56,639 bases of DNA from an uncultured Opitutales bacterium. Lineage in GTDB: Bacteria; Verrucomicrobiota; Verrucomicrobiia; Opitutales; Seribacteraceae. Each line of letters starts with the position of its first letter. The stretch's first letter is position 1. The notes beneath the pieces were generated by a model, which worked only from the letters and a program-made list of their open reading frames with translations, had not been told where the DNA came from and ran no database searches. Below are positions 1-56,639 of this stretch, in pieces. The translations under genes were made by a program, and so were the position numbers. The stretch is from positions 1-56,639 of the forward strand of contig CAJQKB010000089.1 in NCBI GenBank assembly GCA_905478775.1, given 5' to 3'.

Positions 1-93
1 CTTGAATGTACTGGCGTGTCCTTCATGCAAATAACCGGAAGGAGTGGGTGCAATTCTTCCCCTGTAGGTTTTTTGTTGTTTGTCCTCGCTCAT
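1..93 (-). CDS. gluQ: Glutamyl-Q tRNA(Asp) synthetase-like protein, N-terminal fragment
   Basis: Only the first 31 codons lie in the window; the gene runs off the left edge on the minus strand. Translating from the ATG at 93-91 gives a short hydrophilic lead followed by YRGRIAPTPSGYLHEGHAS. This is the N-terminal signature of the class I glutamyl-tRNA synthetase family: an R-x-AP-(T/S)-P-(T/S)-G strand and the HxGH ATP-binding motif, here HEGH. The YRGR lead directly before the signature resembles GluQRS, which attaches glutamate to queuosine in tRNA(Asp), more than discriminating GluRS. The fragment is too short to exclude GluRS. The gene diverges from the helicase at 162, sharing a 68-bp intergenic region. 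Confidence 0.7.
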   Translation of the reverse strand, partial: MSEDKQQKTYRGRIAPTPSGYLHEGHASTFK

Positions 94-120
94 TTGATGA
101 ATTTAGGCTTTAGCTATACT
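94..120 (+). promoter_or_regulatory. Candidate sigma70-type promoter for the helicase gene
   Basis: TTGATG (94-99) and TATACT (115-120) are separated by 15 bases, a short but usable spacing, 41 bases upstream of the helicase ATG. It lies in the divergent gap between the GluQ-like gene and the helicase. Identified by eye only. Confidence 0.35.
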
Positions 121-129
121 TTTACGCAA

Positions 130-149
130 GGAGAAGAATTCCCTTCTCC
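130..149 (+). promoter_or_regulatory. Perfect 7-bp leader hairpin upstream of the helicase start
   Basis: GGAGAAG (130-136) and CTTCTCC (143-149) are exact inverted complements around a 6-base loop, ending 12 bases before the ATG at 162. No T-run follows, so it does not look like a terminator. It would lie in the 5' leader of the helicase mRNA if the promoter at 94-120 is used. The left arm contains GGAG, but it is about 28 bases from the ATG, too far to serve as a Shine-Dalgarno. Function unknown. Confidence 0.4.
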
Positions 150-161
150 CACTATGTTACG

Positions 162-1379
162 ATGAATTTTAAAGAATTGGGCTTATGTCCAGAAATCCTT
201 CAGGCAATTGAAGATCTAGGATATGAGGATGCAACTCCTATTCAAATAAAAGCGATTCCAGCAATTTTAAAAGGGAGGGATATGGTCGGCTCAGCACAAA
301 CTGGTACTGGAAAAACAGCCGCATTCGCACTTCCCGCACTTCATCGATTAGCGAAGCCAGGCGGGTGTCGTGCTCTCGCCTTAGCCCCTACCCGGGAACT
401 CGCCATTCAAATCGAGGAAAACTTTCGAAAATATGGAAAATATCTGGGTTTAAAAATGGCTCTCCTTTATGGTGGGGTAAAATACGGAAAACAATTGGAG
501 GAATTGGGAAATAATCCTGATATTATTGTCGCCACTCCGGGACGGTTGCTCGACCACATCCAGCAGGGTAATCTTTCATTGGGTAAAATTGAAATTCTGA
601 TCCTCGATGAGGTGGATCGTATGCTCGACATGGGATTCGTTGAGGATGTAACTAAAATCATAAATAAGACACCTCGATCCAGGCAAACTCTGCTTTTTTC
701 TGCAACGATTCCAGATGCGGTTGTCCGTTTATCAAAGTGGGCATTAGATAACCCTGCCGAAGCTAAGATCGATATCAAAATATCGGCGGCAGAGACGGTT
801 TCTCATGCCCTTTACCCAGTGCCGGCAATTCAGAAGTTTGATTTATTGGTATCCCTTTTGAATAACATTAAATTTGATAGTTTAATCATCTTTTTTCAAA
901 CGCGCAGAGGAACGGATAAAATAAGCCATTGGCTTACTGAGCATGGACAGGATGTTCGGGTATTACATTCTGACTTAAAGCAGAGGGACCGGATGTCCGC
1001 GTTACAGGATTTTAAAGACGGAAAAGTTAAAATTCTTTCCGCGACCGATGTGGCATCCCGAGGTTTGGATATTTCAAATGTTACTCATGTCATTAACTAC
1101 GATGTCCCCCAACATGCGGAGGACTACATTCACAGGATTGGACGAACTGGACGTGCCCGTACTGAGGGTGAGGCTTTCACACTTTGTAAACCGGAAGAAT
1201 TACCGTTAGTTGAATCAGTCGAAAAATTGCTTGGAAATCCATTGCCGAGAAAGTTTGTCGATGATTTTGCGTATCGGGAAGCACCGGAGAGTTTAGTTCC
1301 GACTGGGGCAGTGGTTTCAAAGAAGAGGAATCGGAGTTTTGGAAAGCAAGTTTCTTTTGGTTCGAGGAAACGCAGATAG
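162..1379 (+). CDS. DEAD-box family ATP-dependent RNA helicase (RhlE-like)
   Basis: A 405-residue two-RecA-domain RNA helicase core with a short basic tail, expected to unwind RNA duplexes in ribosome assembly or mRNA decay. All family motifs are visible: the Q motif around residues 2-30 (FKELGL, TPIQ), motif I AQTGTGKT (45-52), PTREL (76-80), TPGR (125-128), motif II at 149-152, SAT (180-182), then [11 protein letters not shown] and HRIGRTGRA in domain 2. Motif II reads DEVD rather than DEAD; the acidic residues that coordinate Mg and water are kept, so activity is expected. The last 20 residues are Arg/Lys-rich, as in RhlE proteins. msrB follows 11 bp downstream and may be co-transcribed. 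Assignment to the RhlE subgroup is inference from length and tail. Confidence 0.95.
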
Positions 1380-1390
1380 TATTGTTTTCT

Positions 1391-1795
1391 ATGCATGAAG
1401 AAAACAGTAGGGTTAATAAAAATTTCAGTACCGATCATTTAGACCCAGAACAAAATAATATTTGCTGCGGGGGGGGTACCGAACGAGCATTTTCTGGAAA
1501 ATATTGGGACTGTAAGAAAGTAGGAACTTACGACTGCGTGGTCTGCAACTCGCCGCTTTTCTTATCCGGTACAAAATTTGACTCGGGTTCGGGTTGGCCC
1601 AGTTTCTATGAAGCTGTCTCTCCTGATTCTGTTACAATATTGGAAGATCGCAGTCATGGCATGGTTCGGGAAGAAGCTCTTTGTGGAAATTGTGGTTCGC
1701 ACCTAGGGCACCGCTTCCCTGATGGTCCTCAACCAACTGGTCAGAGATACTGCATCAATTCTGCCTCTCTTCATTTGGTTGAAGCCACTCAATAA
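1391..1795 (+). CDS. msrB: Peptide-methionine (R)-S-oxide reductase MsrB
   Basis: Reduces methionine-R-sulfoxide in oxidised proteins with thioredoxin as electron donor. The domain fills the protein: the [12 protein letters not shown] strand, [35 protein letters not shown], and the catalytic RYCINSASL with Cys121 counted from this ATG. Two CxxC pairs (49/52 and 98/101) form the structural zinc site. A TTG at 1382 in the same frame would add three residues; the ATG is preferred, and neither has a Shine-Dalgarno. A run of eight G (1469-1476) encodes part of a Cys-Gly-Gly-Gly stretch where homologues usually have a variable loop, and the frame remains correct through it. It sits 11 bp after the helicase and ends just before a strong terminator. 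Confidence 0.95.
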
Positions 1796-1824
1796 CACAT
1801 AATTTTACATTTATCTTCCCGCTA

Positions 1825-1845
1825 AACCGCTTCGGCGGTTTTTTT
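1825..1845 (+). terminator. Rho-independent terminator after msrB
   Basis: AACCGC, loop TTCG, GCGGTT, then a run of T to 1845. It is a GC-rich 6-bp stem with the very stable UUCG tetraloop and a U-tract, 30 bases after the msrB stop, in the right orientation to end the helicase-msrB transcript. It also lies just past the 3' end of the minus-strand lipoprotein gene, though the T-run serves only the plus strand. Confidence 0.9.
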
Positions 1846-1871
1846 GTGTCCAGTGCTCCCGGAAAAAAAAC

Positions 1872-2036
1872 TTATTTAGAAGATCCGATGGACAAATCGT
1901 GAACGGATTCCGAGGAGATTTCTTTTTCTTCTGTCCAATCTACGACTGTTCGGACAGGTAGAGTCACCACTCGTGTGCATCCAGAAAAAAAGAGTGCATA
2001 GAGGATAGTAATGGTTATGAAAAGAAACTTGCCCAT
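1872..2036 (-). CDS. Small predicted lipoprotein, unknown function
   Basis: A 54-residue product starting MGKFLFITITIL, with a hydrophobic signal segment and the lipobox FSGC at about residues 18-21. Signal peptidase II would cut before the Cys, leaving a mature lipoprotein of only about 34 residues that begins CTRVVTLPVRTVVDWT and ends in an acidic, Ser-rich tail. The frame extends upstream to 2078, but those extra 14 residues are charged and would spoil a signal peptide, so the internal ATG is chosen. No Shine-Dalgarno is visible. It stands alone on the minus strand between the msrB terminator and the DUF445 gene. The family is not recognised. Confidence 0.6.
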   Translation of the reverse strand: MGKFLFITITILYALFFSGCTRVVTLPVRTVVDWTEEKEISSESVHDLSIGSSK

Positions 2037-2143
2037 AGTTATTAACCATAGTAAATCCGAACGCTCCGCAACTATCAATTTATCTTAGTAGCGCATCTCT
2101 CCCCATTTAATTTAAATAGTAACCAGCCAAGAAAAACATATCA

Positions 2144-2749
2144 ATGCCTCCAATTCTTTTATTACTTCCTGTAATTGCATCTCTCATCGGATGGTTTACC
2201 AATTATCTAGCAGTTAAAATGTTATTTCATCCCCGCATCCCATTCCGTTTTTTGGGGGTTTCTATTCAGGGCGTGTTTCCCAAGAGACAAAAACAATTGG
2301 CAGAAAAATTGGGAACATTAGTAGCAGAAGAACTTTTTTCGATCCAAGAGGTAACTCTTAAATTAAAGGAACTGGCCACAAGCGAAGAATCCATGGACCT
2401 TGTAGGAAAGAGGATCGAAAAGACGATTAGAGAGAAACTCGTAAAAAGTTTTCCGATGCTCGCTATGTTTCTGACCGATGATATGGTTGAAAAAGTAACC
2501 AATTTATTCAAGGCCGAACTGCAAGATTTCCTTGGTGAATCGGCACAAGATATTGGCAATAAACTAGAGGAAAGTTTAGATATAAAAGAATTAGTTCGTG
2601 AAAAAGTGGAAGCATTCTCCTCTGATAAGCTGGAAGAAATTCTATTTTCAATCATGCGAAAAGAATTCCGTTTTATCGAAATGATCGGGGCAGTGCTAGG
2701 ATTTTTGATTGGCTGCGTACAGGTAGGGTTAACCTTAATCGCCACCTAA
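2144..2749 (+). CDS. DUF445 family membrane protein
   Basis: A 201-residue protein with a hydrophobic N-terminal segment (LLLLPVIASLIGWFTNYLAV), the DUF445 hallmark GWFTNYLAVKMLFHP near residues 16-30, the following GVFPKRQ, a long charged helical middle (about 45-175), and a second membrane segment at the C-terminus (FLIGCVQVGLTLIA). This is the short membrane-anchored type related to YheB/YtxM-like proteins, whose role is not established. The topology suggests two membrane helices bracketing a helical domain. It is followed 68 bp later by the MscS channel gene. Confidence 0.85.
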   Translation: MPPILLLLPVIASLIGWFTNYLAVKMLFHPRIPFRFLGVSIQGVFPKRQKQLAEKLGTLVAEELFSIQEVTLKLKELATSEESMDLVGKRIEKTIREKLVKSFPMLAMFLTDDMVEKVTNLFKAELQDFLGESAQDIGNKLEESLDIKELVREKVEAFSSDKLEEILFSIMRKEFRFIEMIGAVLGFLIGCVQVGLTLIAT

Positions 2750-2817
2750 GTGGACTCGGATAGAATTATTGCTTGTTGCATTATATCTCTTTAATTCATT
2801 CTTTAAATTAGAATAAG

Positions 2818-4131
2818 ATGAACACCGTACTGGCAAACTTGGATTGGGAAAACTGGAGAGAGTTTTGGTTGGATCCATCTATTCGTTTACAATTTGCAGT
2901 TCTTGCCGGGCTAATCGCTCTCGTCTTTATCCTAACCAGGATTACTAAGCCTCTTTGCGAGTCACTCTCAAATGCGGAAGGTAATAATGAGTTTAAGACA
3001 TTACTCTGGAGCAATGTTACCAGAATGGTCGCTCCCCTTTATTTATTGGTTTCCTGTCTATTGGCAGTTGCTTTGGTCGAGAGGTTTTCAATTTCTTCCC
3101 AGGAGTTAATTCGTCCCTTTACCAGTGCTGCAGGGGCATGGGCAACTTACCGAATGATATCGGGTTTTATAAAAAGCCGGGCTTGGCTACGTTTAATTGC
3201 AGTACTGGCATTTACTTTGGCGGCACTGCATAGCTTTGGACTACTAGAAACAACAATCGATTTGCTCAACTTACTTGCTTTTAATGTGGGTGACCGGCGA
3301 ATCTCAATACTCGATATCCTCAATGGTGGTTTAATTTTACTTGTATTACTATGGATTAGTTCTCTGCTTGGTAGTTCAGGTGAGAAGAAAATCAAAAAAC
3401 TGCCGCACTTACCTCCCTCCTTACAGGTTCTACTGGCAAAAATCCTACGGGTCATTCTTGTTTTTGTAAGTTTCGCGATTGCACTTTCCACTATTGGACT
3501 CGATCTATCATCCTTTGCCATCCTCGGTGGTGCCATTGGTGTGGGAATTGGTTTTGGATTGCAGAAAGTAGTTTCTAATTTGGTCAGTGGTTTAATTCTG
3601 CTCTTAGATCGTTCCATTAAACCTGGAGATGTAATTGAAATCGAAGGGACTTATGGTTGGATTAATTCATTGCGGGCCCGATACGCATCTGTAATCACAC
3701 GGGATGGGAAAGAACACCTAATTCCGAATGAAGATTTAATTACCAATCGGGTAATCAATTGGTCTTTTAGTGATCGTAATGTACGAGTACGAGTACCAAT
3801 CGGTATTTCTTATAATGCGGACCCACGAAAAGCGATTGCGCTTTGTTTGGAGGCTGCTCACTCCACTAGCAGGACCCTGCAAAGTCCTGAACCCAAGTGC
3901 TTAGTGATTGGTTTTGGAGATAATTCAATTGATTTAGAACTTCGATTTTGGATTGATGATCCTTCGAACGGTGTGGGGAATGTAAGAAGCGAAGTGCTTC
4001 TGGCAGTTTGGGACCGTTTTCAGAAAGAAGGAATTGATATTCCTTTTCCGCAAAGAGACATTCATGTTTCTGGACTTTCTCCCAAAATTATTTCAGCAAT
4101 CCAAGAAGACACGAATAACGACTCCCCTTAA
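2818..4131 (+). CDS. MscS-family small-conductance mechanosensitive channel
   Basis: A 437-residue inner-membrane channel that opens under membrane tension to release solutes during osmotic downshock. The N-terminal half (about 20-225) carries several hydrophobic helices beyond the three of E. coli MscS. The pore helix and beta domain are unmistakable: GGAIGVGIGFGLQKVVSN from about residue 237, DRSIKPGDVIEIEG, then RDGKEHLIPNEDLITNRVINWS. The alpha/beta cytoplasmic cage domain follows to the end (FRFPQRDIH-like region reading PFPQRDIHV). The Gly/Ala-rich pore helix pattern is conserved. It lies between the DUF445 gene and yajC; the linkage probably has no functional meaning. Confidence 0.95.
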   Translation: MNTVLANLDWENWREFWLDPSIRLQFAVLAGLIALVFILTRITKPLCESLSNAEGNNEFKTLLWSNVTRMVAPLYLLVSCLLAVALVERFSISSQELIRPFTSAAGAWATYRMISGFIKSRAWLRLIAVLAFTLAALHSFGLLETTIDLLNLLAFNVGDRRISILDILNGGLILLVLLWISSLLGSSGEKKIKKLPHLPPSLQVLLAKILRVILVFVSFAIALSTIGLDLSSFAILGGAIGVGIGFGLQKVVSNLVSGLILLLDRSIKPGDVIEIEGTYGWINSLRARYASVITRDGKEHLIPNEDLITNRVINWSFSDRNVRVRVPIGISYNADPRKAIALCLEAAHSTSRTLQSPEPKCLVIGFGDNSIDLELRFWIDDPSNGVGNVRSEVLLAVWDRFQKEGIDIPFPQRDIHVSGLSPKIISAIQEDTNNDSP

Positions 4132-4194
4132 TTTAAGCATCCGGGCTTGCCAAACCGACTAATTCTCGTTTTTATTGACCTTTTGTTTATATTT

Positions 4195-4521
4195 ATGTCT
4201 TACACAGAATTACCTTTACTTGGCGAGATACTCGCCATGGCACCTCCAAGCGGTCAATCCGGCGAATCTGGCTTAATGAGCTTCCTTCCAATGATTCTCA
4301 TTTTTGTGGCCTTCTACTTTTTGCTCATTGCACCGCAAAGAAAAAAGCAAAAACAACACGACAAGATGATTAAGTCACTGGAAAAAGGAGTTCGGGTAAA
4401 AACAGTCGGTGGTATGTTTGGCACTATTACCGGGGTTAAAGACGATTGTTTTGTTCTTCGTATCGCAGAAAATGTAAAAGTTGAAATATCCAAAGAGGCT
4501 GTTTCTGCGAAAATCGATTAA
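4195..4521 (+). CDS. yajC: Sec translocase accessory subunit YajC
   Basis: A 108-residue inner-membrane protein that associates with SecDF and YidC in the Sec translocon. It has one membrane helix (FLPMILIFVAFYFLLI) followed directly by the family signature APQRKKQKQHDKMIKSL, then the small beta domain KGVRVKTVGGMFGTITGVKDD. The frame opens earlier at a TTG (4147), adding a hydrophobic stretch of 16 residues; the ATG at 4195 matches the usual YajC length and is preferred, though no Shine-Dalgarno supports either. secDF starts 48 bp downstream, the standard yajC-secD-secF arrangement. Confidence 0.93.
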   Translation: MSYTELPLLGEILAMAPPSGQSGESGLMSFLPMILIFVAFYFLLIAPQRKKQKQHDKMIKSLEKGVRVKTVGGMFGTITGVKDDCFVLRIAENVKVEISKEAVSAKID

Positions 4522-4569
4522 TTCTTTTCTCCGACTTTATCGGACCCCTTTCTTCAACCGAATCCAATC

Positions 4570-7254
4570 ATGAACAAGTCCACCACCTGGAAGCTAATTT
4601 TCACCGCCCTCATTATTGTAATTAGTTTTACCCTTATCCAACCATTTGAAGATCAGGAACTAGGAGGTTACGCACTCAGTCAGGTTAGTTCGGAAGCAAA
4701 TTCATCGAATCACACTGGACATGAAAACTTTGCTGAGGTTATCGATAACTTACGTAATCAACTCCCCGAGGACCAACCAATTGATTACGGCGCCTTACGA
4801 TCATACGGAAAACGGAATCGTCTGGACTACGCCGCTTTTTTTAGTCCCCCGGAAGGCGTTCTTGGAACAGTGGGTTCAAGGATTTTTCCAGTTTGGGTAA
4901 AACCTGGAATTCGTTCCAACCATGTAAAGGACCGCGATAAGAGAAACGATCTAGTTCTTCGTACCCTCCTTAAGAATTCACAAGCTGCAATCAAACGAGG
5001 TTTGGATCTACGAGGTGGGATTGCATTCACCATGGAGATTACCGATGCCAATGAGAGCGATTCATCCGCCTCCCCGTCTGGTGCAACCCCGATGGATAAA
5101 GTAATCGAAATTATGAGCGAACGATTGAATGCATTCGGCGTGGCAGAAACCTTAGTTCGTAAAAAAGGGGATAATGCAATTGAAATCCAAATTCCCGATC
5201 GTACCACAAAGCAGGATCCTGGAATTATTGAAGAACTTCAAAAACCCGCCAAACTCGAATTTCGCGTAGTGAATGTTAATTCAGATGCTCCCATTCCTCT
5301 TCAGGAAGGTGAAGAGTGGACAGACGATGAAGGTATTCCCTATGTTGCCATGCTAAGGAGCGATGCGGTGGCCAACGAAAGACCAATCTGGGTGAAACGT
5401 TTATGGTCTGCGGATGGAGATATCATTGAGGAAGCTTATGCCAAGCAAGACCAAATGGGCGGCTGGGAAGTGGGCTTGGACTTTACCTCCGACGGCGGCA
5501 AGATTTTTGGCGATCTTACAGGAGAAATTGCAAATGCGAATGATCCAACCAGCGGAGCACTTGGTCGACTTGCGATCGTATTGGACGGACAATTAGAAAG
5601 TGCTCCCACCGTTAAACAAAGAATTGATGGTGGCAGTGCGGTAATCAACGGTAACTTTAGTTTTCGCGAAGCAAAAATGCTTTCTGACATTCTCAACAAC
5701 CCTCTTAAGGTATCACTCACCATTGGAGAGAAGTATGAAGTCTCCCCTACCCTTGCAGCGGGTGCGCTTTCGAGCAGTTTGAATGCTTGTTTACTGGGTG
5801 CGGTTCTAATTATAGCTTTTATGATAACCTGGTATAAGGCTGGGGGAATAGTTGCGGTACTTTCAGTAGGAACGAATATTTTATTAGTGATTGCTGTTTT
5901 GGCGGGATTATTTCAAGCCACCTTTACGTTACCAGGGATGGCTGCTCTAGTCCTCACTATTGGAATGGCAGTGGATGCAAATATTTTAATTTTCGAACGA
6001 ATACGGGAAGAATTAAGGTCTGGTAAAAATTCTGAAAATGCACTCGAAGGAGGATATGCAAAGGCATTTTCTACGATCATTGATGCAAATTTAACCACTT
6101 TGATTACCGCATCTATTTTGATTTGGCTTGGTACCGGTCCGGTCAAAGGTTTCGGTATTACTCTTGCAATCGGAATAGTAACCTCGGTTTTTTGTGCATT
6201 GTTCATCAGCAGGCTTCTTATGAATGTGTTGCTTCAATTAGGTGTCCAAAATTTGATCAGCCTCCAAAAGGTTGAAAAGCGGGCACCTCGGGCAGAAATT
6301 GATTTCCATAAATATCGGGTTCCTGCCTTTATTATATCCTGGGCAATTGTGGCAGTTGGCATATTTTCAGTTTATACGAATCAAGATAAAATTTTAGGGA
6401 TCGATTTTAGGGGGGGTGAAGAATTAATTGCCTCCTTTGATCAACAGATTGATCCTGAAGTGATCGACCAATCGTTGGAGAAGGGAGAACAACTGGGAGA
6501 AGTGCAACATGTCTACCGTTCTGAAATTGGATCAGGAGAGGAGTCCACTCGTTTAGTGCTACAGACCGAGATTGGAAAGGCGAGAAATGTTCTAGACGCC
6601 CTTGCACAAGCAAATCCAAGTGCGGGACTAATGGAAGAAGGACTAAGCAATATCGGAGCCTCAGTGAGTAATCAAATTAAAGACGATGCAATTTTATCTG
6701 TGGTCGTCGCCTTACTTGGAATTCTCTTGTACGTGGCCATTCGATTTGAAATGGGCTACGCGATCGGGGCAGTTATCGCCACAATTCATGATGTTTTGAT
6801 GACAATTGGTTTATTTGTTTTGATTGGTACGGTATCCGGTGGGGTCTTGTGCTCCGGACAGTTTACCGCGCCAATGCTTGCCTCTATTCTGATGATTGTA
6901 GGGTACTCAATCAACGACACTATTGTTGTCTTTGACCGTATTCGGGAAGAACTTGAAATGAACCCTGTAACGAACTTAAAGAAAGTGATCATGATTGCCA
7001 TCAATCGGGTTCTTTCCAGATCAATACTCACTAGTGTAACAACACTTTTAGCCGCTCTTTCGCTTTGGATCTTTGGTGCGGGTGTAATTAATGACTTTGC
7101 ATTTGTTTTCGTAATCGGAATTTTGACTGGAACATTTTCATCTATCTTTATTGCGAGCCCGATTTTCTTCCTTTGGCACAAAGGGGACCGTAAGCATGTA
7201 GAAGAGGGTGAAATTTTGCCCAAATATGATTGGCAGACATCATCCGATAAATAA
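4570..7254 (+). CDS. secDF: Fused protein translocase subunit SecDF
   Basis: An 894-residue fusion of SecD and SecF, the RND-type proton-driven subunits that pull secreted proteins across the inner membrane. SecD signatures are GLDLRGG near residues 144-150, MSERLNAFGV and the periplasmic P1 region. The first six-helix bundle begins around residue 395 with LVLTIGMAVDANILIFERIREEL. SecF begins with its own first helix at about 580, then GIDFRGG near 610 and a second helix bundle with SINDTIVVFDRIREEL. Both RND helices carry the conserved Asp. The first 140 residues are longer than in E. coli SecD and partly low in recognisable features. Fusion is common in several phyla, so it is not unusual by itself. 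A run of seven G (6410-6416) lies in the GIDFRGG codons. Confidence 0.97.
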   Translation: MNKSTTWKLIFTALIIVISFTLIQPFEDQELGGYALSQVSSEANSSNHTGHENFAEVIDNLRNQLPEDQPIDYGALRSYGKRNRLDYAAFFSPPEGVLGTVGSRIFPVWVKPGIRSNHVKDRDKRNDLVLRTLLKNSQAAIKRGLDLRGGIAFTMEITDANESDSSASPSGATPMDKVIEIMSERLNAFGVAETLVRKKGDNAIEIQIPDRTTKQDPGIIEELQKPAKLEFRVVNVNSDAPIPLQEGEEWTDDEGIPYVAMLRSDAVANERPIWVKRLWSADGDIIEEAYAKQDQMGGWEVGLDFTSDGGKIFGDLTGEIANANDPTSGALGRLAIVLDGQLESAPTVKQRIDGGSAVINGNFSFREAKMLSDILNNPLKVSLTIGEKYEVSPTLAAGALSSSLNACLLGAVLIIAFMITWYKAGGIVAVLSVGTNILLVIAVLAGLFQATFTLPGMAALVLTIGMAVDANILIFERIREELRSGKNSENALEGGYAKAFSTIIDANLTTLITASILIWLGTGPVKGFGITLAIGIVTSVFCALFISRLLMNVLLQLGVQNLISLQKVEKRAPRAEIDFHKYRVPAFIISWAIVAVGIFSVYTNQDKILGIDFRGGEELIASFDQQIDPEVIDQSLEKGEQLGEVQHVYRSEIGSGEESTRLVLQTEIGKARNVLDALAQANPSAGLMEEGLSNIGASVSNQIKDDAILSVVVALLGILLYVAIRFEMGYAIGAVIATIHDVLMTIGLFVLIGTVSGGVLCSGQFTAPMLASILMIVGYSINDTIVVFDRIREELEMNPVTNLKKVIMIAINRVLSRSILTSVTTLLAALSLWIFGAGVINDFAFVFVIGILTGTFSSIFIASPIFFLWHKGDRKHVEEGEILPKYDWQTSSDK

Positions 7255-7288
7255 GTTTTACCCCTAATTACAGGTTAGAAATTATTGA

Positions 7289-9007
7289 ATGCAGTGGATT
7301 GAGGATAAGTATGACGAAAAGAGTGTAAGCGCACTCAGTCAAAATTTATCAGTCTCCCCCACTTTATCTAAGTTTCTGCTAGCTCGGGGAATTACCACCC
7401 CTGAACTAGCCACCGCTTTTCTTAAGCCAAGACTGGCTCATCTAATAAACCCGTTCGAAATTGCGGGGATGAGCGAGGCAGTGGATCGAATCATTCATGC
7501 GATCAATAATAAGGAACACGTTCTGATCGTTGGAGACTACGATGTGGACGGAATTACATCCACTGTAATTGTGAAAAGAAACCTCACCGAGCTTGGCTTA
7601 ACCCCCTACCATGTTACTCCAAAAAGGAAAACTGAAGGCTACGGATTAACTCAGGATATCCTTGAACGTGGATTAAAACTTGCCGATATTAATTTAGTTA
7701 TCGCTCTTGACTGTGGTACCAATTCCAAACAAGAAGCGGAAGGTTTACGATCGAAAGGGATTGATTTAATAGTGGTGGACCACCATCAATCCAAAGATGA
7801 ATCTCCAATTCAAGCGATTCAGGTTAATCCTCACCTCCACGAGGATAAAGGAGAACCATGGAGATTTTTGTGTACTGCAGGGCTTGCCTTTAAACTCGTT
7901 CATGGGATTCTAAAAAAATTACGCGAACAAGGGGTCAAAAGAGCATACGAAATAAACCCAAGAGACTCGCTCGCACTAGCCGGGTTAGGAACGATTGCAG
8001 ATCTTGTGCCCCTTCGTGGAGAAAATAGAATTCTTGCAAGCTTTGGACTCCGAGAATTAGGGCGCAATCCGTGCAACGGGCTTAATGCAATTCTGGAGAT
8101 GGCAAACCTACACTCCGAACCCAACCCAAACAGTGAAGATGTAGCTTTTAAGATAGCTCCCCGAATCAATGCATGCGGTCGATTAGATGATGCGGAAGTT
8201 GCAACCTCACTTCTACTCGAAACGGATAAACAAAATTGTAAATCTCTTGCCCTCCAAATGAATGAGTACAATGAAGAGCGAAAGCGGATTGAATCAAAAC
8301 TTTCTGAGGACGCACTTGTTCAGGCAAATGAATTCTTTTCTGATCGACCAGCGGTGGTCGTATGTGGCCAAGGTCCCAACTGGAACCCCGGGGTAGTTGG
8401 AATTGTAGCGGGCAAGCTAGCAAACTCATTGGGGAAGCCCTGTATCGTACTGGCTCAAACAGGGGACGAATGTAAAGGATCGGGACGGGGTGTGAAGGGA
8501 GTCAACCTGGTACAAGCATTAGATCAATGTAAGGAACTTCTTGACCATTGGGGCGGACATCCGGCCGCAGTTGGATTAAGTTTATCAATTGAGAAACTAG
8601 AAGATTTCAAAAAAAAGTTTGTTGAAGTAATTGAAAGTGACACCGGGGGTTCATTTCCTGAACCCACTCTTCAGATTGCCGCGGTTATTCAACAGGATGA
8701 ACTACAGGAAAATCTGCTTTCAGATTTGAGTAATTTAGCACCTTTTGGTCAAGAGAACCCAGAGCCGATTTTATCGCTTCAAAAAATCCGTTTAGCGTAC
8801 GAGCCCAAGAAAGTGGGTACCGGAGAGCATTTTCAATTCTCCGTACATAACGGTAACCGTACTATTTCTGGCATTGCTTGGAATATGGGTGATAGGATAC
8901 CTCCCAGTACCACGGACATAGACCTTGCATTTCGGTTGAGATGGAATTCCTGGAATGGGCGGAAAACACCTCAAATGGTCTTAGAGGATTGGCGAATTAG
9001 TGACTAA
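7289..9007 (+). CDS. recJ: Single-stranded-DNA-specific exonuclease RecJ
   Basis: A 5'-3' single-strand DNA exonuclease acting in recombinational and mismatch repair. The 572-residue length is normal. DHH-family metal motifs are intact: VGDYDVDG (82-88), [14 protein letters not shown] near 162-167, and the DHHA1 motif [12 protein letters not shown] near 420-431. The C-terminal OB-like domain follows (FGQENPEP, then the strand-rich tail). It starts at an ATG 34 bp after secDF. Its stop codon overlaps the stop codon of convergent glyS by four bases, so no terminator fits between them. Confidence 0.96.
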
Positions 9008-10509
9008 GGATTAATCTTTTCTTCCAAATACGAGATCGCCTCCTCTTCAGATAACCGTATCTGTTCGGTGGTATCCCGATCTCGAAGAGTGATCGACCCA
9101 TCTCCTTCAATCGTTTCGAAATCAACCGTTAAGCCAAAGGGAACCCCTACTTCATCTATTCTTCGGTATCTTCGTCCAATAGCACCGCTTTGATCGAAAA
9201 TCACATTCCACTTCCTCTGTAATCGATGATAAAGTTTGCGAGCCCGTTCCACGAGTACTGGTTTATTCTTAACCAATGGAAAAATCCCTGCCTTAATTGG
9301 AGCAACACGAGGGTGGAACCGTAAGACAGTTCTCTTCTCTCCCTCCACTTCATCAATCTGATAGGCGGAACAGATAACCGCAAGGAAGGTACGATCGACC
9401 CCTAAACTTGGTTCAATCACATGGGGTAAATACTTTTCTTTTCGAGCCTCATCGAAAAACTCCAAGTTTTTGCCAGAATGCTCCTGATGTTGAGTCAGGT
9501 CAAAGTTTCCTCTCGCCGCAATGCCCTCCAGCTCATGCTCGCCAAAGGGAAACTTAAAAGTGATGTCGGTGCATGCCTTGGCGTAATGGGCAAGTTTATG
9601 CTTTGGATGAACTTCCTCTCCAAGAAAATCTGCAGTCAATCCAATACTGCTAAACCAGGACATTCTCGTATCGATCCATTCCCTGTGGTACTGAGGCCAA
9701 GCGTCCTCGTCCGGGGGAATAAAATACTCGATCTCCATTTGCTCAAATTCCCGAGATCTGAAAATAAAATTACGTGGAGTAATTTCATTTCGAAATGCTT
9801 TTCCAATCTGGGCGATGCCAAAAGGAATTTTTACCCGCCCCGTATCAACAATATTCTTGAAATTAGCAAATATACCCTGTGCCGTTTCAGGCCTCAAATA
9901 GGCCTCTGAGGAAGCATCCCGCAGAGCTCCCACATTGGTCTGAAACATCATATTAAAATCGCGGGGCTCCGTGAGACTACCGATATTACCAGTCGCCGGA
10001 GAAGGTACTAATTTTTGTTCCACTGCCGAGAGTTCATCGTAGGGACGTAATTCTACTGGTTCAAGTGTTCCCTGCTTCGCTGCTTTTCTTTTTATTAATT
10101 CCCCTCTCTTATCAGCTTCATCCTGCATGTCGACTGACTCGATAAGGCAGATCCAACCCAGTGAATCTCCCTCCACCCGAATATCAGCTGCGAAAAGTTG
10201 ATCGGCTCTGTATCGCATTTTGGATTCCTTACAATCCACCATTGGATCAGAAAATCCATCGATATGCCCCGAAGCTTTCCAAATACGAGGGTTCATAATA
10301 ATACTCGAATCTAGTCCCACCATATCCTCTCTTCGTCGAACCATATCCTCCCACCATGCATCCTTTATATTTCTGCGCAATTCAACGCCCAAGGGACCAT
10401 AATCAAAGAATCCATTGATTCCCCCATAAATTTCAGATGATTGGAATACGAACCCCCTGCGCTTGCACAGAGATACAATTTCCTCGATTAAAGTATTTTC
10501 TTTCGCCAT
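9004..10509 (-). CDS. glyS: Glycyl-tRNA synthetase, single-chain (alpha2) type
   Basis: A 501-residue class II synthetase that charges tRNA(Gly). It is the homodimeric bacterial/eukaryotic-like GlyRS rather than the alpha2beta2 GlyQ/GlyS form. Visible parts are an N-terminal [40 protein letters not shown], motif 2 [21 protein letters not shown], motif 3 [10 protein letters not shown], and a C-terminal anticodon-binding domain from about residue 395 ([31 protein letters not shown]). It starts from an ATG and diverges from the small lipoprotein gene at 10621. It converges on recJ with overlapping stop codons (CTAA at 9004-9007). Confidence 0.97.
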
Positions 10510-10620
10510 TTTGAAGTTTTACATTACATTTTCTTCAATTAATCGACAACCAAGAATTAGAAATTCATTCTTTATTAATTGTAAGTTGACTTGATTACAC
10601 TAGATTATTTGAATCCGTTT

Positions 10621-10899
10621 ATGCCCAGAAAAAATTTACCATTTTTAAAAGTCCTCGCATTCGTACTTTTATTCACATCCTGTTTTTTTACTTCTGGTTG
10701 CAAAATCTTTCCAGGATTTAAAAAATATATATCGTCTGACATCAACGTTGCGGGTGCATTGACCCACTCCCCCAATTCGTTTGCCCCCATTGAACCCGGC
10801 ACAATCCGTTTGCAATCAGAAGAACTTTGGTACCGAAGAGATTTTAGTGGAAATAAAACTACTTTCTTGTGGGGACTTTTTACATTTACTGACTACTGA
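10621..10899 (+). CDS. Small predicted lipoprotein, unknown function
   Basis: A 92-residue product starting MPRKNLPFLKVLAFVLLF, a clear signal peptide with basic start and hydrophobic core, then the lipobox TSGC (Cys at residue 27). The mature part is about 66 residues and ends with an aromatic-rich stretch (ELWYRRD, TTFLWGLFTFTDY). The frame opens 30 bases earlier at a TTG, but the ATG places the basic residues correctly for a signal peptide. It is monocistronic between divergent glyS and the Fur-suf cluster. The family is not recognised. Confidence 0.65.
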   Translation: MPRKNLPFLKVLAFVLLFTSCFFTSGCKIFPGFKKYISSDINVAGALTHSPNSFAPIEPGTIRLQSEELWYRRDFSGNKTTFLWGLFTFTDY

Positions 10900-10947
10900 T
10901 CAATAGAAGTACTAAAATTTCACAGGAAAGTGAAAAAAGAACCTAAT

Positions 10948-10962
10948 TTATAATTAGAATAA
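10948..10962. promoter_or_regulatory. PerR-box-like operator upstream of the fur-suf cluster
   Basis: The 15 bases TTATAATTAGAATAA match the Bacillus PerR box TTATAATNATTATAA at 12 of 14 fixed positions. The site lies 51 bases before the ATG of the Fur/PerR-like gene, where an autoregulatory operator would be expected. A weak TAATAC -10-like hexamer follows at 10970-10975. The DNA is AT-rich, so chance similarity must be considered. Confidence 0.4.
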
Positions 10963-11013
10963 TTCCATTTAATACTTGCGATTCCGCCCCTTACCCCTAT
11001 ACTATTGGGGGTT

Positions 11014-11451
11014 ATGTCATACACATTAAAGACTCAAGATAGAAGAGAACTACATACCGCTCTTCAAAAAAAAGGTTTGCGCTCCACCAAGCAACGAGCC
11101 TCTGTTTACGAGGTTATTTTATCTAAAAAAGATCATCCCACTGCGGATGATATTCTAATCCGAGTTCGAAAAAACCTTCCCACAATTTCTCTCGCAACCG
11201 TTTATAATTGTCTTGAAACACTTGTCGACTGCGGGCTCGTCCGGCAAGTAAACTTAGATCGTTCATCCACTCGATTCTGCCCAAACCTTACCCCTCATGC
11301 CCATTTTAAATGTAGTGAGAGTGGGAAAATTTTTGATCTTAGTATGGATGAGGAAACTATGGAAAGTTTACATTCAATTCTACCCAAAGGCTTTCAATCA
11401 CAAAACTTCGAACTCTCCTTCTCCGGGACAGTAAAACATTTATCCAACTAA
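11014..11451 (+). CDS. Fur/PerR-family metal-dependent transcriptional regulator
   Basis: A 145-residue repressor-type regulator. The winged-helix part reads [27 protein letters not shown] and [22 protein letters not shown], the canonical Fur DNA-binding region. The metal-sensing site is recognisable in TPHAHFKC. The structural zinc cysteines are mostly missing: only one Cys follows HAHF, and no C-terminal CxxC pair exists, so it lacks the Zn(Cys)4 site of typical PerR. The in-frame TTG at 11005 would add three residues; the ATG at 11014 is preferred. sufC begins 28 bp downstream on the same strand, so it probably controls the Fe-S assembly operon and itself in response to iron or peroxide. 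Fur versus PerR cannot be settled from sequence alone. Confidence 0.9.
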
Positions 11452-11479
11452 ATTAAACACTTCCAGTAAACCTTGTTAT

Positions 11480-12235
11480 ATGAGTACTCTTCAAATCGAT
11501 AATCTTTCCGCTTCTGTAGGGAAAGAGCAAATTCTTAACAATCTAAACTTCACTCTCCCAAAAGGAGAAGTTCATGCCATTATGGGACCGAATGGAAGTG
11601 GGAAAAGTACTCTTTCCAAAGTTCTGGCGGGCCACCCTGACTATCAGGTAACAGGGGGTAACGCATCTATGGATGGAACCGAATTACTGGGTCTTAACCC
11701 AGATGAAATTGCGAGGCTAGGCCTCTTTCTTGCCTTCCAATACCCAGTTGAGGTCCCTGGAGTCAGTATCGCAAATTTTATCCGAGCTGCAATTAAGTCC
11801 AGATTGCCGGAGGGTGAAAATATAAAAGCGGTTGAATTCTACAAAGAACTCTATTTAAAAATGGACGGACTCGGAATGGATCGATCTTTTACATCACGAT
11901 CGATGAATGAAGGCTTTTCAGGGGGTGAAAAGAAAAGGTGTGAAATTCTGCAAATGTCTATGCTTAATCCTAAATATTGCATTCTTGATGAAACAGATAG
12001 TGGGTTGGATATTGACGCACTCAGAGTGGTATCCGAAGGAATTAATCAAATGAAAAACCCAGATCGTGGGATTTTGGTTATTACTCATTACCAAAGGCTT
12101 CTTGATTATATCGTGCCCGATAAAGTGCATGTTATGTGGGAAGGTCGGATAGTTCGAAGTGGTGATAAAACACTGGCTCTTGAACTTGAAGACAAGGGAT
12201 ATGATTGGATCAAAGAAGAAGTTGCTGCCGCTTAA
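11480..12235 (+). CDS. sufC: Fe-S cluster assembly ATPase SufC
   Basis: A 251-residue ABC-type ATPase of the SufBCD scaffold complex. Walker [10 protein letters not shown] spans 36-44, the Q-loop is in [13 protein letters not shown], the signature is the SufC-specific FSGGEKKR, and Walker B is [15 protein letters not shown] followed by the H-loop VITHYQRLL. It is cytoplasmic; ATP binding drives rearrangement of SufB-SufD during cluster building. It is the first suf gene after the regulator, and sufB follows 19 bp later. The order C-B-D differs from the common B-C-D order. Confidence 0.97.
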
Positions 12236-12254
12236 TAAACTTACCAAAAATTAA

Positions 12255-13664
12255 ATGATCAAACCATCAAACATTGAAATTGACCGAGAAAAAGGTAATT
12301 TCCACTACCCTACTTCAAAATATGCTTTTGATGCAGGTGTTGGACTTTCTGAAGACGTAGTAAAGTATATTTCGGGGGTGAAGAATGAACAAGATTGGAT
12401 TCTGGACTTTCGACTCAAAGCACATTCTATTTTCGAAAAAAAGCCCATGCCCACTCATTGGGCGTCAAGAGATTTGGAAAACATTGATTTCGATGTTATC
12501 CGATATTACCTCGCACAAGGCCAACAGCCTAGCAGGACATGGGATGAAGTCCCCGATGACATTAAAAAGACTTTTGAACGTCTAGGTATACCCGAACAGG
12601 AGCGTAAATTCCTTGCCGGTGTTGAAGCACAATTTGACAGCGAGGCGGCCTATTCCAGAATGAAGGAAGACTTGGAAAAAGAGGGTGTTATATTTGTGGG
12701 TTCAACAGAGGGACTTCGGGACTATCCAGAGATTTTCAAAAAATGGTTTGGTAAAGTAATACCAACCTCCGATAACAAATTTTCAGCCTTAAACAGTGCT
12801 GTCTTTAGTGGCGGAAGTTTCATCTATGTTCCCCCCGGTGTAAAACTTGCCCAACCCCTCCAGGCATATTTCCGAATTAATGCCGAAAATTTTGGGCAAT
12901 TTGAAAGAACTCTTATTATTGCAGATGAAGGATCTGAAATAACCTACATGGAAGGTTGTACCGCCCCCAAGTTTGAAACTTCAACTTTGCATAGTGCAGT
13001 GGTTGAATTGGTTGCCCTTAAAGGTGCTAAAATTCAATATATTACGGTTCAAAACTGGTCGAACAATGTCTTTAATCTCGTTACTAAAAGAGCGATGGCA
13101 GAGGAAGAGGCGGAGGTGCGTTGGATTGATTGCAACATAGGTTCTCGCCTTACGATGAAATACCCTGGGGTAATCTTAAAAGGGAGAAAAGCCAGAGGTG
13201 AAGTTCTTTCGATTGCGTTAGCAAATGATGGTCAGCATCAAGATACTGGTGCCAAAATGGTTCATGCAGCGAGCGAAACAACTAGTAACGTCATTGCCAA
13301 ATCAGTTTCAATTGGCCAAGGCCGTTCCTCCTATCGCGGATTAGTTCAAATCCCAGGGCACCTGGAACATTGTAAGAATAACACAGAGTGTGACGCGCTT
13401 CTCATTAACAGTGATAGCCAGACGGATACTTATCCCGCCATCGCGATACAAGGAAATGAAAACTCTGTTCAACACGAAGCAAGCGTATCAAAAGTGAGCG
13501 CCGAGCAAATCTTTTACATGCAACAACGTGGACTTAATCAGGCGGAGGCAATGAGTCTCTACGTCAATGGCTTTGTAAATGATTTAATTAGAGAATTCCC
13601 GATGGAGTACAGTGTTGAATTGAAAAGACTTATTGACTTAGAAATGGAAGGCTCAGTCGGGTAA
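12255..13664 (+). CDS. sufB: Fe-S cluster scaffold protein SufB
   Basis: A 469-residue scaffold on which [4Fe-4S] clusters are assembled with SufC and SufD. N-terminal landmarks are IREISGLK-like [34 protein letters not shown] and [18 protein letters not shown]. The beta-helix core carries [11 protein letters not shown], the [25 protein letters not shown] region, the NNTECDALL Cys and the C-terminal [21 protein letters not shown] with the His-Glu pair near the SufB-SufD interface. Length and motif order are normal. It is third in the fur-suf operon, with 12 bp to sufD. Confidence 0.98.
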
Positions 13665-13676
13665 GAAGCTAATTAT

Positions 13677-14924
13677 ATGAACCCATCATTACCTTCTAAA
13701 CTAAATATGAAAACACCTTTTGGATCTCCTGATTTTTTCCAAGCGTTCTCCGACAAACGGTCATGGGAACCTGGATGGATGGCAGATTTCAGAAAAGATT
13801 CATGGAATCGATTTGCTGCACTTCCACAGACTAAGATAAAGGACGAAAAATGGAGGTTTTCCCCAAGGGCCCGTTTTGGATATTCTAATTGCGATCAATT
13901 AACTGATTCGCCCAAGTCGACGACACTGGAAGGCAAAAGCTCTGAACAAGTGATCTTTGAATCATTTGATCAAGCGATTTTAGACCATCCCAACCTTCTC
14001 TCAATACTGCCGTCGTTAACCGGTCCAAAACTAGGATCAGATGCTACCTTTTTGCTCGGTTCCTCTTTCTCAGAATCGGGATTTATATTTAAGGCAAAGA
14101 AGAACTACAAAGAAGAGGAGCCTTTTATTTGTAAACATTTTGCTCCCAAACAGAACCATTCTCTTTTCCAGCAGAATATTGTCATTGTCGAACCTTTTGC
14201 TGAAGTAACTCTCATCGAGTATTTTGACTCAGAGGACCAATCTTCAACTGGGGTTTTATCCAATTTAAGCCACATTCAATTAGGAGAAGGAGCGAAACTT
14301 AATCGTGTTGTAGTGCAACGCTTAAACAGTCACTCCACATTTAACCATCTCGAAAAAGTTGAGTTAGGAAGAAATGCCCAGTTTACTAATGTTTCCCTAC
14401 AACTTGGAAGTGCACAAACTCGAGTAGAATCGAGGGGAGATATTATAGGTGATGCGGGTGAGTTTAATAATTACTCGCTTAGCCTTGGTCGTAACAATCA
14501 ATTGTTTGATCAACGCACTATCCAACATCATATTGCACCCCATGGGAAAAGTAATTTACTTTTTAAAAATGCATTATTAGACAATTCAAAGGCGATTTTT
14601 TCCGGTCTCATTAAAGTAGACCCCGCTGCCCAGCATACAGATTCTTTTCAAACAAACCGTAATTTGTTGCTGAGCAAGAAAGCAGAAGCCGATTCATTAC
14701 CGGGTCTTGAAATACTTGCAAACGAAGTAAAATGTAGTCACGGAGCAACAACCAGTAAAATTGACGAGCAAGAATTATTTTATCTACAAAGCAGGGGTAT
14801 CTCCAAATCAATCGCTGAAAAATTGATTGTCCTCGGATTTTTCGAAGATATCATTGGCCAGGTTTCCAATGTGGATCTGGTTGAGTCACTGCGGGACGAA
14901 GTCTCCCAATTTTTCAATACCTAA
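13677..14924 (+). CDS. sufD: Fe-S cluster assembly protein SufD
   Basis: A 415-residue partner of SufB. The N-terminal third is divergent (WMADFRKDSWNRFAALPQTKIKDEKWRFSP). The C-terminal beta-helix is typical of SufD: DIIGDAGEFNNYSLSLGRNNQLFDQRT, the HHIAPHGKSNLLFKNALLDNSKAIFSGLI segment with the conserved His, then TNRNLLLSKKAEADSLPGLEI and CSHGATTSKIDEQELFYLQSRGI. It follows sufB by 12 bp and precedes sufT by 17 bp. Compared with SufB it lacks the N-terminal SufB signature motifs, which separates the two paralogues. Confidence 0.96.
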   Translation: MNPSLPSKLNMKTPFGSPDFFQAFSDKRSWEPGWMADFRKDSWNRFAALPQTKIKDEKWRFSPRARFGYSNCDQLTDSPKSTTLEGKSSEQVIFESFDQAILDHPNLLSILPSLTGPKLGSDATFLLGSSFSESGFIFKAKKNYKEEEPFICKHFAPKQNHSLFQQNIVIVEPFAEVTLIEYFDSEDQSSTGVLSNLSHIQLGEGAKLNRVVVQRLNSHSTFNHLEKVELGRNAQFTNVSLQLGSAQTRVESRGDIIGDAGEFNNYSLSLGRNNQLFDQRTIQHHIAPHGKSNLLFKNALLDNSKAIFSGLIKVDPAAQHTDSFQTNRNLLLSKKAEADSLPGLEILANEVKCSHGATTSKIDEQELFYLQSRGISKSIAEKLIVLGFFEDIIGQVSNVDLVESLRDEVSQFFNT

Positions 14925-14941
14925 TCCAAATACTTTTTTTA

Positions 14942-15493
14942 ATGAGCCAACAACAACAAGAAATCGATTTATTAAGAGATGTAAACGCTACCTTGATTCC
15001 TCATGGTGAAGAATTCCTTCTGTCCAAGGGCGATAAAGTTACTATTACCCATCGGTTAGGCGGCAACTTCACGGTAATGACATTGAATGGAATGTATAGA
15101 ATCGCAGCTAAAGATGCAGATGCGTTAGGAGAGAAAGGGAATGACTTTGCAGAGAAAAATCACCCGGAAGGAACTGAACCAGCAAGCGAAGAATCGATTC
15201 GAAATAATTTAAAATCCGTATTCGATCCTGAAATTCCAGTCAATGTGGTAGATTTGGGGTTAATCTATAAGGTTGAAATTGAAGAAGTGAAAGAACGGGG
15301 AAGAATTGCATTTGTAGATCTTACTCTAACTGCGCCTGGTTGTGGAATGGGACCAGTAATTGCGGAAGATGTAAAGGGGAAGGTGCTTGAACTTCCGGGA
15401 ATTGATGATGCCGAGGTCGAGATTGTCTGGGATCCCCCATGGTCTCAGGATATGATGTCTGAGGAAGGAAAAATGGAATTGGGCTTAATTTAG
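14942..15493 (+). CDS. sufT: Fe-S maturation factor SufT (DUF59/MIP18 family)
   Basis: A 183-residue protein with a C-terminal MIP18/DUF59 domain (about residues 90-170): VFDPEIPVNVVDLGLIYKVEIEE, the conserved Cys in LTLTAPGCGMGPVIAEDV, and a DDAEVEIVWDPPWSQDMMSEEGK ending typical of SufT. The first 80 residues form the SufT-specific N-terminal extension (LIPHGEEFLLSKGDKVTITHRLGGNFTV). Family members help load Fe-S clusters onto target proteins. It ends the suf cluster. No cysteine desulfurase (sufS) or sufE/sufU is present in the window, so sulfur supply must be encoded elsewhere. Confidence 0.93.
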   Translation: MSQQQQEIDLLRDVNATLIPHGEEFLLSKGDKVTITHRLGGNFTVMTLNGMYRIAAKDADALGEKGNDFAEKNHPEGTEPASEESIRNNLKSVFDPEIPVNVVDLGLIYKVEIEEVKERGRIAFVDLTLTAPGCGMGPVIAEDVKGKVLELPGIDDAEVEIVWDPPWSQDMMSEEGKMELGLI

Positions 15494-15545
15494 AAGCCTT
15501 TTGTTTTACAATATCATTTATCTATCCTAGGGTAATGACCATCTT

Positions 15546-15992
15546 ATGACTACTAGTGAGAAGAAATACAAGATTGCACTTGGTTGTGATCATGCCGGCT
15601 TTGAATACAAGGAGGCAATCAAAGAATTCTTACAAAGCGATGGCTATGAAACTAAAGATTTTGGCACATTTTCAGATGAGTCTGTTGATTACCCTGATTT
15701 CATTCGTCCTGCTGCCGAAGCCGTTGCCGAGGGCTTGTGTGATTTCGGAATTGTCCTGGGTGGTAGTGGAAACGGGGAAGCAATAGCAGCTAACAAAGTC
15801 AAAGGGGTTCGCTGTGCACTTTGCTGGTCTGAAGATACAGCCCGTTTAGCAAAACAGCATAATGACGCAAATGTTATCTCCATTGGACAAAGACAAATAT
15901 CAAAAGAACTAGCACTCACTATTGTTGGAACTTGGCTTGAAAGCAATTTTGAAGGAGGAAGACATCTCAGAAGAATACAGATGCTCGACTAG
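15546..15992 (+). CDS. rpiB: Ribose-5-phosphate isomerase B
   Basis: A 148-residue LacAB/RpiB-family isomerase that interconverts ribose-5-phosphate and ribulose-5-phosphate. Family signatures are CDHAGFEYKEAI, YPDFIRPAAEAVAEG, GGSGNGEAIAANKVKGVRCAL, and KQHNDANVISIGQR. Enterobacterial RpiB uses a Cys base in a CGTG-like loop. Here that loop reads GGSGNGE, with Glu at residue 78 and no Cys, as in the actinobacterial type where a Glu takes the base role. It starts from an ATG without a Shine-Dalgarno; clpP follows 30 bp later. Confidence 0.94.
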   Translation: MTTSEKKYKIALGCDHAGFEYKEAIKEFLQSDGYETKDFGTFSDESVDYPDFIRPAAEAVAEGLCDFGIVLGGSGNGEAIAANKVKGVRCALCWSEDTARLAKQHNDANVISIGQRQISKELALTIVGTWLESNFEGGRHLRRIQMLD

Positions 15993-16022
15993 TCTATTTA
16001 ATTTACACAATAATTTTTAAAA

Positions 16023-16598
16023 ATGACCGACGAAAAAGATAAGAAACGTGATTCAGTCACAGAGGCAATTCAAAGCAAATTTCTCGAACAGAGAAAAATT
16101 TTCTTATGGGGTGAAGTCAGTGATAAATCTGCACGAGACTTGACTGAAAGGCTGCTTTTCCTTGAATCAAGTGCACCGGGAAAAGAAATTACTTTCTACA
16201 TCAATTCACCCGGTGGTTCTATTACTGCAGGGATGGCAATTTTTGACACGATGCAATTAATCAGTTCTCCCATTGCAGTCATAGTAACAGGAATGGCAGC
16301 AAGTATGGGATCAATTCTGCTTTGTGGAGCCACCAAGGGCAGGCGTTTTTTATATCCCCATTCCCGAGTCCTCATTCATCAACCGCTCATCACTGGTAGA
16401 ATGGTCGCAGCAGCGGTAGACATTAATATACAGGCGCAGGAAATGGAAAAACTTCGAGAAGAACTCAATGGAATCTTAGCTAAAACTTCCGGTCAACCTC
16501 TTGATAAAATACAACAGGATACCGATCGAGATTTTTATCTCAATGCAGAGGAAGCAATTGAGTATGGTTTAGCTGACAAGATTGTAGATAAAATTTAA
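16023..16598 (+). CDS. clpP: ATP-dependent Clp protease proteolytic subunit
   Basis: A 191-residue serine peptidase forming the ClpP barrel that degrades proteins unfolded by ClpX or ClpA. The oxyanion region reads INSPGGSITAGMAI, and the catalytic triad is Ser95 (GMAASMGS), His119 (HSRVLIHQP) and Asp170 (DRDFYL). The C-terminal AEEAIEYGLADKI is canonical. It is short at the N-terminus and ends with its stop overlapping the menE stop in the palindrome TTAA (16595-16598). No clpX or tig neighbours are seen, so it may be an additional ClpP paralogue; that is inference. Confidence 0.95.
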   Translation: MTDEKDKKRDSVTEAIQSKFLEQRKIFLWGEVSDKSARDLTERLLFLESSAPGKEITFYINSPGGSITAGMAIFDTMQLISSPIAVIVTGMAASMGSILLCGATKGRRFLYPHSRVLIHQPLITGRMVAAAVDINIQAQEMEKLREELNGILAKTSGQPLDKIQQDTDRDFYLNAEEAIEYGLADKIVDKI

Positions 16599-17728
16599 TT
16601 TTTTGGTTTTCCCATCTCAGTTAAAGGTAGCTGGTTCACTAATTGCCAATCCTTCGGGATAGAGTGTGACTCTAAGCGCTTCTGAACGAATTCCTTGAGT
16701 TCCTTGAGTTCAATATTAGTTGGAGTTAAGTAGGCAACTATTCGTTGTCCCCAGTCTTGGTCCTCAACTCCACAGACTAAACATTCATCAACAGAATTAA
16801 ACTCTTGGATCACTTTTTCGATAAGATGTGGATTCACTTTCTCACCCCCCGTTACAATCATACGATCTAGGCGTCCTTCAATGAACCAATTCCCTTCGGG
16901 GTCATGATATCCATAGTCAGGGGTATCTAACCATTCCTCGCCTCCCTGCCCTTCTTGATGCGCGTTCAAGCTAATACTCTTCGCTTTTACAGAGATACGA
17001 TTAGTAACAGTGTTCACTGACATGAAAGCATGAGGCAGAACTTTTCCCACGCCCCCTATTCCCTTTTCGAATGAATGTGAATTTAAAAGTGTGATCATGC
17101 CTGCAGTTTCAGACATACCATAGCAGGGAAAGAGAGGAATGCCTTCATTTCTTGCCCTCTGAGCCAACTTTTCTGAAAGCGCAGCTCCACCGATAAAAAT
17201 ACCTTTAAATTGCCGTAAATTTTTGCAGGCAATTGAACTCGTGATTAATCGGTTTAATTGGGTGGGAACTAGCGAAATCCACTGATTTTTCATAAGTTCG
17301 CCGGGAATCTCATCAAAAAGCTTTCGGTAACTTGAAAAGTAAACCTTTCCCCCAGAAGCTATCGCCCGAAATATCTGCATCATTCCACCCACGTGATTAA
17401 GCGGTAAACAACACCAAGAAGAAATTTCTTCTACTCCTAGGCTTTCAAGTAGTCCAGATACAGCAAAACTAACCGATTTTTCGCTGTGCCTTATCCATTT
17501 TGCATTCCCAGATGTACCACCTGAACGAAAAAAAAGAGAAGGAGGACCATTTTTAGCATCTAAAACTTCCGATTGATAGATACTCAAATTCGGGCCCAAC
17601 CAAACAGATTGCCCCTTTTGTAATAGTGTAAAAATTTCTTCTGCATGTAGTTGTTGTTTATTCCCACAACTATTCTTTTCATGAACCCAAGAATTACGGT
17701 AATTTTCAAAATTGATCTTCCCTGTCAT
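16595..17728 (-). CDS. menE: o-Succinylbenzoate-CoA ligase (MenE-like)
   Basis: A 377-residue adenylate-forming enzyme that activates o-succinylbenzoate with CoA in menaquinone synthesis. Visible motifs are the phosphate-binding SGGTSGNAKWIRHS, LVPTQLNRL, the A5-like CYGMSETAGMI, the A7 region YGYHDPEGNWFIEGRLDRMIVTGGEKVNP and a C-terminal KP-containing end (EMGKPKN). The length is on the short side, as in many MenE proteins. Two starts are possible: an ATG at 17740, or the ATG at 17728 that overlaps the menC stop as ATGA and has a G-run 5 bases upstream; the second is chosen. Pairing with menC fixes the pathway. The specificity is inferred from that neighbour. Confidence 0.88.
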   Translation of the reverse strand: MTGKINFENYRNSWVHEKNSCGNKQQLHAEEIFTLLQKGQSVWLGPNLSIYQSEVLDAKNGPPSLFFRSGGTSGNAKWIRHSEKSVSFAVSGLLESLGVEEISSWCCLPLNHVGGMMQIFRAIASGGKVYFSSYRKLFDEIPGELMKNQWISLVPTQLNRLITSSIACKNLRQFKGIFIGGAALSEKLAQRARNEGIPLFPCYGMSETAGMITLLNSHSFEKGIGGVGKVLPHAFMSVNTVTNRISVKAKSISLNAHQEGQGGEEWLDTPDYGYHDPEGNWFIEGRLDRMIVTGGEKVNPHLIEKVIQEFNSVDECLVCGVEDQDWGQRIVAYLTPTNIELKELKEFVQKRLESHSIPKDWQLVNQLPLTEMGKPKN

Positions 17729-18678
17729 AATTCCCCCCATAATTTATCAAGTACCGAAATCGGTAAATTCTCTGAAAATAGCGGGCGTTGATGGTGCTGA
17801 GGAATCTCCTTTGCGTTCAATTTGAACAAAGATCTATCTAAACCGGCGACCTGATTCGATAAGAAGGCACATCTAACAACTGCCTCATATCCAAATGGAC
17901 TCTCAAATACAGTGGAAATAACTGATCTAATTGGTTGGGAGCGGATAAAGGCAATCATTTTCCCCCAATGGGGAAAGAGGCAAGGTTTGATAACATAAAA
18001 TCCCTGCCATCCCCTTTTTTCAAAAAAAGAAAAGTCGTTTTTCCAAACCAAGGATTCGTCTAGAGCGAGCGGTACACTCAATTCTTTTTCGATCGCCAGT
18101 AATTCTTCTATTTTTTCTCGGGGGAATGGTTGTTCAATAAATTGAATTCTAGTTTCGTGAGCAAATGCTTCATTCCATTTCAAAAGTTCATCAATATTCA
18201 ATGATTCATTCGCATCTAATCGAATCATTGATTCTTTTGGAATTGAATTTAAGATTTGCTTCACCTCCTTAATTTCAATTTCGATTACCTCGATTCCAAT
18301 CTTTTTTTTATAAGTAGTAGAAATATTCCCTACACCTTTAGAAAATGTAATAAGCTCAGCCGAGTAAACGGAAGATTTTGGCTCGACCTTAAAAGATGTA
18401 TCCCAAATTTCGCTCGCCATACATGATATTGCACTTTGCATTAAAGGATTAATTTGAAAATCTAACCCCGCTTTCCAAGCTTCTACGAGAGGAAGTAGTT
18501 CTTTAATTGAACTGGTAATAAAACCAGGCGTTGGACAGAGTTCCCCAAAAGAAATCCGTCCTTCATTGGATTCTTCTCTTAAGACAATACTTTCCCGGGC
18601 TCCCCAATTACCATGTGCAGTGAGCAAAGGACTTGTAAATTTATGCCTGTAAATTTGGTACTGTCGATTAGGTTTCAT
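17725..18678 (-). CDS. menC: o-Succinylbenzoate synthase (MenC)
   Basis: A 317-residue enolase-superfamily enzyme that dehydrates SHCHC to o-succinylbenzoate in menaquinone synthesis. Catalytic elements appear in order: the KKKIGI lysine strand, metal ligands in [16 protein letters not shown] and LALDES, and the distal lysine in [13 protein letters not shown]. The N-terminal capping region is divergent, as is usual for OSBS ([23 protein letters not shown]). It is the upstream gene of a menC-menE pair with a 4-bp ATGA overlap. It diverges from guaB across 53 bp. No menA, menB, menD, menF or menH lies in the window. Confidence 0.9.
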
Positions 18679-18731
18679 TAATTATTCTTGAGACGATAGA
18701 CTCTTTCGATCATAAACAATCTATATATGCA

Positions 18732-20303
18732 ATGTCGGATAAACGAATTATGGACGAAGATTTTTATTTAAAGGCTGACGATTTTTTCACCAAAAGTATT
18801 CCTAGCGGTCTCACCTTTGATGACTTGTCTTTGGCAACACACTATTCTGAAGTTATCCCACGAGATGTACGAATTGAAACTAACATCTCGGACTCAATTA
18901 AATTGAGCATTCCAATTCTGTCATCCGATATGGATACAGTTACGGAATCTGATATGGCAATTGCGATGGCATTGTGTGGCGGAATTGGGCTAATTCATTA
19001 TAATATGTCCACTCGCAATCAAGTAAAAGAAGTGGCTCGAGTGAAGTATCATGTGCATGGATTAATTCAAGACCCAATTACTATCACTGCAGATAAGTTA
19101 GTGGGAGATGTATTGGAACTTATTGAAGAAAAAAACTTTCAGTTTCGAACATTTCCAATAGTGGACGATCAGGAAAAATTACTTGGTCTTTTACCAGGCA
19201 GGGTTGTAAAAAAGCGCTACAAGAACAGTAAAGTTACAGATGGAATGCTTGCCCGTAATGAAGTCTACACGATTCGGGAAAATGAAGTGGGAAAAGACCC
19301 GATAACAACGGCTGACAAATTTTTCAGCAAACATATGGGTATTCATAAACTTTTAGTTGTGGATAAAGATGATCGCTTAAGGGGGCTATACACATTGAGT
19401 GATATCGAGAGAATAATGGAAGAAAACAGAGATCATTTAAAACCAGCAAGGGATTCAAAATTTCGCCTACTGTGCGGTGCTGCTGTATCCACTCCGCGCA
19501 AAGTTGATGGTCAACTAGACAAAAAATCTCTGGAAGAACATATTTCCGAAATGGTCGATCAGGGACTCGATACGGTTGCTGTGTCAACAGCACATGGACA
19601 CACCAAAAGCGTTGGAGAAGCAACTCGCTTTATCCGAAATGCATTCCCTGACCTTACTATTATTGCAGGTAATGTAACCTCCGGTGAAGGAGTAGAATTC
19701 CTTGCGGATGCAGGAGCAAATGCAATTAAGGTAGGACAAGGTCCAGGTTCCATTTGTACTACTCGAGTCGTAGCAGGAGTAGGAATCCCCCAAATGACTG
19801 CTCTATATACCGCACTACAAGGTGCAAAAAAGAAAGGTGTTTCAATTATTGCAGATGGAGGAATTTCAAAATCAGGCGATATCGTAAAAGCATTAACCCT
19901 TTCAAATGCAGTAATTTGCGGCGGTCTGCTAGCAGGTTGCCGTGAAGCACCGGGAAGAATAATCGAAATTGAAGGCAAATATTATAAGCAATATCGGGGA
20001 ATGGGCAGTCTTGAAGCAATGAAAGAAGGTTCTGCCTCCAGATACGGTCATACAAAAGATGATCTCGCGTCAAAAAGTACACCCGAGGGTGTTGAAGCAC
20101 TTAAAGAAGTAGCAGGTTCCGTTAAAGAAACCCTTGAAAACTTGACCGGCGGAATTCGGGCGGGACTCGGTTATCTTGGGGCAGAATGTTTGGATGAACT
20201 GAAAGAAAGAGCGAGATACATCCAAGTAAGCCCTGCAGGACAACGTGAATCTGGGACTCACGATGTGATCGAAGTGAAAAGAAGCGATTTCACACGATCC
20301 TAA
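18732..20303 (+). CDS. guaB: IMP dehydrogenase
   Basis: Catalyses the NAD-dependent oxidation of IMP to XMP, the first step from IMP toward GMP. The 523-residue chain has the N-terminal barrel half ([29 protein letters not shown]), a CBS pair inserted at about residues 115-230 ([45 protein letters not shown]), and the catalytic half with the loop [11 protein letters not shown] containing Cys342. The IMP-binding [16 protein letters not shown] and the flap [15 protein letters not shown] follow. It is slightly longer than the roughly 490-residue norm because of N- and C-terminal extensions. The adenylosuccinate synthetase gene follows after 18 bp, so both branches from IMP are encoded together. 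Confidence 0.97.
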
Positions 20304-20321
20304 ACCTATTTTAAATTTTTT

Positions 20322-21869
20322 ATGAATTTTTTAAATAAATCATGCCCCAACCTCTTTTCTGTTATTGGAATTAGTATGGGGGATGAAGGAAAAGGAAGAG
20401 TTGTACACGAAATTTTAGACCAAATTAAAATTCAGGACCGAAATCACCCAACCAGCGTGATTAAGGTTAATGGAGGAGCAAATGCAGGGCATACCGCAGC
20501 CGGCTTAAAATTAAATCTTCTTCCTTCAGGGGTGGGAAATCCAAATGTAGAAAACTTGATGATTGGAAGTGGAGTGGTTGCCGACCCACGTAAATTCTTA
20601 TGGGAAGCAGACCCCCTTGAATCCCGTGGAATTTCTGTTTTTAAGAGGTTACTTATTGACGAAAAAGTTCAGATGAGTGACTTGACTCATCGATTGCTCG
20701 ATTTGGCTTGGGAAAATTATAGGGTAAAGCAACTAGGTATGGAAAGCCGCGGTTCGACGGGTCGTGGAATTAGTCCTGCTTACTGTGATGAAACCGGTCA
20801 ATGGCAAATTTTTTATCAACAATTCTTAGAAGAAAGGACTCATTTTAGATTAGCGCTCAAAGGTAGAATTCAAAGGGCAATGGATACGATACGATCAGTT
20901 TGCAAGGTGAGCGAAGAGGATTGGTTGGGATTCTTTTCAATTCTGTCCACTGCAGAAAGTCGTGCCAACAAACAAGCCATTGAAGAAGGCATTTTCAATC
21001 AAGATGAATTTGATTTCCAGCGTTTTATGGGAAAAGATCCCTTTACATTAAACTTTGACCTAATCGAAGAAACTTATTGGAACGCGGGTCAAAGACTGGT
21101 GAGTTGTATTGGGGATGTAAGGAATAAATTTTTGCAAAATACAACTGCTTCAAAATCAATTGTCGCAGAGTTTGGTCAGGCCTATTGGTTAGACAAAAGA
21201 CACGGATTTACTCCGAATGTAACCGCCTCTCACACCACGACTTCAGAATTGTTTGTATCGGGAGGGTTTCCTGTTCAAGCAGTTTCCACGATTGGATGTT
21301 GCAAAGCATACGACACCAAGGTGGGGACCCATCATTTTCTGTCCAAGATTGATCATGAAGTACATCCCTTAGGTCAAAAGTTAGCTAAAATGGAATTTGG
21401 CACCTCAACGGGAAGGCAAAGAATGGTCGGCTGGTTCGACGCAGTAGAAAAAGGAAATGCACTTCGATATTGTGGGTTTGATGAACTTGTCATTAATAAG
21501 TTGGATGCATTATCAATAGACAAAGAAATATTGGCAGAAATTAAGATATGCGTTGCGTACAAAAAAGCTAACGGTGAAGTAACAAAAGATGTTCCTAGGC
21601 AAGAAGGCATGCGTAAACAATTAACTCCGGTTTACGAGTCCCTGCCCAGTTGGTCAGAAGATTTAAGCAAGATTCGCTCTTTCAACGAATTTCCAGAGGA
21701 AGCAAAGAATTATGTGAAGCGAATGATATCGAGTATAATCGAATCTGCATACCCTCAAGGATTTGAGCATATAGAATTACCGAAAGTTCGATTTCTGGGT
21801 GTTGGACCAAATCCAGGTCAAATTATTTCAGACATACCTCCTACTAAGGAATTAATTAAAATTAATTAG
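20322..21869 (+). CDS. purA: Divergent adenylosuccinate synthetase
   Basis: Expected to join IMP and aspartate using GTP, the first step from IMP to AMP. At 515 residues it is longer than the usual 430 or so. Catalytic Asp21 is in GDEGKGR and His57 in NGGANAGHT. The IMP loop reads GSTGRGISPAY instead of GTTGRGIGPAY. The normally strict EGAQG motif is EFGQAYWLD, and HGTYPYVTSSN is HGFTPNVTASH. The aspartate loop STGRQRMVGW keeps both key Arg, and NKLDAL replaces TKLDVL. About 45 extra, mostly helical residues lie between GISPAY and EFGQ. Key residues survive, so it is probably active. The guaB neighbour supports a purine role. Catalytic Asp is kept, which argues against the phage PurZ enzyme. 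Confidence 0.85.
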   Translation: MNFLNKSCPNLFSVIGISMGDEGKGRVVHEILDQIKIQDRNHPTSVIKVNGGANAGHTAAGLKLNLLPSGVGNPNVENLMIGSGVVADPRKFLWEADPLESRGISVFKRLLIDEKVQMSDLTHRLLDLAWENYRVKQLGMESRGSTGRGISPAYCDETGQWQIFYQQFLEERTHFRLALKGRIQRAMDTIRSVCKVSEEDWLGFFSILSTAESRANKQAIEEGIFNQDEFDFQRFMGKDPFTLNFDLIEETYWNAGQRLVSCIGDVRNKFLQNTTASKSIVAEFGQAYWLDKRHGFTPNVTASHTTTSELFVSGGFPVQAVSTIGCCKAYDTKVGTHHFLSKIDHEVHPLGQKLAKMEFGTSTGRQRMVGWFDAVEKGNALRYCGFDELVINKLDALSIDKEILAEIKICVAYKKANGEVTKDVPRQEGMRKQLTPVYESLPSWSEDLSKIRSFNEFPEEAKNYVKRMISSIIESAYPQGFEHIELPKVRFLGVGPNPGQIISDIPPTKELIKIN

Positions 21870-21874
21870 GTTAA

Positions 21875-22777
21875 GTGAATTCCCCCCCCCCTGCATTAAG
21901 TAAATTTAAAAAAAGAGTATCATGGGAAGATATTGATAAGTCACATCTTTTGGCCCATTTGGAACTGTGCGTACAAGAAGATCTTTCAAACACAGGGGAT
22001 TTAACCAGCGATCGATGCCAAATAAGTGGAAATGGTGTAGCAGAACTAGTGACAAGAGAAGAAATGATCATATGTGGTTTAAGTCTGATACCAATTATAT
22101 TTCAGGTTTTTGAGGTAAATTCACTAGAGGTTGAAAATTTGGTAGATGAGGGAGTACTGACCCCCAACGGTACAACTATTGCAAAATTATCAGGGAAACA
22201 GTCCGATATTTTAAAAATAGAAAGAACGGTATTAAACTTTATACAGCGCCTTTCAGGTATTGCCACATCCAGCAGTTTGTATGCTGCCATACTATCAGAA
22301 GATGATGTTCACCTTTTAGACACAAGAAAAACTACTCCAGGAATCAGATCACTCGAAAAATTTGCATCTGCATGTGGCGGAAGTTACAATCACAGGATGG
22401 GTCTATTTGACCGTATATTAATTAAGGATAATCACCTAGCAGCATCAAACATTGTAACCGGTAATCAATTACATAATTTTTTGATTCAAATTAAGAAAAA
22501 ATCAACCAACGATATTGTACAAGTTGAAATAGATTCAATCGAGTATCTAGAAATCTCAATAAATGCAGGAGTGGATGCAATTTTATTGGACAATTTTAGT
22601 CCCGATGATGTTAAAAGAGCAGTTTTATTAAATAAAAACAGGGTGGTGATTGAAGCCAGTGGAGGAATTTCATTACAGTCATTAAAAAAATACGCTCGTG
22701 CACAACCTCATTTCGTTTCAACTGGAGCACCAATACATAGAAGTCGTTGGATGGATATTGGCTTAGATTGGAAATAA
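21875..22777 (+). CDS. nadC: Nicotinate-nucleotide pyrophosphorylase (NadC)
   Basis: Quinolinate phosphoribosyltransferase of NAD synthesis. The 300-residue protein shows the N-terminal ALSKF lead, EDLSNTGDLTSD, the ERTVLNFIQRLSGIAT motif, LLDTRKTTPGIRSLEKFA, the GGSYNHRMGLFDRILIKDNHL signature, VQVEIDSIEYL, and the C-terminal LLDNFSPDD and EASGGISLQSLKKYA. The start is a GTG five bases after the purA stop. Codons 3-6 consist of ten consecutive C (21882-21891), so slippage there would shift the frame. No alternative ATG/GTG/TTG start follows the tract before conserved sequence. nadA and nadB are not in the window. Confidence 0.95.
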   Translation: MNSPPPALSKFKKRVSWEDIDKSHLLAHLELCVQEDLSNTGDLTSDRCQISGNGVAELVTREEMIICGLSLIPIIFQVFEVNSLEVENLVDEGVLTPNGTTIAKLSGKQSDILKIERTVLNFIQRLSGIATSSSLYAAILSEDDVHLLDTRKTTPGIRSLEKFASACGGSYNHRMGLFDRILIKDNHLAASNIVTGNQLHNFLIQIKKKSTNDIVQVEIDSIEYLEISINAGVDAILLDNFSPDDVKRAVLLNKNRVVIEASGGISLQSLKKYARAQPHFVSTGAPIHRSRWMDIGLDWK

Positions 22778-22789
22778 CAAATTTTAAAT

Positions 22790-23845
22790 GTGACAAAATA
22801 TCCCCCAGGTAAAAGAAAAGCTACCGACGTACCAATTACTACAAGGAATAACTCTAAAGAAAATCCTAGTAGCTTACTCTTGAGGATACTGTTAAAAGGC
22901 TCTCCCTATTATGTCTCGGGCAGTATCATTGCTGAAAAACTAAAGATGTCCAGAGTGGGAGTGTGGGCAAGAATAGCGAAACTAAGAAAAGCGGGACTTA
23001 CAATAGAGGCATCTCAGAATCGTGGTTATCGAATAGCAGCGGAACCAGATATATTTAATCAACATCTCATGGAGGCTTGGTTACATGAAATTAAAATAAA
23101 GTGTAAGGTCTTTGTATCACAAAGGATTGATAGTACGAATTCAGAGGCAGAAAGACATTTAACCAATCAAGCAAAAGCACCGTTTGCAGTTGTCTCAAAC
23201 GAACAACATGCTGGACGTGGCAGATTAGGACGTACTTGGTACAGTCCAAAGACTGGAAACATAAATCTGACGATCGCTTTTCGTCCAAAAATCAGGGTAA
23301 TTAAACTTAAGATTTTCACCTTATGGCAAGGGATTGCAATTGTAGAACTGCTCCGCAAAAAAACAGGGAATAATAGTATATCAATCAAATGGCCAAATGA
23401 TATCGTATTAAATGGGAAAAAAATTGCTGGTATGCTAACTGAAGCTTCGATAGATAGCGAACATGTGAGATCAATGGTTTCTGGCATTGGAGTGAATGTA
23501 AACTCACTTGCCACAAAGTTTCCAAAAACAATAAATAAGCACTCGACTTCATTGCATGAAGTGACCGGGCATACATTGAGAATACATGAATTAACGGCTG
23601 AAATTATTAAGTGTATAATATTCAGTTATAAAGAATGTATTAAAGGTATTTCTGATGAAAAGCTTCATGAAAAATGGACAACAGTTGATGCTCTACATGG
23701 CAAAAAAATAAGTATTAAAACTGGAAAAGACAATATTTCAGGTAAGGCAGTAGGTATAGATGAAAATGGTGCCATTAAAGTAAAATCAAGGAATGGAAAA
23801 ACCGTCCATATAAACAGTGGAGAATTAACCGTAGAAAAATGGTAG
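22790..23845 (+). CDS. birA: Bifunctional biotin-[acetyl-CoA-carboxylase] ligase / biotin repressor BirA
   Basis: A 351-residue enzyme that makes biotinyl-AMP and attaches biotin to the AccB lysine. The N-terminal part (about 25-85) is a winged helix, SGSIIAEKLKMSRVGVWARIAKLRKAGL followed by the wing ASQNRGYRIA, so it is the DNA-binding type II BirA. The catalytic domain has STNSEAER, EQHAGRGRLGRTWYSP, WPNDIVLNGKKIAGML and GIGVNVN. The C-terminal SH3-like domain follows (HGKKISIKTGKDNISGKAVGID). A 25-residue basic extension precedes the winged helix. It starts at a GTG, and its end overlaps coaX by 7 bp. Its substrate AccB is encoded 8.6 kb downstream. Confidence 0.95.
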   Translation: MTKYPPGKRKATDVPITTRNNSKENPSSLLLRILLKGSPYYVSGSIIAEKLKMSRVGVWARIAKLRKAGLTIEASQNRGYRIAAEPDIFNQHLMEAWLHEIKIKCKVFVSQRIDSTNSEAERHLTNQAKAPFAVVSNEQHAGRGRLGRTWYSPKTGNINLTIAFRPKIRVIKLKIFTLWQGIAIVELLRKKTGNNSISIKWPNDIVLNGKKIAGMLTEASIDSEHVRSMVSGIGVNVNSLATKFPKTINKHSTSLHEVTGHTLRIHELTAEIIKCIIFSYKECIKGISDEKLHEKWTTVDALHGKKISIKTGKDNISGKAVGIDENGAIKVKSRNGKTVHINSGELTVEKW

Positions 23846-24606
23846 AATTAAACGCTAATATTTCCTGCATTGATATTGGAAATACTATTTGTCACCTCGG
23901 CAACTTTAAAGATGGGGAGCTCATAAACGAGCACTACATTAAAACAAAAGAGTTCATTACATATCCAATAAATCTAATTAAACACACCTCCCCGGATCAA
24001 AATGTAATATCGTACTGCTCAGTTGTTCCACAGGCAACGAAATCCCTAATAAAACACGCGAAAGATTATGATTTTAACTTATACAATTTAAATAATAATT
24101 CCGCGGGCAATTTCCCAATAAGCTACCCTAACCCAGAACAAATCGGGCAAGACAGGATAGCGAATTCAATAGCTGTTTTTTATACAAAAGACCTTCCATG
24201 TATTGTAATTGATGTTGGTACCGCAACAACCTTTGATATTATTACTAAACCAGGCGGCTATGAGGGAGGAGTTATCACACCTGGCCCTCAAGGATTCTTA
24301 GACTTTTTACATCAAAACACCTCCCTTTTACCTAAAGTGGTGATTAGCTCTCGCCTGCCGACCAATTCCATTGGAAGGGAAACGCAAGAGGCAATGCTCA
24401 TTGGAGTCGCAAAGGGATACCCTTCAATGGTAGAAGGTATCTTGAATTCGATCACCTCAGAGATCGATAAAAATTACCAAAAACGTCCAAACATAGTAAT
24501 CACAGGAGGTGGCAGAAAAAACATGATGATGAAAAATATTGTTGATTGCCCAGAGTTAACGATCCAAGGTTTAGCGATTGCCTACCAGCTTAACTACATT
24601 CTTTAA
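23839..24606 (+). CDS. coaX: Type III pantothenate kinase CoaX
   Basis: Phosphorylates pantothenate in the first step of coenzyme A synthesis. The 255-residue ASKHA-fold protein shows the phosphate 1 motif CIDIGNTI near residue 10, the PNPEQIGQDRIANSIA motif, the central CIVIDVGTATTFDII, GGVITPGPQGFLDFLH, and the C-terminal nucleotide-binding VITGGGRKN. It overlaps the end of birA by 7 bp, and the birA-coaX pairing is widespread in bacteria. The ABC ATPase gene begins 8 bp later, so transcription probably continues into the GldA/F/G-like cluster. Confidence 0.95.
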   Translation: MVELNANISCIDIGNTICHLGNFKDGELINEHYIKTKEFITYPINLIKHTSPDQNVISYCSVVPQATKSLIKHAKDYDFNLYNLNNNSAGNFPISYPNPEQIGQDRIANSIAVFYTKDLPCIVIDVGTATTFDIITKPGGYEGGVITPGPQGFLDFLHQNTSLLPKVVISSRLPTNSIGRETQEAMLIGVAKGYPSMVEGILNSITSEIDKNYQKRPNIVITGGGRKNMMMKNIVDCPELTIQGLAIAYQLNYIL

Positions 24607-24614
24607 AATTTCAC

Positions 24615-25622
24615 ATGAGTGTAGAAAATAAACCCTTACCAATCATTGAAGTGGTAAACCTCAAAAAAAGGTTTGGACGCATCCAGGCACTTAAGGGAAT
24701 TAGCTTCTCAATAGGGAAAGGTGAGATTGTAGGTTTCCTTGGTCCGAATGGTGCAGGGAAAAGCACAACGCTAAGAATTTTATCCGGATTAATACCTGCA
24801 GATTCTGGCGAGGCCAAAGTATGCGGTGTCGACCTTGCACAAGAAGAGGGCCTGGTAAGAAACCACATAGGCTACCTGCCAGAAAATAATCCATTACCGG
24901 AAGATTTACGGGTAATTGAATATCTTCGATTCAGGGCACTTCTTAAAGGATTGGAAGGAAGTCGCCTAAAAGAAAGAATTAAAGTAGTACTTGATATTTG
25001 CGACCTAGAAAGAAAAATCTCAGAAAGAAAAATTGGGAATTTATCAAAAGGATACAGACAGAGGGTAGGAATAGCTGATTCGCTATTAGCGGAACCAAGG
25101 CTTGTAATTCTTGATGAACCGACCATTGGACTAGACCCTCACCAATCGGCTGTAACTAGGAAAATGATGGAAAGACTTAGAGGAGAGGTATCATTTTTAT
25201 TATCAAGCCATATTTTGTCAGAAGTGGAAGCGTGCTGTGACCGAATGATAATTTTAAGTCATGGACAAATTGTTGCGGAAGGAACATTACATGATTTACA
25301 AAAACGATTTGTTAACAAAACCACATTTCAAATTGTCGCATCTAGCAATAAAATTGATATCCAAAAAAAAATTCGATTATTAGATCAAACATGCGAACTC
25401 CTGCAAGATGACCCCGTTGAAGTATCCGGCAAGAGAAGATATAATTTCTCGACTGATAAGGGAGAACATATTGCCGAAAAGATTGTTCGCACATTACTCG
25501 AAGAAAATGACATCCGAATTTCAGAATTTCAAATTAGAAGACCTGATCTTGAAACAATTTTTTTAAGAGCTACAAAAAAGAACTGGGAAGAACACGATTT
25601 TTTAAATCGTACTAAAATTTGA
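24615..25622 (+). CDS. ABC transporter ATP-binding protein, GldA-like
   Basis: A 335-residue cytoplasmic ATPase with Walker A GPNGAGKST (43-51), signature LSKGYRQRVG, Walker B LVILDEPTIGLDP and the H-loop SSHILSEVE. The C-terminal 100 residues form the additional domain seen in GldA/NatA/CcmA-type ATPases. The following permease, GldG-like and DUF4340 genes identify the cluster as the Gld-type ABC system. In Bacteroidota GldA-F-G is associated with gliding. In other phyla the same set is widespread, with no proven substrate. Its stop is immediately followed by the permease ATG. Confidence 0.92.
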   Translation: MSVENKPLPIIEVVNLKKRFGRIQALKGISFSIGKGEIVGFLGPNGAGKSTTLRILSGLIPADSGEAKVCGVDLAQEEGLVRNHIGYLPENNPLPEDLRVIEYLRFRALLKGLEGSRLKERIKVVLDICDLERKISERKIGNLSKGYRQRVGIADSLLAEPRLVILDEPTIGLDPHQSAVTRKMMERLRGEVSFLLSSHILSEVEACCDRMIILSHGQIVAEGTLHDLQKRFVNKTTFQIVASSNKIDIQKKIRLLDQTCELLQDDPVEVSGKRRYNFSTDKGEHIAEKIVRTLLEENDIRISEFQIRRPDLETIFLRATKKNWEEHDFLNRTKI

Positions 25623-26402
25623 ATGAAATCTTATTATATAATTTTAAGGTATGAACTTTTTTCATTATTTATTTCGCCATCCACTTATGTTGCTGCATTC
25701 TATTTCCTCTCTCTTTTAGCACTTGGGTTTCGATTTTTTATTGAGACTTTCTCGAACACGGACTGGTTACTACCGCCACTATCCTCATTAATTGTAGGAC
25801 TATTATTTGGGGCACCTGCACTAATACCATTCATAACAATGAGATGCTTTGCTGAAGAAAGGCGGTTAGGGACACTTGAGACCTTATTTTCTGCGCCGGT
25901 TAGTAACTGGATACTTGTAATCGGAAAATGGTCAGGATGTTTTGTCTTCTTTATAATTATATCTGCCCTCGCACTTTGCTTTCCGTTACTTCTACTTTTA
26001 ATGTTTCCGGAACAAGGCGGGAATTTAGGATTCAACGAAATTGAGAATTGGACAGGTAGTACATTATATTTATTAATTTTCGGTGGTACATTTACTGCGA
26101 TTGGAGTATTTTCAAGTTCAATAACAAAAAACCAAATGGTTGCCGGAATGCTTACCTTCACTTTACTTACAGCATATCTTTCTATCATGGTATTTTCCTT
26201 TGGTAATCAAACTTCTGATGCATACTTCACAAACTACCAAAAACTAACAGACGGACTTTTCGGCACCTATATCAATGGATTAGATAAATTCGGACAATTT
26301 TCGGTAGGTTTAATTGACCTATCTACAATATTGAACCAGGCAGCATTGACAATTTTCTTCCTTATATTATCAACTATTCAAATTGAAAGACTTAATAATT
26401 GA
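25623..26402 (+). CDS. ABC transporter permease, GldF-like
   Basis: A 259-residue ABC-2 family inner-membrane permease with about six hydrophobic helices. The N-terminal ILRYELFSLFISPSTYVAA and the early AEERRLGTLETLFSAPVSNW motif are typical of GldF-type permeases, where the latter is the coupling-helix region facing the ATPase. Two further helices precede the central GGTFTAIGVFSSSITKNQM motif. It starts directly at the stop of the ATPase gene and ends overlapping the TTG start of the next gene (TTGA), so the genes are translationally coupled. DNA becomes markedly AT-rich from here. Confidence 0.9.
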   Translation: MKSYYIILRYELFSLFISPSTYVAAFYFLSLLALGFRFFIETFSNTDWLLPPLSSLIVGLLFGAPALIPFITMRCFAEERRLGTLETLFSAPVSNWILVIGKWSGCFVFFIIISALALCFPLLLLLMFPEQGGNLGFNEIENWTGSTLYLLIFGGTFTAIGVFSSSITKNQMVAGMLTFTLLTAYLSIMVFSFGNQTSDAYFTNYQKLTDGLFGTYINGLDKFGQFSVGLIDLSTILNQAALTIFFLILSTIQIERLNN

Positions 26403-28006
26403 CTGATTTTAAACATGCAAAGCGAAATAGGAAGTGGGACACATCATTTACTATACTTTTATTAGTCCTATTATTATTATGTACTAATTTCTTAATTTCA
26501 AAGATTAATTATAGCATCGATTTAACAACAGAACAAAAATATTCATTATCTTTAGAAACAGTAAGTAGACTTAACAGGATTACTGAACCAATTGACATAA
26601 TAATAACAATACCGGAGAGCAATAATCTTCCAAAGGTCATACAAAAGCTACTTTTTGATCTAAATTTAATTTTAGAATCTTATCAAAAAGCAAGATCAAA
26701 CAAAATTAGAATTCATCGTATTAATATTGATTCAGCATTAACATCATCGAATCTAATTAATAAATTCAATCTCGTTGAAAGAAACGAAATTTGTGCTTAT
26801 TCAGAAACAGGTAAGAAAAAGCTTATCTTCAAATACAAGGAACCTGAAGGAATTAACATACTAGACAGAGAGAACATCTTTAGATCTAAAGATTCTCTCG
26901 CCCGGGAAAAAATATGGGAATCAGGGTTCTATGATACATGGACAGAAGGTGCAAATGGTATAATGGAACCAAGCGAGTTTTTAGGAGAAGAGGTAATCCT
27001 GAGATCCATATTAGAGATAACGGCAACAAGCAAGCAACAGCATGTAGCCTATTTTTCGAGGGGACATGGAGAAGGAAGTCCATCAGATATTAACCCGATA
27101 AAAGGATTCTCTGAATTAAGGTCTATTCTGGAAAACCAAAATATTAAAGTATCAACAATAGACATTTCAACCATTAGCCAAATGCCCAGTAATGCAAAAT
27201 TATTATTCATAACTGACCCGAGAGGTACCTTTCAAGACAAGGAAATCTCCGTCATTAGTGACTATATTAATCGTGAAAATGGAAACTTACTAATTGCCTT
27301 TGATCCATCTGAAGAAATTTCGACGATGGGCAAACCTGCGTTTGGATTTCGAACACTACTGAAACAATGGGGTATAAGATGCCATGATATGCTCATTCAT
27401 GATCCCATAAAAAATAATTTCGATGTTTTTACCGGAGATTATTCACTCAAAACATATTCGAGAGAAAAATCGCACAGAGTAGTTAATAAACTCAGAGATG
27501 GTGCGTACTCGGTTCAATCATCAAGACTTAGACCTGTTGAGAAAATAACTTCTGAAATTAAAGATTTGATCACTTCTGAAATATTGTTTTCGAGAAGAAG
27601 TTCATGGGCTCTTTCCTCTTGGATTAACAGAACCATTCCGCCTATATTAAACGACTTGCTAGACTTGAAAGGACCGGTGCCAGTAATCGCTTTGTCCGAA
27701 ATTGATAAAGGCCAGAAAAATGATTTAAATTCGAGAAAAGGTAAAGTTGCTGTAATGGGTTCATCCTCAATCCTAACAAATAAAAGATTGAAGGAAAATA
27801 CTGGTAATAGATTCTTAACGAAGAATATTATTAATTGGATGATAGAAGAAAGAGCGATGCTAGATATCGAACCTAAATCAATAAGTACCTACAACATAAA
27901 CTTAAACGAAAGAGAATATGTAAACTTGCTTTACGCACTTTCGGTTATTCCGATCTCAACAGCATTAATAGGACTTTTTGTAGGTTGGTTACGCAAAGAA
28001 CTATAA
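26399..28006 (+). CDS. GldG-like ABC transporter-associated substrate-binding protein
   Basis: A 535-residue protein with an N-terminal membrane helix (SFTILLLVLLLLCTNFLIS), a large extracytoplasmic part with the ABC-transporter-auxiliary GldG/IFT52-like fold, and a C-terminal membrane helix followed by WLRKEL. Typical features are the YSLSLETVSRLNRITEPIDIIITI segment after the helix, VAYFSRGHGEGSP, LLFITDPRGTFQDKEISVISDYI and LLIAFDPSE in the middle, and KVAVMGSSSILTN near the end. It uses a TTG start overlapping the permease stop; no ATG gives the membrane helix. It is the third member of the Gld-type set. The ligand is unknown. Confidence 0.85.
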   Translation: MTDFKHAKRNRKWDTSFTILLLVLLLLCTNFLISKINYSIDLTTEQKYSLSLETVSRLNRITEPIDIIITIPESNNLPKVIQKLLFDLNLILESYQKARSNKIRIHRINIDSALTSSNLINKFNLVERNEICAYSETGKKKLIFKYKEPEGINILDRENIFRSKDSLAREKIWESGFYDTWTEGANGIMEPSEFLGEEVILRSILEITATSKQQHVAYFSRGHGEGSPSDINPIKGFSELRSILENQNIKVSTIDISTISQMPSNAKLLFITDPRGTFQDKEISVISDYINRENGNLLIAFDPSEEISTMGKPAFGFRTLLKQWGIRCHDMLIHDPIKNNFDVFTGDYSLKTYSREKSHRVVNKLRDGAYSVQSSRLRPVEKITSEIKDLITSEILFSRRSSWALSSWINRTIPPILNDLLDLKGPVPVIALSEIDKGQKNDLNSRKGKVAVMGSSSILTNKRLKENTGNRFLTKNIINWMIEERAMLDIEPKSISTYNINLNEREYVNLLYALSVIPISTALIGLFVGWLRKEL

Positions 28007-28008
28007 TT

Positions 28009-29760
28009 ATGAATATAAAGATAGTATTGATAGGCTTAAACGCTGTGCTTATGGCATGGATATACTTTAATCTAAATGATCAAGATCAATCGGGTATGAT
28101 TGATAAATTAACCAATATCAGCAATTTAGATGAACTTGAGCAAATAGAGATAGTAAAACAGAATCAAAACTTCTTACTAATGAAAGAAGGGTTTGCTTGG
28201 AAAATAAAAAAACCAATCGAATGGGAAGTTGATGAATTTTCAATCACCAACTTTATTACAATTTTTTCACACCTCGACTTTAATAAACTATTTGATTACA
28301 AAGAAATTACTGATCGTGGAGAAATAGTAAGTGACTACGGAATAAATTCAGAATCGATTATACTCCAATTAGTAAAATCGAATCATACAATTAAAATTAG
28401 GATTGGGAATTCAACCAGAGATAAAAAATTTGTTTTTTGCGAAGTACAAATTGATGAAAACCCCGATATAGAGATATGGAGGATTTCAAACGAACTGCTT
28501 GATATTACAGAAATACCCCTTCAGGATTGGGCTGTTAATAACTTAATACGAACGAATCTGCACCAAGTACAAAGTATTTCTGCTTCGATTAAATTGAATA
28601 ACTCCAATTTAAATACTACAAAACTAGTCAAAAATGATATTGGAGAATGGGAGTTTGAATTACCATTTAAAACAAAAGCCAACAACGAAAACGTGCGATT
28701 ACTTTTAAATAGATTGTTAACCATTAAAGTGATCGACTTTAATGTTAATGAGGAAAAAAATGAATCATCACTGACTGCATTTGATGATTGGAAATTCAAA
28801 CTTATATTAACCTCGAATAATTTAAATCATGAATTTCAATTCAGTGAAGAAATTAAATCCGATGAATCATCTTACCACTATTGCAAGACAAGTTACACTG
28901 ATCATATTATAAAATTAGACAAATCATTCAAGTCTTACTTATCAGACTGGAGTACAAAATTGCGCGAGCGTAAAATATTTAGATTAAAAAATGAAAGCAT
29001 ACAAAAAATAGTTGTTTCTAATTCTGATATTGGCATTACACTTGAACGACCATTCGATAATATTTGGGAAATCACATCGAATGAAGACATCGGATTTGAA
29101 GCAGATCCCTTTAAGGTAGATCAGTTTTTATTATACTTAAACAGAATGGAAATAAAAGAATTCATCTCATTTAAGGCAGAGCAAAGTGATATTGAATTTA
29201 ATCTAGAAAATAAATCAGTCTACAAAATCCAAATTACAAATAAAAATACTGAAGTTAAAACAATTTTGATTCAAAACAATCAACTTGATGCCACGCTTTC
29301 TAAAATTCTGATGGTTGAGGAATCGCTCTTGTGCTTAGTAAAGGAAGACTGGACTAAAATTTTGAACATTAAAACGTACGAGTTCAAAAAAAGGAGAATA
29401 TTAAATGAAAATAATTCTATTAAAAATATTCAAATAAGCAGTTTCGATTCTAATAAATCTATTTATAACCTTGAAAACAATGTCACTATCGATTTCACGA
29501 GTGATTTTAAAAATTTCGAAGTTGAATCTTTTGTAAATGATAAGAGTCAATTAGATGGAACTTGGTTAAAGGGAGATTGGGTTCCGTGGACCTACCTTAT
29601 CAATATTGAATATTCTGATAAAACGAACTCCAAACTTTTTCTCAGTGAAAAACTTTCTGAAAAGCAGTGGTTAGGCAGTTTAAGCAATGACAATCACACA
29701 TTTAATTTGCCAACATATTTGATACAAAAACTTTCTAAAGTGACAAAATCAAGTTATTAA
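28009..29760 (+). CDS. DUF4340 domain-containing envelope protein
   Basis: A 583-residue protein beginning MNIKIVLIGLNAVLMAWIYF, a single N-terminal signal anchor, then a long beta-rich extracytoplasmic region. Phrases such as NFLLMKEGFAWKIKKPIEWEVDEFSITNF, IWRISNELLDI and the later repeat ITLERPFDNIWEITS, FEADPFKVDQFLLYLNRM fit DUF4340, which occurs as tandem copies of about 180 residues and accompanies Gld-type ABC clusters. The frame continues upstream into gldG from a TTG; the ATG two bases after the gldG stop is clearly the better start. The DNA is very AT-rich. The function is not known; context suggests a periplasmic component of the transporter. Confidence 0.85.
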   Translation: MNIKIVLIGLNAVLMAWIYFNLNDQDQSGMIDKLTNISNLDELEQIEIVKQNQNFLLMKEGFAWKIKKPIEWEVDEFSITNFITIFSHLDFNKLFDYKEITDRGEIVSDYGINSESIILQLVKSNHTIKIRIGNSTRDKKFVFCEVQIDENPDIEIWRISNELLDITEIPLQDWAVNNLIRTNLHQVQSISASIKLNNSNLNTTKLVKNDIGEWEFELPFKTKANNENVRLLLNRLLTIKVIDFNVNEEKNESSLTAFDDWKFKLILTSNNLNHEFQFSEEIKSDESSYHYCKTSYTDHIIKLDKSFKSYLSDWSTKLRERKIFRLKNESIQKIVVSNSDIGITLERPFDNIWEITSNEDIGFEADPFKVDQFLLYLNRMEIKEFISFKAEQSDIEFNLENKSVYKIQITNKNTEVKTILIQNNQLDATLSKILMVEESLLCLVKEDWTKILNIKTYEFKKRRILNENNSIKNIQISSFDSNKSIYNLENNVTIDFTSDFKNFEVESFVNDKSQLDGTWLKGDWVPWTYLINIEYSDKTNSKLFLSEKLSEKQWLGSLSNDNHTFNLPTYLIQKLSKVTKSSY

Positions 29761-29763
29761 ACT

Positions 29764-32391
29764 GTGGATCCTAAAAAGGCATACAAGACTTTTTATAAAT
29801 ATCGAAAAAAATTAAATTTTTTCCTGCTGATAATATTTTTTTTGCAAGTACTTATTTTGTTTGTCTCAATTAAAGGTATTATAATACCAAACTCCTTCCT
29901 GAATAGTTTCATTACTCTACCTAAAGATAATGCACTAAGTTTCAAAGGGGTTTATTTTAAACTTCCAAAAATAATAAATGCCAAAGAGATAGTACTAATT
30001 TCAAAAAAAAATCACATAGTTCAACTTGAAAATCCGACAATTATTTTAAAGGATTATATTCCGAGTTCATTCGAGTCATTTTTAAAATTTAAAGCTAAGA
30101 TAATTAATTGTACTTTTCTAAAGTCAAAGAAGTTTATTAGTTTAAAAAATGTAACTGCGAATGTGGAAAGAAATTACTTACATATGTCTTTTGAAGTAAA
30201 TTCCGAAAAGATAGTTGTAAAGGTGAAAGGTAAGATTAACTTAACCAAAACCTTAAATAACACTAAAAAGCAAGAGGGTAGTCTAGATTCTATTTTTACT
30301 AATATTGAAAAATATAATAATCTAATACAAAAAAATTTACTCGAGATTAACACGACCGATTGTATCGAATTAGTATGTGTGTTCGACATTGACGAAAATA
30401 TCAAATTCAATGTCGTCCAAAAAGCTTCTAATGACACAAACCCCGTTATCTCAGGACTTAAGACTATCGGTACATTCGACTTAACCAAAGGAAGAATGAA
30501 ACGAATATCAACTCAAATAGAGAAACTTCGACTACCCTTTTCCAATTCTACCGTTGAATTTAATAAATCTAATATTTTCCTATCTGACACGAAAGGTAAT
30601 CAAAAAAATTCCGCAATCAATTACTTTGTGAACTGCAACAGTAATTCTATTAATTTTGACGGAGTGATAAAGGGGTCAACTTCTAATTTATTTCTTAATT
30701 TTAATTCTTATGATAAATTTATAAATACCATACTGATTCTTGATAATAATACTTCAAATTGCAGTAATTTCATAAAATGGAACCCCGCAGACTCAGTATT
30801 TTCTATTGATGGGCATAATAAATTCATACCTAATTTGCTAGATTTTAAAATTATCAAAAACAAAAAAACTTTTAACTTTATTACAGGGGATTTAATCGAA
30901 ATAGGTATAAATAGTTTCTCCATTATTAATGAACCTAACCCCCAAAATTACATTACAATTCTTGGGAACAATGTTTCTGTCCTTGATGCACCAGATGGCA
31001 ACTATTCAGGTTCCGGAACATTGAATGACAACCTAAGCCTTACTTTTACCAATGCATACGGTAAAATGGGAAACAGTCAGGTTCAAGGCACATACTCTCA
31101 AGAATGGAGTCCATTGAATTATGAATTTGTATTAAATGGTCAGTGCAATCCAACCGATATCAATAATTGGATGGGAGAATGGTGGACTGAAATCTGGACT
31201 GACTTTGCATTTAATCTAGATGATGTTCCTCTTGGAGATTTTATTATTTCAGGTTCATGGGGGGGGGACTCTAACCATAGCACTGATGGCAAGATAAATG
31301 CGTCCCATTATAAATACAAGCAATTGGACGTCATAAATTCAAATATTCATGTTAATGTAGATGCTAAAAAAACTACTTTATTCCTCAACCATTTAGAACA
31401 TTCAAGGGGTGTTATTGGTGGTCATGTTACAATACCACGTTTAGCAGCACGCCAATCAGAACTATTAAATTTCAAAATGATTGGTGACTTTCCAATAAAT
31501 GATGGAAGGAATATTCTAGGAGATTTCGTGGAGGGATTCTTAGATGACTTTAATTTAACAACAATTAGGGTAGACACACATGGCGACATAGATATCCGGT
31601 CAAACAAGTATAATTTTCCAGAAACAAGCGATAATAATTTTCATATAATTACAGACACAGATAAAAATGGTTCATGGAACGGCATTAATTTTACTAGTTT
31701 TAAGGGTACAATAATAAAAGAAACAAATTCCCTACTTTTTGATTTCCCTACAATTCAAACTTGTAATGGAAATATTTCACTCCTTATCGATTCTAATTTA
31801 ACCAATAAGAATTCTAATATTAATCTTAAAACAAGTAATCTTAAAGTAGATGAACTTTATGATTCTATTATATCCTATCAATTAAAAACTGACAAAATTA
31901 TATTATCTGACAAAGACTCAACTTCGATATCAGAAAATGGTATTGTTGATTTTAGTATTAATGCAACCTGTACAGATTTTGATTTCACGAGTTTAAACGG
32001 CACTGGTAAAATTAAAATTAAGGACAAGGAATTAAGCAAAATTCGATTACTTGGATTGCTTTCAAATGGTTTAGATGAATTGCCTTTGCCTTTTCCTTCG
32101 GGCACATTGAAGTTTAATACATTAGAAGGTTTATTTGAACTAGAAAATGGACTAATTACATTTGATAGTCTTGTACTTTCTGGTTTATTATCAAAGGTTG
32201 TAAGTAATGGAAACATTAACTTAGAAAATGGTGAATTAAATATTAAATCTAAAATACAACTTATTGGAAATGTTCCAATCATCAGCAAGATTGCACAAAT
32301 TGCAGATCCCTTGGCTGTTTTCGCTGAGATAAAGATAACAGGACCGTGGAATGATCCCAAATGGGAGTTTTTGCTTTCTCCGACTAAGTAA
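29764..32391 (+). CDS. Large AsmA-like envelope protein
   Basis: An 875-residue protein with an N-terminal cytoplasmic basic stretch (KKAYKTFYKYRKKLN), one membrane helix (FFLLIIFFLQVLILFVSI), and a very long beta-strand-rich extracytoplasmic region. The last 120 residues (IKIKDKELSKIRLLGLLSNGL, FNTLEGLFELENGLITFDSLVLSG, NLENGELNIKSKIQLIGNVPIISKIAQIADP, ITGPWNDPKWEF) match the C-terminal pattern of AsmA/YhdP/TamB-like proteins, which bridge the periplasm for lipid transport. It starts at a GTG three bases after the DUF4340 stop and ends the AT-rich cluster. A run of nine G (31259-31267) encodes Trp-Gly-Gly-Asp in frame. A link between the ABC system and lipid transfer is inference. Confidence 0.78.
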   Translation: MDPKKAYKTFYKYRKKLNFFLLIIFFLQVLILFVSIKGIIIPNSFLNSFITLPKDNALSFKGVYFKLPKIINAKEIVLISKKNHIVQLENPTIILKDYIPSSFESFLKFKAKIINCTFLKSKKFISLKNVTANVERNYLHMSFEVNSEKIVVKVKGKINLTKTLNNTKKQEGSLDSIFTNIEKYNNLIQKNLLEINTTDCIELVCVFDIDENIKFNVVQKASNDTNPVISGLKTIGTFDLTKGRMKRISTQIEKLRLPFSNSTVEFNKSNIFLSDTKGNQKNSAINYFVNCNSNSINFDGVIKGSTSNLFLNFNSYDKFINTILILDNNTSNCSNFIKWNPADSVFSIDGHNKFIPNLLDFKIIKNKKTFNFITGDLIEIGINSFSIINEPNPQNYITILGNNVSVLDAPDGNYSGSGTLNDNLSLTFTNAYGKMGNSQVQGTYSQEWSPLNYEFVLNGQCNPTDINNWMGEWWTEIWTDFAFNLDDVPLGDFIISGSWGGDSNHSTDGKINASHYKYKQLDVINSNIHVNVDAKKTTLFLNHLEHSRGVIGGHVTIPRLAARQSELLNFKMIGDFPINDGRNILGDFVEGFLDDFNLTTIRVDTHGDIDIRSNKYNFPETSDNNFHIITDTDKNGSWNGINFTSFKGTIIKETNSLLFDFPTIQTCNGNISLLIDSNLTNKNSNINLKTSNLKVDELYDSIISYQLKTDKIILSDKDSTSISENGIVDFSINATCTDFDFTSLNGTGKIKIKDKELSKIRLLGLLSNGLDELPLPFPSGTLKFNTLEGLFELENGLITFDSLVLSGLLSKVVSNGNINLENGELNIKSKIQLIGNVPIISKIAQIADPLAVFAEIKITGPWNDPKWEFLLSPTK

Positions 32392-32426
32392 AAGCAAGGA
32401 ATAAACTAATTCATTGAAATCTGTCG

Positions 32427-32457
32427 TTGCATGATTTTCAAAATAGATTTTTATAAA
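32427..32457 (+). promoter_or_regulatory. Weak promoter candidate for accBC
   Basis: TTGCAT (32427-32432) and TATAAA (32452-32457) are 19 bases apart, longer than the 17-base optimum, 37 bases upstream of the accB TTG. The -10 element overlaps the inverted repeat at 32443-32462. It lies in a 102-bp gap after the AsmA-like gene. Confidence 0.25.
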
Positions 32458-32462
32458 TCTAT
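32443..32462. repeat. Perfect 8-bp inverted repeat upstream of accB
   Basis: ATAGATTT (32443-32450) and AAATCTAT (32455-32462) flank a 4-base TTAT centre, giving a fully complementary 20-base element 31 bases before the accB start. It does not resemble the known BirA operator (TTGTAAAC-type arms spaced 14-15). It has no U-tract, so it is not a good terminator for the upstream gene. It could be an operator or an mRNA hairpin. Confidence 0.4.
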
Positions 32463-32493
32463 CATTCAATTTTATAAATAGGAGGAACTCATT

Positions 32494-32952
32494 TTGGACT
32501 TAAGCGAATTAAAAGGAATTATATCTCTAATGCAAAAATCTGATCTTACAGATTTAGAAATAGAAACCCAGGACTTGAAGCTACGATTAGCTCGTCCCGG
32601 TGACTCAAAAGGTCCGGTTTCATATCAAACTGATGCTATCCCTGTACAAATTCGCAAAGAACCTACAACAGTAGCCTCTTCTCCAACAAATGAAACGGAA
32701 CTGGATGAGGATACATATATTTTCAAATCTCCTATGGTAGGGACATTTTACAGGAAACCCTCCCCAGATGATCCCACATTTGTATCTTCTGGAGATAAAA
32801 TAAACAAAGGGGATGTTCTTTGCATTATCGAAGCCATGAAAGTAATGAACGAAGTGCAAGCAGATCAAGGTGGAGAAATTATTGAAATTCTTGTTGAGGA
32901 CAGTGTTAGCGTTGAATACGGGCAACCACTTTTTAAAATCCGCAAAAAGTAA
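32494..32952 (+). CDS. accB: Biotin carboxyl carrier protein of acetyl-CoA carboxylase (AccB)
   Basis: A 152-residue carrier of the biotin group in the first step of fatty acid synthesis. The N-terminal helix (LSELKGIISLMQKSDLTDLEIE) and a Pro/Thr-rich linker precede the biotinyl domain (from about residue 75, FKSPMVGTFYRKPSPDDP). The biotinylation motif EAMKVMNE contains target Lys116, and Val replaces the commoner Met after it. The start is a TTG, set with confidence by the full AGGAGG at 32480-32485, 8 bases upstream; this is the strongest ribosome binding site in the window. accC follows 6 bp later. Confidence 0.96.
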   Translation: MDLSELKGIISLMQKSDLTDLEIETQDLKLRLARPGDSKGPVSYQTDAIPVQIRKEPTTVASSPTNETELDEDTYIFKSPMVGTFYRKPSPDDPTFVSSGDKINKGDVLCIIEAMKVMNEVQADQGGEIIEILVEDSVSVEYGQPLFKIRKK

Positions 32953-32958
32953 TTTGCT

Positions 32959-34347
32959 ATGATTAAAAAGATTCTCATTGCAAATCGCGGGGAAATTGCA
33001 CTTCGCATTGTTAGAGCGTGTAGAGAACTTGGTATTCATACACTTGCAGTTTATTCAGAAGCAGATGAACAATCTCTTCATGTACAACTTGCGGACGAAG
33101 CAATTTGTATTGGTCCGGCTAGCGGGTCTGAAAGTTACCTTCGTGCAGATAGAATTTTAAGTGCGGCTGAAATTGGTGATATTGATGCGATCCACCCGGG
33201 ATACGGTTTTTTATCTGAAAACGCTGAGTTTGCAGAGCAGTGCGAATCATGTAACATCGAATTTATTGGCCCTCGATCTGAAACCATCAAAAAAATGGGC
33301 GATAAGGCAATGGCTAGAGAAACCGTAGCGAAAGCGGGAGTTCCTATAATACCCGGTAGTGATGGTCCTCTTGCAAATGAAATTGTGGCGACAAAAGTAG
33401 CTCAAAAAATTGGGTTCCCTGTGATTATCAAAGCAGTTTCTGGAGGTGGAGGAAGAGGAATGCGTATTGCACACAATGCCGTATCTTTTGCAAAAGAGTT
33501 TCTATCAGCAAGAATGGAAGCGGAGAAAGCATTTGGAGATGGTTCGCTTTATGTCGAAAAATACTTGGAGAGTCCGCGCCATATCGAATTTCAAATTCTT
33601 GCAGACAAACACGGAAATATGGTACACTTGGGCGAGAGAGATTGCTCTGTACAGAGGAGACACCAAAAAGTGATCGAAGAAGCTCCCTCCCCTTTCCTAG
33701 ATAAAAGCTTGAGAACTAGAATGGGTAAAGCAGCTTTAAAAGCAGCACAAGCAGCAAATTATGTGAACGCTGGTACTATCGAATTTTTAGTCGATGCAAA
33801 GGGCAACTTCTATTTCATAGAAATGAATACCCGTATCCAAGTCGAACATGCAGTAACCGAAGAGGCTACTGGTATTGATTTAATTAAAGAACAAATCCAA
33901 ATTTCCTCTGGGAAAAGACTTTCATTCTCTCAAAAAGATATATCCCTAGACAAACATGCGATTGAGTGCAGAATTTGTGCGGAGAATCCTTCGAAAGGGT
34001 TTATACCATCGCCGGGGACCATCGACCTTTATTACGCTCCAGGCGGACATGGCGTTCGTGTAGACTCTCATGTGTATGGCGGTTACATGGTCTCTCCTCA
34101 TTATGACAGCATGATATGCAAACTAATATCATACGGAAGAACCCGCAAAATTGCGCTAGACAGAATGTACCGAGCACTAAGCGAATACATTATTCGAGGG
34201 ATCGATACCAATATCGATTTTCTCAAAGCTGTAATTCTTGACCCAGCATTCCGACAAGGGGAAGCGACCACATCTTACATCGAAGAGTTTCTTGCGAGAG
34301 CTCCAAAAGATTTACTTGATAAACCAGTCAAAGAATCCAGAAAATGA
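32959..34347 (+). CDS. accC: Biotin carboxylase subunit of acetyl-CoA carboxylase (AccC)
   Basis: Carboxylates the biotin of AccB using bicarbonate and ATP. The 462-residue protein shows the N-terminal [55 protein letters not shown], the glycine-rich ATP lid [15 protein letters not shown], the ATP-grasp [34 protein letters not shown] with the catalytic Arg-Gln-Val-Glu, and [18 protein letters not shown]. Length and motifs are normal. It starts 6 bp after accB, and its stop overlaps the next gene by 4 bp (ATGA). The carboxyltransferase genes accA and accD are not in the window. Confidence 0.98.
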
Positions 34348-34796
34348 CAAAAAAAACTAAAGACGAATCGATGGAGAACTCCATCCCTACCCTCTCAGAA
34401 GAATCGAGCGAACTTGGTACGATTAGAATCAACCATAGCGTAATTGCAGGAATTGTACGATTGGCTACCCAATCTGTTGAAGGCGTAGTTAATGTTGGCA
34501 CTGCAGGAGTGGTTGAAGGGCTTACTGATTTCTTCTCCAAGAAAGAATCTGAGCGCGGTGTGAAAGTTACAGAAACTTCTGATGGTGGATACGAAATTGA
34601 AGTGAGAGTAGTTCTCGAGTTTGGAGTAGACCTTGCCAAAACCGGGGTTTCTATTCAGGAAACAATTCGAGACCAAATTCTTTCAATGACTGGTAACCAT
34701 GCACGATCAATCGATGTAATTATTGACGATATTAAAATGGACTCACCCGAAAAAGATGAAACTGATGACCAATGGGCAAGTGACTCAACAAGTTAA
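34344..34796 (+). CDS. Asp23/Gls24-family protein downstream of accC (YqhY-like)
   Basis: A 150-residue soluble protein with the Asp23 domain: [29 protein letters not shown], a glycine-rich turn, [30 protein letters not shown] and [29 protein letters not shown]. The C-terminal tail is acidic. It overlaps the end of accC by 4 bp, so it is translationally coupled to acetyl-CoA carboxylase genes, the same arrangement as yqhY in Bacillus, where the protein affects carboxylase activity. That functional link here is inference from context. It is followed by a membrane-anchored relative. Confidence 0.88.
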
Positions 34797-34809
34797 TTGA
34801 ATCTTATTA

Positions 34810-35247
34810 ATGTTTAATTTTGATTGGCATACTTTTCTTCATTGGGAGTTTTCGGATGCCATTGGAAATTCGGCATATTGGTACGCACTTGCAGTTCTAG
34901 CAGTCCTTTGCTCTTTACTATTTTTGATTAGAAAACTGCGCAAAGAATTGATCCCTGTTTTTTCAGATGAAGAAGGAAATGTACAAATTACACCTCATGC
35001 ACTGCATGAGTTAGTCAAAAAATCATGCGAAGATATCCCGGGTATTTTCTCACCTTCGACTTCTATAAAAAGAAAAGGGAAAAACTTCCGATTAGACATT
35101 AGGATTCGCATAAAACAGGATTGCAACATCAAGAATACCCGAAAAGTTCTTCGTGATAGGATTGAAGCGGTCATGATAGAAAACCTAAGTTTTACAAACT
35201 TTGAAGGACTTGATATTATAATCAAAGGCTTTCAGGGAGCAGATTGA
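34810..35247 (+). CDS. Membrane-anchored Asp23-related protein (AmaP-like)
   Basis: A 145-residue protein with an N-terminal amphipathic segment, one membrane helix (WYALAVLAVLCSLLFLI) followed by RKLRKE, and a cytoplasmic Asp23-like domain (about 55-143: ITPHALHELVKKSCEDIPGI, FRLDIRIRIKQDCNIKNTRKVLRDRIEAVM). The domain aligns in pattern with the neighbouring Asp23 gene but is more divergent. In Firmicutes AmaP anchors Asp23 to the membrane, and this pair has the same look. It lies 13 bp after the Asp23 gene and 6 bp from the convergent gcvT stop. Confidence 0.75.
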   Translation: MFNFDWHTFLHWEFSDAIGNSAYWYALAVLAVLCSLLFLIRKLRKELIPVFSDEEGNVQITPHALHELVKKSCEDIPGIFSPSTSIKRKGKNFRLDIRIRIKQDCNIKNTRKVLRDRIEAVMIENLSFTNFEGLDIIIKGFQGAD

Positions 35248-35253
35248 ATTCAG

Positions 35254-36351
35254 CTATTTACGTCGTAATACAGGAGGAGCGAAAAATAAGTCAACACTAG
35301 TGGATCGAACCTCTGCCTTCCATCCCAACTTATTAATATGCTCCAAACCCTTGGATGATATCCAAGCACTCCCTATGGGTTTTTTGATCGAAGGAGAGTA
35401 TCCACCGGACAACACTTCTCCATATTCTTTACCATCTAACAGAATCTTGGATCCGTCTCTTGGAATACGCCTATCCTCGACTTCATAAAACCTGACTCGA
35501 CCGGAAGCACCACTCTTTGATTCAGTGAGTAATTTTTGACGACCTACAAAGTCTTTTTTCTCCCACTTGATCGCCCAACTCAAACCAGCTTGTACTGGAG
35601 TTATAGAGGAAGATAATTCATGTCCGTACAAAGGAAATCCTGCCTCGAGTCTTAGACTGTCACGGGCTGCAAGACCTGCCCATCGACAATCTGCCTTGCC
35701 CTCGTATTGACTCAGTGCAATTGCCCAATTCTCCAGATCTTTTAATGGACAATAAATTTCAAATCCATCTTCTCCACTGTAACCAGTTCTAGAAATCAAT
35801 GCATGCCCAATTGAAAATTCTTGTTCTATAAAACACATTTTGGAAATGCAGGAAAGGTCTTGATTAATGACAGATGCTAAAATCTTTTCACTAATAGGTC
35901 CTTGCAAGGCTAATTGCCCAAATAAATTGGATTCGTTTATAATCTCACAATCAAAAGTACTGCTGTATTGAATAAAATGATTATAATCCTTTTCAATATT
36001 CGAGGCATTTACACATAATAAATAATCTACTTCACTTCTTTTGTAGACAATCAAATCATCTACTGTTCCACCATCTTCGTAACAAAAGGGAGAATAAATA
36101 GCACGACCTGAATTTACATTTTTTACAGTATTTGTTAAAACAAACTCTAGAAATTCACCGGCATCTCTACCCTGAACTCTAATTTCTCCCATATGACTTA
36201 CATCGAAAAGCGAGGATTGAGACCTTGTGTGTAAATGTTCATCAACTGCACTTCCATAAGAAACTGGCATTTCCCATCCTGCAAATTCAGTTAGCTTAGC
36301 TGAATTAAGGATGTGCAAATCTCGTAAATGTAATTTTTGGATGATAGTCAT
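35254..36351 (-). CDS. gcvT: Aminomethyltransferase, T-protein of the glycine cleavage system
   Basis: A 365-residue tetrahydrofolate-dependent enzyme that releases ammonia and makes methylene-THF from the aminomethyl group on H-protein. Clear motifs are FAGWEMPVSYGS, SQSSLFDVSHMGEIRVQGRDA, YSPFCYEDGGTVDDLIVYKR with the catalytic Asp, LALQGP, SRTGYSGEDGFEIYCP, GLAARDSLRLEAGFPLYGHEL and FVGRQKLL. It lacks the KGCYxGQ motif of the YgfZ relatives. No gcvH or gcvP is nearby. It starts at an ATG and diverges from the CNNM gene across 130 bp holding two hairpins. Confidence 0.96.
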   Translation of the reverse strand: MTIIQKLHLRDLHILNSAKLTEFAGWEMPVSYGSAVDEHLHTRSQSSLFDVSHMGEIRVQGRDAGEFLEFVLTNTVKNVNSGRAIYSPFCYEDGGTVDDLIVYKRSEVDYLLCVNASNIEKDYNHFIQYSSTFDCEIINESNLFGQLALQGPISEKILASVINQDLSCISKMCFIEQEFSIGHALISRTGYSGEDGFEIYCPLKDLENWAIALSQYEGKADCRWAGLAARDSLRLEAGFPLYGHELSSSITPVQAGLSWAIKWEKKDFVGRQKLLTESKSGASGRVRFYEVEDRRIPRDGSKILLDGKEYGEVLSGGYSPSIKKPIGSAWISSKGLEHINKLGWKAEVRSTSVDLFFAPPVLRRK

Positions 36352-36360
36352 GAAATATTA

Positions 36361-36381
36361 AAATCGCTTCTTTAGCGATTT
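36361..36381. repeat. Hairpin in the gcvT 5' leader
   Basis: AAATCGCT (36361-36368) and AGCGATTT (36374-36381) form a perfect 8-bp stem around a 5-base loop, 9 bases upstream of the gcvT ATG on the minus strand. On the minus strand it is followed by TTTTAATATTTC and then the ATG, so it could act on gcvT expression as a leader structure. No glycine riboswitch core is present. Confidence 0.45.
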
Positions 36382-36382
36382 C

Positions 36383-36416
36383 AGGATGCGAACTTTAAAC
36401 ATTGCGAATGTTTGCA
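36383..36416. repeat. Second inverted repeat in the gcvT/CNNM divergent region
   Basis: An outer arm ATGCGAAC (about 36385-36392) can pair with GTTTGCAT (about 36409-36416) with one G-T wobble, and an inner AAACATT/AATGTTT pair around GCG (about 36397-36413) gives an alternative stem. It lies immediately next to the first hairpin in the only divergent promoter region between gcvT and the CNNM gene. This may be an operator pair or an alternative-structure leader; nothing in the sequence decides which. Confidence 0.35.
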
Positions 36417-36481
36417 TATTTTTGCTAAAGATCAAATTAAAGCGTATATACTATTAAATTTCTAGCCTTATTTTTTCAGGA

Positions 36482-37543
36482 GTGATTAACGAATTAATCA
36501 TTGCGATTATTCTCACCATTGGGATTTCTGCTCTTTGCTCAACGCTCGAAGCACTTATTTTAAGTGTAACCTCAGCCGAAATTGAGAACCTTAAATTAAA
36601 ATCCCCAAATAAAGGGAAACTTGTCGAGAAATTTCATAAAGAAATCGAAGAAACCAGTTCGGCGATACTAAGCTTAAACACGATTGCCAATACACTTGGT
36701 GCAACACTGGTCGGTGGTTTGGCAGAAAATGCGTTGGGAGGAAGTTCTAACAGCCTTCTGATATTTGCTTGCGGGCTCACCGTTGGAATACTCTTTTTTG
36801 CCGAAATACTTCCCAAGAATCTTGCTTTTTCTTATCGCTCTGAAGTGTTAGGACATTTTGTATACCCACTTTATTTCGTCCGTGTAATCATGATTCCTTT
36901 TTCCAAAATTTGTAAGGTTACTGTGCAAGCTGTGGTACCCCATAAAGAAAAAGAAGAAGATAGCGACGAAGAAGAGATTATTCTTTTAGCAAAAAAAGGA
37001 GCCAAAACGGGCACCCTGACAAATGAAGAAAGTGCTCTCGTAACAAATGCATTGAGATTAGACAAATTAGAAGTTCGAACAATAATGACACCAAGAACAG
37101 TGGTAACTTCTTTAGAGGAAAACCTAACCGTAAAGGAAGTCTTTAAACTTCACCCAAATGTTCCGTTTGCACGCATTCCAATCTACAAAGATAACATAGA
37201 TACCATTACTGGAATAGTTCGAAGAAGAGACCTTCACAACGCAATCGTAGAAAAAAAAGAGCTGTCTAAGTTAGCGACTTTGGCAAAAGAAGCTACTTTT
37301 GTACCTGAAAATGCTACTGCAGACAAAGCCTTAAGGCTTTTACTTGCTGAACATTGTCAATTAAGCATGGTGGTGGATGAATTTGGCTCAATAGTGGGAG
37401 TTCTAGCCATGGAAGACATAATCGAAAGTATTTTAGGTCAGGAGATTTTCGAACATGACGACCTCGCAGTAGACATGAGAGAACTTGCAAAAAGAAAACA
37501 TGAAGTTCGTATATCGGAAGAGAACATTTCTAAATCAAATTAA
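36482..37543 (+). CDS. CNNM/CBS-domain membrane protein (HlyC/CorC family)
   Basis: A 353-residue protein with an N-terminal DUF21/CNNM transmembrane domain (about 1-150: LCSTLEALILSVTSAEIE, IANTLGATLVGGLAENALG, FFAEILPKNLAF), then a CBS pair (about 200-330: VRTIMTPRTVVTSLEENLTVKEVF, RIPIYKDNIDTITGIVRRRDL, MVVDEFGSIVGVLAMEDIIESILGQEI). The C-terminal CorC/HlyC domain of many relatives is absent; the chain ends shortly after the second CBS. Members transport or regulate Mg or other divalent cations. The start is a GTG overlapped by AGGAG (36478-36482), unusually close for a Shine-Dalgarno. lgt follows 12 bp later. Confidence 0.88.
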   Translation: MINELIIAIILTIGISALCSTLEALILSVTSAEIENLKLKSPNKGKLVEKFHKEIEETSSAILSLNTIANTLGATLVGGLAENALGGSSNSLLIFACGLTVGILFFAEILPKNLAFSYRSEVLGHFVYPLYFVRVIMIPFSKICKVTVQAVVPHKEKEEDSDEEEIILLAKKGAKTGTLTNEESALVTNALRLDKLEVRTIMTPRTVVTSLEENLTVKEVFKLHPNVPFARIPIYKDNIDTITGIVRRRDLHNAIVEKKELSKLATLAKEATFVPENATADKALRLLLAEHCQLSMVVDEFGSIVGVLAMEDIIESILGQEIFEHDDLAVDMRELAKRKHEVRISEENISKSN

Positions 37544-37555
37544 CCACAAAGGAGT

Positions 37556-38401
37556 GTGAAATTTAACCTTACAGAATATTGGACCCATAACTTAAGCCCT
37601 TTTCTCGTTCAATTCCCGGCTCCTTATGATGATTGGGGCCCAGGTGGAATTAGATGGTATGGCATCGCCTATTTATGTGGCTTTATTGCTGCAGGAATGA
37701 TTTTAAGATTGGCCTGGAAACGTGGACGTAGTCCCTATGACCCAGAGCAAATCATGAACCTGATGACTTTTCAAATCCTCGGCGTTCTAATTGGTGGTCG
37801 AGTTGGTTATGCGATTCTATATCAGGGATCAAAACTAATAGAAGACCCTCTTATAATACTCAGAGTTTGGGAAGGCGGAATGGCTAGTCATGGAGGATTC
37901 GTTGGGGTATGTATTGCTACACTGTGGTACGCTAGGCACTCAAAACAATCTCCTTTTCCCATTGGTGATTTAATTGTAAGTATCGTGCCTCCGGGTATTT
38001 TTTTTGGAAGAATAGCTAATTTCATTAACGGAGAACTATGGGGTAAAACCACAGAGATTTCCTTTGGCGTTCTATTTCCAAAAGCACCTGACTTTATAAT
38101 TGGAGTAGCAAGGCATCCGTCTCAAATATATGCGGCACTATTGGAGGGTCTGATTCCATTTATTTATGTTCAATGGCGATTTTGGAAAACTGATATAACC
38201 AAAAAGTGCCCAGGCCATTTAACGGGGGAATTTCTATTTCTTTATTCGGTAGGAAGAATTACCAATGAATTGTTTAGAGAACCAGACGCCTCATTGATTT
38301 TAGGAATGTCTAGGGGCCAATTTTATTCCATTTTTCTAGCAATAGGTGGAATTTTTCTTATCTACCTAGCCAAGAGAAAAACTTCACAATATCAAAATTA
38401 A
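37556..38401 (+). CDS. lgt: Prolipoprotein diacylglyceryl transferase
   Basis: Transfers diacylglyceryl from phosphatidylglycerol to the lipobox cysteine of prolipoproteins, the first step of lipoprotein maturation. The 281-residue integral membrane protein has RWYGIAYLCGFIAAG, GGRVGYAILY, WEGGMASHGGFVG, the signature GRIANFINGELWGK and ARHPSQIYAALLEGL, then FREPD. In this window its substrates would include the lipoproteins at 1872-2036 and 10621-10899. The start is a GTG one base after GGAG, an abnormally short spacing also seen for the gene upstream; no better in-frame start exists. Confidence 0.96.
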   Translation: MKFNLTEYWTHNLSPFLVQFPAPYDDWGPGGIRWYGIAYLCGFIAAGMILRLAWKRGRSPYDPEQIMNLMTFQILGVLIGGRVGYAILYQGSKLIEDPLIILRVWEGGMASHGGFVGVCIATLWYARHSKQSPFPIGDLIVSIVPPGIFFGRIANFINGELWGKTTEISFGVLFPKAPDFIIGVARHPSQIYAALLEGLIPFIYVQWRFWKTDITKKCPGHLTGEFLFLYSVGRITNELFREPDASLILGMSRGQFYSIFLAIGGIFLIYLAKRKTSQYQN

Positions 38402-38462
38402 TTGCTGACTCTCTTTGATTGTTGCAATAAATTAATCAAAAGTAGTAAAGTATTATCCATAC

Positions 38463-39503
38463 ATGATAGGTAATTTATTCGGCTTTTTATCCAATGACAT
38501 TGGAATTGATCTTGGCACAGCTAACACATTGGTGTTCGTAAAGGATAGAGGTATCGTACTTAGAGAACCAAGTGTGGTTGCAAGATATAAAACTAGTAAA
38601 AAGGTTTGTGCTGTTGGATCAGATGCAAAAAAAATGCTAGGGCGTACTCCCGGAACAATTGAGGCACTCCGCCCAATGAAAGATGGAGTAATTGCAGACT
38701 TCGAAATTTCAGAAGCAATGCTTCGATATTTCATTGAAAAGGTAGATAAAAGAAAGTTAGTGCCCCCCCGTGTTGTCATTGCGGTTCCTTCGGGCATCAC
38801 AGCGGTTGAGAAACGAGCAGTTAAAGACTCCGCAATAAGAGCTGGCGCTAGAGAAGTACTATTACTTGGTGAACCAATGGCAGCTTCAATTGGTGCGGGA
38901 TTACCGATACACGAAGAATATGCCAATATGATTGTTGATATTGGCGGAGGAACTACAGAGGTAGCGATTATTTCAATTTCAGGTGTCTCTTTTCAAAGAA
39001 GTATAAGAGTGGGGGGAGACGAACTTGATGAAGCAATTATTGCTTACATGAAAAAGGCATATGGACTTTTAATTGGGGAAAGAACTGCAGAAGAAATAAA
39101 ATTTAATGTAGGCTCCGCAGCTCCCATTGTGAATGGAGAAATTAGCATGGATGTAAGAGGTCGAGATGCGACAGCTGGTCTACCAGTTACAAAACATATA
39201 ACATCCCAAGAAATTCGAGAAGAAGCATTAAAAGAAGTAGTTACTCAGATCGTAGACTTGGTCAAAAATGCACTAGATAGATGCCAACCTGAGCACTCCG
39301 CTGACCTTATTGACCGTGGAATAGTTCTAGCAGGCGGAGGAGCATTAATTCGTGGCCTTGATCAAGTGATAAGTGATGCGACTGGATTAACCGTAATACA
39401 AGCAGAAGACCCGCTTTGCTGTGTTGCCAATGGGACTGGTAAATTCCTCGATCTCTTAGGGACATTGACACGCGACCAAGTGGATAGATTAGTAACGCAG
39501 TAA
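38463..39503 (+). CDS. mreB: Rod-shape-determining actin-like protein MreB
   Basis: A 346-residue actin homologue that forms membrane-associated filaments guiding elongation. The N-terminal amphipathic MIGNLFGFLS, phosphate 1 DIGIDLGTANTLVFV, VVIAVPSGITAVEKRA, phosphate 2 MIVDIGGGTTEVAIIS, GGDELDEAIIAYMKK, and adenosine motif VLAGGGALIRGLDQ are all present. It begins a four-gene set, mreB-mreC-mreD-mrdA, with very short gaps. It is rod-shape evidence for the host. A 7-C run (38763-38769) encodes Pro-Pro-Arg in frame. Confidence 0.98.
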   Translation: MIGNLFGFLSNDIGIDLGTANTLVFVKDRGIVLREPSVVARYKTSKKVCAVGSDAKKMLGRTPGTIEALRPMKDGVIADFEISEAMLRYFIEKVDKRKLVPPRVVIAVPSGITAVEKRAVKDSAIRAGAREVLLLGEPMAASIGAGLPIHEEYANMIVDIGGGTTEVAIISISGVSFQRSIRVGGDELDEAIIAYMKKAYGLLIGERTAEEIKFNVGSAAPIVNGEISMDVRGRDATAGLPVTKHITSQEIREEALKEVVTQIVDLVKNALDRCQPEHSADLIDRGIVLAGGGALIRGLDQVISDATGLTVIQAEDPLCCVANGTGKFLDLLGTLTRDQVDRLVTQ

Positions 39504-39512
39504 ATTACAAAC

Positions 39513-40373
39513 TTGTCCAAGAAGTCAGAAAGGCGAAAGTCCCATCCATTTATATACTTAGGTTTTTTTGTAATTTGTTGGTGGCTTCTTCCAGCAAGCG
39601 TTAAGATTTTCACTCAAACGGCGTTTAGAGAGTTCCAAGCACCCATATGGGACTTGGCTTCAAGACTCGATGATTTAACAAATTATTGGGGACATTTGTC
39701 TGATTCCAAAAAAACTTTAATTAGCAAAGGAAAAGATTTATCAAGGCTTGAAGCCGATATAAAGTTTAAACAATTTCGAGAAGGTGAGTTAATGTCAGAA
39801 ATAAAGAGGCTACAATCACTCGAAAAAACAATATCTCAGTTAAACAAAACAATAAAATTAGATCCAAGCAAAAGATTTAGATCTGTGAACGCCCGAGTAA
39901 CAATTAGAAAAATGAACGGGTGGTGGCAACAAATGACAATTCGCAAAGGGCTCAATGAAAGTATCAGTTTAGGAGATGGAGTACTTTTCGATGAAGGAGC
40001 ATTGGGAAGAATCATTCATGTAGATTCAAGATCGTCGGAAATAGAATTGATCACAAATCCGAATTTTAGAATTGTTGCTCATTTTGAAAAGGATAACAGA
40101 CCCGTTACCTACCAGGGTAATGGTATCAATGTGGGTGGTCAGGCACACGGTTTAGTAATGGACGTGCCCCATGATATAAAAACCTCGAAAAAAAACCCAC
40201 TAAAACTAGTCACATCATCACTGGGGGGGAATTTCCCCAAAGGCATTCCAATCGGGGTAGTATATGAACTAGAAGGAGATAATAATGGATTATTTAAAAT
40301 GGGAAAAGTAATTATCAATAAAAAGATAACTGAGGTTCTTGAAGTGGCCGTCCTTAGCGAACTAGAAAATTAA
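39513..40373 (+). CDS. mreC: Rod-shape-determining protein MreC
   Basis: A 286-residue bitopic protein that links MreB to the peptidoglycan synthases. A basic lead (SKKSERRKSHPF) precedes one membrane helix (IYLGFFVICWWLLPASVKIF), a coiled coil (about 65-110), and the periplasmic double beta-barrel with RKGLNESISLGDGVLFDEGALGRIIHVDSRSSEIELITNPNFRI and FPKGIPIGVVYE. The start is a TTG nine bases after mreB. A 7-G run occurs at about 40221-40228 in SLGGNFP codons. The gene is normal in length. Confidence 0.93.
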   Translation: MSKKSERRKSHPFIYLGFFVICWWLLPASVKIFTQTAFREFQAPIWDLASRLDDLTNYWGHLSDSKKTLISKGKDLSRLEADIKFKQFREGELMSEIKRLQSLEKTISQLNKTIKLDPSKRFRSVNARVTIRKMNGWWQQMTIRKGLNESISLGDGVLFDEGALGRIIHVDSRSSEIELITNPNFRIVAHFEKDNRPVTYQGNGINVGGQAHGLVMDVPHDIKTSKKNPLKLVTSSLGGNFPKGIPIGVVYELEGDNNGLFKMGKVIINKKITEVLEVAVLSELEN

Positions 40374-40378
40374 TATCA

Positions 40379-40912
40379 ATGAAAAATAGGAACATCCCAT
40401 TTTTTATTTTGTTACTAATAAACATTTTTGTATTAAGTCTAATTTCTCTAGTAAATTCAGAACTTTCTCGATGGGGAATATCTATATTTTTACCCGGACT
40501 ATTTTTTTTATCTTCCAGCATTTTACTTAATTGGTGGCAGGGCATATTAGGATGTACGATTATAGGATTATTCTTAGATTCTGTTTATCATACACCATTT
40601 GGCTTTCTCGGTTTCACGCTTCCACTATTATGCCTAGCAGGAAAAAGATGGTTGAAAAACACGAGTAATAACAGACCATGGAGATCTGTTCTATTTCAAG
40701 TAATAACGAATATGGGGACAGCATTTTTTTTATTAGCAGTATTATTTATACAGGATTTATCCTTTAATAAATTCAACTTTACTCGATTAATAACTGATCT
40801 AGTATTGTCCTCTATCCTACTAATCCCTCTCTGCTTTTGGTTGTTAGAATTTACAATTATAGTAATTGAAAAAGTTTCAGGAAAGAATGTAATTAAGGAA
40901 GACGAACTGTGA
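40379..40912 (+). CDS. mreD: Rod-shape-determining protein MreD
   Basis: A 177-residue inner-membrane protein with five to six hydrophobic helices (FFILLLINIFVLSLISLV, ISIFLPGLFFLSSSILL, ILGCTIIGLFLDSVYHTPFGFLGFTL, VITNMGTAFFLLAVLFI, LVLSSILLIPLCFWLLEF). The GLFLDSVYHTPFGF segment matches the conserved MreD region. Primary sequence conservation in MreD is low, so position between mreC and mrdA carries much of the assignment. Its last bases contain GGAAG, which may serve as the ribosome site for mrdA, and the two genes overlap by 4 bp. Confidence 0.85.
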   Translation: MKNRNIPFFILLLINIFVLSLISLVNSELSRWGISIFLPGLFFLSSSILLNWWQGILGCTIIGLFLDSVYHTPFGFLGFTLPLLCLAGKRWLKNTSNNRPWRSVLFQVITNMGTAFFLLAVLFIQDLSFNKFNFTRLITDLVLSSILLIPLCFWLLEFTIIVIEKVSGKNVIKEDEL

Positions 40913-43509
40913 ACATTGCAGAAAAACATCACTCCGAAAATAGAAGATATCATGTGTTTAGAATTTTTTATTCTATGTTATTCTTAACTTTATTTATCTT
41001 TTTAACAAAACTTCAATTCATTGAGTCTGAGGATTTCGAGGATAAAGAAAGAAAGCAGGGACAAAGAAGGATACTACATCCTGGTGCAAGAGGAGATGTA
41101 TTTGACCGTGATGGCAGGTTACTAATTGGAAATAAGGCACAATTTTCTGCTGTCATACATTTAGATAGATTAAAAAATGAAATTTGGGAAAAAAAAGTTT
41201 TTCTGAAAAAAACAGCTTTTAAAATAAGAAATGAACTACTCAATATTAAAGAATTAGATATTAATAAATTACTTCATCTTTGCTTTCAAGAAAACCATGT
41301 CAAAAAAAGATTTATACTTTTATCAGGTGAAAAAAACAATGGGAACTTATCTAACAGTAGAATATATTGGCAGAATAAAAGACTTACGGTCAAAGAAGAA
41401 AAAAACGGAAAATGGTCATGTGAGGTTGAATATTGTAACAAGGAACTCGATAAAACATTTAGAACAGAAAATGTAGGTGATAAAATTAATATTAATGTGG
41501 CTGGGCTCTTTTCAACCTGCTTTTATTCTCATTTTGGTAAAAAATACCTCCCTTATCCTGCAACACAAATTAAGACTCCGAAATCTAATTATAATTTATT
41601 CAACACAATATTTCAAAGTAAGAATCCAAATCTCGACCTTCTACCCGAATTCAGAACGAGCAGCATTGCTTTAAGTTGGGAGGCTCGCTACTCAGTAGTA
41701 ACTAGCTATCTTGATAAAATTAATCTTCTTTATACAAGAAATGAAGAACTTCCATTAACTAAATTTAAGAATCATTGGAATCGGAGACTGGTACTGCCAA
41801 TGACACTTGTTCCTAATTTAAGCTCATCTGAATATGCCTCTATTATAGAAGATTTCTCTCCAAGTTCAGCAGTACAAGTCCAAGTTGAGTCGGTCAGACA
41901 TTATCCTCAGGGCTCACTTGCTTCGCATGTATTGGGGTATGTGGGAAGTGGTTACGAAGCAAATTCGGAAGGACTTTCCGGCGAGGGCTTGGCCACTTTT
42001 CAAATGAAAGGAAAAAAAGGAAAGTCAGGAATTGAAAAATCATACGATAATCATCTTAGAGGTAAGGATGGAGGAGATATTTGGAGAATCAACCCAATGG
42101 GGCTAAGGTTTGACCAAATTGAACATAAAGCATCTGAAAAAGGTAAATCTATTCAATTAACAATTGATCTAGATATTCAAAAAATTACTGAATCATCACT
42201 CGAAAACATGTCCCAAAGAGTTAGTGCACATAGAATTCTACCTGATAAGTTTTGGAAAAAAACAATTGAAAAAAGAACATTAAAAGAATTACTTAACAAG
42301 AATGAAAATGAAATTAGCCCTGAATTACTACTCACCGCATTTAAAGATGCCCCATTTCCTCTAGGCGGTAAGGAAGCATCTACAGTAGCTGGTTTCAAGG
42401 GCACTGAAAAAGATGCCGATCATTTATTACGAATATTATACTCAAAAGGAGTTCTGGATAGATCTAAAGAAGTACCCGAAAAATATATCATTTCCCCCCC
42501 TCCTCCCCCTCCTGGTGCAGCAGTGTTACTGGATGTCAAAACAGGAGAAATTTTAGCCTTAGCGAGCAAACCAAATTATAACTTACAGGATCTATCTCCA
42601 AGCATCTCACAAACTACCTACGATCAAATTGAGCGCAAGGAAGCGTGGTTACCTAGGGCTTGGCACCCAGGGTATAGCCCGGCATCCCCATTCAAACTAG
42701 TAACTGCAGTGGCAGCACTACGAGCAAACGTAGTCGAACCTGAAGAGAAATTAATATGCGAAGGTATTTACAAGGGAATGGAGTGTCATTGTTATCCTGG
42801 TCGACATGGAGAAATGAATTTACGGAGTGCTGAAGCTCAAAGTTGTAATGTTTACTTCTTTCAACTGGCCGAGCGACTCGGTGAAAAACTTCTTATCTCA
42901 GAAGCTAGATCTTTTGGCATGAATCAATCGCCCAATATCAAACTCCCACGATTGCGAAATTCGCCCAATGTCCCTGATCCAGAGTGGAAAAGGAAACGAG
43001 TTGGGGAAAAGTGGGCACTAGAAGATACTTTTAATGTTGCCATTGGACAAGGTGGATTAAGGCAAAGCCCTTTGCAAATGGCATGTTTTGCAGCGGCACT
43101 TGCAAATCAAAATAAAAATTTCCAACCAAAGCTTGTAAAATCTCCCCGAGAAAAATCAGATGATCCTCCTGCTGAACCGATTGGGTTATCCCCAAAAAAC
43201 ATGTTAGCCATTATCGGAGGCATGCATGATGCTACAGTTAAAGGAACGGCAAAAAGATGCAGAATTGAAGGCATAGACATCGCAGGAAAAACGGGAACAG
43301 CACAATGGCGCAACCATAACATGCAATTGAACCTCGCTTGGTTTATTGGGTTTGCCCCCGTTCAAAACCCAGAAGTCGCAATTGCTGTATTAATTGAAGG
43401 TATAATACCGCAGGACCACATACAAGGTGGACTCACCGCAACTCCAGTTGCAAGAGATATTCTCCAAGCATATTTCACAAAAAAACAAAACCTCGCCCGC
43501 TTAAAATAA
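40909..43509 (+). CDS. mrdA: Penicillin-binding protein 2 (elongasome transpeptidase)
   Basis: An 866-residue class B PBP, longer than the usual 620-650. It has an N-terminal helix (MLFLTLFIFLTKLQF) and the RGDVFDRDGRLL dimerisation motif. The transpeptidase triad is Ser593-x-x-Lys596 (SPFK), Ser645-Cys-Asn647 and Lys794-Thr-Gly796. Two inserts explain the size: about 150 Lys/Asn-rich residues after residue 70, and about 100 residues between the linker and the transpeptidase (about 430-535) ending in a run of six Pro. Start is a GTG overlapping the mreD stop (GTGA). It cross-links peptidoglycan in the elongasome. rodA, the usual next gene, is not adjacent. Confidence 0.94.
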   Translation: MNIAEKHHSENRRYHVFRIFYSMLFLTLFIFLTKLQFIESEDFEDKERKQGQRRILHPGARGDVFDRDGRLLIGNKAQFSAVIHLDRLKNEIWEKKVFLKKTAFKIRNELLNIKELDINKLLHLCFQENHVKKRFILLSGEKNNGNLSNSRIYWQNKRLTVKEEKNGKWSCEVEYCNKELDKTFRTENVGDKININVAGLFSTCFYSHFGKKYLPYPATQIKTPKSNYNLFNTIFQSKNPNLDLLPEFRTSSIALSWEARYSVVTSYLDKINLLYTRNEELPLTKFKNHWNRRLVLPMTLVPNLSSSEYASIIEDFSPSSAVQVQVESVRHYPQGSLASHVLGYVGSGYEANSEGLSGEGLATFQMKGKKGKSGIEKSYDNHLRGKDGGDIWRINPMGLRFDQIEHKASEKGKSIQLTIDLDIQKITESSLENMSQRVSAHRILPDKFWKKTIEKRTLKELLNKNENEISPELLLTAFKDAPFPLGGKEASTVAGFKGTEKDADHLLRILYSKGVLDRSKEVPEKYIISPPPPPPGAAVLLDVKTGEILALASKPNYNLQDLSPSISQTTYDQIERKEAWLPRAWHPGYSPASPFKLVTAVAALRANVVEPEEKLICEGIYKGMECHCYPGRHGEMNLRSAEAQSCNVYFFQLAERLGEKLLISEARSFGMNQSPNIKLPRLRNSPNVPDPEWKRKRVGEKWALEDTFNVAIGQGGLRQSPLQMACFAAALANQNKNFQPKLVKSPREKSDDPPAEPIGLSPKNMLAIIGGMHDATVKGTAKRCRIEGIDIAGKTGTAQWRNHNMQLNLAWFIGFAPVQNPEVAIAVLIEGIIPQDHIQGGLTATPVARDILQAYFTKKQNLARLK

Positions 43510-43530
43510 AATCAAACAATTCATATCCTC

Positions 43531-44088
43531 ATGGTCGCAACGCAATCTTCAATGCTCAAATTGGGTACAAAAGCATCTTCTTTTAAATTATTTGATACTA
43601 ACTCTAGAAGGACCGTTACTTTCTCTCCTTCAACTACTGGTAAAGGATTTCTCTTTGCGTTCATTTGCAATCACTGCCCGTTCGTAATTCATCTTAAAAA
43701 ACACTTCCCTAGGGTTTTTAATAACTGGTCAAACCAAGGAATAAAGGTCTATGCGATTTCTTCAAATGACACGATTGAATACCCGGCTGATTCGCCAGAG
43801 AAAATGTCTGAAGAAACTTTAGAATTTAACTTTGATTTCCCTTATCTCTTTGATGAAACTCAACATGTGGCCCGAGCTTTTAAAGCTACCTGTACTCCTG
43901 ACTTCTTTTTATTTAACGAGCACCAAAAACTTGTTTATCGGGGGCAGTATGACAGTTCAAGACCGGGTGGGCAAATCGAGGTAAGCGGGGAAGATTTGAT
44001 AAACGCAGTAAATCGAATGATTGCAGGAGAAAAACCCTCCGAAAATCAAATACCGAGCCTCGGGTGCAATATAAAGTGGAAGAAATAA
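43531..44088 (+). CDS. Thioredoxin-fold peroxiredoxin-like protein
   Basis: A 185-residue AhpC/TSA-like thioredoxin-fold protein. The first strands read LGTKASSFKLFDTNSRRTVTFS, then GFLFAFICNHCPFVIHLKKHFP with the conserved NHCPF motif of the peroxiredoxin-like subgroup, YAISSNDTIEYPADSPEKM, FPYLFDETQHVARAFKATCTPDFFLF with the cis-Pro loop, and YRGQYDSSRPG. Two Cys flank the active site (CNHC). It is probably a cytoplasmic thiol-disulfide or peroxide-reducing protein; no signal peptide is present. It converges on the cyclase gene with 4 bp between stop codons. A substrate cannot be named. Confidence 0.88.
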   Translation: MVATQSSMLKLGTKASSFKLFDTNSRRTVTFSPSTTGKGFLFAFICNHCPFVIHLKKHFPRVFNNWSNQGIKVYAISSNDTIEYPADSPEKMSEETLEFNFDFPYLFDETQHVARAFKATCTPDFFLFNEHQKLVYRGQYDSSRPGGQIEVSGEDLINAVNRMIAGEKPSENQIPSLGCNIKWKK

Positions 44089-44092
44089 CGAT

Positions 44093-47000
44093 CTACTTCG
44101 AAGTCATTACATAGACTCCATCCCAATCGCTACCAGGAGGATTTTCTTTCATTATATTGCAACGGTCGATCAAAATAATAGAGGGATTATCGGCGACTCC
44201 AGGAGTAACTCCAGGTTTATTGGGCTCCAGAGTCTTTGCCTTTTCAAACATCCCCAATGCACCATCCCAATCCTGTAGTAAGTATTTATCAATTCCTTGC
44301 TTGAAGCAATCAAGGCAATCTTGGGTTTCTTGTGTGAGCTCAGACATGAAACCAGTAGGTTCAAACATCGCAACCGGTTGTTTTCTACCTTTAACTACTA
44401 TTCTATCCAAATAACGAAATGCAATATCATCCCGTGTTTTTTCAGAGGCAAGTTTAGTTTCTTCAGTAATCATGATGTACGCACCGTAGGCTTTTGCACC
44501 ACTTTCACAACGAGCAGCTAAGTTAACCATGTCACCCATCATAGTATAGTTAAATCGATCCAACGCACCCATATTACCAACAGTTGCAGTTCCCGTATTG
44601 CAGCCTATGCGAGTCTGCATTTTTGAAACTAGTCCATGGCATTTACCCCATTTATCTTCTTCGTAGGACCATTTCTCACGTAACTTAATTTGTTCCTGTT
44701 GCATCAAAATTGCAGTTTTCACTGATTGGTAAGCATGATCTTTCATTGGAATCGGAGCTCCATACATTGCCACGATAGCATCACCAATATATTTATCTAA
44801 TGTACCCCGTTCCTCCTGCAATATGTTTGTCATAGCAGTTAGATATTCATTCATTAAATCAACCAAGCCGGTAGGACTAAGAAGTTCAGAAAAGCTAGAG
44901 AAAGCCTGAACATCGCTAAAAAATGCAGTTATTGCAGTTTCTTGGCCCCCTAAGGAAGGTTCCTCTCCAGATTCGACCATTTGGTCCACTAACTCAGAAG
45001 AAACATAACTCCCAAACATACCCTTGAGCCTGCCCTTTGCTTTTTGTTCAATAACTACCATAATAGCCAAGCCGATAAAAGAGGTGCTAATCCCAGCACA
45101 GGCGGGAGCCGTAATTGGCCAAACAACGTGTGAATTTGAAAAAGTTACAAAACCAAAAAATATATAGCCAAGAAGTAGTACAATGCCAACGATGCTGGAA
45201 CGACTTCCCTGACAAACAGCAAGAAATGCCATAATTAAACACACGCCTAAAGTAGCGGCATGGTCAATCTCCTTGCCCAGTCTTTTAATATAAAGTCCAG
45301 ATGTGAGGGTTTTGATCAAATTACCATGAACTCCCACTTTTGGTGCGGAAGATTTATCAAATGGCGTGGGAGCTAAGTCTTGAAAAGTAGCTTCCTCTGG
45401 CCCAATTAAGACGATCGCATTATTAAAACGTGAAAAGAAATCTTGAATCCTTAGAAGTTCTTCCTGCTGGATCGCAAGATTCGTTTTGTTTGTTACAATG
45501 GCCTCTTCTACCTGATTTTTTTGGTTCAATAGTTTTTGATTCTTAGGGTTTTGCTTTAAAGCATTAGAAATTGCCCCTAGGACAGTTGGGCCTTCCAATT
45601 TTTCGATTTGTTCTTCAATAGACAGCATCGATGATTTAACTTGTTCTAAAAATCTACTATTTTGAATTACATCTCGCATTCCACACATTGGGTTATATTG
45701 GGATTCAAGTGAGGTTGGAATGAAGTAATATGAAATCGCCTCGATCACCGACATAAAATCATCAAAGGGAGGAATTTCATTAACTGGTATTTGTTTTGCC
45801 AAAAGCTTTCTTGCAATCTGCACTTCCACTTCCTCAATTCCAATGGTTGACATCAGGTCAGGGTAGTTACTTGGGTCCTCGGGCAGTTCGATGTCTTTTA
45901 ATTTACTCAAGAAAATTTTCAAGATTTTAGGCACAAGTGATAAATATTGATCAAAATCGTCATCTCCATATGCCCTTTTGGCCTCCATAACTAAAATTTT
46001 CTCAGGTAATTTCTCGGACCAACCAGAAAACCAATTAACCTCTAAAAACTGCTTTTCTTCAAGGGGGGCATCAATGATAGGCGTGCCATCTCGACCAATT
46101 ATTGTAAACCGTAGATTATCTTCCGATATTTTGACATGCTGGTGGTCCAAACCATAGTAAGCGAGCAGGGACTCTACTCCCAGTGTATAAACAGGTCGAT
46201 TTCTCAGTAAAGGTAACTCATTGGGAAATGAATCAACTAACTCACCTATCCCTTCATCTCCCAATGCTCTTGTATATACGAGGCGAAGTGTACTATTGGT
46301 CTCAATTAATTCTGTAGAAGCTTTTCCCTCAATCCTATTAATCCTGACTCGCTTTATTGATTCAATCGAACTTAAATGATCAAACTTTTCTTGTAAGCTG
46401 TTCATCTCAGTGGATGTTGCATTCAAGTCAATTGCGAGGGATTCTAAGTGCTTAGATTTTTCCTTCACTTCAATTTTCAATCTATTAATCATTTGATTCT
46501 GTTCTTTGGAGGACATAACAGTAATCGAAGATTCATTTGCAGCTGATATTTCTTCACTGATGGCTTTTATCTCATTTTCTTTCGCATCAATTTGTGGTTT
46601 CAAAACAGTTGATAGAACCGGATTTGCTTCTAACGCGGTTTTTAAATTCGTGAGTACGTCATTTTGATTTTTAAGCTCTGCTCTTGCTTTTTTAAAATTA
46701 AAGCTCCGAGTCGGCAAACTTTGCCTAAGGCTCAGAACTTCATTATTTTTCAAATCAATTTGCGGTTGAATAATTCCAGAAATCGAGGGATTGGCAGAAA
46801 GTGTACTTTCTAGGTTTAGTATTACTCTTTCTAATTCCTTTATTTGCTCTTCTATTTCTACAATTTCATTTTGACTCATTTCACCTGAACTCCTTCGAGC
46901 TAATAGGCTTTGGAAAAATTCATTTATTTTTTCTTGTCGAGAATCTATTTGCGGTTGAATCACAGCACTCAATGCAGGGTTTGCTTTCAATGTTGAAGAA

Positions 47001-48031
47001 AAATTCTTCACACTGTCTGAAAGTTCTTGGTAGATACTCAGGTCTGCGATCAATAAATTGTAGTTTTTCTTAGCCAATTTTATTTTTTCGACTTGTTGAC
47101 TGATTTTAGGTTTGAAAGAATCTAATTGTTTCAGAACTTCGCTTTTTTGAACTGATAAGATTTTTAATTCGGTTTGCAGTGCAGAATACTCCTCTTTGTT
47201 TTCTCCCAACATTTCGAAAGGAAGTTTGCTTTGCTTTCCCCCCAGCAAATTATATGCATGTGCCTTCCCACCTCCAGGAAACCATAATGGCACCCATCTG
47301 GGAATATTATCAACTGCTGGTTTGTTCTCACCAGGAAAACCATACCGATAAGGAGGAACGGTAAATGAACCAGTCCGTCCCATGTAACGACCATTAAGAT
47401 AATTCTGGAGTGGGTATGTCGGTGATTCAGGGTAGTTAAACTTACTACTCCTCATTGCAGATTCATGCGAATAACCATCTTTGAATAATGGAGGAAACGC
47501 ACTTGCCCCAGTTATTTTTACAAATGAAGTGGGCACGCCGGAATATAAACAACCTAGTACTACCTGATCGGGATAAGCTTTTATTAATTCTCCCATAGCA
47601 GAGTCACTTCGATATGAATTTTCCATAGGAACCATCTTAGACATACTCTTGGGTGTGAAACCAAAATCAAAAGCCAAAACTCTTGCACCTCCTTTTTTCA
47701 TTAAAGCCATTGACATATCTCGAAAAAAAGCACGATCCCAAGGTCTTTCCCCCACATCGTCCATTGCTAATGTCGCTGCATCAAAATTAACATAAACGAT
47801 CTTAGGAACTTTGGGAATTGTTTGATTACCCTCTATTTCAATTTCTTCTGGTGCAGCACTCTGGTGAGAAATCTCTCCCCGAGAACCTGGTATGACTGAG
47901 CTTAATCTTAAATCAATCGATTTGGTCTTCCAACTATCTATCAGACCAAAGTGGTTCACGATGATCCAAATAATTGGAATAATAAGTAACCCGAGGAAAG
48001 TTATTTTTGATTCTTTGCTTAATTTAAACAT
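44093..48031 (-). CDS. CHASE2-domain class III adenylate/guanylate cyclase with large coiled-coil insert
   Basis: A 1312-residue membrane sensor-cyclase. An N-terminal helix (about 10-26) precedes a huge extracytoplasmic CHASE2 region (about 28-925). Three membrane helices at about 927-990 lead to the cyclase domain (about 1020-1200), with metal ligands Asp1040 (FFSDVQAF) and Asp1084 (KYIGDAIVAMYGAP), 44 apart as in active cyclases, and the NYTMMGDMVNLAARCE motif. A C-terminal TPR-like tail ends DWDGVYVMTSK, typical of CHASE2 cyclases. Between the two halves of CHASE2 lies a 300-residue coiled coil carrying three near-repeats of (T/A)L-x-ANP-x-(L/I)S-x-(V/I)-x-PQID at about residues 343, 409 and 466, with a weaker copy near 820. 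It should make cAMP in response to an unknown extracytoplasmic signal. Confidence 0.92.
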   Translation of the reverse strand: MFKLSKESKITFLGLLIIPIIWIIVNHFGLIDSWKTKSIDLRLSSVIPGSRGEISHQSAAPEEIEIEGNQTIPKVPKIVYVNFDAATLAMDDVGERPWDRAFFRDMSMALMKKGGARVLAFDFGFTPKSMSKMVPMENSYRSDSAMGELIKAYPDQVVLGCLYSGVPTSFVKITGASAFPPLFKDGYSHESAMRSSKFNYPESPTYPLQNYLNGRYMGRTGSFTVPPYRYGFPGENKPAVDNIPRWVPLWFPGGGKAHAYNLLGGKQSKLPFEMLGENKEEYSALQTELKILSVQKSEVLKQLDSFKPKISQQVEKIKLAKKNYNLLIADLSIYQELSDSVKNFSSTLKANPALSAVIQPQIDSRQEKINEFFQSLLARRSSGEMSQNEIVEIEEQIKELERVILNLESTLSANPSISGIIQPQIDLKNNEVLSLRQSLPTRSFNFKKARAELKNQNDVLTNLKTALEANPVLSTVLKPQIDAKENEIKAISEEISAANESSITVMSSKEQNQMINRLKIEVKEKSKHLESLAIDLNATSTEMNSLQEKFDHLSSIESIKRVRINRIEGKASTELIETNSTLRLVYTRALGDEGIGELVDSFPNELPLLRNRPVYTLGVESLLAYYGLDHQHVKISEDNLRFTIIGRDGTPIIDAPLEEKQFLEVNWFSGWSEKLPEKILVMEAKRAYGDDDFDQYLSLVPKILKIFLSKLKDIELPEDPSNYPDLMSTIGIEEVEVQIARKLLAKQIPVNEIPPFDDFMSVIEAISYYFIPTSLESQYNPMCGMRDVIQNSRFLEQVKSSMLSIEEQIEKLEGPTVLGAISNALKQNPKNQKLLNQKNQVEEAIVTNKTNLAIQQEELLRIQDFFSRFNNAIVLIGPEEATFQDLAPTPFDKSSAPKVGVHGNLIKTLTSGLYIKRLGKEIDHAATLGVCLIMAFLAVCQGSRSSIVGIVLLLGYIFFGFVTFSNSHVVWPITAPACAGISTSFIGLAIMVVIEQKAKGRLKGMFGSYVSSELVDQMVESGEEPSLGGQETAITAFFSDVQAFSSFSELLSPTGLVDLMNEYLTAMTNILQEERGTLDKYIGDAIVAMYGAPIPMKDHAYQSVKTAILMQQEQIKLREKWSYEEDKWGKCHGLVSKMQTRIGCNTGTATVGNMGALDRFNYTMMGDMVNLAARCESGAKAYGAYIMITEETKLASEKTRDDIAFRYLDRIVVKGRKQPVAMFEPTGFMSELTQETQDCLDCFKQGIDKYLLQDWDGALGMFEKAKTLEPNKPGVTPGVADNPSIILIDRCNIMKENPPGSDWDGVYVMTSK

Positions 48032-48191
48032 AGATAAGTATTATTAGTTGATTAGTTCAATAAGTCAGTTAAAATGAATTTTGATTTGGCTAGTTGAGCA
48101 AGACGAAAAACATTACAACTTTGGTTTATGTTTATTTATTTTGGACAAAAAAAACTATTACTGACGCTTACATTTTGAATCATTTCCAATT
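48032..48191. other. AT-rich divergent intergenic region between cyclase and moxR
   Basis: The longest gene-free gap in the window, 160 bp. It must hold the promoters of both the CHASE2 cyclase (minus) and the moxR-bat operon (plus). I see no clear -35/-10 pair, no CRP-like palindrome and no terminator. TTGGAC occurs near 48151 on the plus strand without a well-spaced -10. Confidence 0.5.
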
Positions 48192-49211
48192 ATGACAATC
48201 AATCAATCTGAAAATATCGTGCAACCTCCCGCTCCAGAAGAACAAGAGCGCATCCGCAATGAAGCATCATGGGTAGAACTGCTGAGGCAAGAGATGGGAA
48301 AGGTTATTGTTGGCCAAAAATACCTTGTCGATCGTCTTATTATTGGTCTGCTTGCTAATGGTCATGTACTGCTCGAGGGAGTACCTGGTCTCGCGAAAAC
48401 TTTAGCAGTTAAAACTTTAGCCAAGTGTATGAAAGCGGAGTTCAAAAGAATTCAATTTACACCTGATCTGTTACCCGCTGATGTTGTGGGAACCCTTATA
48501 TATAGCCCCAACAAGGGGGAATTCACTACGAAAAAAGGTCCTATATTTACAAACTTACTGTTAGCCGATGAAATTAACCGGGCTCCTGCAAAAGTCCAGA
48601 GTGCTCTCCTCGAAGGAATGCAAGAAAGACAAGTAACGATCGGGGATGAAACATTTATGCTGCCCAAGCCATTTCTAGTTCTTGCCACTGAGAATCCGAT
48701 CGATCAAGAAGGCACCTACCCCTTACCGGAAGCTCAAATGGATCGATTCATGCTTAAATTATTGGTTGATTATCCGGATAGAGAAGAAGAGTTAAAAATT
48801 CTGGACTCGAATGCGAATGTAAGCGTGGAGCATGAAGTCAGTCCAGTGGTAGATGCGGAGACGATTTTTCGCTCAAGAACCCTGATTGACAGTATATATT
48901 TGGATGAAAAGTTAAAAGGGTATTTGGTAGATGTTGTACTTGCCACACGGAATCCTGAAAAATATGGAGCTTCAGAACTCAGTGCTTTTATTCGTTTTGG
49001 AGCATCGCCCCGGGCAACGATAAGTTTGGCTCTTGCTTCCAAAGCAGCAGCATTTATGCAGGGGCGCAGTTTTGTTACCCCACAAGATATTAAGGATATC
49101 GGGTTAGATGTACTGCGACATCGGGTCATTATAAGTTATGAAGCCGAGGCGGAAAATGTGTCCAGTGACGACATCATTAAAAAGATTTTTGAAACAGTCC
49201 CTGTTCCTTGA
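48192..49211 (+). CDS. MoxR-family AAA+ ATPase
   Basis: A 339-residue chaperone-like AAA ATPase. MGKVIVGQKYLVDRL, Walker A as GVPGLAKT (about 62-69), Walker B as LLADEINRAPAKVQSALLEGMQERQVTIGDE, ATENPIDQEGTYPLPEAQMDRFML with the sensor and Arg-finger region, and a C-terminal lid (PRATISLALASKAAAFMQGR, DVLRHRVIISYEAE) are all typical. It starts the moxR-DUF58-DUF4381-bat operon and diverges from the CHASE2 cyclase over a 160-bp AT-rich gap. MoxR proteins are thought to help mature VWA-domain partners, several of which follow. Confidence 0.96.
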   Translation: MTINQSENIVQPPAPEEQERIRNEASWVELLRQEMGKVIVGQKYLVDRLIIGLLANGHVLLEGVPGLAKTLAVKTLAKCMKAEFKRIQFTPDLLPADVVGTLIYSPNKGEFTTKKGPIFTNLLLADEINRAPAKVQSALLEGMQERQVTIGDETFMLPKPFLVLATENPIDQEGTYPLPEAQMDRFMLKLLVDYPDREEELKILDSNANVSVEHEVSPVVDAETIFRSRTLIDSIYLDEKLKGYLVDVVLATRNPEKYGASELSAFIRFGASPRATISLALASKAAAFMQGRSFVTPQDIKDIGLDVLRHRVIISYEAEAENVSSDDIIKKIFETVPVP

Positions 49212-49251
49212 TCTTTATTTTTATTTTTCTGCTCAATTTTAAATTAATATC

Positions 49252-50184
49252 ATGGAGGAACCCGATCAGGAGTTTACCCGGGAAATACTTCGTAAGGTAA
49301 GGCAAATTGAAATTCGCTCTAATCGACTGGTTTCTGAGGCATTAGCGGGATCCTACCACAGTGCGTTTAAAGGCCAAGGTATCGACTTTGAAGAAGTGAG
49401 AGAATATCAACCTGGAGACGAGGTACGATCTATTGATTGGAATGTGACTGCAAAAATGGGTTTTCCCTTCGTCAAGCAGTACCGTGAAGAGCGAGAATTA
49501 ACTATCCTCCTTGCCATTGATATAAGTAAGAGTACCCAATGGGGTTCCACTCATAGAAGTAAGAGAGATAAATTAGCGGAACTGGGTGCTCTCTTAGCTT
49601 TTTCTGCAAACCGAAATGGAGATAAAGTTGGATTGCTACTATTTTCCGATCAAGTTGAAAAATTCCTGCCCCCTGCAAAAGGACAAAAACATGTACTTCG
49701 AGTATTGCGTGAAATACTGTTCCACCAAAATCATGGAAGTGGTACAGATTTAAATGAAGGCCTCCGTTTCCTCAATCGGGTAATGCGAAGAAGAGCTGTG
49801 GTTTTTCTTATGTCCGATTTTATTATTCCAGAATATGACTCCGAGGAAGAAACAAGGGAAGATTTATTCCTCAAAGAACTGGCAACTACTCGTAGAAAAC
49901 ATGACCTGGTCTGCTGCCAAGTTCACGATTCAATGGAAAAAGAGTTACCATCTGTCGGCCGGGTTATTTTTGAAGATTCTGAAACAGGGGAAACAAAACT
50001 GATTAATACCTCAGACAAAAGATTCCAATCGCAGTACAAAACCCACACAAAAGACATCCAAGAATCATTTGCCCGCCAGTTACGAAGAAGAGGAATCGAT
50101 AATTTTGAATTTTCCACTTCCTCCGACTATGCGAAGACACTCCAAGAGTTTTTTAACACCCGAGGAAATAGAATAAAGAGATGA
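49252..50184 (+). CDS. DUF58 domain protein of the MoxR-Bat cluster
   Basis: A 310-residue protein with the DUF58 hallmark FKGQGIDFEEVREYQPGDEVRSIDWNVTAKMG (about 44-75), followed by a VWA-like domain with MIDAS residues in LLAIDISKST (DxSxS pattern), GSGTDLNEGL and VFLMSDFI. No membrane segment is present, unlike the longer DUF58 proteins. It lies 40 bp after moxR, and its stop overlaps the following ATG by 4 bp. It is probably a cytoplasmic partner of the MoxR ATPase; the biochemical role is not known. Confidence 0.93.
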   Translation: MEEPDQEFTREILRKVRQIEIRSNRLVSEALAGSYHSAFKGQGIDFEEVREYQPGDEVRSIDWNVTAKMGFPFVKQYREERELTILLAIDISKSTQWGSTHRSKRDKLAELGALLAFSANRNGDKVGLLLFSDQVEKFLPPAKGQKHVLRVLREILFHQNHGSGTDLNEGLRFLNRVMRRRAVVFLMSDFIIPEYDSEEETREDLFLKELATTRRKHDLVCCQVHDSMEKELPSVGRVIFEDSETGETKLINTSDKRFQSQYKTHTKDIQESFARQLRRRGIDNFEFSTSSDYAKTLQEFFNTRGNRIKR

Positions 50185-50780
50185 TGATTAATTCCCTATC
50201 CTTGTTATTGAATAAAGGCTATTTATTAGAGCAAAATCGAGAACAGGATTCTCCCATTCCAATATTTAAAACATTCGGTCAATTACTTGAAGAAAATGCT
50301 TTGCCGATCTCTGTTGTCTTTATTTTTTTGCTCCTTGTTGCTTTAATTTTGATTGTTTTAAAGAAGAAGAAAAAAATGAAAACAGACCTTAATGAACCGG
50401 AACCAATCGACCCATTTGAGGAGGCACTTTCATGTATTGAAACCCTGCAGTCGCAACGTCCGCCATTAAGTGCCAAGCCATTTGTATTTCGTCTTTCTGA
50501 AATCCTGAGGATTTATGTAGAAAGAGTATTTAAAGTCCCTGCTATGGAGTTAACCGGGGAGGAATTCATGAAAGAAATTGCGTCGCATAGTTTTTTCAAG
50601 AATCGATATGATCAAAGCCTTCGTGAGTTTATCGACCAAGGTGACCAAATCAAATATTCAAAAGAAAAAACGGATGATGGCCAAATGTCACTCCTGCTTG
50701 ATACCGCACTCCATTTTGTTAAGGACACTCATGCCAAAATGCTAGAAAAAGAAAAAATTGCTCATCCCGTTCAATCATAA
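50181..50780 (+). CDS. DUF4381-like membrane protein of the Bat cluster
   Basis: A 199-residue protein with an N-terminal extracytoplasmic segment of about 40 residues, one membrane helix (ISVVFIFLLLVALILIVL), a KKKKKMK stop-transfer, and a cytoplasmic helical domain (about 75-195: FRLSEILRIYVERVFKVPAMELTGEEFMKEIASHSFF, REFIDQGDQIKYSKEK). This arrangement, between DUF58 and the first VWA gene, is where DUF4381 proteins occur in MoxR-Bat operons. The start overlaps the DUF58 stop by 4 bp (ATGA). The function is not known. Confidence 0.78.
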   Translation: MMINSLSLLLNKGYLLEQNREQDSPIPIFKTFGQLLEENALPISVVFIFLLLVALILIVLKKKKKMKTDLNEPEPIDPFEEALSCIETLQSQRPPLSAKPFVFRLSEILRIYVERVFKVPAMELTGEEFMKEIASHSFFKNRYDQSLREFIDQGDQIKYSKEKTDDGQMSLLLDTALHFVKDTHAKMLEKEKIAHPVQS

Positions 50781-50785
50781 ATTTA

Positions 50786-51847
50786 ATGGAATATTTTCAG
50801 GAATGGCATAAAATTTCACTAGCCGAACCGCTTTGGCTACTGCTGCTATTACTCATTCCTCTTATTTTTTGGGCACAGACTAAAACGAAGCGAAAGAATT
50901 CATCCTTACTTTTTGCTACACTCTCTCGAATCAATGCAAGCCATCTCCCCCAATCTGACTACTCAAGAATAATTATCCCATTTCTGAGAATTGGATCCCT
51001 CTCCTGCCTCGCCGTCACACTTTCAAAACCGCAGTTTGATAGAAGTACCAGCTCCCTCGTATCCAGTGGAGTGGATATTGTCCTAGCGATTGATCTCTCC
51101 GCTTCCATGTTAGCCTTAGACATGAGCGAAAATGAACAAAATGAAGTTACTCGATTAGATGTAGTAAAAGAAGTGATTAAGGATTTTGTAAATAAGAGAA
51201 AAAATGACCGAATTGGATTAGTTGCTTTTTCTGTTAATCCATATCTTGTCAGTGCTCTTACATTAGACAGCGAGCATTTACAGAAAAACATCGATCGTTT
51301 AAGGGTGGGTCTGACTCACCAAACAGGTACCAATATTGGATCGGCATTGGCGGAAGGTATCAATCGCCTGCGTACGCTTCAGTCAAAATCAAAAATTCTA
51401 ATTTTGTTAACCGATGGAAAAGATGAACCTCCTCCTCCGCATAGCCCACTCATTTATGCTGAGGGAGCAAGAAATGATGATATCAGTATTTACACTATTG
51501 CAATTGGTAGTGCGAGCAGGACGAGAACTTATCTTTTTGACCAACGCTCGCGCGATCTAATGAGGTATACAAATGGAAAGCCTGTAGTCCAGGTTGCCGA
51601 TTACCCGGTCGATAAAGAAATCTTGCAAAAGATATCGGCTAAAACGAATGCCCGGTTTTACGAAGCCAAAAATAAAAGCGAACTATCTTCAATTTACGAC
51701 GAAATTGACCGACTCGAAAAAACTGAAGTTGAATTAAATATTAATGCTCTCTACGAGGAGCTTTTTCAATGGCCTCTCACACTCTCTATTTTCTTTTTAT
51801 TACTTGAAATTTTATTAAAACGAACCATTTTCCTCCGAATTCCATGA
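50786..51847 (+). CDS. batA: VWA-domain membrane protein BatA
   Basis: A 353-residue protein with two N-terminal hydrophobic segments (about 14-30 and 60-77), a von Willebrand A domain (about 90-305) and a C-terminal membrane helix (WPLTLSIFFLLLEILL). The MIDAS is complete: DIVLAIDLSASM, the Thr in GTNIGSALAEG, and the Asp in LLTDGKDEPPP. The AEPLWLLLLLLIPLIFW lead is typical of BatA. It sits 5 bp after the DUF4381-like gene and overlaps the next VWA gene by 4 bp. Bat proteins are linked to oxygen tolerance in Bacteroides; the molecular role is unproven. Confidence 0.92.
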   Translation: MEYFQEWHKISLAEPLWLLLLLLIPLIFWAQTKTKRKNSSLLFATLSRINASHLPQSDYSRIIIPFLRIGSLSCLAVTLSKPQFDRSTSSLVSSGVDIVLAIDLSASMLALDMSENEQNEVTRLDVVKEVIKDFVNKRKNDRIGLVAFSVNPYLVSALTLDSEHLQKNIDRLRVGLTHQTGTNIGSALAEGINRLRTLQSKSKILILLTDGKDEPPPPHSPLIYAEGARNDDISIYTIAIGSASRTRTYLFDQRSRDLMRYTNGKPVVQVADYPVDKEILQKISAKTNARFYEAKNKSELSSIYDEIDRLEKTEVELNINALYEELFQWPLTLSIFFLLLEILLKRTIFLRIP

Positions 51848-54246
51848 ATTTATTCGCGGATGAAAAAATTGTGTATTTAGGAGTTGTCATTCTCCTCCTC
51901 CTTTGCGTTCTGTATCGGTATTCTCAAAAAGCGAAACAAAAAAGACTCAAACTTTTAACCTCCTCTGAGTTGCTTCCCAAGTTAGTCCCCGGGTGGTCAA
52001 CCAAGCAACAAGTTTTTAAATTTGGCTTACTTTTACTTGCCATTGCCTTTCTCTTTATCGGACTTGCCAGACCACAATGGGGAGTAGAAAAGAGAAAGTC
52101 GAATCCTACTGGCATTGATATCTTGATCGCATTGGATGTATCGAAAAGCATGCTGGCAAGAGATGTTACGCCCAATCGATTAGAACGAGTAAAGCTTAGT
52201 ATTTCTAATCTTTTAGACCGGGTAACAGGAGATCGACTTGGCTTAATTGCCTTTTCAGGTTCGGCCTTTCTCCAATGCCCTTTGACTCTCGACCATCAAG
52301 CATTTATAAAAACATTAAACGATTTAGAGGTAGGCATAATCAAGAGACACGGGACTGATTTATCCCGACCAATTGAAGAAGCAATTCATTCATTTTCCAA
52401 AGATGATACCGATCGTTTTCTTATTTTACTATCTGACGGCGAAGACCTTGAAGGAAAAGGGTTAAAGCAAGCAAAAGAAGCGGCACAAAACGGAGTGAGA
52501 ATTTTCACTATTGGTATTGGTGCAAAAGAAGGCGCCCGTATTCCGATGGATCCAATCGGACAGGCACCAAGAAACTTTCTTCGGGACCCACAAGGAAAGA
52601 CAGTAATCAGCAAGATGGACGCAACATCCCTGCGGGCCATAGCAGAAGCAACCGAAGGAAGTTATTTTTCTCTAGGACCAACGGGAGAGGGATTGGCTAA
52701 AGTATTAGGTATTCTACAATCCATTGGTCAGCAAAAAAAACGGGAACATCTCTCCACCGAGTTACCTATTGATCGCTTTCAAATGTTCATTATGATCGGA
52801 CTTTGCCTGCTATGCTTAGAAATGCTAACCTCCAACAACTCGAGAAAACTCATCGTTACCGCTAATCAATGTATTGTTATACTGATTTGCTTTTTTACCG
52901 GTTGCCTTCAACAAGATAACATAAAACGAGCTGAAGAAGCGCTTGAGGAGGGAAAACCAAAAGTTGCTGCGGAATTCTTTGAAGCTGAAATAAACGCGAG
53001 TATTACACGTGAATCAGAGATCGATCCTCGGTTGTTCCTTAATGCAGGTTTAGCTTATTTAGATGCGGGCTTATTACAGGAATCGGAACTTTCATTGGAA
53101 AAAGCCCTCGACGCAAACCTGGACAATCCATCACTCCAAGCCATGGCACTGAATACCTTGGGAAATATATTTTATCAGAAGGCCAATCAATTCCTCGACC
53201 AACGGAATGTAATGGAAGCAAGAAAAGCATGGGAGAAATCAAAACAGCATTATGTTTCCTCATCACAAATTGACGGAAATGAAAAAGCCGTTCAAAACTT
53301 GGCGACCCTCAACCAACAAATTTCAGAGCGAATTAATGCGCTGATCTGTAAAATTTCTGGAAAAATTTGGCGCGATTTGAATGGCGATGGAAAACCACAA
53401 AAGAATGAACCGAACCTAAGCGGATTTATCTTTTGGGATAAAGATGGAAATGGTGAACACAACCAAACCACTGAACCCACTGTAGAAAGTAACGACCTGG
53501 GGATTTTTTCGTTCGAATGGATTTCTGATCGATACCCGACCTCACTACGATTAGGATCTCAACTTTCAGAATCTAACCAATCCAAAGGTACATTTTTGAT
53601 ACCCATGCTCCCTCCTCCACCACCACCGGAAAACCCTGCATTAGTAAAAAACTATTTCCTTAATTTTGAAAACCCAGGAGAAAAATTGATTGCCCTTCCC
53701 TATCGAGCAGCTCCCACACTACAAGGAAAAATATGGAAAGACGAAAATGGAAATGGGCAGAAAGATTCAGAAGACAAAGGCTTTGCCTCCGCGAAGTTAT
53801 TTTTGGACCAAAACGGAAATTTTCAACCGGATCAAAACGAAACTATTTTTGAACCCAATCAAGATGGCACTTTTATTCACCCAGTTCCTCCCGGACAATA
53901 CTCCCTGTGCATTCAACCTGAAAACCAAGACGCAAACATTACCTTTCCAATTGAAGAAAGAAAAGCCTACCTCACTTGGGTGGATTTTGAATCAGTTTCA
54001 CAAAATTTAGATTTTGGTATTCAAGATAACAGCCAAGAAGATCAAAATTCCTCCGATCAACAAAATCCTGCAACTCCACCTCCACCCTCGGAAAGCGAAG
54101 AAGATAACGAAAATTCAAATGAACCAGCTCCAGAAGAAGTGAATGCACTTTATGAAAGGCTGCTTCAGGAAATGGAATCGAAAAGCGAACCCTTAGAGCT
54201 AGAAGTTCAAGCCGTTCAATCAATCACATCCGGCAGGGACTATTGA
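51844..54246 (+). CDS. batB: BatB-BatC fusion with SdrD-like repeats
   Basis: An 800-residue chain joining parts that are usually separate. Residues 1-330 are BatB: two N-terminal helices, then a VWA domain with complete MIDAS (DILIALDVSKSM, GTDLSRPIEEA, LLSDGEDLEG). A membrane helix follows at about 315-335, then a second hydrophobic segment ending in the lipobox-like FFTGC (Cys354). Then come TPR-like helices (about 360-500, BatC-type) and two SdrD-B-like calcium-type modules starting GKIWRDLNGDGK (about 504) and GKIWKDENGNGQ (about 626). A Pro/Glu/Asn-rich tail ends the protein. The relic lipobox suggests fusion of a membrane protein with a former lipoprotein. The reading frame is open throughout. 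Confidence 0.88.
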   Translation: MNLFADEKIVYLGVVILLLLCVLYRYSQKAKQKRLKLLTSSELLPKLVPGWSTKQQVFKFGLLLLAIAFLFIGLARPQWGVEKRKSNPTGIDILIALDVSKSMLARDVTPNRLERVKLSISNLLDRVTGDRLGLIAFSGSAFLQCPLTLDHQAFIKTLNDLEVGIIKRHGTDLSRPIEEAIHSFSKDDTDRFLILLSDGEDLEGKGLKQAKEAAQNGVRIFTIGIGAKEGARIPMDPIGQAPRNFLRDPQGKTVISKMDATSLRAIAEATEGSYFSLGPTGEGLAKVLGILQSIGQQKKREHLSTELPIDRFQMFIMIGLCLLCLEMLTSNNSRKLIVTANQCIVILICFFTGCLQQDNIKRAEEALEEGKPKVAAEFFEAEINASITRESEIDPRLFLNAGLAYLDAGLLQESELSLEKALDANLDNPSLQAMALNTLGNIFYQKANQFLDQRNVMEARKAWEKSKQHYVSSSQIDGNEKAVQNLATLNQQISERINALICKISGKIWRDLNGDGKPQKNEPNLSGFIFWDKDGNGEHNQTTEPTVESNDLGIFSFEWISDRYPTSLRLGSQLSESNQSKGTFLIPMLPPPPPPENPALVKNYFLNFENPGEKLIALPYRAAPTLQGKIWKDENGNGQKDSEDKGFASAKLFLDQNGNFQPDQNETIFEPNQDGTFIHPVPPGQYSLCIQPENQDANITFPIEERKAYLTWVDFESVSQNLDFGIQDNSQEDQNSSDQQNPATPPPPSESEEDNENSNEPAPEEVNALYERLLQEMESKSEPLELEVQAVQSITSGRDY

Positions 54247-54250
54247 GCAC

Positions 54251-56077
54251 ATGGTAAAAAACGGTTCAACATTATCTATTCGTTCCCAATCCAAGCTTTG
54301 GATTATTTTATTTGTTTCGCTTCTACTGCCTGGCATAGAGGAAATTCATGGACAACAATTGCGAGTAGAATCAAGTTTTCAGCCCCCCTCCATCACAATT
54401 GCAAATAATTCTGTTTATAAAATTATTATCCATGGCAGTCAGGAAAACCCACAAGGTTCATTACCTCAAATACCTGGAATTTCAATTTCTAACTCACCAC
54501 AAACTTTTCGTTCTGCAAGTTTTATTAATGGAGTGCCTTCGGTTCGTTTAGAAATGAGCTTTCAAATAAAACCAAAAAAAATCGGCACTCATACAATCCC
54601 CCCATGGACCATAAAAGTTGGTTCAACTACCTTGCAGGTCCCAGGCAGTTCCATCAAGGTGGTTGCAGCAAACCAAGAAGATAAAATTAAACAGCAAGCA
54701 GAAGAAAGGCAAAAGGAAGACTTGAGCCAGGCTAGTTTTATAGAATTCATAAACCCTCGGAAATTTCTTTTTGAAGGAGAGACGGTCTCCGGACTGTTAA
54801 ACCTTTTCATTTGGGATCGATTACCAGTAAGCAGAATCGAAAGACCGCCCCAAAAGGAGGGAGATGCATTCTCTCTGACTGAACTTCGACAACCCCAAGA
54901 GAAAAGAAATCAAACTAAATACGGTAAGACTTACACCGTTTTTTCATGGCCAACAGGATTGACTGCAGCCATCGCAGGACAACAACAGATCCAATTTAAC
55001 ACTTCCATAAGGGTGCGAGTAAAATCACGTGGAAATTCTCCTTTCACGAGTCCTTTTTTCAATGATCCCTTTTTTGGATTTGGACGGGAAGAATCCCTCA
55101 CTGTTAAATCCGACCTAATCAATATTGAGGTAAGAGAACTCCCCATGATTGAGAGACCGGACTCCTTCCGAGGAGCGATAGGAAAATTTTCCTGCCGATC
55201 AATTCCCGATTCTGATCGAGTCTCACTAGGAGATCCGATCCGTTTAGTAGTTGAAATTACGGGTACTGGTAATTTTTCCGCAATGCCAGCACCTGTTCTC
55301 AATTCAAATAGTAATTTTAAAATTGGACCACCCGCATTTTCATTCGAAGGAAACGAGATTACGATGCACGAAGGAAAACAATTATTTGAATATATTTTAA
55401 CCCCCTTAAAACCAGGTTTAATTAGTATTCCGGTCATTACATTTTCCTATTTCGACCCGGCACGAGAAGAATATTTCACTTCAAAAACGAATAATCATCC
55501 ACTCCGAGTCGACCCTGGCGAAACATGGGTTGATCCCACTCCTGTTCAACAGCAAACTGAAACATCCGACTTTGCAGTTTCTACCACCGACTTATTTCAA
55601 ACTGAAAATGAACCGGGGGAATGGTTTCAAAATGTAAAACATAAAACAGCAATCAATTCCCAAGTTTTTTGGTCTCTACAGTCCATTCCACTTTTTTGTG
55701 CCATTGGTCTAGGGTTTTATGGATGGAAGCGAAAACAATCGGGTCGTGACCTCTTTCGTCAAAGGCAGTCTATTTTAAAGAAGCAAATGAAAGAAAGTAT
55801 AACATTTAATGATGCATCCCTGTTTTTTCGGGCAACCAGAGAAAGATTACGACTTGAAATCGGTACTTTTTACAAACACCCCAATCCATCGTCTTTATCA
55901 AGCAACGAGCTTACAACCCTTCTTCAAAGCAGTTCAAATGAAGAGGATACAATCTCAGAAATTGAAAAGATTCTTGAAATAAGCGACGACCATGAATTCG
56001 CAGGAACCTTGAAAGATCCACAGTCACTGGAGGATCTTTACAAACATATTAATAACCTGTTAAAGAAAATTCAATGA
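54251..56077 (+). CDS. batD: BatD-like oxygen-tolerance protein
   Basis: A 608-residue protein with an N-terminal signal segment (LWIILFVSLLLPGIEEIHGQ), a beta-sandwich-rich extracytoplasmic region (about 30-460) and a late membrane helix (about 474-492, SIPLFCAIGLGFYGW) before a cytoplasmic helical tail. BatD-type features are VESSFQPPSITIANNSVYKIIIHG at the start, SFQIKPKKIGTHTIPPWTIKV, FEGETVSGLLNLFI, and GDPIRLVVEITGTGNFSAMPAP followed by FEYILTPLKPGLISIPVITFSYFDP. It starts 4 bp after the BatB-C stop, and its stop overlaps the next ATG. Confidence 0.9.
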   Translation: MVKNGSTLSIRSQSKLWIILFVSLLLPGIEEIHGQQLRVESSFQPPSITIANNSVYKIIIHGSQENPQGSLPQIPGISISNSPQTFRSASFINGVPSVRLEMSFQIKPKKIGTHTIPPWTIKVGSTTLQVPGSSIKVVAANQEDKIKQQAEERQKEDLSQASFIEFINPRKFLFEGETVSGLLNLFIWDRLPVSRIERPPQKEGDAFSLTELRQPQEKRNQTKYGKTYTVFSWPTGLTAAIAGQQQIQFNTSIRVRVKSRGNSPFTSPFFNDPFFGFGREESLTVKSDLINIEVRELPMIERPDSFRGAIGKFSCRSIPDSDRVSLGDPIRLVVEITGTGNFSAMPAPVLNSNSNFKIGPPAFSFEGNEITMHEGKQLFEYILTPLKPGLISIPVITFSYFDPAREEYFTSKTNNHPLRVDPGETWVDPTPVQQQTETSDFAVSTTDLFQTENEPGEWFQNVKHKTAINSQVFWSLQSIPLFCAIGLGFYGWKRKQSGRDLFRQRQSILKKQMKESITFNDASLFFRATRERLRLEIGTFYKHPNPSSLSSNELTTLLQSSSNEEDTISEIEKILEISDDHEFAGTLKDPQSLEDLYKHINNLLKKIQ

Positions 56078-56639
56078 AACCGCGGATTGTCTTAACTCTT
56101 TTAGCTGTGATTAGCTTTCTCTCTTCACTTTTAATGGGGAGCGAGGAAGATCGTTTGTTTTACGATGGCGTACGGGCAGAAGCATCTGGAGACTTAGACC
56201 AGGCGGTTCATTTTTACTTACAGGCAGCAAAACTATCCCACTCTTCGAACCTGCATGGAAATTTAGCAAATCTTTATTTTAAGAAGGAACAATTTGGGCA
56301 TGCCATTTTACACTTTCGAAAAGCATTACTGTTAGAACCGACTAACAAGGAATTATCCATAAACCTTCAATTTGCCTATGAAATGGCTAAAACTCCTCCC
56401 CTGCCTAATGATTTTGCACACTCCTATTTTGCCAGTGATACTTTTTCCTTTTGGTGTGTTCTGTGCGCTGTCGTTTTCTGGTTTGGTTTTCTAGTATTTA
56501 TTTATTTATTTTTCTTCAATCCAAGCCGGGCTGTACTTTTCTATTTTACGATTGGATGGATTTTTTCAGGCGGACTCACCGGGTATGCAACCCACTTTTC
56601 TCACATTCAAAATTCCGAACTGCTTCGAGAAGGTATTGC
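56074..56639 (+). CDS. batE: BatE-like TPR membrane protein, partial
   Basis: The gene continues past the right edge; 188 full codons are visible. It begins MKPRIVLTLLAVISFLSSLL, a signal peptide, then a TPR pair (about 25-105: FYDGVRAEASGDLDQAVHFYLQAAKL, NLANLYFKKEQFGHAILHFRKALLLEP) and two membrane helices at about 125-150 and 155-175. This is the layout of BatE, whose SH3-like C-terminus would follow outside the window. The ATG overlaps the batD stop by 4 bp (ATGA), so it is the next gene of the Bat operon. The name rests on position plus domain order. Confidence 0.8.
   Translation, partial: MKPRIVLTLLAVISFLSSLLMGSEEDRLFYDGVRAEASGDLDQAVHFYLQAAKLSHSSNLHGNLANLYFKKEQFGHAILHFRKALLLEPTNKELSINLQFAYEMAKTPPLPNDFAHSYFASDTFSFWCVLCAVVFWFGFLVFIYLFFFNPSRAVLFYFTIGWIFSGGLTGYATHFSHIQNSELLREGI

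Follow-up and report, generated by a model that had tools for sequence, protein, structure and literature searches.

The window, that is, the whole stretch of 56,639 nucleotides that was analysed, comes from a draft genome (2.78 Mb, 185 contigs) of an uncultured Opitutales bacterium. It carries a complete moxR-DUF58-batA-batBC-batD-batE operon on the forward strand. Pfam matches identified moxR, encoding an AAA_3 ATPase (48192..49211), and the gene of a DUF58 protein (49252..50184). These are followed by the gene of a DUF4381-like membrane protein (50181..50780; weak Pfam match, E 0.009; the equivalent gene place in Vibrio is annotated DUF4381), batA (50786..51847), batBC (51844..54246), batD (54251..56077; Pfam BatD, E 1.8e-17), and the gene of a batE-like TPR protein (56074..56637) that extends beyond the end of the window. 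The batBC frame is open from the ATG at 51844, which the batA stop codon overlaps, to the stop codon at 54246, and it encodes 800 aa. On the strand opposite to the adjoining Bat operon, positions 44093-48031 encode a membrane protein of 1312 aa whose C-terminal part resembles adenylate cyclase; a coiled-coil-like insert in it contains a motif of the type L-x-A-NP-x-L-S-x-x-I-x-PQID three times.

The first part of BatBC has the layout of BatB and lies where batB is found in moxR-DUF58-batA-batB-batD operons. Two N-terminal membrane segments, TM1 and TM2 (51865..52071; about residues 8-25 and 56-76), gave a weak match to the Pfam BatA/aerotolerance N-terminal family and were present as helices in the AlphaFold model. 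They precede a VWA domain (52117..52533; residues 92-230; Pfam VWA_2, E 9.7e-15) with the MIDAS residues D98, S100, S102, T171, and D198, a call supported by their conservation. A single helix follows, TM3 (52777..52827; residues 312-328), which normally anchors BatB at its C-terminus. Among solved structures, BatB of Bacteroides thetaiotaomicron matched the full-length model best (3ibs, E 9.7e-13).

The BatC half and its SdrD_B-like modules

The C-terminal half contains a TPR domain (52924..53334; residues 361-497) placed directly after the BatB part and ahead of batD. The domain was weak in the window protein alone; TPR_2 matched in 31/31 relatives, and the fold of the region matched designed TPR proteins. 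A Leptospira BatC model matched this half weakly (E 6e-4).

Two SdrD_B-like modules come after the TPR domain. Module 1 (53350..53661; residues 503-606; loops D511-E522 and D532-E544) was recognised solely through its fold and loops, and module 2 (53719..54027; residues 626-728) has the loops D633-D644 and D655-E666. Pfam SdrD_B (PF17210) matched residues 629-692 with an E-value of 4.9e-6 in the full-length scan, where the score (27.1 bits) was below the cut-off of 29.7; the module region alone scored 32.4 bits, above the cut-off, and the same family matched in 31/31 relatives. The AlphaFold model of residues 498-730 (pLDDT 91, pTM 0.81) had its best solved match in SdrD A2-A3-B1-B2 (10ps, E 3.3e-10), the fold match being to B1-B2, and a sequence profile of the module region also found the Staphylococcus aureus SdrD entry 10ps in the PDB (E 3e-7). 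The original prediction of a single chain combining BatB, BatC-like TPRs, and SdrD-type modules was therefore borne out by the Pfam matches to VWA, TPR_2, and SdrD_B, and its SdrD resemblance by both profile and structure.

BatBC and the SdrD B domains share the fold and the DxDxDG calcium-loop pattern. Each BatBC module has two loops of this type, and the acidic or amide ligand positions of all four loops were kept in essentially all relatives. The modules probably bind calcium, as judged from these residues, and it is possible that the C-terminal half serves as a Ca-responsive arm of the Bat complex. The two proteins differ in that identity is about 17%, BatBC has two modules only, and SdrD is a wall-anchored Gram-positive adhesin, whereas BatBC is a predicted periplasmic Bat protein. 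Within the order sample, matches to the BatBC module region were confined to the window's family. In other Opitutales families (e.g., loci L044 and L089), fused BatBC proteins reach about 900-1000 aa without SdrD_B, in which the interval between the TPR domain and the tail is filled differently.

The modules are followed by a variable linker rich in Pro, Glu, and Gln (54028..54135; residues 729-764; 22% mean identity) and by a conserved tail (54136..54243; residues 765-800; NALYERLLQEMESKSEP... GRDY) with 82% identity over residues 765-782. The tail ended in RDY in 33 of the 36 relatives with a complete end, and fusions from other families ended in DW or NW in 32/41 cases. It thus shows Asp or Asn followed by an aromatic residue, a BatC mark that was defined in this analysis and is not a published one. 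BatC ends from Verrucomicrobiota, Gammaproteobacteria, and Bacteroidota, fused or separate, were mostly Asp, Asn, or Pro followed by Trp or Tyr (RDY, KDW, KNW, QPW). This conserved C-terminal motif may dock on another Bat protein. The combination of TPR domain, SdrD_B modules, and conserved tail identifies the C-terminal half as a true BatC, the modules lying between TPR and tail. One diverged family member (L031 in genome G025, 1501-3933) has lost both the GRDY end and, through S102A, a MIDAS serine of its BatB, yet retains the internal lipobox described below.

Distribution of the BatB-BatC fusion

The same unbroken frame was found in 36 other loci of the family, one of them from a near-identical genome (L032). 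Some families of the order, and one member of the window's family (G033), have separate genes, which could suggest that a lost stop codon or a mis-assembly joined two genes in this genome only; with a continuous frame in 37 family loci, assembly error is excluded and we give this explanation practically no weight. The artefact against which the original prediction had cautioned was therefore ruled out. Separate batB and batC genes, which it took as the norm, are not the only one, and the fusion is not exceptional, since fusions have been published (PMC3557215) and are widespread in Verrucomicrobiota.

BatB-BatC fusions have been reported for Leptospira biflexa, Francisella, and others (PMC3557215), and we also found them in records from Vibrio, Catenovulum, and a Rhizobium plasmid. 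As in BatBC, a VWA protein is continuous with a TPR protein inside a Bat operon in the L. biflexa-type fusions (PMC3557215). Within Verrucomicrobiota the fusions were dispersed, a quick BatB tree implying at least 10 switches between the fused and split states, and some families of Opitutales have separate batB and batC genes. The window's family formed one clade (SH-aLRT support 100) that was fused in all sampled members except G033. The BatB-BatC fusion is old and common. Two genomes had two batBC copies each (G016:C3, L039; G035:C28, L040); the copies in G016 were 56% and nearly 100% identical to that of the window, which may reflect mixed binning rather than paralogy.

In G033, which nests within the fused clade on the BatB tree, batB stops a few residues beyond TM3 (...STAKKSEY), and its stop codon overlaps the GTG start of a separate lipoprotein ORF with the signal MNTKLVSRSFFIFLILSGC. 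The split and the fusion are one base apart in a run of seven A, implying that the split is possibly a sequence error. A related genome whose junction holds a stop and a fresh start had been named as the case that would speak against the fusion; it was found this once, and the fusion in the window and its conservation stand. Whether the split is real or a sequence error, the G033 segment fits a lipoprotein signal, and it supports a real signal of this kind rather than refuting the fusion.

The internal lipoprotein signal

The junction of the two halves contains an internal lipoprotein signal (52849..52905, forward strand) with a hydrophobic core at about residues 336-350 and the lipobox F351-T352-G353-C354. 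The hydrophobic stretch closes with FFTGC, the Cys being residue 354 (codon 52903-52905), as originally read and as the frame directly gives it. Position -3 is Phe, versus the classical Leu, and is variable among relatives. Cys354 was invariant in 31/31 aligned fusions, and Gly353 nearly so (Gly or Ser at -1). The 17-residue core (336-352) had a mean identity of 18% among the 31 aligned relatives, the lowest of the membrane segments (TM3 44%, TM2 34%), and carried deletions in three of the sequences. Because Cys354 is invariant while the core drifts, we regard the lipobox as a selected signal peptide and neither a relic, as first proposed, nor a packed helix.

The loop preceding the signal was net positive in 30/31 relatives and neutral in one, and the stretch after Cys354 begins roughly neutral or acidic. 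The proposal that the second hydrophobic segment sets the topology of the C-terminal half was upheld by this charge, which places that half in the periplasm; the predicted orientation suits lipidation of Cys354. The source genome contains lgt, lspA, and lnt, with lgt, encoding prolipoprotein diacylglyceryl transferase, in the window itself (37640..38365, forward strand; PF01790, E 2.5e-60). A Pfam search of the genome gave no match for LolA, so no case could be made that BatC is sorted to the outer membrane. The segment thus has the positive n-region, hydrophobic core, and lipobox with invariant Cys of lipoproteins. The signal of a lipoprotein normally opens the translated chain, as it does only in G033; in the fusion it is internal (336-354), and BatBC was accordingly classed as a polyprotein working in the manner of a lipoprotein precursor rather than as a regular lipoprotein.

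Among 44 fusions from other Opitutales families, 42 had an [AVSTGLI]xA motif of the signal peptidase I type after the equivalent segment, compared with 12/44 after TM1 and 9/44 after TM3; the background in 12-residue windows was 29-36%. TM2 could not serve as a control, giving 1 or 42 of 44 depending on the window start, because its conserved ALA-RP end itself fits AxA; TM1, TM3, and the background windows were used instead. An AxA-type motif was also present in about 36 of about 47 further fusions from the phylum, where a simple script misplaced some segments. The Proteobacterial fusions examined have no SdrD_B modules, and in place of a lipobox their internal segment closes with a site of the AxA type (AWASA, VSAN, SASAF). 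Those separate batC genes of Opitutales that were readable had a signal-peptide-like stretch at the corresponding start. Internal signal peptides thus seem to be generally preserved, with a lipoprotein version in the window's family; no convincing internal lipobox was found beyond this family among the 44 order-level and about 47 phylum-level fusions. Since the families closest to it on the tree have fusions with a class I signal, the signal class probably changed while the genes were fused.

Probable processing of BatBC and its meaning

We consider it probable, from the sequence features above, that batBC encodes a polyprotein that is cut at the internal lipoprotein signal by Lgt and LspA into BatB and a membrane-anchored BatC. 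Residues 1 to about 330 would form BatB with TM1, TM2, a periplasmic VWA domain, and TM3. After a short positive cytoplasmic loop, the signal peptide (336-353) would re-enter the membrane, so that Cys354 reaches the periplasmic face, where Lgt would add diacylglycerol to it. LspA would then cleave between Gly353 and Cys354, either co- or post-translationally, and Lnt may N-acylate the new N-terminus. One product would be BatB, in which the used signal stays on as a fourth membrane helix; the other would be a lipoprotein BatC (354-800), presumably at 1:1 with BatB. BatC would comprise a TPR scaffold and the two probably Ca-binding SdrD_B modules, which might act as a rigid stalk, and its conserved C-terminal tail would presumably dock on other Bat proteins.

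Motifs alone do not prove cleavage, as the conserved ALA-RP that closes TM2 fits AxA too, and lineages that have long retained the fusion might need an uncut chain. Residues 336-353 could then be a plain fourth transmembrane helix, with the TPR domain and SdrD modules as a periplasmic arm of BatB and Cys354 either lipid-bearing or lipid-free. The L. biflexa fusion is depicted as one VWA and TPR protein (PMC3557215), the AlphaFold model shows a single helix spanning 333-354, and nearly all family members have kept the fused state. However, a plain anchor has no need for an invariant Cys next to a near-invariant Gly where it reaches the periplasm when its remainder drifts, and an uncut chain leaves unexplained the AxA sites at the equivalent place in other families and the lipoprotein signal of the split version in G033. 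We therefore regard the uncut chain as unlikely. Independent translation of BatC from an internal start, which would give two overlapping products, is far less likely still. The ATG at Met327-Met328 (about 52823) lies 27 residues ahead of the Cys, both in the window and in its nearest relatives. It would begin a plausible signal peptide, but it has no Shine-Dalgarno-like site. In six fused relatives, positions -40 to -12 relative to the Cys contained no ATG, GTG, or TTG, and none of the start codons before the Cys in the other fused relatives had a Shine-Dalgarno-like site. An internal start was accordingly rejected as a general source of BatC on account of the six relatives.

A broader reading, taken as a whole, we hold to be only a little likelier than its opposite. 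In it, Lgt and LspA would recognise a signal in mid-chain after three helices and release a lipoprotein at a fixed 1:1 ratio to its membrane partner, the fusions across Verrucomicrobiota and Proteobacteria would likewise be cut, and in the window's family the buried signal would have switched from signal peptidase I to II while fused. Internal cleavage is not discussed for the Leptospira fusion in the available text of PMC3557215. Separate BatC proteins of Bacteroidota and some Opitutales families resemble the BatC half: behind a signal peptide of their own they have TPRs, then a low-complexity stretch rich in charge, and an end of the DW/NW type; they differ in being encoded apart from batB and in that the signal peptide looked class I in those examined. 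In the FbcH cytochrome b/c1 polyprotein of Bradyrhizobium, too, an internal signal sequence comes after a membrane protein and is cut after synthesis; its signal is of the signal peptidase I type, however, the proteins are unrelated, and no lipid is involved. A literature search turned up no fitting precedent, neither an internal lipobox nor an FbcH-type case. The VWA force transducers of Verrucomicrobia (PMC12204202) were considered as a comparison and set aside, being a different VWA family that adjoins TolQ-like motors.

Bat proteins are widespread, and their molecular role is described as unresolved (PMC3557215). If BatB-BatC fusions are processed polyproteins, fused and separate Bat operons would yield identical parts, BatC would be periplasmic and, in the window's family, lipid-anchored, and the complex would have a built-in 1:1 stoichiometry. 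Processing at an internal lipoprotein signal would also be missed by signal-peptide predictors, which inspect N-termini.
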